The notes under the pieces are model-generated. The model saw only the letters and a list, made by a program, of their open reading frames with translations. It made no database searches and was not told the origin of the DNA. From Prototheca cutis (Eukaryota > Chlorophyta > Trebouxiophyceae > Chlorellales > Chlorellaceae), in contig BCIH01000003.1 in the NCBI GenBank assembly GCA_002897115.2, forward strand, positions 330,010 through 394,009: a stretch of DNA of 64,000 nucleotides, given 5' to 3'. A program made the translations under genes and the position numbers. Positions 1-64,000 of the stretch are shown here, in pieces (within the stretch, counting starts at the first letter, position 1; the number at the start of each line of letters is the position of its first letter).

Positions 1-41
<41 letters not shown>

Positions 42-59
42 CGGGGCGGGGGCGGGGGC
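1..59. repeat. Poly-G / G-rich run at the window edge
   Basis: Positions 1-41 are uninterrupted G, followed by G-rich sequence with single C interruptions to about 59. It resembles the other long G runs in this window, all of which lie in introns or next to assembly gaps. It probably marks a difficult-to-sequence intronic tract within the first CotH gene rather than a telomere, since no telomeric repeat unit is visible. Confidence 0.8.
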
Positions 60-235
60 GTTTGTTTCCGGGCAGAAACTTTTTTGAACGACTTGCTGTG
101 CTCCGGGTCACCACAGCCGGGTGACTGCATGCGTTTGCATGATGGGGAGCAGCCATGCACCATGCTTGGATGGCAATACAGAATTGCGTACCACAGGTGA
201 CCCCTCAAAACCCCATGAACACCTTGCGTCATGCA

Positions 236-3200
236 GAATTTCGCGACGTCCAACTATGGGTACAAGGTCAAGAGCTTTTCCTTGAGCTCAAGTAAGTGTG
301 GTCGCCTTTGTAAAGGCCACTGCGGCTCCCAGTGCATGGAAGCAGGACGTGTGTTCACATCCCTCAAACCGCGCTACCCCCGCCCACTGCAGACTGGGCT
401 GAGCCTGGGGAGAACACCTTCATTCGGGAACCCCTGGTCTGGCAGACGTTCAAGTGCGCGGTGGTTGTGGCTGGCTGTGGCGGTGTAGTGCAGGGGACAT
501 CGCCAACTTGTTTGGTTGCTGGTGATAGTGATCATGACAAATGGCAGCTCGGAACAGGCGATTCCCTTTCACATGACAACGACTAGTTGCCCTCAAGCTA
601 AAGAAGCAACATTGTCGAGAAACTTCCCCACCTTACCAGCTAACAAATGAAAATGTCCACCCCCTTTGCGCCACAATAGAGAAATGGGCGTGGACTATCT
701 GGAGTCGTACCAGGCACATGTCCGCTTCAACGGCGCCTACTTCGGTCGCTTCATCTACGTGGAGGATTGGGACGCAGACTCCCTGCGTCGTAATGGTTAC
801 GACATGACCACCAAGGGCACGCTGTTCAAAGCCGAAAGCGGCGAATACAGCAACCTGCGCTGGGACCTGCCTGTCGGTAGGGTTGATTGCTGTGGTTCTT
901 GGGATGGGGGGATGTGGGTTTGGAGGGGGGAAGGGGGCTGCAAAGCGAGGGGCAGACGCAGCTGTGGTTAAGCTTTGCGGTCCTTGGCTGCGTCAACGTT
1001 ACCTCCAGCACCCTAACCCTCTTTGCTGCCCATCTGTGCACCCATCCCACCGCCCACCCACCCACGCATGTGCAGATCAGGTGCCGTACTACTGGGAGCA
1101 GGAAGAGCCCAGCGAGGACAAGAGCAGCGATCTCCTGGCATTGACCAAGGGCTTGGCCGGTGCGGGGCTGGCCAATCGCGAGTCATACCTGTTTGATAGC
1201 CTCAACCTCCCCAAGGTAGGCTTGATATGGGGCAGGAACCTGGTCAGGAGTGTGTGTGCGTGTGTCAATGTTGGCGTGCCTGCAGCCACCTGAAGAAACG
1301 TGGATTCATCCGTGTGAAGGAATTACGTGCCATGCCGGATGACTGCCCCTGATCCCTGTGTGTCCCAGATCAGATGCACTGCCCTGTCACAATGGACGGG
1401 TCAAACCCCCTGCACAACATCAAAACTCCACACACAGGTGATCAACTACATGGCGGCGCAGACACTTATCCTGAACCAGGACAGGTGCACCAAGAACTAC
1501 TTTGTGTACCAGGACTCAAAGTCGCTGCAGTGGTCCATGCTGGCCTGGGATGTGGAGTCTGGTTTCGGCATCGATCGGGGGCTGGGTGGCACGCCCGCGC
1601 CAGACTACTGCATCCTGGCCTGTGAACACTGGAACTCCCCCCTCTACTGCGACAAGAACCACGTTCAGGTTAGCTGTCATTTAATTCTAGGGCTTGCTTG
1701 CTCTTACATTGCGGTCGTCGTCAATTTCGGGGAGGGGGATGGTGCTGGCAATGTCAGCCTGATGAGATGCATGCATGATTTTCCTCCTTTCCTAATAAAA
1801 TCAAATACAGGATTTGGTGGTGTCGACGCCGTGGACGCTGATCCTGTCCAACTACTCGCTGGGCCCCTCGAGTGGCAGCGCGGCAGCTGGGCGGAAGCTG
1901 CTCAGTCGTGACGACCCGCTGCGGCACCTGCTGGCCAGCACAGTGGAAGCTGCGGCGATTGCGGCCATCCCTGCCAACGGCGCTGCAGTGACCGGGCTGC
2001 AGCTGCCCCTCAACAGCACCATCCCCGCCACCGCAGAGGAGGACCAGACCAAGCTTGGTGAGAGGAGGGAAAAGTCATGGGGGATGTGGTAGCTGTTGCT
2101 TCATGTCCACTTGCCATGTCAACTGGCCGCTGCACCAGTTGCAAGGGCGCTGCACTCTCTTGCCATTGCGGCCCTACCCAATACACCCACGCCCACGCCC
2201 ACAAACCGACAACTGCAGGCTCTCCGGCCAGTGGTGCCAACGGCACTCTGAATTACTTGCTGGATGCCGTGCTTTCTGTCCCGCGGACGCGGTCGATGTA
2301 TGTGCGCCGACTGCGCTCGCTCATGGATTCCTTTACCAATGGCAGGCTGGAGGTGCGGCTCCTGCTTGCACGCTTGGTTTGTAGGGTTGTTTATGTGTGG
2401 TGATGCCAACAATGGGCAATAGGCAGCGCCTGGCATTACTGGAATGGCCACGGCACAATGCAGATACATCTGTTTCTCCCCCCTCCCCCTCTCCCGCAGG
2501 CTCTGGTGACGCAGTTTTACCAGCAGGTCAAGGAAGAAGCGGCACGAGATAATGCCAAGTGGGGCAATCCGGGAACACCAGAGCGTGGATACCAGTACGC
2601 CTGTGCTTGAAGGAGGGAGGGCGAGAGATTACAATGCTACTTTTTGGGAGTGGTGGAAGAGGGTGGCAGCAAATGATGGCGCCCTGTGACAGGGAAACGG
2701 ACATGCAGGGACACCCCGTTAGTCATTCCTGCTTCCACTGTCGACATTACATGCCTTTTCCCATGCTTGCACAGGCAACTGACCACGGAGCAGCTGCCTA
2801 TCCGCAAGTCCCAGCTGTACGATACCTATGGTGTCAGTGGGCCAATCCCTCTCATCCCCGGTAGGTAGCTACGTTTGGGGTGTGGAGGACAATCGCATCC
2901 GAGTGGCCGGCTCNATGGGAGCGTGCCCAGCACGCTGCATACTGGACGTGGCACNAAACCATTCCTGCACCATTGATGCCTCTGATNTTTTTTTGTGGCA
3001 TTGCTACGGTGCCCCGCCATGCCCAACACACCCTCCGCCGCTCGATGTAACAAACCCCCCATGATCACCGCAGACGCACAGCCCGATGGCGCTGTTATGA
3101 GCATCGGCGAAATCAGCAGCGATGCTGGAGGCTACGTGGAAGTGGTGAACGACAACGACTTTGCCATCGATGTCTCTGGCCAGAAGCTGAGTGGCGACAT

Positions 3201-3637
3201 CGACTTTGCATTTGCCCCTGGTGAGTGGGTTGGCGATTTTTTTCCTTCCTTCTTTTGTATGTGTGTGTGGGGGGGTCCTTCCATGAGTTGGGTTGATACA
3301 GATCAGTGTGATGCCTGCCTGATATGTTTGTGTTTGTGTGGGGGNGGTATGGAAAGCGTGNGTGGGCAGCAAACTCTGACGATGCCATGCTCCGGAATCG
3401 AGGATCCCTCACGAGCAAGGGCGGTCTGCCAGCCGCCAGGCTTACCACCACCGCTCTGCTCACCCAGCCGATGTCCATTTGACTCACCCAGGGACGACCA
3501 TTGCGGCACGGGACTCTGTGCACGTGGCAGGGNATGTAGCGCAGTTCGTGAAGAGTAAGGGCGGAGCGGGCCTGTACGTGGTGGGACCCTACTCCGGGGC
3601 CATTAGCGGACCGGCAGCCAGTGTCACCATTGGCTGA
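236..3637 (+). CDS. CotH kinase-domain protein, copy 1 (5' end missing)
   Basis: CotH-family (spore-coat-type) kinase-like protein with a C-terminal lamin-tail domain, probably secreted or cell-surface by comparison with copy 2. About eleven exons are visible, near 236-293, 390-453, 681-873, 1081-1215, 1438-1667, 1813-2057, 2218-2353, 2501-2600, 2776-2861, 3073-3222 and 3490-3637 (stop TGA 3635-3637). The nucleotide-binding core is clear: VRFNGAYFGRFIYVEDW, then ILNQDRCTKNYFVYQD, then LAWDVESGFG. The first exon (NFATSNYGYKVKSFSL) lines up with an internal exon of copy 2 (DFRINGLLYDVSSIGL), so the signal peptide and N-terminal domain must lie left of the window. The C-terminus (about 3073-3637) is a lamin-tail-like beta domain. 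In eukaryotes CotH proteins are known from fungi and some algae; the substrate here is unknown. The family call is firm; exact exon ends are approximate. Confidence 0.82.
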
Positions 3638-4271
3638 AATAGCTGAGGCGTGCATGCAGCGGTTCACCCGCGAGCAAGCCAGTCCAAGATCACGTCAATG
3701 CATGCAATTGCATTCGACTGAAGCCATCAATTCATGGTTAAGTGTTTTTTCTCTGCACGCGCCTCGTCACGCGGCTCAAAGGGCCCATCTGCCCTGATGC
3801 TAACCAAAGTCTTGCTGCGGGACCATTTGTCTGGACGAAACAGATGCCACCATGCCCTCTCGTTTTCTAAAGGTGGTGTTCCCACGTTGTGATCACCAAA
3901 CACATGTGCATGAGTATAGGTTCGACGATCTCTCGATCAGCGTCGGCGACAGATGGCCCGGAGATCAAACCCGCCGGCTCGACCCCGGTGGGTGCAAACG
4001 CTTTTACTTGGACAGTGCACAGCCCCTTGTCGTCGTCAGCGGCAATGAGAAGCTAAGCTCCTGGCAACGCGTATTGCTCGAATGTGCTGCAAACACCATT
4101 GAAGCAGGTATTTCACGTGTTTTGCGCGAGAGACTTTGTCGATTCCGGTGGTGGATCGAACAGGTATCCCATTGGACGGCCTGTCCCCAATCAGGGCCAG
4201 GGGAGGAAGCTGGTCCCCGAACTGATCGGCAGGAAGCTGCATGGAACTGTGAGCAACACCATAGGATTATA
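3638..4271. promoter_or_regulatory. Intergenic region between the tandem CotH genes
   Basis: 634 nt separate the stop of copy 1 from the signal-peptide ATG of copy 2. It must contain the 3' end of copy 1 and the promoter of copy 2. An open frame runs through from 3852, but it does not resemble a protein and is treated as chance. No clear TATA box was recognised. Confidence 0.5.
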
Positions 4272-5522
4272 ATGAATCCTAGAGTTGTTACCAGTCTTTG
4301 CGCGGCCTTTCTCATATCCCTACAGTTGGCTGCATGTCAGTCCCCAGGTAGTACGGGTGTTCTCCCGTGGGCACCCTGGGGCGGGACCTTCCCGACGTGT
4401 GCTCAGGACACCCCCTGCATCGCCCTCGTACGAGTCGTTTTACACATATCCACGTTTCCCAATCATTCAGCCATCACGCTGGTGGAATCCGGCATCTCGC
4501 CTGCATCTTCCGGCAGTGCGGTAGGTGGGAGTGCAGCTGGTGTCCATGACCTGCAGCGTTTCTGGGCAGTGCCGATGGGATCGCGGATGGCACCACAGAA
4601 CAGTGGTGCTGCATCATTCCCTTTCCCAACACTTTGCACCACCCTCAATCCATCCATCACTTGCATGTGCAGATCCGCATCAATGAAGTAGTGACAGATA
4701 ACAAGCACAGTCTTACTGATACAGACGGCGGCAGCCCATCGTGGGTCGAGTTGTACAACGATGGCGCCTCACCTGCCTCACTCAAGGTACCAGTTGGTTG
4801 TCTGCAAGACGCACCAGGTGACCTAATTGCCATAGAGATACGATCCAGGCCAAGGAAACAAGCATTGACTCCTTTCCGCAGGGCTATACGCTGTATGTGG
4901 AAGATGCCAGTGGGATCGTAGACACCTGGCCCTTCCCTGATGATGCCTCCATCCCAGCAGGCGGCTTCCTGGTCCTGCTTCTGGATGCAGACTCTGGCAG
5001 TGCGTCTGTCTGACCGTTTGCTTGTTTGGGGGCAATAGGTTGCTGGGGACTGGAGTAGACAGTGCCTGTTGACAAGAATGCATGGATGACGGAGGCGCAG
5101 TGTNNTAGGACAACGCCCCCAAGCATACTCCCGATCCACACCAACCCGCTGCTGTTCAGGCTCAGACAATGATCTGCATGTTGGTATCCGGCTGTTCCCC
5201 ACATCTGCCACCGTCCGGCTGCTGGACTCGGCGGGGAGCGCCGCAAGTGCCATGTCGCTGCCGATGCTCAAGGCTGACCAGTCCTTTGGCTGGGCTGAGT
5301 CACAGGTGCGAGCTGCAGACGCCGCATCTACCGATGGCCACGCTGTGTACTTGGCCACCCCGACCCCGGGTGCCGCCAACTCTGGCCCCGCCAGCGAAGG
5401 TCCCGTCATCTCGGGGTAAGCTCGTGGGTTGCGGGGTGGGTGGATTCCTTTCGCGCCCAGGACACCCTGGAGGATCATAGGGCTGTAGCTCGTCATGGGA
5501 ACTGGCACATGCAAGTAAAAAT

Positions 5523-5553
<31 letters not shown>

Positions 5554-8500
5554 CACACAAAAAAAAAAANNCCCCCCCCCCCCCCCCACACACACACGAA
5601 CGAACGAAATACAGGGAGACACGTACGTTTGCAACGCGGCCTGATGGCAGCGGGGATGTGACTCTGACAGCTGTGGTGATGCAGCAGACAGACACAGTGA
5701 GCACGGTGAGTGTGACCTACCTCACCAACTATGGCAGCCCTGCGACCATTGCCATGGCCGCCGACACTGACGGCATGACGTACACGGCCTCCATCCCGGC
5801 TTCGGCGGCCCCTGTCGGTGCCTTGCTCCGGTGGTATTTCACGGCACAAGACAGCGCGGGTGCCACCACGCAAGCTCCACTCCTGGACTCGAGCGGCACT
5901 GCGCAGTACTATGGCACCATCGTGTCCGATTCCTCCGACAGCGCCAGTCTGCCCATCCTGGAATTGTGAGTGGGCGAGGGACAAGGGGTGGCTGGTGGTC
6001 GAGTGGAGTGGCTGCGGGGAGATGCTGAGCAAGCTTTCTGTTTTCTCCTCATTGGAGAAAAAATGACGACACTTTTCTTCCTTTCTAGAATAAGGAAACC
6101 GANAATACTTCCTCTCCTCGATTTCCGTCCTCTTCAATTCAGGTACTCCCAGAATGCTGAGGCCCCTTTTAGCACAGGGCCTGAATCTAATGCCATCGGC
6201 GTTACAGGCGGCAAGGGCGATGTGAAGGGCTGCTCCATGTGGTTTAATGGCTCCTTCTACGACAACATCAGCATCAGGTGGAGGGGGAAGGGTTGTGTCA
6301 CGGTGGTTTCTTCCTCTGTGCAGGGTGGTCATGGGAACAGTCGGCCACACTCGGTCAAGGATCTGTGCACTGGTAGTGGCAATGGGATCCATGTGCCAGG
6401 CATCCTGCCTTCAAGTGAAACACACACCACTGCAGGCGCCGCGGCTCCTCGAGCCTCGGATGGCCAAAGCCCAAGATTAAGATCAAGGCCTCTGGCAGCT
6501 TTGCGGTAGGTGCTGCATTGCATGGGTGTTGCAAGGATTGCTTCTCTCTGTGGGGTGCTTTCTCGCAGAACACTTGCTCAGGCCTTGTTTTGTCTAGGAT
6601 GATGACAGGGCTTGCCGAGCAACGCCTGGGAATATGTATGAGGCTCCTTGCCTTTCACGCGCTCATCACACCAGCATGCCACTGCAGGATTTTCGGATCA
6701 ATGGTCTTTTGTATGATGTGAGCAGCATCGGTCTCAACAGCAGTACGTCTATTTTTTCGATGAACTTTTTTCTGGCGGCTGATACAGAGCAGAATTAGTC
6801 ATACTCTGTGGGATGATTCTTGCATGTTTGGGAGTCTGAGGATACCATGCAGTTCCACCCCGACATGTGATCACAGTCATCAACCGAGCCAATCACCTTC
6901 CAGCAAGCAGTACATCTTGGCATCACATCCGGCCCATGCCTTGCCACCATGCACAGATTGGGCCGAGCCTGGGGAGAACACGTTCACAAGAGAGCCCCTG
7001 GTCTGGGCAGCTTTCAAGTAAGCACCGCTGATCCTGGGCGATGTTGTTGAATTGGCTAGGATGTATTCCATCTCCAGGAAGGAAGCTGTTGGACTTGGCA
7101 CATGGCCATGATGACTCATCGCCCTTCGACAACCATACTCCCCACTCTCGACCACAGGGAGATGGGCGTGGACACTTTGACCTCTTTTCACGTCCATGTC
7201 CGCTTCAATGGCGCCTATTATGGGAGATTTTCGCTGGTAGAAGAGTGGTCCAAGGACGCGCTGCAGGTGAGGATGGAACAGCGTCAGTCCGTTCTTCTTA
7301 CGCACCGTGCATGTGCCGCTGCTCATCGTCAGCGAGGCGCACAAGGCCCCAGCCTTCGTCTCCAATTACCCCCCACGCATGTGTAGAGAAATGGCTACCC
7401 AACCAAGGGCACTGCCTACGGCCCATTTTGGAAAGCAAACTCTGGGACGGAGACCAACCTTGTCCGGGGACCCGAGGACTGTGAGCATTGGTGAATGAGG
7501 TTGATTGGGTGGCTGGATTGGGAAAGGAGGGGCAGCTCCCTGCTCGGTTTGCTCCAGCAGGAACAACAACATTGTCCGTGCACCTACTGCCCCTCCTGAG
7601 CTCTTGCAGTCCAAATACCAATCTTCTATGGGCTGGAGAGCCCGTCAGCCCAACAGACGAATGCCGTGGCGGCACTGCAAGCCTTCATTGCCGGCCTTGC
7701 TGGAGGGGGCTCCGTGGTCCGTAGCAACTACATCTTTGATGCCCTCAACCTCCCAGCAGTGAGTGTATGGATGGTGGCATGCCTGCACATGGGTTGCCTG
7801 CCGTTATTACACAGCGTCGGCCGCCGGCAGATGGCCCCAAATGGCCCGAAACCCCTCTAGGTCCCCAAAGCTCTCCAACGGACACCCCCCAACCCCTTCA
7901 AATACCAACATACAGGTGATCAATTTCATGGCGGCGCAGACGTTGATCCTGAATCAGGATCGGTTGACGAAGAATTACATGGTGTACATGGACAACAGCA
8001 GTGGCCAGTGGTCGATCCTGCCCTGGGATGTGGAGTCTGGTTTTGGCATCGACCGTGGCCTTGGGGGCCAGCCCGCGCCCGACTACTGCACGCTGGCCTG
8101 CGAGCAGTGGAACTCGCCGCTGTATGGAGATTTCAATCACACGCAGGACCTGCTCATCAGCACGCCCTTTGGCAGGATTAGTCAGCCTGTGGCACCCTGG
8201 GCCACTTCGGGTTCGGCCCAGATCGACGGCCGGCGGCGGCTGCTGAGCTCCCTCGAGGTGTCGCTGGGCCGGCAGGCCCAGCGTTACCGCCGTGGTGGCC
8301 GCAAGATGATGCAAAGCGATGAGCTGTTTGCCGATCGAACGGGGAGCGGCTATGACCAGGATATTTCAGCCGACTATGACGCCAATCTCATGGGCAGTGA
8401 GTGTCTTCTATGTGTGGGTGTGGTGGAATGTGTTGTCCTGTGTATATGGATCAGTACTGCACAAGTGCAGCTGGTGTCTGGAGGAGAGAGCTCCTCCTTT

Positions 8501-9710
8501 CGATATCCGTGCATGGAAACCGCTTGTGCCGCAGCAAAGTAGTACAAAGCCAAGGGCTATGACTTGCCTCGCCAACCCGATCGACACACGACAAACTCAC
8601 CTTACAGCTACACCACCGTCTGGGGCCGCGGGCAGCTACAACTACCTGCTGGATTCCGTGCTTTCTTTGCCGCGGACCAGGGCCATGTACATGCGCCGGC
8701 TCAGGACCCTGATGGACACCTTCACCGCCGGCAGGCTGGAGGTGCGTGTAGCCGGTCTGGTACAGCGTTTGGACTGGCTGGGGTCTCGATGTGGCAAAAC
8801 GCGGGTTTTGGAGTGTCCCACCTCGCATGTGTGTAGTCTTGTTTTGTTTTTAAAAAAGTGGAAAACCTTTTACTGCACCTGTACAGGATCTGGTGACGGA
8901 GTTCCACAGCATCGTCCGGGACGAAGCCATTCGGGACAACAAGAAGTGGGGCAACCCAGGCAACCCTGACACCGGATACCAGTACGTTTCGTTCGTCTGA
9001 AGGGAGCAAGATTGCGGGACGAGTTCATGCCACAACAACTGAGGCTGGAATGGAAGAACGAGAAAAGTTCTGACGGAGAGGTTCCGCGGCGCCCCGACAT
9101 GTTTGGGTTTCCATGCAGCGCAGAAGGCATGCTTCCCTGCCAGGGCATACATCCTTGAGTAACAGCTGCCACGTTGGCCCACACCATTTTTACATTGCAG
9201 GCAACTGATTACGGAGCAGCTGCCCATCCGCAAGTCTCAGCTGTATGACATGTACTCTGGGACTGGACAGCACCCGTTCATCCCAGGTGATTGTGGCGGT
9301 TAGACTGGTTTTGTTGTGAAACGAGGGTTTCGTGGCTGGGAACATGACGAGCTGCCACCCACCCAGCGTAACCTTGATAACGACGACATGAATACGGTCC
9401 CGCTGCAGGTGCCCAGAGCAGCAGCGCAGCAGTCAGTGTTGGCACGGCTGGCACGGATTCTGGGAGCTGGATTGAGGTGGTCAACTCGGGGTCCGAGGCA
9501 GTAGACATCTCGGGGTGGTCCCTCACGGGGGATACCTCCTTCACCTTCCGCCCTGGCACGGTGGTGGGGCCCAGTGACACACTGACCGTCGCCGGAGACA
9601 TCCTCCAATTCAAGAACAGCTATGGCGGACAGGGCAAGTACGTCGTGGGGCCCCTGGCTTCCGCCCTGTCGTCTGCCAGCCCCAGCGTCCAGATCGTCAG
9701 GGCAGCCTGA
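4272..9710 (+). CDS. CotH kinase-domain protein, copy 2 (lamin-tail / CotH / lamin-tail)
   Basis: Start chosen at 4272 because it opens a classic signal peptide (MNPRVVTSLCAAFLISLQLA, then AC). Domain order: signal peptide; an N-terminal lamin-tail domain (IRINEVVTDN...WVELYNDG, from 4674); a beta-rich Ig-like segment (about 5630-5966); the CotH kinase core (YDNISI + RRRGSSSLGWPKPKIK, HVRFNGAYYGRFSLVEEW, TLILNQDRLTKNYMVY, PWDVESGFG); a helical linker; and a C-terminal lamin-tail domain (9409-9710). About 17 exons: 4272-~4348, 4674-~4785, 4882-~5000, 5162-~5418, 5630-~5966, 6143-~6280, 6436-~6505, 6685-~6745, 6956-~7017, 7160-~7265, 7388-~7480, 7612-~7760, 7916-~8398, 8608-~8741, 8888-~8982, 9202-~9285, 9409-9710. 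The join between exons 1 and 2 is unresolved. The architecture is bacterial-like, and the gene is a tandem duplicate of copy 1. In WDVESGFG an E replaces the second D of the usual WDxD motif. Confidence 0.85.
5525..5600. repeat. Poly-C / (CA)n tract in a CotH2 intron
   Basis: Thirty Cs (5525-5554), then ACAC and an A-run ending in two Ns, then sixteen Cs (5572-5587) and (AC)n. On the opposite strand this is the (GT)n-G(n) arrangement seen in other introns here. The Ns suggest unresolved homopolymer length. Confidence 0.85.
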
Positions 9711-10161
9711 CGACTGATTGACGGGGGTGCCGACAGCAAGGCCCCTGCCGCTGGGTCCTCAACTTCTGGGCCCGAATAAATAGTCGTCCATCATCGCAGC
9801 ACCCTCCTACTCTCGATATTTGCTTGCTCGCATTGGTGAAAGAGCATTCTACTACTGATTCTTTCCAGGGCGCATATTATCCCTTCCGTGAAACGGTGAG
9901 CAGAGGACAGACGAGCCTCACATTGGTCGTGGGGGCTCAGCCCACTGCAATCCACAGTTGTACTCGCCAGTGTTCTGGGTCAAGTTGTTCTAGAAAACAT
10001 TCCATGCATGCGAAACAAGAAAGAACGGCATTGGCCAACTGAATAGTTTGCTTTGGGGGAGGGAATGAAGCATGGAGGTGCCATGACAACTGGAGACACA
10101 GGGAGTCCCCAGTGCTGCAGTGTGCCCTCACCCAACACACTGNGCTCTACCAATCAGGCAA
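9711..10161. other. Convergent intergenic region, CotH2 / CDC25-like
   Basis: 451 nt between two gene 3' ends. It holds the 3' UTR of CotH copy 2, including an AATAAA-like stretch just after 9770, and the 3' end of the CDC25-like gene. No gene was recognised. Confidence 0.5.
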
Positions 10162-11012
10162 CTAATGTTCCTGCCGACAGCTGGCGTCCACACAGGCACA
10201 GGTCAAGTCCTGGCCCTGGGCCATCAGCTGTGCAGCTCCAAGCCAGCCCCGCGACATTACGCAGACCTCTGGCTGCTCGGCGGCTCCTTGCTCCGCTCGT
10301 TGGTTGAGCCGTGACTGCAGCCTGTGTGGCGGGGGGGTTTGACTGCCTTTTTTGGTCAGATGATACGGAATATTAGGCATTCCAGGTGCATTTCCACTGA
10401 AACATACACTTGCTGACATGTTTTACAGGGCACAATCAACCTTTCCTTCATCATCATCGCCAGGCACCAACAGCCAGCACAGGCCTACCGCTGCGCGCAG
10501 TGGGGTCCCCTGACTTGGGACAGCGCACAGTGCATGATTACGGTCTTGACTCCTGGGTTCAGTTCGTGGTCAATGAACTCGTCCACATCAGCGTCACGGT
10601 CAAAGTTGAAGGCTGGCCGGTTCAGGCAGCCCTTGATGTGACCCCCCTCAAAGTCGTAGTCCCGGACATCCACCACCAGCACGCTGGGTCGAGCCTCGCT
10701 GCACAGATCAAGAGTGCGCAAGGAATTGTTTACTCGTGTCGCCCAATCACGCTGGCTGCAAACGTACAACGTTCCCGAACTGATGGAGCGCACCTCTGGA
10801 GAAGTTCCTTCACCTGTGCTGCCTGCATGATCTTCACCCGGGGCATCGCCATGCTGGCGACGGAGGGGCGATGGGACAACCGCGGTGCCAGCAGCCTTCG
10901 AAAGCCAAGACCCACAGATCTCATGGGAAAAAAGAACAACATGCACGTACAACTGGGTCGTGGGGCATTGCGGTTGTCTGCAGTTGCTCAGATGGCCCTT
11001 GGGGCTGTCCAT
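10162..11012 (-). CDS. CDC25-like / arsenate-reductase-like rhodanese phosphatase
   Basis: Rhodanese-fold phosphatase of the plant CDC25;1/ACR2 group, expected to act as a dual-specificity phosphatase and/or arsenate reductase. The active-site loop HCALSQVRGP (a CX5R loop with catalytic Cys) is intact. It is preceded by the rhodanese signature SVLVVDVRDYDFEGGHIKG and followed by VMSRGWLGA. The C-terminus LTCACVDASC matches the zinc-binding Cys cluster of plant CDC25. Exons (reverse): about 11012-10768, 10698-10489, 10321-10162. Phases agree at both junctions (GTF/EARPS and CAQR/LQSRL). The start is uncertain: the frame is open to an ATG at 11012, but the first ~60 residues look unlike the family, so an undetected 5' exon is possible. 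Confidence 0.82.
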
Positions 11013-11159
11013 GCGTGTCGGGGGGCAATCTGATCACAATGATGGGCCGCTCAGTCGCGGTGGCCTCCAAGTTCAACAGATGGCAGCGCTGTTACCACAA
11101 TTTTTACCTCAATGCAAATCCTACCGATATTCTCTCAACCCAACACGATGTGAGGCGCG

Positions 11160-13061
11160 ATGATGCCGAGGTCGCTGGCCCTGCTGCAGCACGGGGCCGC
11201 CGCATGCGGGTGCCGGACCTCTGCTCGCAAGGCGACCTCACGACGAGCGCTGTCCACCTCGCACGTAGAGACACACTCTCCCAAAATATGGGCTGGTCTG
11301 CGAGCTTGGAGGGAAGCTGACATTGATAGGCGCTATGCCTGGGGCGACAGAGCGCCTATCGCGTGTGCATCACAGCCGCCACCCCCGAGGGCGAGCCAGC
11401 ATCTGGCACGGAGCCTGGAGGAGGGCGCCCAGGCAGTCCTGGCTGCGCCTTCCCCAGCGGAGAAGATTGCACTGACGCATGCTCTTTGGGAGGGATGCTT
11501 TGTTAATCGACTCAAGGTTCAAGGAGACACAGGGGTGCACCGGCGTCTGCTGTCGGCTCCGGGACGCCCTCCCAAGCCGCAGGTGCACCACGTTGTGACT
11601 GCTGATGCATGAGAATTCGGGAGTCACATGACGCTGAGTCACTGCTGCTTCACGTGGTGATCGTATGGACCAGGGTGTAGCTCCTCGCCCAAAGGGTCAT
11701 GCTTTCCAGAGCTCGACCCTTTGAGCCCACAAGCGACAAACACCAACCCCTGCCCTCTGATACAGTTGGTGGCGCCGCGCGGCATGCCGTCGCCCAAGGC
11801 ATCGGGCCTCCCAGCTGCCGCATTCATGCTGCACAACCTGGCGCACGTGGAGCTGAACGCCATTGACCTGGCCTGGGACACCGTAGCCCGGTTCTCCCAC
11901 CTGGGGCTGCCCAACCAGTTCTACCGCGATTTTGCCAGGTGTTCAAGGGGGACACAGGGGCAGGGTGCTAGAGGGCTGCAGGGTTGGGCAAATATCGTCG
12001 GGTGATGGCATCATGTGAAAGAACAGCTCCCCTGTACCATCATGTCGCTCCAACACGAGACGAACACGCCCAAATCACAGGGTTGCAGATGACGAGGCCC
12101 GGCACCTGGGCTGGTGCCTGGAACGTCTGCGGGAGCTGGGCTGTGGGTACGGTGACATGCCAGCCCACAACCTGCTGTGGGAGGGCGCCCAAGCAACCTT
12201 TGGTGAGCCAGGCGGTTTGGATGGTTGTGGGTGATGGGAAACTAAGGGTGTTGCGTGTGCAGACCCTCCTCCTTAGTTGCATTGGTTGGTCGGTCCAGAC
12301 GCAGCGCAGCGCCTGTCCCTGGCAAGCACATGCTTGCAGTGAACCCTGTCTTTGCAGCATCGGTGCAGCGCAATCACTACCACCCTCACAAAAACTACAC
12401 ATGCAGGAAGCCTTGAGTCTCGACTGGCGGTAGTCCCCATGTCCCAAGAGTCCAGGGGCCTGGACGCCGGGCCACGGCTGGTCCAGCGGCTGGTGGGGCT
12501 GGGGGACGCAAAGAGCGCGGCCATCGTGGGTCGCATCTCGACAGAAGAGTTTGCCCATGTGGCCGTAGGTGCGTGCGATGAGCTGGGCCTGCTGCTGGTG
12601 ATTCCGGTGTGCATGTGTGCCACCCACCCATCCCACGCACAGCACAACCCCCTTCCTGCAATGAATTCATTTGACCAACACCCGACTGCCCTAATCTCGT
12701 AGGTGTCTACTGGTTCAGGGCGTGGTGCCATGCCACGCGCACGGACCCAGGAGCGAGCTACCGGTCCACGCTGCGCACGCTGTGTCCCGACCTGCTGCGG
12801 CCGCCCTTCGAGGCGGGGGCCCGGGGCGAGGTGGGCATGCCGGGCGCATGGTACGACCCTGGGCTCTGGGAGCCCGAGGAGCGCCAGGCACTCGAGGCAG
12901 CGGCGGCGGCAAAGAAGCGGGCGGGATTTGGGGACTCTGGTAGTGCAGGCCAGAAGAGCACAGACCTGGAGTCGCCTCTGGCCGCCAATGGAAGCTTCTC
13001 CGATGAGCTGCGGAGCCGGCTGGAGTCCTTTGCTCTGCTCGAAGACCACATGGCGCAGTGA
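11160..13061 (+). CDS. DUF455 family ferritin-like protein
   Basis: Member of DUF455 (PF04305), a ferritin-like four-helix family of unknown reaction. Exons 11160-11582, 11766-11938, 12081-12202, 12407-12568 and 12703-13061 join in phase to 412 residues. Likely di-iron ligands are visible as HVELNAIDLAWD, DDEARHL (ExxH) and STEEFAHV (ExxH), with GYGDMPAHNLLWE between them, as in the family. The first ~40 residues (MMPRSLALLQHG..., Arg/Ser/Ala-rich, no acids at first) look like an organelle targeting peptide, whether plastid or mitochondrial cannot be said. It is head-to-head with the CDC25-like gene, 147 nt apart on current start choices, and converges on SAICAR synthetase with 194 nt between stops. 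Confidence 0.9.
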
Positions 13062-13255
13062 TTCTGTAAGAGTGCATGGTGTTGTTGAGGATTCTGGCCC
13101 TCCTGGCCCTCTTGTCAGTTAACGAAAATGCTAGGTGTTTCAGAAGAGAGTTGGAAAAGAGGTACATAGCCTGTGCGGTGGTCAGACTCAGAGGACATGT
13201 CGCCATCGAACTGGCTCTTCTTTCCTCATCCGCATGACCGCCCGCAAGGTCACAC

Positions 13256-14788
13256 TCAGAGGATGCCAGCGACACGGAGGTTTGCCCTGAGGCGCTCGAT
13301 GGCGGGCTGATCGGCGGGCGGCGGCTGGAAGGCCTGGCCCGTGATGGTTTCATACAGCAGGATGTAGCGGCGGGACAGTTCGACGACCAGTTCTGGGGGC
13401 GCCTCTGGGAGCACGGCATCGGCGTAGGGATCGCAGACGCTGCGGAACCACAGGCGCAGGAACTCCTTGTCGATGTTTTCCGGCTCGCTGCCCGCGGCGT
13501 GCCGCGCCTCGTAGCTGCCCGCCAGCCAGTACCGGCTGGAGTCTGGGGTGTGGATCTCGTCCACCAGCAGGATGTTGCCGTCGGCGTCCTTGCCGAACTC
13601 GTACTTGGTGTCCACCAGCAGCAGCCCGCGCTTGGCGGCCTCTGCCTGCCCAAAGGCAAACAATTCCAGCGCTGCCCTGCTCGCCACATCCCACTCCTCC
13701 TGTTGTTGGGTTTATGCGGGGAAAACCAGAAGGCGCCGTGAAAATCCCCAACACCTCCAGGAATGAATGCAGTCGCGCATGCAGAGCACACCGCCTGGGC
13801 TCCCAATCCTCTCAGTCCCCTCGTGCACACATAAATAAACACAGACACAAATACAATCATGACCAAAACCGCACACATGGCCAATTACTCACCTGGGTCA
13901 TGAGACCTTGGGCAACGATGTCGGCCGGGGAGACGGGCACGTCGTGGTCGGCGGCCTTTGTAGTGGGCGTAAGGATGTTGCATGCCAGGCGCGCGTTCTT
14001 GGCCATGCCGTCTGGCAGCTCGTTGCCGCAGTAGTTGCGCGAGCCCGCGGCGTAGTGCGTCCACAGGCTGGTGTCGGTGCTGCCCGTGAGGTAGCCCCGC
14101 ACCACAAACTCCACAGGGAAGACGCTGCACTTGCGCATGACGCAGGCCGCGGGGTCGGGCATCGACACGAGTGCATTGGGCACGATGTCGCGTGTGGCGG
14201 CCATCCACCACGCGCTCGTCTGGTTCAGCACCTGGCCCTTGAACGGGATGCGCGCCAGCATGCGGTCAAAGGCAGACTGCCGGTCGGTCGTCACAATCAA
14301 CAGCGAGTCGCCCAAGTCAAAGGTGTCACGCACCTTGCCCTGTGGATATNTGTTTCAAAATGTGTCAAGGTTGCTGGGCAACGAGAGAACAATAAAATGG
14401 GGAAAGCTGTCTTTCCTCTGGCGTTGCAATGCTGCTGTGCTTGTCATCACCCGCGTCCATACCCTGTTTTTCCCTGGCCCATCAACAGAACAAACGGCCA
14501 AGAACGCCCGCANGTACGCACCACGTAGTGCTTGCCCTTGATGTCAAGGTCCACCTCAGACAGGCAGGTGTCCATGGCAGCACGGATGACGGGCGTGAGG
14601 GCAGGGTCCACGCCCTTCACAGACTCCACGCCGGTGCTGGCCGCCGCCACCAGAGGCCGGCGGGGACCGGCGCTCCGGGTACTGGCAAACCCCGCGCGGA
14701 ATGTATGGCCACTGGATCCACGGGAAACTTTCACAGAAGCGCCGCAACACTGCGCAGGGGCCCTGGTCCCAGCCACCTGGCACTGCAT
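13256..14788 (-). CDS. PUR7: Phosphoribosylaminoimidazole-succinocarboxamide (SAICAR) synthetase
   Basis: ATP-dependent ligation of aspartate to CAIR, a step of de novo purine synthesis. Exons (reverse) 14788-14522, 14339-13893 and 13699-13256 join in phase to 385 residues. Both family signatures are present: FPVEFVVRGYLTGS and LVDTKYEFG, plus the substrate loop TTDRQSAFDR. The first ~60 residues (MQCQVAGTRAPAQ... RPLVAAAS) are Ser/Arg/Ala-rich and acid-free, as expected of a plastid transit peptide and consistent with plastid purine synthesis in plants. The exon 1 donor is placed so that KHYV joins GKVRDTFDLGD, which matches the family. Confidence 0.95.
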
Positions 14789-15140
14789 GACGAAAGACGG
14801 ATGGTGCCACGGGTGGCCAGACCAGTGGTGACAGCCGCGATTCCGCCTTGGGGGGGGTTGGCACGCGCGCTAAGTTAAAATCCCAACCTGACAAATTAAT
14901 ATGCTTTACCGAAGTCTGTGCTTGGATAGTCGAGGCTGCGATGGGTGCATGGCGTGCATCGGTGACCCGCATGTCGGGCAACCCACCCACCAAACTCCCA
15001 GTGAGATTCTCGGCTGGCGTTGGTCGTCAAGCCAAAATAATGGCACACGAGCGACCAGTCCGGAGTGTGTTGTCCATGAAACCAATGGTATTTTCACATN
15101 CATGGAGAATCAGAACGATGATGTGACCATTTGAAGCCCA
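14789..15140. promoter_or_regulatory. Divergent promoter region, PUR7 / OXA2-like
   Basis: 352 nt between the two start codons of oppositely transcribed genes, so it must carry both promoters and 5' UTRs. No distinct element was recognised. Confidence 0.5.
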
Positions 15141-17050
15141 ATGCTGTCCAGAATCGCCCGTGGCAGCTCGGCGAGGTGGGCTGTGGGGTGCTGCCGTGTG
15201 TGCTTGGGTTGGGGGAGACGTGCCTCNGGAGGAAGTTTCCTAATGCCTGCAGCAGAAGCATTCGGGGCAGTCCGGATGCAAGTATTTATATATGTGATAT
15301 TGATGAGTGTTAATGGAGGGTTGTGGTGCACGCCTGACCTTGCGATCTTGGGCTCACGCACCCAGCCCTTAAACTCTGTGGCACAGGCTGCCACTGGCGG
15401 TGCGGTCTGCCGGCCAAGGCCAGGCGCGCTCCCTGCACAGCACCCCTCTAAGCAGCAGCAGCAGTACTCCTCTTCAGGCTGCCGCAGAGGCTGCTGCACG
15501 GGCACATGAGGGCTCCAGNGGCATCCTGCATGCCTGCATGTCGGGTGTCGAGGCATTGCATAGCGCCACAGGCCTGCCCTGGTGGGCAACACTGTCTCTG
15601 ATGGCGGTGGGCGTCCGAGCGGCGCTCTTCCCTGTGGCCGTGCGTGGCATGCGTGCCGGTGCAGCATTCAAACTCATGCCTGCCGCTCGGGCCGCGGCCG
15701 AACGCCAGTGGCGGCGCCAGCATCCCGAGATGCTTCGTCCAGCTGCAGCGGCGGCAGTGCGCGGTGGGCAGCCTGCAGCGGGGCCATCTGTAGAGGGTCA
15801 GCAACAGAGGAACGACGGCGCGTGGCCGACAACGCCGACGGTGCCCTCACGGGGCAACCACAGACAACAGCCAAAACAGCCACAGCAGCGAGAAGAGCAG
15901 CCTGATAAGGCACCAGCCCCATCAGGTGCTAACCCGTCAAAGGGGCCGCCTGTTGCGCTGGTGATGGAGCATCTGCAGCGGTTGCGGCGCGCGGCTGGCC
16001 TGCCGTCGCCCGGCTGGGTGCTGGGCGCCCCACTGATCCAGCTCCCTTTCTTCGTGACGGGCATGGCAACGGCCCGGAGTCTTGCCCTGGAACACTGGCC
16101 CGGTCTGGAAACCGGAGGCCTGCTGTGGTTTACCGACTTGACGCAGCGGTCGGTGGAATGGAGCACCCTGACCGCACCAATGGGCGCCCTTGGGCTCCTC
16201 CTTCCGGCCGCCATCGTGCTGTCAATCTCCTCCAGCCTGGACGCCGCGCTGCAAGTGCCCGCGGCCGCGGTTGGGGAGGACGAAGGAAAGACGATGCGGT
16301 CAGCGCTGATCTGGCGCCATGCGGTGCGCTACCTCCGGCTCTGTGCCGACATGGCCCTCATCCCACTGTTCCTCATCTCCCTCCAAATACCACAAGGTAG
16401 GTGTGCTTGAAAATTATTAATCCGTTTTCTGGTTTGTGCACGACTTTAAAGGGATGTCTCACTGGCCCACAAAAGCCCCGCTTTCTTAACCACCCCTTCC
16501 TTCAAAATTACCCAATAACAGCTTCGTTATGCTACTGGCTGACCAGCAGCAGCATCACGCTGGTCCAAGGCAGACTGCTGCGGTCGTCGGCCAGCTTCCG
16601 GGCAGCCCTCGGGCTGGATGTGGATGCCCAGCTCCGGCGTGCGGTGCTGGAAGGCAGCAGCGGCAGCGTCGATGGGCAGACGATGCCCGGGGGGCTTTCA
16701 TCACTGGCGTCCATGCCGCAGGGTACATTGGGTGATGCAACTCCAGGTAGCCCGGCCGATGCAACCAAGCAGCCTCCGGGCCTTCAAAAATTCCTGGCAA
16801 CGGCTACGGCGGCCGACGAGAGCCGGCTGTTCCAGCGGGCAGCAGAGCTGGCAGCTGCGCGGAAGCCGGGGCAGGCCAGCGCCGTGCTTGGACGCATCCT
16901 GGAGCTGCACCCCAAGCACCCATCGGCCGCATTTGCCTTGGGTCAGCTGGGCGCGGGGCGCAAGGCATGGACCGACTCTGAGGCGTGGTACACCCGAGCG
17001 GCATACTGGCAGCAGGTACAGGGTTGAGAACGTTGATTTGGTGTGTGTGT

Positions 17051-17093
<43 letters not shown>

Positions 17094-17572
17094 GCGGCGC
17101 ACAGAATGCCTTGGTCCATCTTGACATATTCCTTCTCAATCAGGCTGCCCCGAAAAAAATGAATCACATTTGCAGGACGCACAGCAGGCGGCGAGGGCCT
17201 GGTTCGGAGCTGGCGTGGCGGCAGACATGCAAGGCGAGAGCCTGCGGGCCCTAGGGTTGTTCACAAGGGTGCTGGAGCTCGCAGAGGACAAAGCCCTGAG
17301 GGCCAGGGCACTCGTGGCCAAGGCCTCTGTGCACCACAGCCTGGGTCAAAAGAATGACGCCGTGGACCTGCTGAGGGAAGCTGCCAAGATCGACCCCAAG
17401 GTAGGGTGCCTGGCCTTGGCTGGCCTGTTGCAGTGTGTCCTGTGGCATTTGCATCTCCAGAGGGAGGGTATGGCCTGGGACAACTTCCAGGCTCCAACCC
17501 CCACACCAATCATGCTCACAGGTGGAGAAGCAGTTCCTGGCACCATTGCTCAACGAAGCTGCTTCCAAATGA
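15141..17572 (+). CDS. Mitochondrial Oxa1/YidC-type membrane insertase with C-terminal TPRs (OXA2-like)
   Basis: Inserts proteins into the inner mitochondrial membrane. Exons 15141-15175, 15387-16396, 16522-17015, 17176-17400 and 17522-17572 keep phase and give 604 residues. The start gives MLSRIARGSSARLPLAVRSA and then GQGQARSLHSTP, a typical Arg/Ser mitochondrial presequence. The insertase domain shows its membrane segments: GLPWWATLSLMAVGVRAALFP; VLGAPLIQLPFFVTGMA; MGALGLLLPAAIVLSISSSL; then LCADMALIPLFLISL and SLCYWLTSSSITLVQ. A Gln/Pro-rich insert lies around 15800-15950. The last ~170 residues are TPR-like helices (KPGQASAVLGRILELHPKHP; GLFTRVLELAEDKALRARAL). The TPR tail distinguishes the plant OXA2 group from OXA1. 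Exon 1 contributes only 35 coding nt. Confidence 0.9.
17041..17092. repeat. (GT)n followed by 42 Gs in an OXA2 intron
   Basis: Alternating GT immediately followed by an unbroken G run at 17051-17092, inside the 160-nt intron 17016-17175. It occupies about a quarter of that intron. G-quadruplex formation is likely from composition alone. Confidence 0.9.
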
Positions 17573-17894
17573 AAGCTCGCGGGCTTTGACCCTCAGGATT
17601 CATGACCCCTGCCTGCCAGCCAGGGCCCTCCATGGGAACCCAAGTGTGCCGTGTGTGTTGAGAGACTACGCATTCTTTCTTTCTTTGTTTGACAACGATC
17701 AGAGCAGTGGAAGGCTGGACGTTGCCCGTACCTCTAGGCCAGACGCGTGCTCGCTCATTCTCCTTGTTAAACGAAAGAACAAGCAAGGAGATTTTCCAGT
17801 TTGGATAAGTTGGTTTCTAGAAATTTCTTCCCGTCGAGTCCTTGGGTCTCGGGGCCCATGAGTCACAGGCTACAGCAACAGTACATCAAATCCC
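17573..17894. other. Convergent intergenic region, OXA2-like / NDUFAF5-like
   Basis: 322 nt between two stop codons, containing both 3' UTRs. No gene or repeat was recognised. Confidence 0.5.
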
Positions 17895-20737
17895 TCAACT
17901 CGTTCCAGTGCCGGGCTCACTCGGTGGCGTACCCTTCTGCCGCGCCAGGTCTCTCTGCAAGTCCTCAAGGCTCACGGTACCACTGCCCCGCCGTGCAGCT
18001 CTCGGCTGCGATGGGTCCGGTGACCATCCTGTAATGTACACTGCCTGCACATTATTTTTGGGGGGTGGGGGTGTGTGGGGGGGGGGGGACTTGTGAAGAG
18101 GGAGATTGATTGATTGTTGACCTGCAATGAGAGGACAATCTCCACCAATAAACCATTCTTGTTCCTAGTATTGGCAAGCAAGCGTGGATTACCTACTGCC
18201 TACAGAGCAACCCATCATCACTGTCCCTTCAGGAATCCTCACCCACCCACCCGCCCAGTCTCCTTTGCCCCAACCCTTTGTCTGCGGGCTCCAAGGGCCG
18301 CACCTGGAATGTGGCGGGGACTCCCGCGTCCTGCCCATCGGCCTCCTCGCCAAAGAGGGAGTGGTAGATGGCAGCGGTGGCCAGCGCATGGTCCCGAGGC
18401 AGATAGTCCAACCGCTGTTTCAGCGCGGTGGTCTCTGCCATCATCCGCAGGTGCCTCACCAGCTCCAAGCAGTCGCTGTGTGTGTGTTGCTTGTTTGTTT
18501 AGGGGAATTGGTGGGCGAGCTCGGTGGCCAGAGGTCTCCAGCGAACGTCGTCACCCGCAGACCCCCTGCCAAACCTTCCTCCAAAGCAAAAACCCGCAAA
18601 AGACAACCTTTTTCTCCCCATGCACAAACTCACGCGTATTGCACTTGAATGTCATCCACGTCGACGGACGGCAGACTCAGACCCGCGCGGGTCAGCAGGT
18701 TCCCCGCATCCCGCACCTAGGGTGAGAGGAGGCGACCGGGGCAGGGTCTGGTCATTCAGTAGCTTTATCCAGAGTACACACAAGCTGCTGGACTGCCTGT
18801 GCCCGGCCAGCCGTGCAGTTGGAGTCCACCACAGACCCCAAAACCCCTCTCCCACCCCCACAACATGCACCTGGGCCAGGGGGGACAGGCGCGGCGCGAT
18901 GCCGCCAGACCGCTCCTGCTGCGCGACGCTGCATGAGATGCGCAGCTCTTGGAGGGTCGTGCCGCCCAGCAATGCCCCTAGAAACACCCGGTCTGGCCTG
19001 AGTGCCAGCCGGCACTGGGTCAGCACCCCCTGTGAATACTCAGGAAGGGGGGAATGTTTTATCGGGGAGGGGGCCCTCAGGTGGTGGCCATTGTAAGTGC
19101 CGGCGTTGTGAAGAATTCGGGAAAGTGAAGAAGGGATCTGTTAAAAAATATGTGCATGTGAATGGGGAGCAGTCAAGGCACAAGGGTAACCTCGCCCTTC
19201 ATGCACACCTTCATCGAAATTACTCAAAATGGAAAACATTAAAAACAGAAAGTGTGGGGCAAAAGTCATCTGTAGCCACGGAGTGCAGAGCCTGCGGCAC
19301 TCATGGTTGTTCAGAAGACCCCGGGGACTGCGGCGGGGTAGACAGCTGGACCAGGTTCCGGTGCCAGTGCCCCTAGCTGCAGGCACTCAATGTCCCTCCT
19401 TGATGCAGGCAAGTCCTTGCAACCACTCACACAAGGCACCCGGGGCAAGGAGGGGGACTCATGAACAAAAAAGGCAGGAAGGCAGGCATATGGAGGTCTC
19501 GTGTGTGTGTGNNNNNNNNNNNNNNNNNNNNNNNNNNNNNNNNNNNNNNNNNNNNNNNNNNNNNNNNNNNNNNNNNNNNNNNNNNNNNNNNNNNNNNNNN
19601 NNNNNNNNNNNCATGAATATTGCGAAATTCAGTCATTTACAAATTAACCCTGCCGTCCCGAGTACCGGCAAGTTGTTGATCCAGTGTAGACCCAGGCAGG
19701 CGATCACCGCTGCATGGGCGCGGGAAGCGTTCAGTTTTTCTCTTTCGATTCCACATGCAGAGAGCACCTTCGGTGGCAGTTCATCCAGTGTGCAGTGGCA
19801 GAGGCCTCTTCAAGAAGACGCACCGTGCTCTGCACTCACCATCATAGGAATAGGGTTCCACTGGCAGAATCTCTTTGGTGGTGTCTGTCCAGTGGATGTA
19901 ATGTTCCCTCAGGTCAGTGCCTTCCTCGTCAGCACGCCGCCGCGACTGAATCAGGTCCAGCATTGCCTGGCTGGTATCGACATAGGTAATCTCCTGAATG
20001 CCCCGGGGGAGCTCGCGCAAGCGGTCCGCGACCTGGAGAATGGCGCCTCCAAGCACGAGAACCGACTGGAACGTGCGAGCGCAGTCGTTCAGTCGGTCCA
20101 GCAATCGGTCAGCCACTTCGTCCTGGAGGTATTTTTGTCGTTTGTGGGTGAGGTTTGGGGGATTCCAGGTGTTTTTTTGGGGGGGGGTTGGGGGGGGGGG
20201 GGCATTTCTGGTGAGAGCTGTGGTGAAAGAGTCTTCAAATGATGGGATGCTGTCCCATCGAATGGCCGCATCAAATCCTTGCCCACTACTCTTCCATTCA
20301 TATGCCACAATTGCAGTAGCCTTTTGCATGGCTCACACTCCACCAAATACTAGAAGAACGGTTGTGTGCCGCACCACCACATCCCCACAAACCCAAATGC
20401 CGGCATCCTCACCAGCAGGGGATCCTGGATGTGATTGTACCGGGCGGCCCTATCCCTGTGGAGAGCCTTCACCCGCCTGGTGTGCGAGAATTGCGTTGCT
20501 GGATATTCCAGGAGCGACATGGCCAGGAAATGCAGCGCCCCAGCGGGAATGCCATTGCCATCTCAGGCCAGGCCAATGGCACAACAACTCCATCAGTTCC
20601 ACAAAACATCGCTGCCACATCCCATCGCACCCATTGAAAATGTCCACAGCGGAGTCTTGGCATGCCATGGACGTGTGCATGGCGCGATTGCATTGTGTCA
20701 GAGCCGACCAGACCGCCCGGCACCGGAGCGCGAGCAT
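17895..20737 (-). CDS. NDUFAF5: NDUFAF5-like complex I assembly methyltransferase-fold protein (one exon lost in a gap)
   Basis: SAM-fold protein of the NDUFAF5 group, which in animals hydroxylates an Arg of a complex I subunit in the mitochondrial matrix. Exons (reverse): 20737-20631, 20476-20413, 20122-19840, [one exon missing], 19029-18871, 18716-18634, 18475-18304, 18044-17895. The start gives an Arg/Ala-rich mitochondrial presequence ([20 protein letters not shown]) running into FNG + [13 protein letters not shown], the family's xFDRxxKxxxRDRAA motif. Then come [14 protein letters not shown], a motif I region (VLVLGGA), [34 protein letters not shown] + [18 protein letters not shown] + AVYITGW. 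The family segment with LHWVNDLPG is absent. Phase requires an exon of length 2 mod 3, and the 100-N gap at 19512-19611 is the natural place for it. Confidence 0.88.
18056..18088. repeat. G-rich tract in an NDUFAF5 intron
   Basis: T-run followed by interrupted G runs and GTGTG ending in twelve Gs, lying in the intron between the last two exons. It is C-rich in the transcript sense. Confidence 0.75.
19512..19611. other. Assembly gap (100 N) inside NDUFAF5
   Basis: Exactly 100 Ns directly after a GTGTGTGTGTG tract, so the length is a placeholder. The gap interrupts the intron/exon block that should encode the LHWVNDLP region of NDUFAF5. Confidence 0.95.
20174..20202. repeat. G-rich tract in an NDUFAF5 intron
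   Basis: Seven Ts followed by G10-TT-G12, within the intron 20123-20412. It is another member of the intronic G-tract class. Confidence 0.75.
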
Positions 20738-21242
20738 CTTCGAGGTCCTGGTCGTCCGCTGCCTCCCTACGNGCGGAGTCCCTGCACCCCGTCAAGGGCC
20801 CATGATCCTGGGTTTCCTGTGCCAGCAAAATTGCATGTGCAATGGAGAACATCGGTGGCAGCAGGTGCCTTCTTTTTGTGCGTGCGTGCTGAATTCCGCT
20901 GTGGTGATTGCGATCGACGTGTGCTACAACACTGTCGGCCCTTCCAGGCTAACTGGAGAAAAGGGGCAGGGTTTCATCAATTAAAAAGGGCATGCACTAG
21001 CGCCGCGCGTGCACAGTAGTATACAAAGAGGAGTACGACAGTATATCAAGCATCTGGAAAAATGTGGAGCCGTAGTGTGTCCATTCATTTATTCATTCTC
21101 TGCCACCGGGCACGGCTATGATTGGGGCTGGGGTTGGCTCCCCGCGCTCTAGCAACGTCCAGCGTTTGCTTTATCGTGGTCATCGCANTACACCTCCAGC
21201 TTTGCTGTCTCAGCCGCAGCAGCAACCACTCCAGCAAACAGC
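20738..21242. other. Intergenic region between desaturase 3' end and NDUFAF5 start
   Basis: 505 nt. Both flanking genes are on the minus strand, so this is the desaturase 3' UTR followed by the NDUFAF5 promoter. No gene was recognised; the open frames here have no family resemblance. Confidence 0.5.
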
Positions 21243-22618
21243 TCACAGCGTGGAGCTGCATGGCACCTGGCGGTTGAAGAGCCAGGAGAACTGGACGTTG
21301 ACCGGCGGGTTCTTCTCCGCCTTTTTTGCCTTGCGCTCTGCCAGCTTGGCAAAGCGTGTGGGGAGGGAGCACAGCGTGTCCTGGGCCTTGGCGGCCTCCG
21401 GGGTCAAGCCCGTGCNCTCGCCGACGCGCCAGCGGCGGATCAGGTGCCGCAGGATGCCGATGTAGTCGTCGGCGGTGTAGACCCCGATGCGCTCCGCGAC
21501 GTTTGCGAAATCATCGAAGAGATTCCTGCCCGGGTTAACGGTGCCGTGCTTGCCGTCGTCCATGAGATGCGCAGGCATGGTGATCTTGCGCAGCATCATG
21601 TGCTCAAACGCGATCATGGCGCCCGAGGGGTCGCGCTCGAAGATGGCGTCCATGGTACGGGTGTAGGCGGCCTCGTGGCGCGACTCGTCGCGGGCGATCG
21701 TGCCGCAAATCTTGGCCAGCGCCTCGTCGCCCGCGGCGACGGCGATGCGCGCGGTGGAACCGTGCGACAGCTTGGTCGCGCGCTCCTGGAACGACGTGAA
21801 CACAAACGCGTGGTAGGGGTGGTTCTCCGTGCCCGGGTCCATGCCCGAGGTGATGAGGCGCTGGATGGTGCGCTCGATGGCCAGCATGTCCACGCGACCC
21901 CCCAGGTACAGGTAGTTCTTCAGCAGGTCGCCGTGGCGGTTCTCCTCCGCGATCCACGCCCGAGTCCACTTGGCGTATGGGTGCTGGTCGTGCCCCGTCT
22001 CGTCCCGAACGCCGTCCAGCGTATTCAGCATGGCCATGTACGTGGGAAGCGCCTCCTCTGTGATCATGTCNCCCACCAGGCACAGCAGCAGCTCGTCCGA
22101 CAGGCCTGCGCTCCGGTCTCGCAGGTCGGTGATGCCCTCCAGGAAACCCTCGCTGGTCGAGTCGGGCAGGAAATCCGATGGCTGCCACAGATCGTCCACG
22201 GGAGGGAGCAGGGGCAGGATCTGCTCCTCAAACACGGGACGCAGCGAAGCCACGCAGTCCAACTGCTGCTGCGACGCCGAGTGCAGCACCTACGTTGGTT
22301 AGTGGTTAGGGGGAGGTGGGGAGGGGGTTGGGGTCTGTGTCTGTGTTTAAGGGGCATCAACAACCATGCATGCCTTGTTGTATTTTGTCTAGATGCATGT
22401 ATACAATAAATGGCAGGAAAACAATTATCAAAATCTCATCAGCGCACCTCTTTCTTGAGGATGATGGGCTTGGCCAGCACCCGAGCGCCGCCAAGGTCCA
22501 CGGCGGCTGCCCGGGCGACGGTGGCAGCCGGGCGCCGGACGGGCTTGTAGCCGGGGGCCAAGCCCGCGGCGGCAATGCCGGCGCGGCAAGACTGTCGAAC
22601 AGGGGCCGTGGCGTTCAT
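21243..22618 (-). CDS. FAB2: Plastid stearoyl-ACP Delta9 desaturase
   Basis: Soluble di-iron desaturase that converts 18:0-ACP to 18:1-ACP in the plastid stroma. Two exons (reverse), 22618-22448 and 22289-21243, joined in phase give 405 residues. The ~40-residue leader ([20 protein letters not shown]...) is an acid-free plastid transit peptide. Iron-ligand motifs are intact: [12 protein letters not shown] and [10 protein letters not shown], with the family segments [24 protein letters not shown] and [10 protein letters not shown]. The length and the C-terminus after [17 protein letters not shown] match the family. One N at 22071 falls in a codon without breaking frame. The gene is divergent from the universal stress protein gene, with a 618-nt shared upstream region. 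Confidence 0.97.
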
Positions 22619-23236
22619 GATGTAGTTTCTCGAGTTGGATGTTTTAAAGATGGGGTACCTGTGTCAGGGAGAAATTAGGAGGGATGGGTCCGTCAATCTC
22701 CTCTGTCAACCTGAGAGCCTATGGGGCACGGGCCTGGCCCACGCCCATCCCATGCAGTGTACTGCACGCATTCACCGACAGAGACACACATCAAACCTTT
22801 AATGACGTGATAATGTGGAAATAAAAGCTTGCCAGAGGTAAATGAGGCTGGGATCAACCAGATCGACCGAGCCACGGCTGGCGTGTTTTTCTGCTCGTCG
22901 GATGCCGGGCTCCTTGCAAGAGGTGACGAAGGGCTGACGAAGGGTAGGCTTGTTAAATGATATCTATCTACTGCAGCAATAGAATAAAGTGGTTAAAGAG
23001 GGAGAGGTGCAGTGGTTTTATGCACTCGTCTAGCTCGATCAAATTGCCAGCCCAGGACTCGACGACGTGCCATGACACGTAGCCTTGGCCCTGCGCGGTC
23101 GACAGAATGCGGGGCTCCTGACACATGGGGCGACTATCCATCGGGGGTGGTCCCGCCTTGCCTAGCCTTACCAGAGGCGTTTTTGAATGGCAATCCAGTC
23201 TCATACGGGACAGATCGTTTCTCGTCAAGACGAAAC
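22619..23236. promoter_or_regulatory. Divergent promoter region, FAB2 / universal stress protein
   Basis: 618 nt between two divergent start codons. It contains AT-rich patches around 22800 and 22950-22990. No motif was assigned. Confidence 0.5.
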
Positions 23237-25721
23237 ATGAGTGCGACTAACGAACACGCCGCGACCGGAGGCGGCGGCGACGGCCCCGAGCGGCCGCCGC
23301 CCACAGGGGTACGAGGTTGCGAGACCCTTCGCTTATTGCGTATCGGATGATCAGGCTCCAGGATCCTAGGGTTATGCGTCCCAGGCCCGTCGGCACCCGG
23401 TGGATGAGAAGATCATCAAGGGCATGGTGTGGTGCCATGTGGAGAAATGTCCAGACATGTCTGGGCAGCATGCCTCTTCAAATTGTTTGCGACATGGTGG
23501 ATTATATCCCCGTGGATACGTTCCACGTTCTGGCAACGGAGTTGGGCGCGGAGGGGGTTCTGACGGAGCTCCCTAAATGCCAGGCAGCGGGTGCAGGAAG
23601 CGACACAAGTCACGGCTGGAACGGGCCCGCAAAAAGACCAAAAGGGCACTGGTGGGACCTGATTCAACAACGGAGGCCCAAACAAACGGTGGCCCGTGCA
23701 CTGCCCAGTGTGGACCTTGAAACTGGCTCCCAGACAAGCTGCCAACAAGCGCTCATTACTTCCCTAGCCCTGACTAGGCACCACTCGATATGGATATGTA
23801 GACATGGTTGGGAGGCTGTCTTGTGGAATCCCCCCTCCTGAAAGTGCTTGTTCAGGAGCTCCAGACTGGGTGTGACCAGTTACCTCCTCTTGGGCACTTC
23901 CGCCGTCGCGGCCAAGGCCTTGCGGCGGCCTGCCGGGAAACCTGAACAATTGCACATATACAGCCCCAAATTATGTAATACATCATATAAGAAGGTCTAT
24001 CATATTTATTTCTGGAGTTCACAAGCACTGCGCGGGCCTGTACGCGCTGTCTAGTGGGCGCGACCTCCACGGCTGCGCCCCTCGCGACCTTCGAAGAGTG
24101 ATTGCCCGCAAGTATGCCCCGTTATGATGGAGGGGTACTGTTCATGCGCTGTTGTAGGGGTGTCGAATAAGCATTTTGTGGGGCGGGGCAAGGGCCTGCG
24201 GCACGGGAGGGCCGGAAGGGCTGAAACGGGAATTCATTGCGAAACTGCCGGCGCCGGGGGGCCTTTTACGGCACCGGGGTCCCTGTAGACCTCGGCCAGG
24301 GCGACAGCGGTCACTATGCAGGCCATGCCGTGTACGATCCCATCCTTGCAATGGATGAAACAACAAGTGGCAGTCAACTCGCACCTCCCGAAGACCCATC
24401 AGAAGCATTTCCGATGAGTGCACCGGCCCAGGAACACAGGCCAATCCTGTCCGTGGATCGGACCAGTTCGGAGACGCCGCAGCGGCATATCCTCATTCCT
24501 GTGGATGACACGGATGTAAGAGAGCGTTGGACCGTGCTTTCACTCCGGCGAGGGCCTTGATCGCTGCCGCATCTGGCACACGGCAGCCGCACGGGATGCA
24601 CGTCACCCATCTCCCCGCGCCCTGCCCCTGCAGGACTCTGAAGTGGCGATCACCTGGGCTGTGAAGAACGTTTATCGCAAGGGAGATGCATTCCATCTGG
24701 TGGGTTGGGTCTGTCACGGCTGACGACGCCGGGGTTGTCTCCGCGGGTAGCCGGTCACCTACTGGTGCCCGATGAGCCCAGGCCCCGCTTGTAGGCCTGG
24801 GAAAAGCCGCCGCCTCGCCACCGTACTGTGCACGAAACGCAGTCTGCAAGCCCTACCTGATGGACATGTTGTTGGTACATTCCCGCCCTGCAGTTGCACG
24901 TTGTCCCCGAGCCGACCATGGTGCACATCTGGGGCGGCGTCTACGTCCCACCCGATGAGTCCGCCGAGCTGCAGGAGGTGTAGTTGGTGATATTCCGTCT
25001 GGATTGTGGGGCAGTTGGGGCATGAACGCAGCTGTTACCAATCCTTGACAACCGGCAGTGCCGAGATTGCTCCACCCACGCCATCATCATCCTGCAGATC
25101 GAGGACACCAAGAGCATGGTCAGCCATCGCTTTGCGCAGCAACTCGTTGAAGCCAAGGTGTGCTGCGTGTGGTTTATTCCTTTTCCTTGTATTTCCAGAG
25201 GTGGATTGGGTGGGAGTGTGCGCGTCGTACATCGACATCTCGTGGCGAATGCCAGCACAATTTGGTTTTTCAATGTCCCCAACCCCATCCCCTCCTGAAA
25301 TCAATCTCTGCTGCAGATTCCGTTCAAGCTGCACGTGATTGTGGGTCCCACCGACACCGACAGCATTGCCAAGGTTGTGAATGCCAAGGCCGCCGACATC
25401 AGTGCCGAGCTGGTCGTCGTGGCCAAGCACTCCAAGGGCCGGCTGAAGGCGCGCTGTTGTGTTTGGGGGGGTTGCCGGGGGGCGCAGGGACGTGTGGATG
25501 GAGCGTTGACCGGTGGCCCATGGGGGGTTTGGTTGCCGACGGGGAAAATGTCTGAACTGAATGCTCTGGGCACACGGCTGCTTCCCAGGCGTCCCAGCGG
25601 CATTCACCCCATCGCCCTCCCGCGCACCACCGTGCAGTCGCTGCTGGTGGGCTCCGTGACCCAGGGCATCGTGCAGCAGTGCCTAACCCCCGTGCTGGTC
25701 GTGCCCCACCCCACCGTTTAG
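23237..25721 (+). CDS. Universal stress protein (UspA-like)
   Basis: Nucleotide-binding UspA-fold protein; the role of plant/algal members is usually stress-linked and not known in detail. Proposed exons: 23237-23308, 24300-24515, 24634-24699, 24894-24977, 25098-25157, 25317-25450 and 25589-25721, all phase-consistent. The fold is read from RHILIPVDDTD + DSEVAITWAVKNVYRKGDAFHL + LHVVPEPTM, then IEDTKSMVSHRFAQQLVEAK, IPFKLHVIVGPTDTDSIAKV, AELVVVAKHSKGRL and LLVGSVTQGIVQQCLTPVLVVP. A ~90-residue Gly/Pro/acid-rich N-terminal extension precedes the domain. Oddities: the first intron as drawn is about 990 nt, far longer than its neighbours; the last intron must start with GC (GC-AG) to keep phase, unless a different join is used. 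The core domain is certain; the first exon is moderately supported. Confidence 0.8.
23309..24299 (+). other. Long first intron of the USP gene, or unrecognised exon(s)
   Basis: About 990 nt between the proposed first and second USP exons. An open frame crosses 23317-23841 (including MPLQIVCDMVDYIPVDTFHV), but I recognise no family and its codon use is not clearly coding. It could be intron, an alternative 5' exon, or a separate small gene. Confidence 0.35.
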
Positions 25722-25963
25722 AAGGAAGCCGAGCGGCCGTTTTCCCCCCACCCAGTCGCGTCCCATTACAGGGAAGAAAGTATTTCCCCGGCCCCCAGCT
25801 CGGAGCCTGGGTGGCGCGTCTGGGATGTTGTTGTCGATCTGCTGCCGAGCATGTCAATGAGGGCAGCAGTTGGTCGTAGAGTCAAGGTGATGAAAAGAAT
25901 GCTGGATGCCAGACGCGTTGCCCAATGCAGTCAGTCGAGCTGCTGCTGCAGGACAGATGAGCG

Positions 25964-26484
25964 TCACTCGGTGTCCTTGCGTTTCTTGCTGCCTTTTTTG
26001 GCTGTGGGCGCCTCCTCATTCGGCTCCTCCATAAGGTTTGCTGCATGGCAGGTTCGCGGGAACAGGAGGTGCACACATGGGCAGTCACTATGTGCCTGTA
26101 ACACGTCTCGCACGAGAAAGAGGAAGGGCGAGAAAATACAGGAGACCTACACAAACCACGCACGTTCATCGCCGGCTGTGGAGATGTTTTGGGACTTCAT
26201 GTAGGAGCCCAGGAACGCCATCAACTCGCTCTTCAGCTCCATCACGCGCCCAGACACGGGACCTGCCGGGCAGAGCGGGGCAAGCAGCGTCTGGAGCGGG
26301 CTGGGTTTGGGCCCCAGCATCCGGTCGANCGAGAGCAAGCCACTGCCATGGATGAGCTGCCGGCGTTCATGCCAGGCCCATCCTATCGCATGCATTCCCA
26401 TCACTCACCATTTGAGGGTGGCAGATTTATTTGTGCCAGTGATTGGCCGTCGCGCGAGAGCTCCGCGACCACCCGGCCAGCCAT
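25964..26484 (-). CDS. Small uncharacterised protein with Lys-rich tail
   Basis: Small gene read from the minus strand. Exon 1 is 26484-26409, starting MAGRVVAELSRDGQSLAQIN. A middle exon ends at 26164 and contains MELKSELMAFLGSYMKSQN, an amphipathic helix. The last exon is 26040-25964 and ends KKGSKKRKDTE-stop, a nuclear-localisation-like basic tail. The last junction is phase-consistent (GDE + PNLMEEPNEEAP). The join between exons 1 and 2 is not resolved, and one N lies in that area. I do not recognise the family; it is roughly 100-120 residues. It is 297 nt divergent from the MORN-motif gene and converges on the USP gene. Confidence 0.5.
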
Positions 26485-26781
26485 GGCGCAGGGCCGCCTC
26501 GACCCGAAGGCTGGCGGTGCTTGGCTCGGCAGGGCAGCGCCGTCCGTGGCACAGAGCCAATTTATGCGTTTCACCCGCCAATCAAACAAAAAACGATTCT
26601 AGCCTAGTTTTTATTGTGTCCCATGTTCAAATGTTCAATGCATCGCGCTGGGGAGAGAGTTTTATTGCTGTTTGGTCTCCCAAAAAACTCAAGATGGGCA
26701 GTGTTAATTCAGAACTCCCCACAGCAACTGATCGACAAACTTTACTTCTCGGGAGCTCGCAGAACCTCTTGCATTGCCACC

Positions 26782-27844
26782 ATGCAATTGCCACGGGATT
26801 TTACGTTGCGACAAGCACAGGAAGCGGCTGTTGAGGCGGGCTACGTGTTTCCTGGCACCACGGCAGCCACCCCTCTCCCCCGCCGAGCCAATCTCGCAGG
26901 TTTGACCGCACCCGATCCGAACAATTCCGATGCCGCTAGAAGCGACGCACTTGTCTTTGTAACGGGTTTATTTGTTGCATTTTGTTTCTTGCGAAGAATG
27001 TCGGACAGAGTGGTGGACGCGGTGGACTGACACGGCTGTGGGTCTTCCAGTTCCCATTTCATTTCCCATTTTTNCCCCCAAACATCCCAGGGTTCTTGGA
27101 GGCCCACGGCGTCAACTCTCTGTCCGCCCTCCGCAAGAAACTTCAGCGTGCAGAGTCACAGGGTGATGCCCATTACAGCACTGGCGTGCTGACACANGAT
27201 GAGAGCTGGACTGATGTCTGCACAGCGGACGGTGTAGGTGGGACCAGCTTGTGCCTGGGTGCTGCACAGCCCGGGCAACCGGCAGGCGAGGGCATCAAAC
27301 TTTCCGTCGAGGTCGGCTAGAATGTTTGGTCTCTTGAAGCGCAGTTGTGGCAGTCGTGGGGACGTGCTTCTGCTGTTGGCCCAGAGAGGGAGCAGGCGCC
27401 GGGGGTTGCAGCGACGCTCGGCGTAAATATCTCGGCCGCATGGGACTCATGTTTGCCCAGCTCAATATGATATTCGCAGGGAGAGGCGGGGTTATCTGCG
27501 TCGGATGCTGGCTGGCAGCTGTACGTTGGCAGTTTCGAGGCAGGCATGAGGGCTGGGTTTGGAGTCATCGTCACCTCTGCGGGGGAGGCGTATGCCGGGT
27601 CATGGCGGGCCGACGCCGTGTGTGGCTGGGGCGTGCACACTTTCTCTCCGCCGGGCCCCAAAGCCCAGGGGGAGGCGGAAACGCAAGGAATGCTGCGCTG
27701 GCGTCAAGAGTACGCTGGCGCTTTCAATGGCAGGCCATCCGGTCTGGGCTGCATGCTCTGGAAGGATGGCACACAGGTAAGGGCTTACTGACTCGGGGTA
27801 CATGGTGGTGGGTGGTGGTGGGTGTTTGTGTGTGTGTGTGTGGT

Positions 27845-27901
<57 letters not shown>

Positions 27902-28276
27902 AATCTTGTTATGAGGAACCGTGCATGTTCCACGATGCACAGCAAGTGAATTTTTCTCACTTGATTTTGTTGGGTTGAAGGCTTGCGCTTGTTTTTTGCG
28001 GATCAAACGTTCAACCAAATGTTGCATCATTGGAAAGCATCCATCCCTGCACACCTGTGGCGCCAGGAATGGGGCAGGTTTGATGGGATTCAGTGCCGGG
28101 AGCCTCTGGAAAAAGGGGTTGCCAAGGAGGACGTGATGCTTGGGCACCAGGCGGCTGAGAAGGCGCAGCTGCTTGCTCGACAGCTGTGGACCAAGGCCCA
28201 GGCCGGACCGCTGTACAAGCTGGAGCAGGTGGCACCGACCTTGAGAGCTGTCATCGACCAGTATCTGCCCACTTGA
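26782..28276 (+). CDS. Uncharacterised protein with MORN-like motifs
   Basis: Probable gene with exon 1 at 26782-~26902 (MQLPRDFTLRQAQEAAVEAG...), joined in phase to ~27089 onward (GFLEAHGVNSLSALRKKLQRAESQ). Next is an exon ending at 27776 with two MORN-like stretches (GEAYAGSWRADAVCGWGVHTF; EYAGAFNGRPSGLGCMLWKDG), and then a last exon ending at 28276 (FADQTFNQMLHHWKASIPAHLW... LRAVIDQYLPT). MORN motifs usually mediate membrane or cytoskeletal contacts. Internal joins, particularly 27170-27533 and the acceptor near 27970, are not resolved. The poly-G intron 27777-~27970 separates the last two exons. No family name is offered. Confidence 0.5.
27822..27899. repeat. (GT)n followed by ~55 Gs
   Basis: GT alternation at about 27822-27842, then an almost unbroken G run to 27899. 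It is the longest homopolymer in the window and lies in the intron before the last exon of the MORN-motif gene. Confidence 0.9.
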
Positions 28277-29116
28277 ACAGAATTGCGTCGAGTTCCATTC
28301 GCCCATTGTTTCAAGGAATCATTTCATCATCATTCTGCGACACGGTCTGGCGATGACAGTGGTATTGGCNAGGGGCATTGTCGGGTTGCAGGTCGGCCAG
28401 AGGCAGGGAGGGCCGCCAGAGCCCCCTGAGATGGTGCCCCAAATTTTTGACGATTCCGGCGCCGAACTGAGGGAACATTGCAGCGACCGGCTTCAATGCA
28501 TCAGTTGCAGGGAGCATCGCGACTTTCGGTATTGTATCAGTGCTATTGCTTCAACAGGGCAAGCATCGGCATCCGTTACCTCCTTGAACAGGCCCCGGTG
28601 CCATCCACTCGACCGAGTGTCGGGCCCTGCTTCTTGGGCAAGCGCCAGCAGGGCGCCTGGACTGTAGGGAGGCGGGCTGGCGCACATGCGCACCGCCATG
28701 CCCGCCGTTCTGCGCGAATTGTGATCGCTAGACCCAGGCGCGTGCGCATGCGTGCGGCATGGCGTGGCGTTTGGGATGGGGAGATGGTTGTACCCTTTCT
28801 CGAGCTGGGTCCTCTTGGGGAGGGGAGGGGGCCTTCCCAGCTGGTGCCAGCCGCACCAGGTGCCGCGGGCCGTGCGTTGCGTCATGGATACCACTAACAG
28901 CATCATAGTCTGNGCATGGTGTGCAATTGCAAAGCCTCAATGCCTGCCTGGCATGGAATAGTACTGGCAACCAAATTATTGCTGGTCAGTTGCACGGCGA
29001 TGCTCGCTGCTGACCACTCATCGCTCCCCTCCCATCTCAACCAAGGCTTTCCGGATACTACGTGCAGGCCTTCCTGCACGCCCGCGCCAACACCAGCGCA
29101 CCCACCACGTGCCACC
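28277..29116. other. Intergenic region upstream of exportin-T
   Basis: 840 nt between the MORN-motif gene's stop and the exportin-T ATG. Open frames exist on both strands, but none resembles a protein or carries plausible splice structure. It presumably holds the 3' UTR and the exportin-T promoter. Confidence 0.5.
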
Positions 29117-32100
29117 ATGGCGGACGAGTTTGAGCAGGCAGTGTTTTACAGCTTTGCGCAGCCCGGAGCGGCGCCGGCCGAGGTGCAGGCTGCGGCGAGG
29201 GCGGCGCTGGAAGCGGCTCGCGTGGGCCCCGGCGCATGGGAGCTGTGCCTGACGCACGTGCACAGCAGCGCCTATCCTGAGGTCCGGTTCTGGTGCCTGC
29301 AGACGCTGCATGCACTGGTGCGGGAACGGTACGAGGAGTTGACGCCCGAGCAGCGCGCGGCGCTGCGAGTCGCGCTGCTGGGCGCCGCACTCCGTGGCGA
29401 AGTCGGTCCTCAACCGTTCCTGCGGAACAAGCTGGCGCAAGTGCTGGCGGCGCTGGCGGGCCGCGAGTTCCCCGGCGCCTGGCCCGGATTTTTCGTGGAC
29501 TTGGCGTCGGGGCTGGGCGTCCCCGGCGGGGCTGGCGCCGCGGCGGNCGACGCGTTTTGCCGCGTGCTGGCGGCCATCGACGAAGACATCATCTCGCTGG
29601 ACGTGCCCCGTTCTGCTGCTGAGGCGCGGGCCGCGGCAGACTTCAAGGACGCCATGCGTGACACAGCGCTTGGCGACCTGGCGTCGGCCTGGACTAGTCT
29701 GCTAGCCGCCGCCCTCGCCGACGGTGGCAGTGGAGCCGGCACTGCTGCGACCACGCTGCGTGCCATCGAGCGATACGTGCACTGGATCGACATCGGCCTG
29801 GTCGTCAACCCGCAGTTCGTGCCGCTGCTGTTCAGGGCGCTGGGAGATGGCGACGCCGGGGTCCGAGCTGCCGCGGCCCGCGTCCTGGCCGCCATCGTAG
29901 CCAAGCGCATGGAGGCGCAGCCCAAGCTTCATCTCATCGGCCAGCTGGGCGTCGTGCCCGAGTGCGCGCGCTGGGCCTCGGGCCTGCCTGGCCGCCGGGC
30001 TGCTGGAAATGGTGAGGGCAACGGCGTTGTTGGCACGTCATCTGGTACCACTGGGGGAATTGCGGCTGCCAATACCAACAACGGTGGCAACAACTCCAAA
30101 GAGGAAGAAGAAGATCTCGCGCCAGAGTACGCGCGGCTGCTGGCATCGCTGGCGGTGGAGATTCTCGAGGCGTTGAAGAAGATTGAGAATGCGGTGCTGT
30201 CCATGGCGGCGGTGGGTCTGGCGGTGGACGAGGAGGCCGGACGCGAAGCTGCCGCCGGGACCGAGGCCGCCGGGGGCATGCTGGACGCCCTGTTCCCAGC
30301 AATTTTGACGACACTAGGGGATGCGGACGAAGAAGTCAGCGGCGCGGTGGTTCCCTTTTTGCTGTCCTATGTCGCCTGGCTCCGTGCCACCCAGCGCCGG
30401 GCGGGGAACGGTGGCGCTGACGCGTCGTCCCAGCCGTCGGGTGTGCGGCACGTGCCGGGTATCCTGGCGGCGCTAGGTTTGGCGGCGCGGTACCCGGCGG
30501 ATTCCGGCGTCGTGGCCGCCGAGCCCACTACAACGGCCGAACGGCGGACCAGCGACGAGGAAGAGGCCGCCATGGCCGACCGGCGCCAGGACCTGTTCAC
30601 GTTGCTGAAAAACTGCTACAAACTCGACCCGGGAAGTGCAGTCGGCTACGTGCGCGGAGCCCTGGCCGCGGCACTAGCATCGCCCGCCGCGCTGTGGCAG
30701 GACGCTGAGCTGGCGCTGGCGCTGCTGTACCAGCTGGGCGAGCCGGGGGCCGAGGAGCCGGCGCTCGCCGCGCTCGCCTGCGATGTCCTCCGCACGGGAC
30801 CCTGGACCTTGGCGTTTGCTGGTGCTGGCGGCAGCGCAAGAGGGGCAGGCCAAGCTGCCGCCGACGGCAGTAGCGTATCGCAGCCGGGCTCTCGGACACC
30901 CTCGCCGCCTCCCATGCCGCCCGGAGCTGCCCGCCCGCCGCCGCACCGGCTGGTGGCGTTGGGGTCGATGGAGTGTGCCGTGAGATTTTCACGTGTGCTG
31001 GGCTCGCCGCCGGCTTGCGATGCCGTGCTGCCGGCGGTGGCCGCGGCGTTCCTGGGCCCGGGGGGCCTGGGATCTCGCGATGGCGCGGTGGCGCGGCGGG
31101 GAGCCTACCTGTTTTGCCGGCTGGCCAAAGCCCTGCGGGGCCAGCTCAAGCCGCACGTGGGCGCGGTGCTTGGTGCGCTGGCACCGCTCCTCGCGCTGAT
31201 CGCGGCGACGCCCGCGGCAGAGNCCCCGGCCACCAAGGCCGCCCCCGGGCGCGCCGAAGGAGGCGTCAGCCTCACCGCCGTCGATGACAGGCTGTACGCA
31301 TTTGAAGCCGCGGGACTTTTGCTGGGCCTGGAAGACCTCCCCGCCACCGAGCAAGCCGCCTGGCTGGCGGCCATCGTCCAGCCCCTCGTCGTCCAGGTTG
31401 GTGGTGGAGAATGGGAAATTATTAGGCTGAGACGTCGTCGTATCACTGGTTGGGGTGGGTTGGCGTTTGTTTTATTGGGAAAGGAATGTGTGTGTTTTTG
31501 CCTGGAGAGACGCGCATGGCATTGCCAGCTGCCTCTTGCTCCCCGGGCGCCACCACCCCCAGCGGCACCAGTACCGGGGGAAATTCGGAGACCACCAGTG
31601 CAGTCCGGGCCCAGTTGCGGGTCGGCCATGTTGGTCAGCTGCAGGTCAACGGTTCGAGCCCGTTTGGGGCCACTCGGTTCTCAGGCCCCATAGCTCAGCT
31701 GGTTAGAGCGGCAGTCTAATACCAAAAACATTTTTTGTTTTTTCCCCCTTTTTTGGCGCCCCAACCAATAGGAATGAGCCNAGGGTGGTTGGTTGCTCAC
31801 CTGCCCTTTTCTCTCGCACAAAACCCTAAAAAACAGGTGGACAAGGCATTGGAGGCCGGGGAGGGTGGCGCGCCCACGCTGACGCCGGCGGGCACACTGG
31901 CCACGCCCGCGCTGCTGGCGCAGCAGGCGCTGGAGGGCGTGACGCGCGTGGCCAAGGGTTTCTCCCCCCGCCTGTGCACCGAGCTGCGCCCCGCGCTGGG
32001 CGCGGAATTCGGGGCCGCGCTGACTTTGGCGGCTCGCGTCCCTGCGCGGCTTCCCCGCCACCGCCCGCTGCGCGCGCGCCTGCTGTCCTTCCTGCACCGC

Positions 32101-33534
32101 ATGGTGGAGACGCTGGGCCCGGGGGCGCTGGGTCCCATGCCCGACGTGCTGCGGGCGCTGGTGCGCGGCGGCGCTGATGCGGGCGAGCTCGCCGACGCGC
32201 TGACCCTGCTGGTGCAGCTGGTGAGCCGGTTCAAGGACGCGATGGCACCACTGGTCGCGGAAGTGTTACCAGTTCTCGTGCCACGTGTGCATGCCGAACT
32301 GGGCCCGGGGTACGATTGGAGCGGCGCGCTGCCGCCTGAATCTCCCGCGGCTGCCGCCGCCGAAACCGCCCGCGAGCGCGACGAGCTCCAGCGCGCTTTC
32401 TTCGCGGGCCTGCAGTGCGTTGCCACCGCGGGACAGGGCGGGCACCTGCTCGCCGTCGACGGCGCAGGGCTTGACGCCACGCTGCGCGCGCTGTGCCAGG
32501 TATTGCTTTTGATTTGAACGGAGTTTTTGATTGAAATTCCCCAGTCGGGCAGATGTGTGATTTTTGGGCAAGGGCAAGCCGATGGACGTATGATAACGGC
32601 AAAAAGAGACTGATCATAAAGCCACGCGCCGCTCATGACCACCTCGACAGGCTGCAGGAATGCATCCGGAAGCGGCGGTGCGCAAGACGGCCATCCAGGT
32701 GTGTAGAGGTGTCGCTGCCTTGGGGAACGCTGCGAGCGATGCATTTCGACGGTTCTTTGTCAGACCGTGTGACCCCGGTAGAACTCTCCCCGGCCGACCG
32801 ACGCATTGCTGCAGACGTTGCACCGACTGCTGGCGGGCTGGCTGGAAGGTGGGGCAGCCCCAAACTCCCCAGCCATCCTGTCGTTTGCAGTTGAAGAGGT
32901 GCTTTGGATTCGTTCGTCTGGGCTGCCTGGAGTGTTTAGGGTTTGTACTGCTGTGATCGGGGGTGGGGCAGGTGGGTCCCCGGCCGCCTCCAACATATAC
33001 ACACAATCGCAAACCCAGGCCCCCCCCCCTAAACAATTCACAGTTTGCGGGGCAGGTGTGCCTGCAGTGCATGCTGACAGGTCCCGGGCGGCTGGACCCC
33101 CGTGACGCATCCTGCCTGGCCCTTCTCAGCGAAGCAGGCGCGGGACTGGCCATGGTTCGCGGTGTGGCTGGGCCCCGGCTGGACGCCCACCTTGCCAGGT
33201 GTGGCGCTGGATGGATGACGGTGGAGATGAAATTTGGGGTGCTTTCTGGGTAGGGCCCTTTGTCTTCAAGGTGTGTACGAGCTGAACAGCAGATTGGGTT
33301 GTGCAATGTGGATTGATGAACTGCAAATCTCGGCCAAGAGGACGGGGCCCCACCACAATGGAAGATTCCCCCGTGCCTTGCAGTGCGGTTTTCCCACAGC
33401 TGGGCTGGCCCGAGGGAGCCGGTCAGCAGCTGCTGGCTCTGGTCTCTGGCGGCAGCACCAAGCACATTCGGGACTTTTTGCGGGAAGCGCTGCAGCAGCC
33501 CTCTCAACCCAACGGCGCCAAACCTGCCCGATAG
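29117..33534 (+). CDS. XPOT: Exportin-T (tRNA nuclear export receptor)
   Basis: Karyopherin-beta family receptor (XPOT/LOS1/PAUSED) that carries mature tRNA out of the nucleus with Ran-GTP. The start 29117 lies in GCCACCATGGCGG, a strong Kozak context. Exons 29117-31396, 31837-32499, 32651-32698, 32815-32848, 33081-33198 and 33384-33534 are all phase-consistent and give 1,097 residues. Family hallmarks: MADEFEQAVFYSFAQPG, FWCLQTLHALVRERYEELTP, LRNKLAQVLAALAGREFPGAW, AAIDEDIISLDV, then HEAT-repeat helices throughout, HPEAAVRKTAIQTLHRLL, and the C-terminal TKHIRDFLREALQQ. Low-complexity Gly/Asn and Glu inserts lie around residues 295-335. The first exon carries 760 codons. Intron 1 (31397-31836) hosts a permuted tRNA gene on the same strand. 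Confidence 0.93.
31637..31721 (+). tRNA. Circularly permuted tRNA-Ile(AAU) gene in exportin-T intron 1
   Basis: The 3' half is 31637-31672, an 11-nt linker is 31673-31683, and the 5' half is 31684-31721. Reassembled as 5' half + 3' half, every canonical position is filled. Acceptor stem GGCCCCA / TGGGGCC (7 pairs) with discriminator A73. D stem GCTC / GAGC with an AGCTGGTTA loop. Anticodon stem GCAGT / GCTGC (four pairs plus one U-G) with loop CTAATA|A, anticodon AAT at 31718-31720. Variable AGGTC. T stem AACGG / CCGTT with loop TTCGAGC. The break falls between positions 37 and 38, the usual tRNA intron site. A box (TAGCTCAGCTGG) and B box (GGTTCGAGCCC) match consensus but are in reversed order. 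Flanking TTGG (31631-31634) can pair with CCAA (31722-31725), and ATG (31628-31630) with CAT (31729-31731), as a bulge-helix-bulge-like stem would. Identity agrees with eukaryotic tRNA-Ile(AAU). CCA is not encoded. Confidence 0.93.
31731..31754 (+). terminator. RNA polymerase III T-run terminator after the permuted tRNA
   Basis: T6 starting 9 nt after the end of the 5' half, followed by two further T6 runs (31738-31743 and 31749-31754). This is a standard Pol III stop and supports independent transcription of the intronic tRNA gene. Confidence 0.8.
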
Positions 33535-34082
33535 CACCGGGCAGGAGGAACACTGCAATTGTCTGAGCACTGCCTTGCTGTCGTCGTGCCATTGGAGCAT
33601 CCTCTGCTTTCGTCCTTGCAACAGCTGCAAAGAAGGATTTCTGTCAGAAGGAACAGGGGAGTTTCAGTGGTGTCACGCAAGCGTGCCTCCATCTCCCTCC
33701 AAGCATGCACGACTCCATCGCTGTGCCTTTGCATTTCCCAAGGTGACTTACAAAGGCAAGGGCATTTCGAGCGCAAGGAGCGCCGCGTGTTACGCGCTTT
33801 GTAAATCCAGTATTCATTCGTGTTGCATGGTGCCTGGCAGTCAAGGTGGGGAGGAGGGTCCTCGGCAGGGCGCGGACCCCCAGGACTTGGCAGCGCAGGA
33901 GCATGCCGAAGAGACAAACCGCAGCATTGGCGGCCTTTCAAAATCTTTGCAACCAGCCCTCGTGTGTCACTCAAAATGTCGGGAGAAAACCTTGCTCTTG
34001 GTGGTGAGGGCCAGCACGGGGTGCCGGCCGACTGGCAAGCGACCATCAAGGGTCCAGCGCCGGTCACTCTGCCATCAGCCAC
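33535..34082. other. Convergent intergenic region, exportin-T / PanK
   Basis: 548 nt between two stop codons. A chlorophyte-type TGTAA motif on the plus strand lies at about 33800 and may serve exportin-T polyadenylation. No gene was recognised. Confidence 0.5.
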
Positions 34083-37000
34083 TCAGACCACCGGCGGCGC
34101 CGGGTCAAACCTGCAGATGCAGTCGTAGACCTTGCCGCCAAAGTGTCGTTCGGCCAGATGCGCGTTCTTGAGCATGGCCAGCTTGAGCGCGGCACACCCA
34201 AAGCGCGCGTGGTAGTTCGTGTGCAGCGCCCGGCCCATGCCCTCGATGATGACGAGGTCCGCGCCCTGGGCGGCTTCGGCGGCTTCGGCGGACACACGTG
34301 CCAGGTCCAGGCAGGGCGAGCCGTGGCCCGAAGCCACGATGTAGAGACGCGGGTCCTTCCACAGCGGAGGGTACGACTCGCCAAACATGCCCTTGCGCGC
34401 CGCGCTGCGAGGCGTGTCGGCCTCGCTCTCGAATTCGGGCGCGTGCGGCAGGAAGCGACGCGGCGCCTCCACGGCCTTGACCACCGCCAGGGCCTGGCTG
34501 GCGTGCCCCGTCGCGCCGCGTGCGATCGGAAGGTCCCCGGCCAGCGACGTGTTGCTGGGGCTCCCTGGGTGCATGTCCGGGGCATTGAGTGGGTGAGCGG
34601 GTGTTGACAGGGAGCTGCCACCGGGAGCGTCCTTGTAAGGTTGCCTTGGCAAACAAGCTATTGCTGGACCCATACATGATCACTTGGCAGTCAGCCATGA
34701 CTGTGTTGTCAACCAAAAGCACAGAAAAGCACTGGTCCATGGTCCTGATGCATGGCATGTTAACAACAAACACGGGTCGGCATGCAGCCTGCCCAGGGCA
34801 TGGCCATCGTCATGCAAAAGCCTGTGCAGTCATCGGTATGCACAAAGAGNGATAAAACAACAGAGCTCCCACCACAACCCTTACCGGGGACGGGGGGAAT
34901 GTGCCCCCCTGCAGCGGCGATGGTGGACACCGCGGCGTCACGCGAGGCGCGGATGACGGGGCACGCCTCGGCGGCGCGAGCCACGATGCCGCGCAGCTCC
35001 GAGGCCGTGACGTCGTTGATGGCAGGCAGCGAATTGGCCACGAGCACGACCTCCACCCCGCTGCGCAGGAATTCCCGGGCCAGGGGGATCATGCCCAGCA
35101 CGACGTCGGCGCCGGCGTTGTCCACAAAGATGAGCACACGCTTGAATGCGGGGCCTGATGGCGCTGCATGCCGTGCGTTTGTTTGGTTATATTTGTTTGT
35201 CAGAGGAGTGGTGGGTGGGTGGACAGGAGGTGCATGCATCCAGGCGGGGACTGGCGATGGAAAAGGACACTGCAAACACTGATACACGGCCGAGTGCCCC
35301 CACGTCATCGCAATTGCCTGCCACCTGCAATGCACAAACAAGGCAGACAGGCACAATCACACAACAACTGCCACTACCTTTGCCTTGGGCGTCGTCGACA
35401 TCGCCGTTCTGGGAGCCGGCGGCCTTGGCCGTCTTCCCGGGATCAAACCACGCTGCACTGAACTCGTCAAAGTCGTCCACGCGCCAGGGGCGGCGGCTGA
35501 GCTTGGTCCGGGCTTCGCGGTACATCTCCAGGATTGTTGCGTTTTGGTACATTTCCACGCATGCCTTGGCGCCCCAATCAAAGATGTTGGCCGCAAGGGC
35601 ACCCTGTGGAGTGTTGGGTTGTCAATGTTTGTACTCTCTTTTGAAGGGGAGGGGCGGGGGGGGCGGGGCGGGGAAGGGGGAGGGGGTGTCTTCCGAGAAA
35701 GGTTGGATCTCGTGGGGCCACGGGTAGAATCATGGGCATGGAAGGGGGAAGTGCACCTCAAAATATTACACAGGGAAAATGCAGTTCCCCCGATCCGTTA
35801 CACACAACCTCCCCATTCAATCACCTGGACCAGTGCGAGCAGGCGCTCCTGGGGCTCCAGGCTGTCCAGCTCTTGCAGCAGGTCTGGCAGCGCCTCCAGN
35901 GCTGCAGCGTTCTCACGCTCCTTGTCCACCTTGTAGACGTCGTCAAACCCAAACTCACGCAGGCACTCCTCCCGCAGCTCAAACAGGTCGCCGAGCCCCA
36001 GCTGGCCATAGGCCCCCGGCTCTGCCCGCAGCCGCCGGAGGTGCATGTCCAGCACGCTGCCAAAGGCCCCAGCACGGCGTATCGCCTCTGAGAAAGGAAG
36101 AAAACGGACTGCGTTTGTCGCCCTCTCGCCAGGGTAATTGTTATTATGATTTCGTGAGGGGAGTCATGAAAAGGGGAGTAGATTACCCTTCTCCGCCCCA
36201 CTGCGCACACCAGTCCGGCATCCAGGCTGCGACCCCACGTGCACGCGCATGCCATCCGTTCAAACAACCACCGCGCAACGCACCGGGCGAGTGTCCTTCG
36301 CTTGCGGCTGCCTTTTCCACGACGGTGGGGATGCCGTCCTGTAGTACCTTGACCCAGTACGCCATCTCCTCGCGGTCCTGATTGATGTCGATAGTACTGG
36401 ACATGTACTGCAGAGGGGGTGGAGTGTGGGCCGGGTGGGGAGGGGTCGCTGGGTTGTCCTCCAACGGGTTCTGTGTCTGGTTCATTGCACCTCCCACAAA
36501 AAATAAAAGCAACGCAGACCTTTGTGCTGGAGTCGAGGAGCGGGAATGGCCGGGAGGAAGGCGTGTACTGGAGAACGCCGACGTTCAGGCTGATGCGCGG
36601 CTGGCTGCCGGTGCTGGTCAGCAGCCCAGGCGCCTTTTCGACCCCGCTGCCGCGAATGGGCAGGCCAGGTTTTTCTATTGATACGGGTGGCAGGACAGGC
36701 CCGGCGGTTGGCGCCACCACAGCACCAAGTTCCTCCAGTCCGGGGACATCGGCCTGAAGGGCGTCCTGGGCCATGGAGTCTCGACTGACCTGACTGGATG
36801 CTTGGCTTGCTGTGCCTCGGTACAGCCCGGGATGCTGCATCGCCCTGCAGAATTATTAAATTTTTTGGTCATGTGAGCGAGGTGTTGGGGGCTATGTCAT
36901 GGGATTAGGAGAACAGAGACCAGGTCACGCCAGACCCCAAGCACGCCTGCCTGGCTGCCTGGCATTCGTGCGTCCCCACTGACCAGCTGATGCAGGCATC

Positions 37001-38857
37001 CCCCGGCCCGAAAAAAAGGCAAGGAAAGCTGTTCCACTAACAAATCACACATACTGTTCATGCTCGGACTTGGCCGAGTCAGCGACGGGCTGCGCGACGG
37101 AAATGAACTTCTCCACCCAGGTGATCTTGTCGCTGAGGCTGCTGATGGCCGGCCCACGGACCTGACCGCCGAGCACCGGCGCCCCGGCCTTGAATCGCTC
37201 CACAAACCGCGCCTGGGCCTGTGATTCATTCATTGCGAGTTTTGTCGAGGCATTGGCACAGCATTCATGGGGATGGCAACGGGGTTGTTTGAGGGGCGTG
37301 CCTGGGCCANCGCAAGGAGCAGCGGGCTCCAGCCTTACATGCTGGTCACCCAATGGCCACACCAGGCCAGAACCGGTAACCGGGGCGGGGGACTCAGCAC
37401 CAAAAATGCCCCCACCAAATCCCCCCCTCTCTCCCTCGCATACCTGCTGGGCGCTGGCATCGCCAAGATCGGAGATCACAGGGACCTTGAGGAAGGCACC
37501 CACTGCGCCCAGGAATCCCTCGTGCCGAAGGAAATTGGCAGACATCTCACCCTGGAATGAGAGTGTGTCTTGGGGTTTTAACAGCTGTCCCCCCTTTCTG
37601 TGTGAGGCCATGCAGGCAGGAGCTGGTCTTCCCGCACCTGCCCGGCCAGAAAACATCCCACAAGCAAACAAAAAACTAACAAGCAAACACAGAAAACAGC
37701 AAAGTTGCCTTGGACCAGAACTGGATGGCAAAGGAGATTGTGTCCATGGTGTAGGGGTGGCCCCGGATGAAAAATCCGCCAAAGTAGATGCGGGGGATGT
37801 TGAACCTGCCAGAGATGGACAAGTGACCGTGTCACTTTTCACATGACACAACAAATCACATCACGTCGTGGCCCAGCGAGTCGTCGCTTCAGCCTTTCTG
37901 TGACNCCTCTGGCGCAATGCCCCCCCCCTTCCCCGGACGTCACCACTGACAACGATAACAGCCGTCACCACAGTGCTCACCGCTTGGCATTCAAGTAGGC
38001 CAGCTGGCCGATGTTGTAGCTGATCATGCGGCAGAGCGACATGGCAATGTCTGCAGGGTTGTACTCCTCCAGTTTCTGGAGCATGTAGTGCAGTTTATGG
38101 GACTGGTTATTATCCATGGCGACATGAGTGGGCTTGCCAATTGCCGGGCCGACAGCCTCCAGGCACACTCGCGTCAGTCACTGTCGCAGCAGGGCGCATT
38201 TGGTCTCTCCCCCTCCCAACCAACAAAAATAAAACAAACAAAAAATCAGCCCAGACCGACCCTCCTCACCCTGTCAGAGTTGATGACCTTGCCAAAGGAC
38301 GAGGCGATGGTGTTGGCAGACAGTCCAATCCCCGTGTAGTCACGGCCCCCATAGATGTCTCCGACCAGCATGTCCACCTGGCACGAGGCAATCAGCTTGC
38401 ATGGATGTTGGGCAAAAGCTCCACCTCCATGCACCTATAAACCAACACAGCATCCATCACCAGTGCCGGTGCAGTAATAACCTCACATTGGAGTTGTCAC
38501 CCCGGCTAGAGAGTGCGAGAATTTCGTCAAAGTTCTGGACCCCGGTCAGCAGCCTGCAGAGGCCCCAGAACGTGCCGCCACCGACGTTCGTCCCTGGGGT
38601 CGGTGAGAGCCGTCGAATTTTGTTTCAGAAAGGGTCGTCGTCCAGTGCTCAACCTATCAACTGAGAGGGGGAGCCTTATGCACCCAAGTTCCATTCAAAC
38701 AAGTCCACACAGATATGAACCTCCCAAGCAGCACCGCATTCAACACTGGAACATAAACCTGCACACCTGAGATACGGGTGTATTTGCCCTCCCCATCCAC
38801 CTTGACCATGCTCACACCGCTGCCGATGTTGACCAGCAGATACGGGTACAACTCTGG

Positions 38858-38892
<35 letters not shown>

Positions 38893-40589
38893 TGCGGGGA
38901 GGGGGGGTCGGCTGAATGAATAATGAGCTGTGACTATTGCTGAACCCACAGCCTTACTGAAGCTGGCTGCAACCCATCCCAGCATGGCCAGTTTGACTCG
39001 CACACGACCCAACCAGGCAGCCAGCCTTGCAGCCAGAGCCACAAATGAACCCTCTCTTCTCAGCCAAGCCAAACAGTACCCGGTCCAGTGTTGACAAAGT
39101 TCATNTGGTGGTTGTCAAATTTAAAGGCCTCGTGCCGCACTGTCGGTCGGTTGAGGGTCGGTTGAGTGTGAGTGGGGCTGGTGTCATGCGCTGGTTCTCA
39201 TAGCAGTGGATCGCCGTTGCCACCGCCAGCCCCGTGCCATTATCGCGACCAAATCAACCCCACCACAAGCAAAGCAGGCAGCCAAAGCGCACCGGCTTTG
39301 AGGAGNAAGTTGCAGCCATCCACCAGGCAGCTCATCTCGTCCTCCCGCTCCAGAATGAGCCCCAGCCGCTCCTTGAACCGCTGCATGCAGTGGTTGTGTG
39401 TGTGTGGGGGGGGGGTGGTCAGACCCGGGCGGTGCGGGTCGTGACGAGCTCACTACCTGGTACACCAAACAATGCCCTTGCCATTCATCAAGAAAGAAAG
39501 AAAAGCAGATGACCAAACCCCAGTCAGGCATTCCCGTCTGGTCTCTCCAATTCTGCAACAAGGTGCTGGGACAGCTGTCCACGTACGTCGGCGTATTTGT
39601 AGGCGCCGCCACCTGTAGCCTTGACGCGCATGACCTCCGCGCCACCATTCACACGGTGCAGGCACTTGGCCTCGATAAAGTCCATGCACTCCTCCATCTT
39701 GGCACTTTCAAACTTGACAAAGTGCAGCTTGCCTGGATGATGCATGGCAGAAGGGATTGTTCTTCTTCATNATCATGTTTTCTTGCTGATTTTTGTGTGA
39801 GTGTGTGGGTGGAGGGAGCCCACTGCTGTTGGTGGTGGTGTTTTGGGGCCGTGCACACATGGGCGGGCTAGAACGTGTTTGTGGCTGCTCGCATTCTAAT
39901 CCTCCTTCAATCCCTCTTACCGGCCCCTCAGACCCAAACAACTACACAGTCAAACAAGCAAAGTGTTCTTGCAACTGACGAGCAGCAAACAGAATCGCAG
40001 GAAAACGGGTCCCTGCCCTGGTTCTGAACAGGCAGCACTTCTCCTGTACCTCCTTTGTCCTCATCGCAGTCCTTGGTGAAATAGACAAGCTTGATCAGAG
40101 AGCCGCCTAGAAAGCAGGGGTTGCAGGATGCAAAATTCACTCAAGACAGAAGTGCATTGCAGTGCGGCCATCAGGCCTCATTGGCAAGAATGCCGCCCCT
40201 CCCGGCAGCATGATCAAGAACCCCCCCCCCCCAGACAATGGGTGCCAGAATCACACACCGATGTCCAGAGCGATGTGACCAATGTAGTCGTTCTGGTGTG
40301 GCAGGAGGATGAATGGGGCATCCCTCCGACGCTGCGTGCCTGCAAGTGGGCATGTGAGGGGCGGAGAGGGCTGGGGAAGAGCAAGCACCAGGAGGCAGAC
40401 CCAAATGCGGACCTTGCACCTTTTTGCTGTGGGGTGCCGATGTCTCCGATTCGGAACACCCTTACCATGCTCCGTCACGGTGCTCTCCCTAATGCATGCA
40501 TCCGTCAAGTCCAGCGTGGATGGTGAGGAGCCGGGCATCAGGGACCGAGGCCGAGTCCCCCCACCCTCTTCCAGCGCCCGCTGCAGCAT
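34083..40589 (-). CDS. Type II pantothenate kin­ase fused to DUF89 phosphatase (plant PANK2 / PANK4 type)
   Basis: The N-terminal kinase phosphorylates pantothenate (first step of CoA synthesis); the C-terminal DUF89 domain is a metal-dependent phosphatase thought to remove damaged phosphopantetheine derivatives. Nineteen exons (reverse): 40589-40466, 40339-40259, 40106-40050, 39732-39587, 39380-39293, 39139-39080, 38853-38767, 38593-38487, 38377-38270, 38075-37981, 37805-37709, 37551-37444, 37218-37051, ~36845-36520, 36407-36284, 36087-35825, 35603-35378, 35154-34885, ~34640-34083. Kinase motifs: [44 protein letters not shown] (catalytic Glu kept), [11 protein letters not shown]...YTRISG (Arg kept), [27 protein letters not shown]89 motifs: [40 protein letters not shown]. 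Vertebrate PANK4 has lost the two kinase residues; this copy has them. The exon 11 donor is GC (AAG|GCAACT), confirmed by FWSK + [16 protein letters not shown]. The final exon's acceptor is unresolved. Confidence 0.93.
35646..35687. repeat. G-rich tract in a PanK intron
   Basis: Many GGGG blocks separated by A or C, within the intron 35604-35824. It is C-rich in the transcript and has G-quadruplex potential on the non-transcript strand. Confidence 0.75.
38857..38908. repeat. (GT)n microsatellite plus G-run in a PanK intron
   Basis: GT alternation to about 38892, then GCGGGGAGGGGGGG. It sits immediately upstream (in transcript order) of the exon carrying LVNIGSGVS. Confidence 0.8.
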
Positions 40590-41128
40590 GCACCCAACTC
40601 TCTCCTGTTGCTGGCGGTCGCAACCTTAGCCCAAAGTGTCACGCTACAGGCTGGATCCCGAGGCCGGCATGAATCCCAGGCACGGTAGCAATATTCTGTA
40701 ATATACTGGCTATGAAATTTCTTGCCGTGAACGCTCCCGCATGCGCAAATCCACCAGAGTTTTGGTTGACTACCTCGATCGCAACGCTCTCCTGGTGATG
40801 ACGTGGATCCCACTCCGTGGGCCAAACTCCGAATTGCATAAATCGCCCTTTTTCGGGCCTTATCCAAAAGGCCCGTAGTTGTGCCACTGCACTCCCCGAC
40901 CCCCGGGTATATCATTAAGAGCACTATCCTGTGGGGAGAACGCAGAATTCCGGTGCCTTGGTGCCATCCTCCTGGGCGACGTCTCCCCCGCTCAGTCCTG
41001 GTCAGCCCTACCCGCCAGAGCGGCGAGCCTGGACCTTGAGGTGCTTTCCTCCTGGCTCGCACACGGATTGACCAGCCGTTGAGTGGAATAGCTTAAGCAG
41101 CATCTTATAGAGCGTTCCGAGGCGGCCA
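40590..41128. promoter_or_regulatory. Divergent promoter region, PanK / PEX13
   Basis: 539 nt between divergent start codons. Nothing distinctive was recognised apart from ordinary AT-richer patches near 40690-40720. Confidence 0.5.
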
Positions 41129-42347
41129 ATGGCAGGTACGTGCATCCTCCGTGTCGCTGACCCCCTCGCGGCAGGCTGTCCCGCGCGGGATCCAAGATCC
41201 TTTCGGATGGTCCCAGCGCCCCCATCTGGCCCCATTCCTCTCTTTCAGGTCGACCTCCCCCCGCCAAGCCCTGGGAAAGGGCTGCGGGCTCCACCAGTGG
41301 CGACGCTTCGGCCCCGAAGCCATGGGACAAGCCCATCGGGGCCGAGACTACGGTCGTGAACGCCGCTGGGGATCCCACTGCCCCCGGGGCAATGGGCGCA
41401 GCGGGCCTGACCACCACCCCCGCAGCCCGTCCCTGGGAGTCGTCAACAGCTTCCACGTCTTACGGAACGGGTGCACTGACTAACACCTACGGCAGCGGCT
41501 CCATGTATGCCAGGTGCGTGGCAAGGGGGTTGTGGGCATGGAGCCGAGCAGGTTTGGGGGCAGTTCCTAACGGTCTCGTCGTAGCAAGGGGGACCTTGGT
41601 TGTACAGAGTTAAAATGATGTATGCATCCTTTGGAACGCGTGCCAAAACGATCCAAAATGCCTTCCCTCTCCTGCTGTAGGCCTGCGTATGGCGGAAGCA
41701 CATATGGCAGCGGCTATGGCTCGGGCGCTTATGGCTCCAGCTATGGTGGCTACGGCGGCGGCATGTACGGCGGCAGTTCCTACGGCAGTGGCGGCATGTA
41801 TGGGANCTCGTACGGCGGCGGCATGTATGGGAGCTCGTATGGTGGAGGTGGCATGTACGGCAGCAGCTCGTATGGTTATGGTGGTGGAGGCATGTACGGG
41901 CGCCCAGGGGGCATGTACGGCGGGGGGGTGATGGGTCCCTACGGCGGCCCTGGCAGCGACCCCAACAACCCCATGGGCCCCGCGCAGCCTCCCGGCGCGT
42001 GGCAGGCCATGCTCGCTGGCCTCTCTGGCATCATGCACTTTTTCGGTCGGATCAGCTTCTTAGTCGACGAAAACGCCCACGCGGTACACTTTTTTGTCTC
42101 GGCGCTGCTCCAGCTACTGGACCGGGCCGGATCNCTCTATGGCGAGCTGGCGCGTTTCATCCTCCGCCTGCTGGGCATCCGCCGCGCCAAGAAGCTGGCC
42201 GAGGCTGGACAGCAGGCGCAGGCCGGCGCCCTCGTGCCCGCGGGCCCCGGTGCCGCTACCGCCGCGGCACCAAAGGGCTTTGCCCCACCGGCGCTGCCCG
42301 TGTCGGGCGGCCAGGCGCCCTGGGACGGCCTCTGGCAGAAAAACTGA
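41129..42347 (+). CDS. PEX13: Peroxin 13 (peroxisomal import docking protein)
   Basis: Peroxisomal membrane docking factor for PEX5/PEX7 cargo receptors. Exons 41129-41135, 41249-41513 and 41681-42347 are phase-consistent and give 312 residues. The N-terminus reads MAGRPPPAKPWERAAGS, the PPxKPWE signature of plant PEX13. The centre (about residues 90-175) is a Gly/Tyr/Ser/Met repeat (GGMYGSSYG type). The C-terminal half holds the conserved membrane domain, ISFLVDENAHAVHFFVSALL then QLLDRAG. No SH3 domain is seen, which is normal for plants. The first coding exon is only 7 nt (ATGGCAG), so the initiator Met and Ala are spliced on. Confidence 0.93.
41690..41935 (+). repeat. Imperfect tandem repeat encoding GGMYGSSYG units in PEX13
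   Basis: Repeated GGCGGCATGTAYGG / AGCTCGTATGG units of roughly 24-33 nt across the exon. It is in frame and protein-coding, so probably evolves by slippage. One N (41806) lies inside the array. Confidence 0.8.
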
Positions 42348-42989
42348 GCGAGGTGTTGGTGAGATGCGAGGACGTCTTGCCAAAGAGCTGTGCCGCGCCG
42401 AGTGCGGTTGTTTGAAGGGATGGAGGCTCTTTGAAAGTCTGGTGGCTCGCCTGCGGACTGCCGCCAGACAGTACAGGGCACTGTCATACGCCNCTGCATG
42501 ACGAGCTCTCACATGCTGTCTGCCCGTCTGCCCAATTTTGAAATTTCGTAGGCCAGCGGGCCTTCTCGTCGCCGTCTTGAAGCAAGCTGCTCTTGCGTGG
42601 GTGGGGGCCCTGTGAGCATGTTGTCGACATGCATGCATGCTTCCCATGCCACTGTTTGCTATGCTGCAACTCTNCACACACATGAAGGGGCATGGAGTGT
42701 TGGGACCCCCTGGATGAGATTATCCGCGAGACTGCCACACGTAGCTGGCGGCAGGCGAGCCTGCCCAACCGTCAAACTCTCGAAGAGCGTGGCACCAATC
42801 AGGAAGAATGCTTGCATGTCAAAAGAGGAGCAGCCAGCCGACGTCAGAGGCCCATGCACCAGAGGGNGAGGGATCCATTATACTAGGGCAGTAACGCACA
42901 GGATTGTGCACAATGAGAGGTAGAGAGCCCTGGCAGAGGCAGCAGAACGTGTGAGCTTGGCTGACCGAGACATCGGGTCCGCATCATCA
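42348..42989. other. Convergent intergenic region, PEX13 / ceramide synthase
   Basis: 642 nt between two stop codons. No gene was recognised. Three single Ns fall here (about 42493, 42674 and 42867). Confidence 0.5.
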
Positions 42990-45500
42990 TCAGGCTCCTG
43001 CATTGATGGAGTCCACGGTGTCACCGCCTGCCTCCTCCTGCTTTGCGGCCACTCGCCGGCGGGTGAGGCGCTGCGCCTGCCGCGTGTTGGCAGCCGGCGT
43101 CGCGGCGGCAGCGCTCTCTTCTTCGAGCTCCCGCACGTCGTCCAGCTCACCGTGCCGAAGCTGCCGCACGATGATGCGCATGATCAAGTACGACCTGGCG
43201 TGCGATTGGATTGTGCGCTTGTATTGTTTTGGAGCAAGGCAAGGGGGTGTGGGATTTGTGGGTGCCTCGGCAGGGCCAGAGGCATGCAATGTCAGTCACG
43301 GAATTCCATGGTACCATGTCTGCCTGTCGAGAAGCGGCCCTCGAGCTGCAGTCAAACCCAGGGCTGTCGCCCAGTCCCTATCCCATTGCCAACGCACCAG
43401 TAGACATGCAGCACCAGCAAGAACATCAGGAAGCCGTTGAGGANCTTGTAATGCGGCTCAATGTCAACGTCAAACACGTTGCCATAGTGCTGCAGTGGGT
43501 TTTGCCAGTTGAGCATTGGATGCCTCGGTGTTCATAAATGATGTGCCAGTTCCCTCGTGCATGCATGTGTGCACGTGATCATGACTGCAGGACTGGCCTT
43601 GCAATGGACCACTTTTCCCTGTTTCCATTGTGAAACCAGCAAAACCCTCAATGCCTGCCCACCTTGGCCTCGAGCAGCGTGCTGCGGATGACGTAAGCGG
43701 GGAAGGCGTAGATCCGCGTGATGAACCAGGATGACGCAAACACTGCACATGGGAGTTGTAGTCAGTCATCTCCATGTTTGGCTTGGGGGTGTTGCTGTGC
43801 TGTGTGCCTGGCCAGACAGCATGCCAGGAAATCAAGCAAGCAGGCAAGCGAGCGAGCATGGTAACGGTGGTCATCTCGGGGCATAGGACGAGAAAAGACC
43901 CACAGCTGGGGCAACGCCAGACCATGCCTGGTACTCTCAATCGCTGCCTTGGGTCTTGAGATCCCTTCCCACGCGCCTTCTCGGGAGAGGGAAAGGACAG
44001 CGAGCAACCCCCCAGTCCGCAACATTGAAACTGAAACAGCGCAAACACTCAGGCCCCCCGTACCGACGAAGAAGAGCGTGGAATAGAGCTCAGACTCGAC
44101 GTAGCGGGCCAGCTTTGCCGCATCCAGGAAGATGTCATTCATTTCGTGGCAGATGAGCACCATCACTCCCACCCGCGTCAAGCTGGGTGGGTGGCGGGGA
44201 GTTTTGTGGGTGATTGGGTAAGATCACCAGGACAGTCGACGAGGCAGCCACCATGGCCGCACATCCTTTGTTATCACCTACCAACCCAGCCGTCCCCGGC
44301 TTCCTTCTGCCAATCGCCAACACCACCCTCTTTGTAATACAGCGCCTGCGTCCAAAACAACACCTCCACACCCTTGCTCACTTGAGGTAGTACGAGTAGC
44401 CAATCAGCGCGATGGTGGCAACGTGGTGAGCAAAGGTCTCCAGCTGGTCCTTGCGCTTGGTCTCCCACAGAAACAGAACGGGAATGGCCTGCATTCGAAT
44501 GGGGTGGGAGGTGCCGGGTGTACAGACATGAGCAGCTATGCACAGGTGGCAAACTGCTCNGTTGTCAAGTCCTGGTCCAAGGCATGGTTTCCAGTGGCTG
44601 CTGTGCACTCAACAACTTGCCGGCTGAACAGGGCACAAGGCACGCATGATCATCGTTTCTATGGCCTCAGCGAGTCCTGCCACCCCAGCTCAAGCGCAGC
44701 CCCAGTCCTGCCACTGCCTGGCGTGCCTGCAGGTAGTGTCCCAGCTCCAGGCAGTAGACAAAGCGTTCACCCATGGAGACTGCTGCTCGGCAGGGCAGCT
44801 GGTAGCACTCTGACCAGAACAGTCGGGTGTCCGAGGACCACCTGGTAGGGAAGGGAGGGAGGGTCTGGAGATGGGTGTCGGCTGTTCCCAGGCACAGCAG
44901 CAGCACCAGGACGATGCTTCCCTGACCGCCCCACAATCCTCCGGACACCCCAACTGACCTGTGCTGGGTCAGAACCAGAAGCAGCACGGTCGACAGTGTT
45001 GTCTGGATTTCGATCTTGTACATGGACTCTGCATGACGCATGATGATGGCGTGCAGAGGTGAGTGGCTCAGCCGAATTGGCCGGGCGCGGTCCTGACNGA
45101 CTCCAGTTCCCATCCACCGGCCGTGGCGCACCCTTGCACTTCTCCACGGTAAGTTCATGCGCCTTGTCATCGCCCTTCTTGACATGGATCCTGCGGACCA
45201 GGCGCTGCGCTATGAACTGCACGCAAGGGTGTGCGTTGCGGCATGCGTTTCGACGGGTTTGGGCAGGACACTTGGGCGGCCCACCCCAACGGGCAAGTTT
45301 CAAAGCGGGGCCAGCGCATGAAGCCCATGCATACCACCACTCCATACCTCATGAATAGTTCTGTCGGCAATAGATCTGCACAGAGGAATTATCAGTGCGA
45401 TGATGAGCGCCAGCAGGTAGTCCGCAGAGTCCCCCTTCAGGAAAGGGGTGTTCCCAAAGGTCCTTTGCAGGACTCCCTCGAACCAACCCCCCTCGCTCAT
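42990..45500 (-). CDS. Ceramide synthase (LAG1/TLC domain)
   Basis: ER membrane enzyme that acylates sphingoid bases. Nine exons (reverse): 45500-45348, 45216-45132, 45028-44959, 44841-44727, 44488-44382, 44182-44064, 43742-43663, 43489-43398, 43194-42990, phase-consistent to 341 residues. The Lag1 motif is visible: LFLWETKRKDQLETFAHHVA (paired catalytic His), CHEMNDIFLDAAKLARY and IEPHYK. At least five hydrophobic segments are seen (e.g. YLLALIIALIIPL, TTLSTVLLLVLT, ATIALIGYSYYL, LNGFLMFLLVLHVYW). The tail is charged and cytosolic-like (RELEEESAAA...). The donor after HYLQ is GC rather than GT (CAG|GCACGC), the only in-phase way to reach AIPVLFLWET. It is divergent from the secreted-protein gene. 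Confidence 0.93.
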
Positions 45501-45911
45501 CGTGATCGCAACGTTTAACTGGACACTATATTGTTCCTTGCTTTGATGTCGTGTTGACGAGTGCCTGAGGCGTTCATTGCACTGTGCAATTGTTTTCAAT
45601 TTCTGTCGCGCTTGGCAGCTCCCCCAAGCCGGTGGGCCCACCCTGTGCGGGGAATTCTTGGGCAAAACCCCCGCTCCGGTAGTCGATTTCCACCACCTGT
45701 GTGAATTTCGAGGCATCTGTCATGTCCGAAGCAACCATGCACCGTCCTCGTGCATTCCTGGGCTTTACGATGCACCGAGTGCTGTTGTAATGAAGTAAAG
45801 TACCTTGTGATTCCTGCAAAGCGCACTATCTTTCTCCCTCGACCACCGCTGCCGGTCGGGAGTGCCGTTGCAGGTTTGTTGCGCGCGAGGGAAGGAGGCC
45901 CATCAGCCACC
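45501..45911. promoter_or_regulatory. Divergent promoter region, ceramide synthase / secreted protein
   Basis: 411 nt between start codons of opposite genes. No specific element was recognised. Confidence 0.5.
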
Positions 45912-47557
45912 ATGGGCCGCACACGGCTCTTCTCGGGCTTACTTATACTCTTGTTGGCATTCCAATGCCATGCCGACGAGATGGACCTGACAGGTAGGCG
46001 TGTCGAGGGTTGACTGGCCGGCTGCATGGGTTGTCTCCCTGGGCTCCACAGGGATTCCAGGGTGTTGCCGGGGAGGACTCGAGACTCGACGAACGCACTG
46101 ATTTGGAGCCGACTCCCCGTCCCGTGTGTGTAGTGGAAGTACAAATGCATAATTCAACACAACAAAGCGCCTGCGTGTTCAATCCCAGTCCCGTGGACAG
46201 GGGTGCTTGTCCCAGCATGAGCACATGGATAACTGCCCCTCCTTCCTTTCTTCCACGAGCAGGCCTGTCCACCATGGTTGCCGACTTGATGTCGACCACC
46301 AATCTGCAGAGTATGTCTTCCATGTCTGGCATGCTTGAGAACTTGCAGGGCCTGGTGCCCAGCACCCCCTCGACGGCTTTCAAGAACGACGGCGCAACCA
46401 CCGAGGGCGCCGCCGATCTGAGTTCCCTGTTCTCCANCTTCATGTCCAAGGACAACAGCGTGACGAGCCTGTTCCAGGGCCTGTCCGGACTGGACACCGG
46501 GATTGGGTCCATGCTGCAGAGCTTCAACGCCAGCAACCTGCTCAGCAGCCTGGGCACGGTCGCCAAGGCCGCCATCGTGACCAAGGTCGTCAAGGAATCG
46601 GATCTCTGGGCACAGCTGGAAGCCGCCATTGACAGCACCGATGACTACTTTACCTCCCTGCCAGAGACGCAGAAGCTCCTCGAACGTGCGTTTTCTTTCT
46701 TTTTTTGGTGTGTATGGGGCCGGGGGTCCTTGCTAGTGGTGGCGCCTGTGTCACCCCTAGAGAAACAGATGAACAAATACACACAACACACACACACGGG
46801 TGCAAACAAATACAGAACCCTCCCACACACCTAACAACTGCAGTGGGTTCGGGGCTGTTGAACGGGACCAAGGACGCGCTGAATGCGGCGTATGCGGAGG
46901 CGGTGCGGCTGGAGGAGGAGCACTGCACGCCGGCCTTTGTGATTGAAAAGTCGGTAGTTCCCACCTCCTGCACAGGCTACAACCTGACGCTGTCGCTGGG
47001 CAACGGGTTCTGCGTGTTCCAGCCAGACGGCAGCGTGCGCTGCCGCAAGCCCAGTGTGGTGCTGGTCAAGACGCCTACAAAATGCACGGTCAAGCACCAC
47101 TCGGACGTGGTCATCAAGACCAAGGAGTGCAAGTTCACAAAGTCCTGGGGAGAGGTCAAGCACGGCTACCTCATGCCGCACACCGGCCCCAAGCTCTTCA
47201 ACGCCACCAAGGTGAATGTTGCTCTCGTGTTTTTTAATCAAGATTTTAACGTGGCGGGGCATGGGCACCTAGAAGCGGGTCCTGCAGACGTGCAAAGTTC
47301 TTTCCTCACTGTCATTCTTGTTTGCCAGAGACATCCCTCGTCCCCCCCACCCACCCAACAAACCCAACCAAACAATCGCGTAGGTGCTGGACGACTCTGG
47401 GACGCTGGCAGCCGTGGACACGATGACCACCAAGATGCTGTCGGGCGTCGCCCAGAGCTACGACGGCATCACGGATAGCCTGAACAACGCGCTGGACAGC
47501 GCCGTGTCCTGGCTCAAGTCCAAGTTCAGCATCACCGCCGTCTTCAAGAAGAACTGA
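45912..47557 (+). CDS. Secreted Cys-containing protein of unknown function
   Basis: Start 45912 (CCACCATGGGC context) opens a signal peptide, MGRTRLFSGLLILLLAFQCHA, cleaved near HADEMD. Exons 45912-45993, 46263-46685, 46844-47211 and 47384-47557 join in phase to 348 residues. The N-terminal half is helical and Ser/Met/Leu-rich (LMSTTNLQSMSSMSGML; FMSKDNSVTSLFQGLSGL). The middle has a Cys-bearing beta-like region (HCTPAF, PTSCTGYNL, NGFCVFQPDGSVRCRKPS, TKCTVKHH, KECKFTK) with about seven Cys, suggesting disulfides. The C-terminus is helical and ends FKKN. No membrane anchor follows the signal peptide, so it is probably extracellular or vacuolar. I do not recognise the family; it may be algal-specific. 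Confidence 0.8.
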
Positions 47558-47769
47558 GCGTAGCCGCGGCGCGTCGGTTGCCCGGACACGAGCTGTTGCC
47601 TCTTCTGCGCCTCCCCCACTATTTCATTCTGTCTCTGCTTTTCTCGCCTGCACTGTGCTGTGACGCTGGCCGGATTTCACCATTTCAGGCATGGCAGACA
47701 GGTACACCACGNTACATGCCCAGGGCCCCCAACCCGTGCTCCAAGAAACGAAAACCATCTCGTCGTCAA

Positions 47770-49048
47770 TCAGATGGCGGCGAAAAACTCCTTGGACTTT
47801 GTGGGGTTCATGGTCCTGTCGCCCGGCTTCCAGCCGGCGGGGCAGACCTCGTCAGGGTTGGCCTGCACGTACTGCAGGGCCTGCAGCACCCGCAGCGCCT
47901 CGTCCACGCTGCGCCCAAAGGCCAGGTTGTTGATCGTCGCGTGCTGGATCACGCCCTCGCGGTCGATGATGAAGAGACCACGCAGGGCCACGCCGTCTGC
48001 AGACAGCACGCCGAATTTGGTGGAAATCTCACGCTTCAAGTCGCTGACCAGCGGGTACGCCAGGTCGCCCACGCCACCCTCTTTGCGCTCTGTCGTGCCA
48101 TTTGGGGGGGAGTGGCTTTTCTACTTTGAGATGCAGGTGCGTTGCAAAGTGGGTGCACACAACATCACTCCACCCACCCCACCCCACGCACCGGTCTGGA
48201 TCCAGGCGAGGTGGGAGAACTGGGAGTCGACAGACACGCCCAGAACCTCCGTGTTCAGCTCCGCAAACTCCTTGTACCGGTCGCTGAAGGCCGTGATCTC
48301 CGTCGGGCACACAAACGTGAAGTCCAGCGGGTAGAAGAACAGCACCACATACTTGCCCTGTCGAGGAGGGGGCCGCATGTGGAAAGGGCGAATGGCATGT
48401 TTTTTCACAAGGCCTGTATAGGTGTGGTGGCTCCGGCCACAGCACACCACTCCCCACCTGCCAATCTCCCCCCCAAAACAAAAAGGCACCTCNCCTTGTA
48501 TTCCGACAGCTTGATATCCACAAATTCCTGGTCCTGCACTGCCGTGGCCTCAAAGTTGGGTGCGGGGTTGCCCACCAGCGGCAGCGAGCCGGGCCCAGCC
48601 TGCAGAGGTGGAGACAGTGGGAGATGAGCGGCATCTCACCCGACCATGCCCATTGTTAACCCGCCAACCAGTCTGCACTCAGGGCACTGGCAGCCAGGTG
48701 CCTGGATGGCTAGTCTTTCGAGGAAAATCCAAGAGCAGAACCCAGGGAACAACATGCTGCAGTCAGACAGTGCAGAGTGCCGTTCGAATGCGATCAGGTG
48801 CTCAGCGCCGTCCAGGCAGGCTTGGGGTATCCGTAAGGAACCCCCCTCTCCCAGTCACCACGCACCTCCGCCCTGCACACGACAGCCGAGCTCCTGCATC
48901 CCATGGACCGGGCACCCTTGGCGCTGGAAGCCCTCTGCGCAGCGGCAGTGGGCCGTGCGGAGGCCAGGGGAGCCGGGGTGATGCGGCGTGCCGAAGTGGC
49001 CATTGGGCGTGCCGTGGGGCCGGCCGTCATGGACATCGCTCCCAGCAT
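47770..49048 (-). CDS. Plastid 2-Cys peroxiredoxin
   Basis: Thiol peroxidase reducing H2O2 and alkyl hydroperoxides. Exons (reverse) 49048-48866, 48599-48495, 48357-48192 and 48089-47770 join in phase to 257 residues. The leader ([16 protein letters not shown]...) is a Ser/Arg/Ala plastid transit peptide; a later ATG (MATSARR) is a possible start. The peroxidatic Cys is in DFTFVCPTE and the resolving Cys in [11 protein letters not shown]. The [13 protein letters not shown] (GGLG-type) and C-terminal helix segments of sensitive eukaryotic-type peroxiredoxins are present. The exon 2 donor contains an N (AAG|GN), so whether it is GT or GC cannot be read. The stop is 212 nt from the convergent secreted-protein stop. 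Confidence 0.95.
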
Positions 49049-49463
49049 GATGACGATCTCACGATCGTGGGTTTCTAATTGCAATGCACTCACGTCTTTT
49101 GTGCGGCTGGCCGCGATCAGTGTCAAGGGTTTTTGTGATGAGGGAGGATGCCATCGCTCGATCGATGCACTGCCCGTCAGAATCACGTGATGATGGGACC
49201 CATGGCTTCCAGGTGGGGCCCTTCGCAGCCATTCATGGAAACCGTATTTTCTCTCCATTTCGTGTACCTTGCCCAAATATGGGACGGCAACGCCTATCTA
49301 CACCTCACGTGAATGGGGCTTTCAGTGCATTCGAACAGTGGAAAGAGCGGTTAGGGTGGGCTGGGGTCTGTGCATGGGATGCTGGGGCCTGGGGAAGCCA
49401 GGGATGACGCTGATCAGCGTCGAAATGGTCAGCTGGTGTCCACTCCAAGTCGCAGGAGAGCAT
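49049..49463. other. Intergenic region, VPS62 3' end to peroxiredoxin start
   Basis: 415 nt between two minus-strand genes: VPS62 3' UTR and the peroxiredoxin promoter. No gene was recognised. Confidence 0.5.
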
Positions 49464-50691
49464 TCAGATGCTCTCCACTTCGGGATAAAAGTGGCCAAAG
49501 ATGCGCTTGAAGGCGGAGCGGGAGACGGGGCACTCTGCGGAACGGAACCACGACTGCTGTGCGGGGGCGTCGGTCTGGCCCCACTGGCCCCTGAACCAGA
49601 TCCAGGGGCACTCCTCAGAGTGTGACACGACGGGAATGGAGTTTGGGTGAAGGATGAGTTCCGGCTGCTCGGCCGCGACGCCTCCGTCGTCTTCTTCCTC
49701 GACCAGCAGCTCGGAGCCGCGAGAGTTGCAGACCTCCACCTTCCAGGTCGTCGGCTCGACCTTTTCCTGGTTGGGCAGCGGCGGCTTGGGCGCAGGGCCC
49801 CGTGCAAACGGCAGCAGCACGATGCGGTCTGGGTCCCAGCTGGGTCCCTTGTTCGCCGTGACATCGTTACCCAGTCCCAGGTGCCTCANAATCGTCCCCG
49901 GGTGCGGGTACGTGCCATGCCCATGCTTGGCCACAAAGGCAAGGATGCGGCCGGTGCGGAGGTCCAGGGGCACGCCCTCGGGTGCCACCCACTGCCCATC
50001 CCGGCTCCGGTGCGCGTTGTACCAGACGCCCAACAGCGCGGTGGAAGCAAGCGAGACGCGCATCGTGATGTGCTCCCAGTCGCCGTCGTGCGAGCCGAGG
50101 CCCAGGCGGCTGGGACCATTGTATGGGTACAGGAACAANTAACTGATTTCCAGCACCGTCGGCGCGCCATTCTCCACGTCCACCACCTTGGGCACCACAT
50201 AAAAGGGCACCGTATTCAGCACCTCCTGCACATGTCAGAGGGCGTCTTTGTGTGGTTGAATATTTTGTGGACAGGTTGCCAGAATCGACTCATGGCAGCC
50301 TTGCTTGTCGTGCGGACCCATGCTCTCACCCCAACCCTCTCCCAACCCAACTCCGGACCAGCACCACCAATGGCCCCAGAAAGCATACCTTGGGCATGCC
50401 CTTGCGCGCTCTTGGGTCGAGCTTGAGAAAGAGGGGCTTGCCCTCCACGTAGTTTGCCTGGGCCTCGATGAGTCCCCAGCCATCCAGGCCCCCCTGGAGG
50501 AAGAGCTCCTGCTGCTGGTCGGCGGGGCCCTTGCTGGGGCCGCAGTACAGGCTGCTGTTTTCCAGGAAAAACTCGGCCGTGCTGGGCAGGTAGGCATCAT
50601 CCGGGTGGATGCGCAGCACGGGGCAGTGCTTGGCCACAATCTCCTTGAGCAGGTCCAGGTTGATCTCAACGTACTTGACCTGGTTCGCCAT
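49464..50691 (-). CDS. VPS62-like protein (DUF946)
   Basis: Homologue of the plant DUF946/VPS62 family, named from yeast Vps62, a vacuolar-sorting-associated protein; the biochemical role is unknown. Two exons (reverse), 50691-50389 and 50225-49464, joined in phase give 354 residues. Family landmarks: LRIHPDDAYLPSTAEFFLEN, FLQGGLDGWGLIEAQANYVEG, YNGPSRLGLGSHDGDWEHIT, WYNAHRSRDGQWV, FVAKHGHGTYPHPGT and GPSWDP. The start ATG (context CACCATGGCG) lies only 10 nt after the stop codon of the upstream CHCH-like ORF on the same strand, so it is probably the second cistron of one transcript. Confidence 0.92.
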
Positions 50692-50701
50692 GGTGCAATT
50701 C

Positions 50702-51325
50702 TCACTGCCCACTCAGCTTGGCACTCAGCCACGGGATCAGGCCCTTGGCCTCGGAAATGCCCTGTGGAGTATGCATTTTTGTGGATGTTAGGGTGGTGGG
50801 GCGGTCGGGGGTCGGGGGTCGGGGCATGTGATGGTGGGACTGGAAGAGAGCACCTCCTGAGACAAGCCCCCATCCGGACACGGGCTCTGGGGCGCACTGG
50901 GCGAGCAAAACCCGAAACCGATGGGGCCCCCGGGTTCAGGCAGGGCACGTTTCGGGACCCGGAAGCACAGAATACCCGCGAAACACGCACCCTTTTCTTC
51001 GAGTAACAGTCCCAAAACGCGGACCGCTCCGCCTCACAGCAGCCGGTGAGTGTTTGCACGGCGCTGCACTCCTTGAAGCACACTAGCAGAGCATCTGTGC
51101 AGGGGGAGGGCATTCGATGGGGTTGTGAGGGTCATGATAACGTGGGGCGCAAGGTCCGGGTGTCGGTCGGGCCCGTGCTGGCTTCGTGAAAGGGCCTCCC
51201 CCAGTCCCGTGGCCCCGCCAAGGACCCGTCTCACAATGCTCGTGGGCACAGGCGTCCAGCGCTTCTTGTTTGGAAAGACCAGGCTGCTTTGGCTCGACTG
51301 CCTCCGGATGTTCGATGGACGCCAT
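50702..51325 (-). CDS. Small Cys-rich CHCH-like protein (upstream cistron of VPS62)
   Basis: Three exons (reverse) 51325-51226, 51094-50991 and 50761-50702, in phase, give 87 residues starting MASIEHPEAVEPKQPG. The Cys pattern is DACAHEHCE, LLVCFKEC, TGCCEAERSAFWDCY, a paired-Cys helical arrangement like mitochondrial intermembrane-space CHCH proteins, but not a strict twin CX9C. There is no targeting sequence, as usual for such proteins. A start 12 codons upstream (51361, MALCPLFAGSGAM) is also possible. The spliced ORF contains only one internal ATG, which meets TAG after three codons. That favours leaky scanning to the VPS62 ATG. It is divergent from the zinc-finger gene, 255 nt apart. Confidence 0.78.
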
Positions 51326-51580
51326 GGCGCCAGACCCAGCAAACAGGGGGCACAATGCCATGGAGGAGTCGACTAGAAGTCACGGCACAGCACTCTCGGC
51401 CTGGCCGATGTGTGGGCTGTGCGCAGCAGGCCCGCCAGGCGCGGCATGCAGATTTTCAAAAAGCCCCGGGGTTCCCGACATGTCACGGAAAGATTGCATG
51501 CTACCTCTCCAGACGCAAGGACAGTGCACTTGTCTTTCGACCAATGATAACATAGCTTGATTTCCTGGCCGAGGGACGCC

Positions 51581-54500
51581 ATGGCTCCAGAGCGCCAGGA
51601 ATTCCTCGCCTTTTTTGAGCAGGTGCAAGCCAGGGTCCGTCAGCAGGACAGGCAAAGTGCCCCCGCCCAGCGCTCCCCAGTGGAAGCACGAGCGCTGACG
51701 CCTGCTCCATGTTCGTTTTTTGATTGGATGTGATGACATGCATGGCGATGTGTCGTGTCATCCCGGCTGGCAGCTTTGGGAAGGAATTTCCAAGGACTGA
51801 TCCAGAGCGTGGCAACTCCAACGTCATCCACATGCATTCTCCACCGCCAATGCCACCGCAGCCGAAGACGACACCTCTGGCCTAGACGTCAGTGAGCTGC
51901 TTGAGGCACGATGCAGGATAGGGCCTGCCCTGGCGGACCTCCGAGCACAGCAGCGGACGGCTCCGCACTCCCAGAGGTGGGCTGGCAAGGGTGATGCAAT
52001 GGCAGGGAAGCGTGGCGATAACATGGGCTGGAGAGAGGGGGGGCGCAATGTAGAATGCCTCCCTGTCTGCCACATGACCTGCATCCCTCCCCATGCTTCC
52101 CGCTCAACCAGGGAATCGTATTCGGTAGAGCATGTGCGTCGGCTGAACATGTTTCGTCCCCGGCGGCCGTACACGCGGCCCCGGGACACGCGACTGTGCA
52201 GCAAGGTCCATCCCCAGCCCTGCACCCTGGGATGCAAGTCCTGTCACTTTTGCAGGTGCGCTTGAGGGGGGCCACGTTTGCGGCCTGCATGCATTTGATA
52301 CCGGGCAGGCACGTCCTCCCCATCGGTCGCACATGCTCCAAACACATGAATGAAACAAACACAGGAAGCCAACATCCTCCACAGGCAGCGGCTGGTGGAG
52401 CCCAAGACGGTGTGTCATGCCTGCGAGGGCCGGGACAATTACTACGGCGGTCCCGGCCGCGGCTACTGGTGTGGGTCTTGTCTGTGGCTGCGCATGGGAG
52501 AGAATGCTGACGAGGCTCGAGAAAACCCGGCATGGCTGTGCCCCGCCTGCCGCGACATCTGCAACTGCTCCGGCGCCAATTGCCAGCGCCTCAAGCGCGG
52601 CTGGTTTGCCACAAACCAGCTCGCGCACGAGGCCGCATCGCTGGGCTATGCCTCTGTCGCACATTACCTCATCCTGACGCACGTGGGGGGGCTGGTGGCA
52701 GCCGCGCCACTGGGAGCCGGCGAGGCGGCGCGGGTGGTCCCCAGGGTCGCGGNGCCGGTGCCCGCGCTTGCGGCCGTCGAGGGGCCCAAGCGCCAGCGGC
52801 TGCTGGAACTGGCGCCCACACGCCGCCAGCTTCTGCAGGAGGCCTCGGCCGAANGCCTGGCCGCCGCCCAAACCGCACTGCGATTGGAGCTGGACGACCT
52901 GCGGGAGGGGACCCTCAGTCACGGCGGAGTGGATGCAACAACCCTGGCTTCATTGTCAGCGCAACCCTCTGATTCTGCCGCCTCCCGTGTTTTCTTGGGC
53001 CTTCTGGATGCTGAGCTGGCAGAGGACGANGACCATGTGACAGGTGGGGCGACCGNGTTGACACTGACNCAAGTTGCTGGTCCTCCAACTGCGGCAGTCC
53101 GGGTATGGAGTCCAGGGTGAAGGANGCACGGACACACCCTTACTCTGCTGCCACACTGCACTGCAGGACCCTCGCCCCGACGGAGGATCNAGGCGATGGC
53201 CATGCCACGCGCGACATCGGTTAGTACGCCAACCNGTCTGGGCGCGGCCCAGGCCTCTGCAGCCACGCCCCCGGGCACCGGCTCTGTCAGCCGAAACCTG
53301 GCTGGGCACTCAGCACGGCAGGTCCTGTCCTTCAGATCCAGAAGTCCTGAGCAGCAGCAACAGCATGATTCCACGGGACCTGCCTGGTCGGGCACAGCCG
53401 TATCTCTGCCGCCTCGGGTGATTGCGACTGCCGTGGCAGGCGGGGACATGCGTCGAGCAGTGATGCCTACTGGGGCCCGGTCGAGGTCAGGGCTAGTCAG
53501 CAGCAAGGGGATGTTGGTGCCCACCACTTGTGGTGCTCACGTGGAATCTCCGGCCGGCCCGGCGCATGACTCTGCCGAGCAAGGGCCTCCCAGCCTTGGG
53601 GTTGATACTGCAAGGATCGGCATCACCGCGGCACCAGCATCTGGCAACAATGCAGGCGGTCAGCCGGGATCCCGTCAGGGCTTGGAATTCGAGGGAGCCC
53701 ACCTGGGCCTCCCCGGCACAGGGCTGGGCCCAGCCACTGCCGGTTGTGCGGCCACAGGAAGGAGGCATGCCCGGATGTCACTGCACAGACACGAACCCGT
53801 GCTCCGCGACCACCTGGAAGAGCCACTTGCCAGGGGCCCTACTGTTGCTGCGGCTGTGGCTGCTGCTCCGACCCTCTCACCGCTGCCGGGGCATGACCAC
53901 GCGGCAGGCAAACCGGGTACCAGGGCACCGAACTCACCCGTTGGGGCAGTGTCAGGGGAGCTGGTAGCTCCCGCACCGCAGGCACTCAAACAGCACGCTT
54001 TTGCCGGCCTGTCACCATCTCAGCAGGCCACTCATTCCCTCCAAACGACCACCAGTGGCTATACTGAGCACCAGCACCCGCGAATGCCCGAGACAGATGG
54101 CAGGGACACGTCCGCGAGTCCCGCTGCCCCACAGCCCTGCACACCACCTGCGACAACCAGCATCACGCGATGGCTACCAGCCGATGCCGGCAGGTGGAAT
54201 GAGCTGTGCCTGAGTGCTCAGCTGGCTGTGCTGGGCGTGCAAGACGTCTATCGATTTCACCCAGACACGCCGGGATGTGAAGGGCCCATCCCTGGCAATC
54301 CACCAGCCGGCGTCCGGGCGCAGTATACTGCCATGGTAGGCTTGATTCGGATGGCATTGAATGGAGGGCGCTTTGGTGCTTGGATGACTGCAAATGGATT
54401 TGATGTCTGTCGTGCTTCACGCATACAAACAAGCTGTGACACACCCAACCCCCTTGCATCCGTGCAGCATGAGAGGTGCACGGAGAGTCTGCAAGCCATC

Positions 54501-57500
54501 CTGGAAGTCGCTGCCGCACGACTGCAGGGCCACAGGATCAGCGTTCCCGGGTGTACTGCAGGGGATAGGTGTCCCGCACTGCACTCGCACGCTGCACTGC
54601 GCAAGTGGGTTGGGGTCACTTCTGGCCTTTCTTGTTGTCGTGAGTNTGTCCATTCCGGCATGCATCATGCAAGTGATGCCAGGGAGCTTGTGGACTCTCA
54701 AGTTCTAGCATAATAAGCAATAATGCCGCCTCCAGTCCACATCCACTCCCACCACTGCGCCTCCGCTCCTTGCAGAGTGGAGTCGCTCCTGAACTACCTG
54801 GCCTGTCTTCTCCCTCCAGAAACAGTGGTAGAGCAGATCCCGCCCCTCATCCTTCCCTCCTCAGAGGTGCTGGAGCAGGAGTGAATGATCAAAGCAGCGT
54901 TGCTTTCTTATTGTTCTTGGGTTGCAGGGAGGCCCTAGATAGAGTTTTCCCTGTTCAGGGAAAGAAACCCACAGCCTGGATTTACTGGCGTCCTGCTTGG
55001 TGTGCCCATGGGCAAGCAGCTCCTTCTCCCAAGCATGTGTCCCAGCAGCGTTTTTCTCATCTGTGCTCCCCCCCCCTCCCTTCTCTGCAGGCAGGAGGCG
55101 TGTTTGACCTGACCAAGTGCGATCCGCAGGCACGGGCCATCCTGCTGCGGGGCTCGATAGGCTTCGTCAAGACCCTGTCCAGCCGGGGGTTGCCCGTCGA
55201 TGCCGCGGTCGCCTGCCTCTCTGAATCACGTGCGCGGGGTTCCTATCTGGGTATTGTGCTGCTTGGCATTGGGTGTTGTGTTGCCTGTGTGAGCTGTTCT
55301 GTGGGCATGCTGGGGGGGTCATGTTCTGGTGGCATCGCCGTATATCACACCCTTTTGTTCATGATTCACAGAAGCAACTCCCTTGAAACTGGCGCCTCCC
55401 TTCCCACCCACAGTGGCTGTCCTGGTGGAGGACCTTGCTAGCATGGTTCCCTTGTTGGAGCTGATGCTGGAGGAGGATTGCATGCCCCCAGAGGGCACGG
55501 CCGTTGGACCCTGGATGCTCCAACCAGGCACCGCCCAGGTTGAGGCCTTTGCACAGCTGAGCTCCCTCTACGGGGTATGTGCGGGGGCATGCTGTCGGGG
55601 TTTAGGGTGCAAGGAGTTGAGGCCACGCCCTACGTAACTGGTAGTAGATGCCGAGCACCACTTTGCCCTGCGATTCTGCCTGCATGCGCCAGCTCCTACG
55701 TTCCAGCAACAGCCTGTCTTCCTGCCTCTCGACCAACCCGCCCACGTTCTCAACCGCCACCTGTTCCACCTGCAGCAAACGCACCAGGTGGCGTTGTTTG
55801 GTGTAGAAAGCGTGGCGCGGCTGGCCGCAACGCTGCCTGGCGTGTCCGCCAGCGGGCTGCTCCGGCCGCGCTTCCTCGCCGCCGCACTGGCGCCCGGCAG
55901 CCGGCAGCACCGCGATCTCCGCCGGGCCTGCATGGCCTTGTTGTGTGAGGTATGTCATGCTTTCTTTTTGTCGGGGGTTCTTCCTCTCAGCCGATGGCAT
56001 GCAGTTGGATGCCCGGTTGATGACGAGGCCATGCCCACACGACGCAATGCACCATCAACCGCCCCAGGTGTTGGATGCGCTGACGAGGGCCAGGACGGCC
56101 GGGGACCTCGCGCGGCTGCCGCAGACGCAGCAGGATGCCGCACGAGCGGAGCTGGAGCGGGGCTACCAAGCGCTCCAGCGTGTGGCTGTGCCGGCCCTGG
56201 AGGAGTTGCTAGCCCTGGATTTCACACTTCGGCGGACCGCCAGGCCGCGCCCGCTGCCCAGTAGCGGCGAGTCAACGGAGTCACAGGCACCCTCGATTCC
56301 CGAGTCCGAGCGGGTCGGCAACGAGAAGGTGAGTAGTGGTTTGCATTGCCTGCTTGGGGGGATTTCGGGTGCCAAGCTCCTCATCTGCTCCCCCCACATA
56401 AACACACCCAATACAGGTGGAGGTGCTGGCTCGGTGCTATGCTTTCTTGCTCTCGGGGCAGCGCATGGCCTGGGAAGCAGTGGAGGCACGGGCGTGCACG
56501 CCCTACCCACCCACCCTGTTTTGGCGGGTGGCCAACAAGGCCTACCGCCAGCTGGCGACGTTCCTTCTGACCCAGGCACTGCAGGTGGGTGCTTTGATGA
56601 GTGGGTGGGTTGCCCGAGTGTCGTCTGGAAAATGATAAACACTGACACCCACCAATGCAATCCAAAATTAACATTCGCCATGCAGCATGCGCCCCAAGCA
56701 CTGCCTGAATCCGGGGCCGGGGGCGTGCTGCGGCTCTGGCTGCACTGTCTGTTTGAGCCCGGGGCACGCCTGCGGGCATGGTACCTCACCGTGGTACTGG
56801 CGGCCGCCCCGGCCACCGCGGCCCTGTTCCGCGACGTGACCCCAGAGGCAACCGAATCGGTGCGGGCCGACGCCGGGGCCAAGCCACGAGCCGCCGTGGC
56901 CGCCGCCGTGCTGCGCCGCGCTGCCGCGGAACGCCGAGTTATTTTGCCGGCTGCCGTGGGAGATCTCGATGCGGTGAGTTGGTTCTCGTGGAAACGGCTG
57001 GTGTCAGCTGTGTTTGTGTGTGTGTGNNNNNNNNNNNNNNNNNNNNNNNNNNNNNNNNNNNNNNNNNNNNNNNNNNNNNNNNNNNNNNNNNNNNNNNNNN
57101 NNNNNNNNNNNNNNNNNNNNNNNNNNGGGGGGGGGGGGGTGACTAGGATGCATGGCGACAGGACACAGCTGCCACCGGCTGCGTCAATTGGTACTAGTCC
57201 ATCAAGCGTTTCTCCTCCTTTGATGCATGCTGCTGCGCTTCCTGGTGGGCACCCCAGCAAAACAATTCCCCCCAAACACAAAAATCACTCCCTCAAGACA
57301 CGAACAAACACACAGACATTGGCGGCTCGGGGCAAGGAGGCTGCTGCGACGGCCTTTGACCCTGGCGCCGCGCAACTGCAGTATGCCGCCGGTGCCTGGC
57401 CAGTGCTGTTGGCCGTGCTGGAAAGCACGACCGCCCTGCCTGCTGGGGACGAGACGCTGGCCGCCCAGGTGCGCGCCGGCGCGGCACGGCTGGCGACCTG

Positions 57501-60500
57501 GGTGGCCGAAGGCGCGGCCGCCTTTGTCGCCGCGCGGCCCGGGGCTGTGGGATATTCGTCCCCGGCGCAGNGCCTGGCAGCCCTGGCCGATGCACGGCAA
57601 GAGCTTCGGGCCACGGTGGTGGGCCACCTGCCGCGACTCTGGGCCCTGCTGCAGGGCTTGCGTGGCAGTGGCAGCGGCGGCGACCAAGGGGGTTTGCTTT
57701 CCGCGCTTGTTGCTGGTGTGCATGGCGGCACCAGCAACACAAACGGCCCCCAAACGCAGCACCCAGCTCTGTACCCTTTGTGGGTCATCGTCGCCAGCTG
57801 GCTGGAGCTGGGCGAGGGGCAGGAGTCCGCGACCCCGGCGGAGCAGGCGGCCGCCGAGGCCCTTGCTGCCTCGCTGGCCGGTACCGGGTTGGGGCAGCTG
57901 CGGGGCTGCCTGGCTGCCGTCTTTTGCGGCCGGGCTCTGGGCCGGGCGAGCATCCGAACCGTCCAGAACGAGCGCACTGCAGTCAACGCCCTGCACCTCA
58001 TGGAGGTCAGTCATAAGAAGGTGTTCCTTTTGGTGGGCTAGGGAATTGAGTGAATCTGTTGGCGGCTGGGAGGCAGCGAAGTAACATAGGGTGTTTCTTC
58101 TATCAAAATTACGTCCCTGGATGTAATTAGTCATGATGACAACTCACTCTCTTGCAATGCTGCTCTTGGTGTTGATGGTTTCGACCCCTGCCACCACCAC
58201 GCTCTCGCCAACCTCCCCTTTCCCCCAACCCACCCCCACTCCCCACAGGCAATAATTACAGAAGAGAGGCAAGGCCCTAGTGTTCGAGCGGTCCTGCTCC
58301 CACTGCTGCGACCGCTGCTTGAGGTTCTCTCGCCGGCCGAGGGCGCCGGGTCGGCAGGCTGCCAGGGCGCGACGTACCTCATGCTGGCCCGGCTTCTCGG
58401 CAGCTTCCCGATGGCCCTGCTGCCAGCGGGCAACGCCAATGACTCTGACAATGTCATCCGGGCGCTGGCGGCCTTTTGGCGTGCTGCGGCTGCNGCTGCA
58501 GTCGGCGCCGTAGCGAGTTGCCTTCCCGCAGAGCATGTCAGAACCTGCGAGGGCCGTGTCCGTGCCCGGGCTCGTGGCCGAGCGGCACCGGGTCAAGCCC
58601 CATTGCCACTGCTCTTGCCGCCCACACGTGGCGAAGCAGGCGCGGCCTCCAATGCGCTGCTGGCGCTGGCACCCCGGCCAACCGCGGCCATGGCAGCGGT
58701 GGAAGGGCTGTATGCCCGGCACGGCCCCATGCCCCCGCCGATCGCCAAGGTTCGTCGTGAGCAGTCAGGGGCCTTTCGACCAGGGGACTATGCCTGGTTG
58801 AGGGCCCGCCATGCTGTCGGGTTCGTCGAGGCACTCGTGCTGGCTTCGAACATAGAAAGTGCCAGCAACGGTGATGCTGCTTTGGACCAGGTCACGGCGA
58901 GTGGCGGCCATAGCACACCGGACCCTGGTGCCTCCACCCCCCTCGCTAGTCCCTCTGGTGTCGATCAAGAGCATGCGGGCATTGTTGGGACCGCTGTTAC
59001 AACACCCTGGGGCCACGAGCATGCTTCCGAGGTGGTGGACGGAGCGGAGAGGCCCCCCCGTGACGATAACTTCACACCTCTGGCCAGGGCGTCATCCCGT
59101 TTGCCTGATCCACCACATGCATCGCCTGGGCGACCGCTGGCCCACAACCCAGGTCTGCTGGCCTTTCCTGCGCTGCATTTCTTCATCGCTGGTGGGGGCA
59201 GGGCATCCAGGCCGCTGGCCGACGCGTATCGCCAGCTGCGGTCTGCACTGGAGGGCAGTCGGCAGGGCCAGACGCTGCTGACTGCATTCCCTCTCAGCAC
59301 CGGAACTGCTGCTGGTGCTGGTGCTGGTGGTGGTCATGGTTCAGCAGCCACCGGATTCGCAGCCTCCAAGCCGCCACACACTGCTGCGGAACCGGCAGCG
59401 AGCATCGTGTCCGAGAGCGGCTCCATTGCCCTGGGCGTGCCGCACTTGTCCCTGGATTCGCAGACGTCGCCTGCACCAGGCACTGTGCAGACCCTGGGAG
59501 GGAAGCTCAAGACCCGGCCCACCCACAAAGTACGTGCAGCTTGGTGGTGTGAGTGGCAGTTCTTTGTCTTGGACCTGTTGCTTTCATGTTTTGTCGACGC
59601 CTGATCATACAGTTGCAGCCTCAAACACGATGAGAACTCTCGATGGCAGGAAACGGGGACCGGAACACGAGTCCTCGTGCTCGCCGTGTGCACCCCTGCC
59701 GGGGACGATTGGCGGTGCCTGGTCAAGGATCGGGGGTTGATTCAGAGACTGGACTCCAGCCTCTCGAGGTGTGTGTCCCCGTTGGGTTCATGTGCTCTCA
59801 AATGCATCTGTCTGGCTGTGAAAGACATTCAATGGTCGCCGTGGGGCCAATCTTTTTGAACCAGTCTCAGCTGCGGACTCGGTCGGGACACCCACTGTCC
59901 ACCTGCAATGCACATTCCTTGCAGCGAATCGTGTCCACTGGAGCTGTCCTTCAGCCGCGTGCGAGTGCTGGGACGGCAAGGCACCGCCGTGACTGCGCTG
60001 GTCCTCGGCGACAGCACGTGCGTAGGGCGTGGAGCGGGTGGCTGGGATGTGTTCCATACCGAAAGACCCCCTGTCTGCTTGTTTTGGGCTATTCCTCTGT
60101 GTGGTGTTGCGATGAGAGTGACCTAAAGTTACATGGACGAGGCTGCCTCTGATTTCATATTGGCAACGGTTTCCTCTCTCCCTTTCCCCATTACTTTAAA
60201 CCCACGCATACATACCTATCGCCCGCAGAGTCACGGTAGGTAGCACTAGTACCCGACGCACAACGCCGGCTTTTTCGACGGCCTGCAGCCAGGCAGGCGG
60301 CGGGGGCGGCGTGGAAGTCTTGTCAAGCAGGGCCGCGCCGCCACGGACCCCGGCGCCAGAGCACGGCGCGCACAGCGCGGTCACGCCCGTCAACCCCTGG
60401 GCTGGCGGCCGGGGTCGGGAGCAGCCCACGCAGCAGCAAGAGGAGGTGTTTTGTCAGTCCGGGGAGGACGACGACAGTGGCAAGGGGCATGCCCTCCGGG

Positions 60501-60664
60501 CGAAACTGACGGGCATCCTGGCGGCGCTCGCCCGCCAAGGAGTGTCCAAGGGGGAGCGGCTCGCCGCGCTGCGACGAGTGCAGCGGCGGCCGGCATGGAA
60601 GCATCTGGGAGACGACGAGTTGCTCCAGGCAGTCAAAGAGAATGTGGCTGCCAATCGTGGCTGA
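51581..60664 (+). CDS. Giant protein with CDCA7-type zinc finger (zf-4CXXC_R1) and long helical C-terminus
   Basis: About 18 exons and roughly 2,100 residues. Probable start 51581 (MAPERQEFLAFFEQ); the first two joins are uncertain. Exons ~52110-52254 and ~52398-53041 encode the zinc finger: CTLGCKSCHFCR + QRLVEPKTVCHACEG, YWCGSCLWLRMGENADEA, WLCPACRDICNCSGANC, then KRGWFATNQLAHEAASLGYASVAHYL. In CDCA7 this domain works with HELLS in DNA-methylation maintenance. Next comes ~390 residues of disordered Ser/Pro/His-rich sequence (53166-54332), then helical, Ala/Leu-rich sequence (e.g. GVLRLWLHCLFEPGARLRAW), a beta-like stretch (SCPLELSFSRVRVLGRQGTAVTAL, about 59925-60020) and a helical tail. Matched phases across the tested junctions (DHVTG/PSPRRR; TAM/HERCTES; SVPG/VESLLNY; HLME/AIITEER; LSR/ESCPLE) argue for one gene. 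The helical part could be MMS22-like, but that is only a guess. Confidence 0.68.
57016..57139. other. Assembly gap (100 N) flanked by (GT)n and G-run
   Basis: GTGTGTGTG, then exactly 100 Ns (57027-57126), then about 13 Gs. The flanks show the gap is another unresolved (GT)n-G(n) tract. It lies in an intron of the giant zinc-finger gene, between the exon ending near 56973 and the one starting near 57319. Confidence 0.93.
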
Positions 60665-61168
60665 TTATTTTTTCTGCGACGCTGGTCTGCCGTCGGAAGG
60701 CAGCATGCAAACAAATAAGCAAGCAGCGTGCTCCATGCTTGGTGCTGGGATGAGCAGGCATGGCAGACGATGGTTTCGTGCATAGTTTAAATGTCGGCCT
60801 TGTGGTGCGTGGCCTCCCATTTGCGAGGATTATTGAACATGGTGTGCAGCAGTGGAACAGGACCCGTTCAGAGTCCCCCGCGGGCGGTGGCGCCGCCGAG
60901 AACTCGTTCGAAATCGATCGTCGACAGGCACTCATGTGGTGATGCACGGAAGCAACACGACAGACTGTGGTGTCTACACTCATGAAGACTGCACACAGTC
61001 CGAACACTAAAGACATTTCCGAACATACATACTGTCACAGAAGTATTTTTCTGGCGCCCAACGAGGAGGCGCGACCTCCATCATCGTTCCTGGCGAGCAC
61101 GGTCTAGAAGTGGGCCCCAGGATTGCCGAATCATGCCTTGAGCCCTCATGACGGCATTTTAGCCCGGC
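60665..61168. promoter_or_regulatory. Intergenic region between the giant zinc-finger gene and the LRR gene
   Basis: 504 nt between same-strand genes: 3' UTR followed by promoter/5' UTR. No gene or element was recognised. Confidence 0.5.
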
Positions 61169-63905
61169 ATGTCTGATGTGCCGACTGAGGCCAGATTGAA
61201 CGAAGCAGCGCGATCGTATCAAAAGTGCTGCGACGTGTTGGGATGCGAGCCAGATCCCGAATGCTCGGCTCGTCTGGCGGAGCTGCCAGCCCGTCTGGTG
61301 CTGCCAAGCCCCGAGTCCCATCTCCCTGCAGGTGCGTCAGAGCGTTGCAGGCTCATACCCTATGGTATTTGTTCGTGTGCCTACAGGAATACCCGGATTG
61401 GATTGTTGCTCACGTTAACTGTTCGCATCCCAGTTCCTTTAATTTTCAGATGGAGGTGCAGCCCTGAACTTGACTGGGTGTGGTGCCGATCAGGAGCAGT
61501 TGCTCAGCTTCATTGAGTGCCTTACCCAGGCGCACCCGACCATCCTCCTGCACCACTTGAACCTCTCCTGCACAAAGGTTTGATGATTGGGATCTTCTGG
61601 GGATTGGGGAGTGTTGGGCTGGGCTAGGGGTTGGTACGGCATTGGGGTGCTTGTTCCTGCCAGGTCTGAACATTCCTTTTTATGGAGCCTTGCACCAGCG
61701 AGGGACATCGTAGAACACGCAGGGCTCTTGCAGCATCAACCCACCCCACATCCATTTTCTCCATACTTCACAGTTTGACGGCCGAGCCCTGTCAAAACTT
61801 GTCACTGGCGCAGCGAGCTTCGAGGACCCTAGTGTTTGGCGGATGCAGAGTCTGCATCTCCAACACTGCAATCTCGGTCCAGGTCAGTCATTCGTAAAGC
61901 CCAGAGCTGTTGATCTTCCTGTTTCAAAGAAACCCTGCTCCCCTTTGTTGGCATGCGTGTCGTCCCTGGTGCCGAGCAACCCTCCTGCTCTGAATACGGG
62001 AGGCCCCCGACCCTTTGTTGCTCCAGGCACATTGGCATCGCTGACTCGGCAGCCTGGGGCGCTGCGATTCCTGAGCGGTCTTAGGGTTTTAGACCTAGCA
62101 TGCAATCCCGAAGCTCTGGCATGCGAACCCAGCGTCCCACCGCACGAAAGCTGGATGGCTCTGTGGCGGCTGGCGCCTCTGCAGTACCTGGACATCAGGA
62201 ACACAGGCACGGCGGCAAACACACTAGCCGTGGCCCTGCACTGGCTGGTCCACGCCGCACCCCTCGCCAGCTCCACACGCTTTGGCGAGCTGGGACACGC
62301 GGGGACCCTGTCAATGCTGCGCTGTCTGAAGCTGTCGGTGCAGGGTGCTGGTCTGCCTGAAGACCTCGCGTCGCTCGGTGCGATAGGAGTGGGNGAGGGA
62401 ACTGGAGGTGCATCTGTACCCGAGCTCATGGCCATGTTTACGGCAAAGCTTGCGGTGGGACAGACAGGGTCCAAGAGATGGGTGGGTGACGTTGCAGGGA
62501 TTACAAGGCTTGTTTATGGTAAGAGAGACTCCCAGTGGGGTGAATAGCATGCTCCAGGGCTTGGAATCTGTAATCCTGGGCCATGATCCAATGCATTGAA
62601 ACCGCACACCAGCCATCTTTCACCCTCATCTATCAACCAGAAAACTTGCTGGTCGGGCTGATCGAATGTGCCCCTCGCCTGTGCCATCTCACTGTGGAAG
62701 GCGGCGCCTGCGAATCGCTGCAAAAGGCNCTGGAATCCGCCTGGCACAGGAGGCATGCGGATGCATCCGGCACGAGGGTATCATCGAGAAGGCTGGAGAA
62801 CAGCGGCCTTATTCTCAACGCCGCCAGTGCAGAGATCGACTACAGCACTATCGACCTGGCTGTGGCGCAGCACGTGCTGCCTTCCCCCGAGACGCCGGCG
62901 CGATCCGAGGAGCGGAGGCTGGCTTCTGGTACTGTCCAGGTGTGTGCGCTTCTTCTGCTGGGTGTTGCTGGACTTGCGCGCGGCTGGCGTCCTGCTGTGA
63001 ACGTGCTGCATTCCCGCTGCTGGCACGTGGCCGTCCATTCATTTCCGCCGACCCCCTTCACAGACGCTGGAGCCACCGCCGTTCGAGCTCCTGGGGACCT
63101 GGAATGCTGGAGCCTCAGAGTCCCGGCCGAGCGACCAGGGTGCAGTGGCGGGGCCCTCGAGGCCACCAGCCGGGGTCGGACGGGCCGCGCCCCGCTTTCG
63201 GAAGACTGGCCTCGCCATGGACCTGTTTGACCATGGTACGATGGGGGGTGGTGCTTGATTGCTTGGATGGCATTGGCTGCCTACATGATGCGTCTTTGCA
63301 CTCTACTGTCAGCCACTGCTGTTTCACAAGTGAGCTGCTGTCTCATCTTGGGAGCACGAGGTGGCTCCATTTCATTGTCGGGTGTCCCGGTCTCCCTCAC
63401 AACAGTACATTCCGTCAACCGTGCCCAACAGCAGTACGACCACTCCGCCCAACCAACTGCCAACCGCCCCCGGTACAGGCACACAGGCGGTTTGCGTAGA
63501 CCCCTTGCCACCCCGGCAGCCTCAAAGGCCACGGGGCAGGCGGCGGCCTCGTGACGAGAACATGCTGTACCGCGGGTCGGAAGCCCTCCCTGATTTTGGG
63601 CAAGACCTCACGGATGCAGATGGCATGGTGCCCGTAGACCTGTCTGAAGACGACGACTCTGGCGAGGAAGAAGGCGAGGCGAGCATGCAAGCTGCCAGCT
63701 CTGGAGGGAGCGGGGGGTGGGACGCGCGGGAGGATGGACCACGAGCCATGGAAATCGACTCTCCGCTGCAGTCCATGGCTCCACTGGGCGGTAAACAAGC
63801 TGATGGCAATGGCGCATCTGCCATTCCCACCAGGGACTCGCAGCAGACAGACGGCCGGCCGGGACGGTCAACACAGCATCCAGCCACGGCTGCTGCCAAG
63901 TTTAG
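61169..63905 (+). CDS. Leucine-rich-repeat protein with basic/acidic tail (3' end off the window)
   Basis: Start 61169 gives MSDVPTEARLNEAARSYQKC. Exons 61169-61331, 61450-61577, 61774-61876, 62027-62518, 62641-62939, 63064-63235 and 63479-~63905 are all phase-consistent. Ribonuclease-inhibitor-like LRRs are visible: ILLHHLNLSCTKFDGRALSKL, MQSLHLQHCNL, SGLRVLDLACNPEAL, LQYLDIRNTGTAANTLAVAL, MLRCLKLSVQGAGLPED, PRLCHLTVEGG. After the repeats comes a disordered region with a basic patch (RPRGRRRPRDEN), then a strongly acidic one (VDLSEDDDSGEEEGEASM). The frame reaches a donor near 63905 (AAAKF-AG|GTACAG), so the gene continues past 64000. The N-terminal YxxCxxxG pattern is reminiscent of centrosomal LRRC45-type proteins and the LRRs of TONSOKU proteins, but neither assignment is secure. 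Binding partners are unknown. Confidence 0.75.
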
Positions 63906-64000
63906 GTACAGATGTGATAAGCGGCAGAGGAATCGAGACAAATCATTGTGTGGGTGGGCGGGGTTGTTTGCGACCAGTTTTTTGCTTCTTGCCATGAAGC

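Follow-up and report, generated by a model that had tools for sequence, protein, structure and literature searches.

Circularly permuted transfer RNA (tRNA) genes, in which the 3' half of the tRNA lies upstream of its 5' half, have been described in six algae and one archaeon, and 34 of them were counted over all organisms then known in the 2014 review by Soma (PMC3978253). In the alga Cyanidioschyzon merolae, 11 of 43 tRNA genes are permuted, and the tRNAs that they encode are expressed, aminoacylated, and matured through a circle (PMC3978253). How RNA polymerase III (Pol III) initiates on a gene whose A and B boxes are swapped is treated in the same review as an open question. Permuted tRNA genes are also carried by the trebouxiophyte Auxenochlorella UTEX 250-A (PMC12633428, PMC12636532, Plant Cell 2025), and no further trebouxiophyte genome with such genes appears in the titles and abstract openings of the open literature on permuted tRNA. 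Permuted tRNA genes are already known, trebouxiophytes included, and it is their extent in Prototheca cutis that stands above any count found in the cited portions of the literature.

The DNA analysed here is a 64-kb stretch of the genome of P. cutis (Trebouxiophyceae, Chlorellales), referred to throughout as the window, which corresponds to positions 330010–394009 of contig C3 in an assembly of 19,886,974 bases and 23 contigs. Coordinates given without a contig are positions of the window. With a probability that we place at roughly 0.93, and judging by its sequence, the window holds a nuclear gene for tRNA-Ile(AAU) that is genuine, in working order, and circularly permuted (type II). The interesting part is the genome-wide extent of this gene form; the position of the window gene within a gene for exportin-T matters little.

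Architecture of the Permuted tRNA-Ile(AAU) Gene

The gene is located on the forward strand at 31637–31721, and its sequence reads as tRNA-Ile(AAU) in permuted order, of type II, with the junction between positions 37 and 38. The 3' half (positions 38–73, 36 nt) occupies 31637–31672 and is followed on the same strand by an 11-nt linker joining the mature 3' and 5' ends (31673–31683) and by the 5' half (positions 1–37, 38 nt) at 31684–31721. This division had been proposed in a sequence-only reading of the window and is borne out by the sequence itself, a covariance model (R2) and a scanner for permuted genes, while each half is also identified by ARAGORN when the two are joined. The linker carries no T4 run, and its length falls within the range of 1–74 quoted in the review (PMC3978253).

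When the halves are swapped, the full cloverleaf anticipated in that reading is obtained: by the scanner scores, the acceptor stem consists of 7 Watson–Crick pairs out of 7, the T stem of 5 out of 5 and the D stem of 4 out of 4, the anticodon stem has four pairs and one G-U, and both U33 and A37 are present. ARAGORN reads the joined halves as tRNA-Ile(aat). The 5' half ends in A37 and the 3' half begins with A38, which places the split exactly at 37/38, as had been claimed.

The leader closes (31628–31636, forward strand) with ATG at 31628–31630, TTGG at 31631–31634, and then TC up to the 3' splice site. The trailer, CCAAAAACAT, follows the 5' half at 31722–31731 on the same strand and contains the complements of both leader motifs, CCAA (31722–31725) for TTGG and CAT (31729–31731) for ATG. 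A T6 run at 31731–31736 (forward strand) is likely the Pol III terminator, in keeping with the T4-or-longer trend in all 39 permuted genes of the genome. The paired flanks and the T6 had been noted earlier; both are present in the sequence, and the pairing of leader with trailer is reproduced in the predicted fold of 31627–31732. No TATA or AT-box pattern is found upstream of the gene.

Detection and Chance Controls

The training set of model R2 consisted of 16 further permuted genes of this genome, with no tRNA-Ile included. In a scan of the 64-kb window the model returned a single match at E ≤ 10, namely 31637–31721, with 51.2 bits and an E-value of 8.6e-16, which is a rough figure given the short calibration. 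The scanner likewise gives one match in the window; dinucleotide-shuffled loci (1.46 Mb) and reversed loci (292 kb) give no match. The permuted-gene search that had been suggested for this interval has in this way been run by two methods, each with 31637–31721 as its one match. In its native order the gene receives no tRNA call from ARAGORN, and an Rfam search of the window yields no match. Conventional tRNA genes obtain weak R2 scores, about 11–33 bits, because one half matches the model. The same behavior of a standard finder extends to the whole permuted set, since ARAGORN calls a tRNA with the anticodon as read in 39 of 39 genes after joining and in 0 of 39 in native order, and genes of this kind are overlooked by standard tRNA finders.

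Permuted and Conventional tRNA Genes in the Genome

At least 39 permuted tRNA genes were found, for 27 isoacceptors and 15 amino acids, all of type II (37/38), the junction for which alone the scanner and the motif were designed. Motif searches and scans of 267 kb of non-redundant sequence contributed 35 genes, and four Gly GCC copies that the scanner missed were added through a direct motif match. The places returned by two motif searches were covered completely (77/77 and 19/19), and those of a third to 12/16, the four left out having three mismatches each; from other motif searches, 3/23, 3/11, 3/23, and 5/152 places were newly taken, and a few more lie in loci already covered. The number 39 is therefore a lower bound. 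At loci L119, L120, L121, L124, L129, L131, and L132 the scanner reports no permuted gene. The order of the halves is constant in 39 of 39 genes, and the halves are 9–80 nt apart. Within families, 19 pairs of permuted genes are 99% identical in their mature halves, 53% in their linkers, and 33–41% in their outer flanks. A tRNA-Phe 3' half without a partner was observed upstream of a permuted Glu gene.

Conventional tRNA genes number at least 17 above the Rfam cut-off, with 63 of 246 candidates scored, which amounts to 17–18 genes for 10–11 isoacceptors. They comprise Lys CUU (two genes), Arg ACG (two), Phe, Arg CCU, and a Met gene that reads as initiator-like by its T loop, together with Leu CAG (three), Asp (three), Pro AGG (two), Pro CGG, and Leu CAA. 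The eighteenth candidate is a probable Leu UAG gene with an intron (L068/L096), detected by the scanner, which at 19.4 bits is under the cut-off and is read otherwise by ARAGORN. At E ≤ 10 the RF00005 model marks four more weak places (L096–L099), three of which overlap or adjoin either the Leu UAG candidate or permuted genes. Searching the genome with a query of concatenated plant tRNAs gave no candidates and was uninformative.

The lists of permuted and conventional genes found have no isoacceptor in common. Among the places covered, neither form was found for several types, including Tyr, elongator Met, Val AAC/CAC, Ser AGA, Lys UUU, and Glu UUC. In the non-photosynthetic P. cutis, the back-to-front layout is probably the norm for tRNA genes. 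In the related P. wickerhamii, tRNAscan v1.4 is reported to have detected all tRNAs except tRNA-Sec, with 64 genes, and 71 genes are tabulated for A. protothecoides (PMC7941945). These counts do not sit well with a mostly permuted clade, unless organelle genes or partial predictions were counted or P. wickerhamii differs.

Transcription Signals

In all 39 permuted genes a run of T4 or longer begins 1–20 nt past the 5' half, and in 35 of them the run lies wholly inside the first 20 nt, versus 5.0% of random 20-mers. T4 occurs in the linker of one gene of the 39 (Arg UCG) and within 40 nt upstream in 7 of 39. The leaders are 47–58% AT in blocks of 10 nt, against 39% for the window, and TATA or AT-box patterns are present in 6 of 39 genes.

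The Splice Junction and the tRNA Splicing Endonuclease

In the human tRNA splicing endonuclease (TSEN), a pair between position 32 of the tRNA, six bases before the 5' site (−6), and the base at −3 from the 3' site, known as the A-I pair, is required for cleavage at the 3' site (PMC8479045), and the TSEN structure contains a 4-bp A-I stem with a 3-nt bulge (PMC10539383). In permuted genes the leader stands in for the 3' end of the intron. With one gene taken per isoacceptor, pairing between position 32 and leader base −3 occurs in 16 of 27 (15–17 depending on the copy chosen), compared with 9.2 by permutation. The corresponding z is 3.7 at −3 and below 2 at the eleven other positions, and none of 5000 permutations reaches that z at any of the 12. 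Across the permuted set the pairing is a tendency, as 19 of 39 genes are without a 32:−3 pair. All 19 of these have a purine at −4, a potential partner for U33, versus 11 of the remaining 20 (Fisher p = 0.0012); this result is post hoc and its paralogues are non-independent, the count by isoacceptor being 12 of 12. Of the conventional intron-containing genes, those for Asp and Pro(AGG) have this pair between the base at −3 and position 32, and the one for Pro(CGG) has T:G there.

In the window gene, leader base −3 is G31634 (forward strand), and its partner in the A-I pair is C32 at 31716. Options for a 4-bp helix with UUGG, the 3-nt bulge UCA, and the pair C32:G(−3) agree with the hBH motif and with the A-I pair. 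Two partners are possible for UUGG, namely positions 32–35 (CUAA, with one G-U) or CCAA of the trailer. The unconstrained fold predicted for the precursor (−37.9 kcal/mol, z = −2.6) contains the acceptor stem and the leader–trailer pairing but lacks the D and T arms. The fold of a second tRNA-Ile(AAU) copy, on contig C8, has z = −2.3. Over the isoacceptors, the energy of the leader–trailer duplex is weakly better than that of shuffles (Stouffer −2.48, with 5 of 27 at p < 0.05) and weakly better than in swaps (376/20000 and 1325/20000). A strict 4-bp leader–trailer helix was also considered as a general rule and rejected, such a helix being not above chance over the isoacceptors (2334 of 20000 permutations).

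The Pfam family PF01974 matches two places in the genome, C3:762183–762398 and C7:717349–717564, and the best relatives of these places in the PDB are Sen2 (1.9e-13) and Sen34 (8.6e-11) chains. The catalytic Tyr, His, and Lys described in PMC10539383 are, by our count, identical in the Sen34 alignment, and the Sen2-like piece stops before the catalytic Lys. Both catalytic subunits of the splicing endonuclease, Sen2-like and Sen34-like, are by homology encoded in the genome.

These data also bear on the proposal that the locus belongs to a split tRNA, whose halves would be combined in trans with those of other loci during maturation and would not come from one permuted transcript. The halves are indeed separate sequence blocks, and a lone tRNA-Phe 3' half exists in the genome. 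However, matching halves lie close together and in the same order in 39 of 39 genes, with 11 nt between them in the window gene, T4 follows the 5' half in every gene and interrupts just one linker, and the pairing partner of leader base −3 is position 32 of its own locus. We consider trans-maturation extremely unlikely and retain the reading of a single permuted transcript.

Copies of tRNA-Ile(AAU) in the Genome

The joined tRNA, used as a DNA query against the genome, recovers four pieces, two halves from the window gene on contig C3 and two from a second permuted copy, located at C8:147895–147978, whose ends were set by the scanner. A contiguous tRNA-Ile(AAU) gene, for which a search had been proposed in the sequence-only reading, was not found at the sensitivity of this search; it produced just the second permuted copy. 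The two copies are identical in 73 of 74 mature bases, and the linkers have 5 of 11 positions in common. The outer flanks are alike at the level of background, in 16 of 52 positions upstream and 14 of 45 downstream. The mature parts have been kept while the flanks diverged; selection acts on the tRNA halves and not on what surrounds them. C32:G(−3) is present in both genes. The C3 and C8 copies are the sole source found for reading AUU and AUC codons, and the maturation route should therefore be working. The one base that distinguishes the copies is in the D loop.

A dead, rearranged relic, in which the halves were swapped by rearrangement while the cell uses another gene, is favored by the permuted order, in which the A and B boxes are split apart and inverted in sequence, and tRNA fragments do occur in this genome, as the tRNA-Phe 3' half near the permuted Glu gene attests. 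We nevertheless hold a pseudogene to be very unlikely, because the only other tRNA-Ile(AAU) found is itself permuted, decay is absent (all stems pair, and the mature sequence is conserved between the copies despite their diverged flanks), the terminator and the A-I pair are retained, and the same layout recurs in 39 genes over 27 isoacceptors. To judge from these sequences, the window gene is very probably real and functional.

Two further candidates were rejected. An organelle origin of tRNA-Ile(AAU) was set aside on account of its anticodon, AAU, which we take to be of the nuclear type. An assembly artefact was dismissed since the same layout is found at 39 loci on at most 16 contigs.

The Exportin-T Host Gene

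The window gene had been placed in an intron of exportin-T (XPOT), and this location is upheld by Pfam matches on both sides and by alignment. The exon 5' of the intron, at 29117–31396 on the forward strand, matches Xpo1 (1.3e-26) and Exportin-T (8.8e-21), and its start agrees with that of the relative P0001. The intron, 31397–31836 (forward strand, 440 nt), has GT..AG ends and phase 0. The exon 3' of it, at 31837–32499 (forward strand, 3' end by splice-site reading), covers positions 359–488 of the Exportin-T model with an E-value of 1.3e-5, which is below the curated cut-off. When the joined exons are aligned with 10 relatives, the junction is gap-free in nine of them, and P0007 has a gap there. 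The closest protein relative is from Auxenochlorella, with 58% identity over the whole query. The tRNA gene lies on the coding strand of XPOT.

The sequence-only reading had further raised a possible feedback between the tRNA and exportin-T, in which the intronic gene would tie tRNA processing or Pol III traffic to expression of the export receptor. Position on the same strand and within an intron of the very gene for the tRNA export receptor speaks for such coupling, which we find unsupported and highly improbable. The C8 paralogue is intergenic, between PCNA (+) on one side and a PP2C gene (−) on the other. For seven other permuted genes, selected flanking frames were compared with Pfam; three adjoin apparent gene ends (eIF3 zeta-type, PEPCK, and citrate synthase), the Ser UGA gene is perhaps intronic, lying in antisense orientation between two Sel1-repeat frames, and three gave no clear answer. 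In P. wickerhamii there are 4.1 introns per gene with a mean of 163 bp (PMC7941945); with 365 genes per Mb, these figures put the intron share of the genome at roughly a quarter. Introns are plentiful in the clade, and the intronic position of a tRNA gene therefore needs no special explanation. The pairing of a tRNA with a tRNA-export gene is, moreover, post hoc. The location of the gene in XPOT is most likely incidental.

Proposed Maturation and Implications

Under the reading of a working permuted gene, a short transcript would run from the leader through the 3' half, the linker, and the 5' half to the trailer, ending at T6. The anticodon stem would close the cloverleaf, so that leader and trailer take the roles of an opened intron's two ends. 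Cleavage after A37 and before A38 by the tRNA splicing endonuclease (Sen2/Sen34) would follow, a ligase would connect position 37 to 38 and create a circle, and removal of the linker with addition of CCA would yield the linear tRNA-Ile. Transcription by Pol III, the circle, ligation, and end processing are inferred here by analogy with permuted genes that have been studied.

The number of permuted genes in this one genome (at least 39) exceeds the 34 counted over all organisms in the 2014 review (PMC3978253). If permutation is the usual gene form in P. cutis, the codons for Ala, Gly, Glu, Gln, Asn, Thr, Ser, Ile, Val, His, Cys, and Trp would be decoded only via tRNAs with circular precursors, and a permutation that spread over most of the tRNA set of one lineage would be near-neutral or favored there. 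A majority-permuted set with one junction makes the origin of such genes testable, as it contains paralogues with identical mature parts and differing linkers and flanks. The start of Pol III on swapped A and B boxes, the recognition of an open junction by the endonuclease, and the advantage of circular precursors become testable as well, and Auxenochlorella is reported to be open to genetic manipulation through homologous recombination.

Comparison with Known Systems

The permuted order in C. merolae is as in P. cutis. The two differ in that C. merolae has four junction types and a permuted minority, whereas P. cutis has one type and a permuted majority among the genes found. The type II genes of Ostreococcus, Micromonas, and the nucleomorph of Bigelowiella natans are like those of P. 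cutis in the order of the halves, the junction at 37/38, the short linker, and the eukaryotic nuclear-type tRNA (PMC3978253). The table of the review gives 2–6 permuted genes per genome for the prasinophytes and B. natans, with no Ile(AAU) among them, against at least 39 in P. cutis (PMC3978253). The archaeon Thermofilum pendens shares the permuted order and differs by its junction at 59/60, a further intron, and a count of two genes (PMC3978253).

Auxenochlorella UTEX 250-A belongs to a related trebouxiophyte genus, and there too the tRNAscan-SE set was incomplete and permuted genes were found (PMC12636532). The suggestion that a trebouxiophyte alga uses the permuted route stands insofar as P. 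cutis has a permuted gene with an anatomy that fits the splicing endonuclease; the case is not the first among trebouxiophytes, as Auxenochlorella precedes it. A further comparison lies within P. cutis itself, in the conventional intron-containing genes for Asp, Pro (AGG), and Pro (CGG). These are interrupted at 37/38 exactly as the permuted genes are, but they keep the normal order of the halves around an intron of 30–48 nt, whereas the permuted genes have an open intron and a linker that joins the mature ends.

Linkers and leaders of the permuted genes

The linker that separates the 3' half from the 5' half ranges from 9 to 80 nt across the 39 permuted tRNA genes of the genome-wide set, with none below the minimum of 9 nt. 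Of the 39 linkers, 11 have exactly this minimum length, a pattern that hints at a lower limit imposed by end processing.

In the leader, a purine occupies position -4, counted back from the 3' splice site, in all 19 genes without the A-I pair between tRNA position 32 and leader base -3 vs 11 of the remaining 20, a comparison made post hoc (n = 39). In the genes without the 32:-3 pair, this purine could pair with U33, and one possible, likewise post hoc, reading is that the two bases constitute a second recognition register.

Genomic arrangement of permuted genes and tRNA fragments

At two places, two permuted genes of differing type are found a short distance apart: those for tRNA-Gln(CUG) and tRNA-Thr(AGU) in opposite directions on contig C10 (C10:42500-42845), and those for tRNA-Thr(CGU) and tRNA-Asn(GUU) in the same direction on C18 (C18:44258-45689). 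On contig C8, an orphan 3' half nearly identical to that of tRNA-Phe (positions 676-767 of fetched locus L066, minus strand) is located upstream of a permuted tRNA-Glu(CUC) gene. No matching 5' half was seen adjoining it, and it may represent a relic or an intermediate of tRNA-gene rearrangement. On C12 (C12:216259-216327; positions 554-622 of fetched locus L074), ARAGORN reports a tRNA-like sequence whose T arm has 5 bp and whose anticodon it gives as undefined.

Surroundings of exportin-T

The assembly contains single N letters at various places, one of them at window position 31781, within the exportin-T intron but outside the tRNA gene. On the 3' side of exportin-T, open frames on the minus strand (window 34083-36163) carry parts of a damage-control phosphatase domain of the ARMT1-like kind (PF01937) and are probably several exons of one gene.
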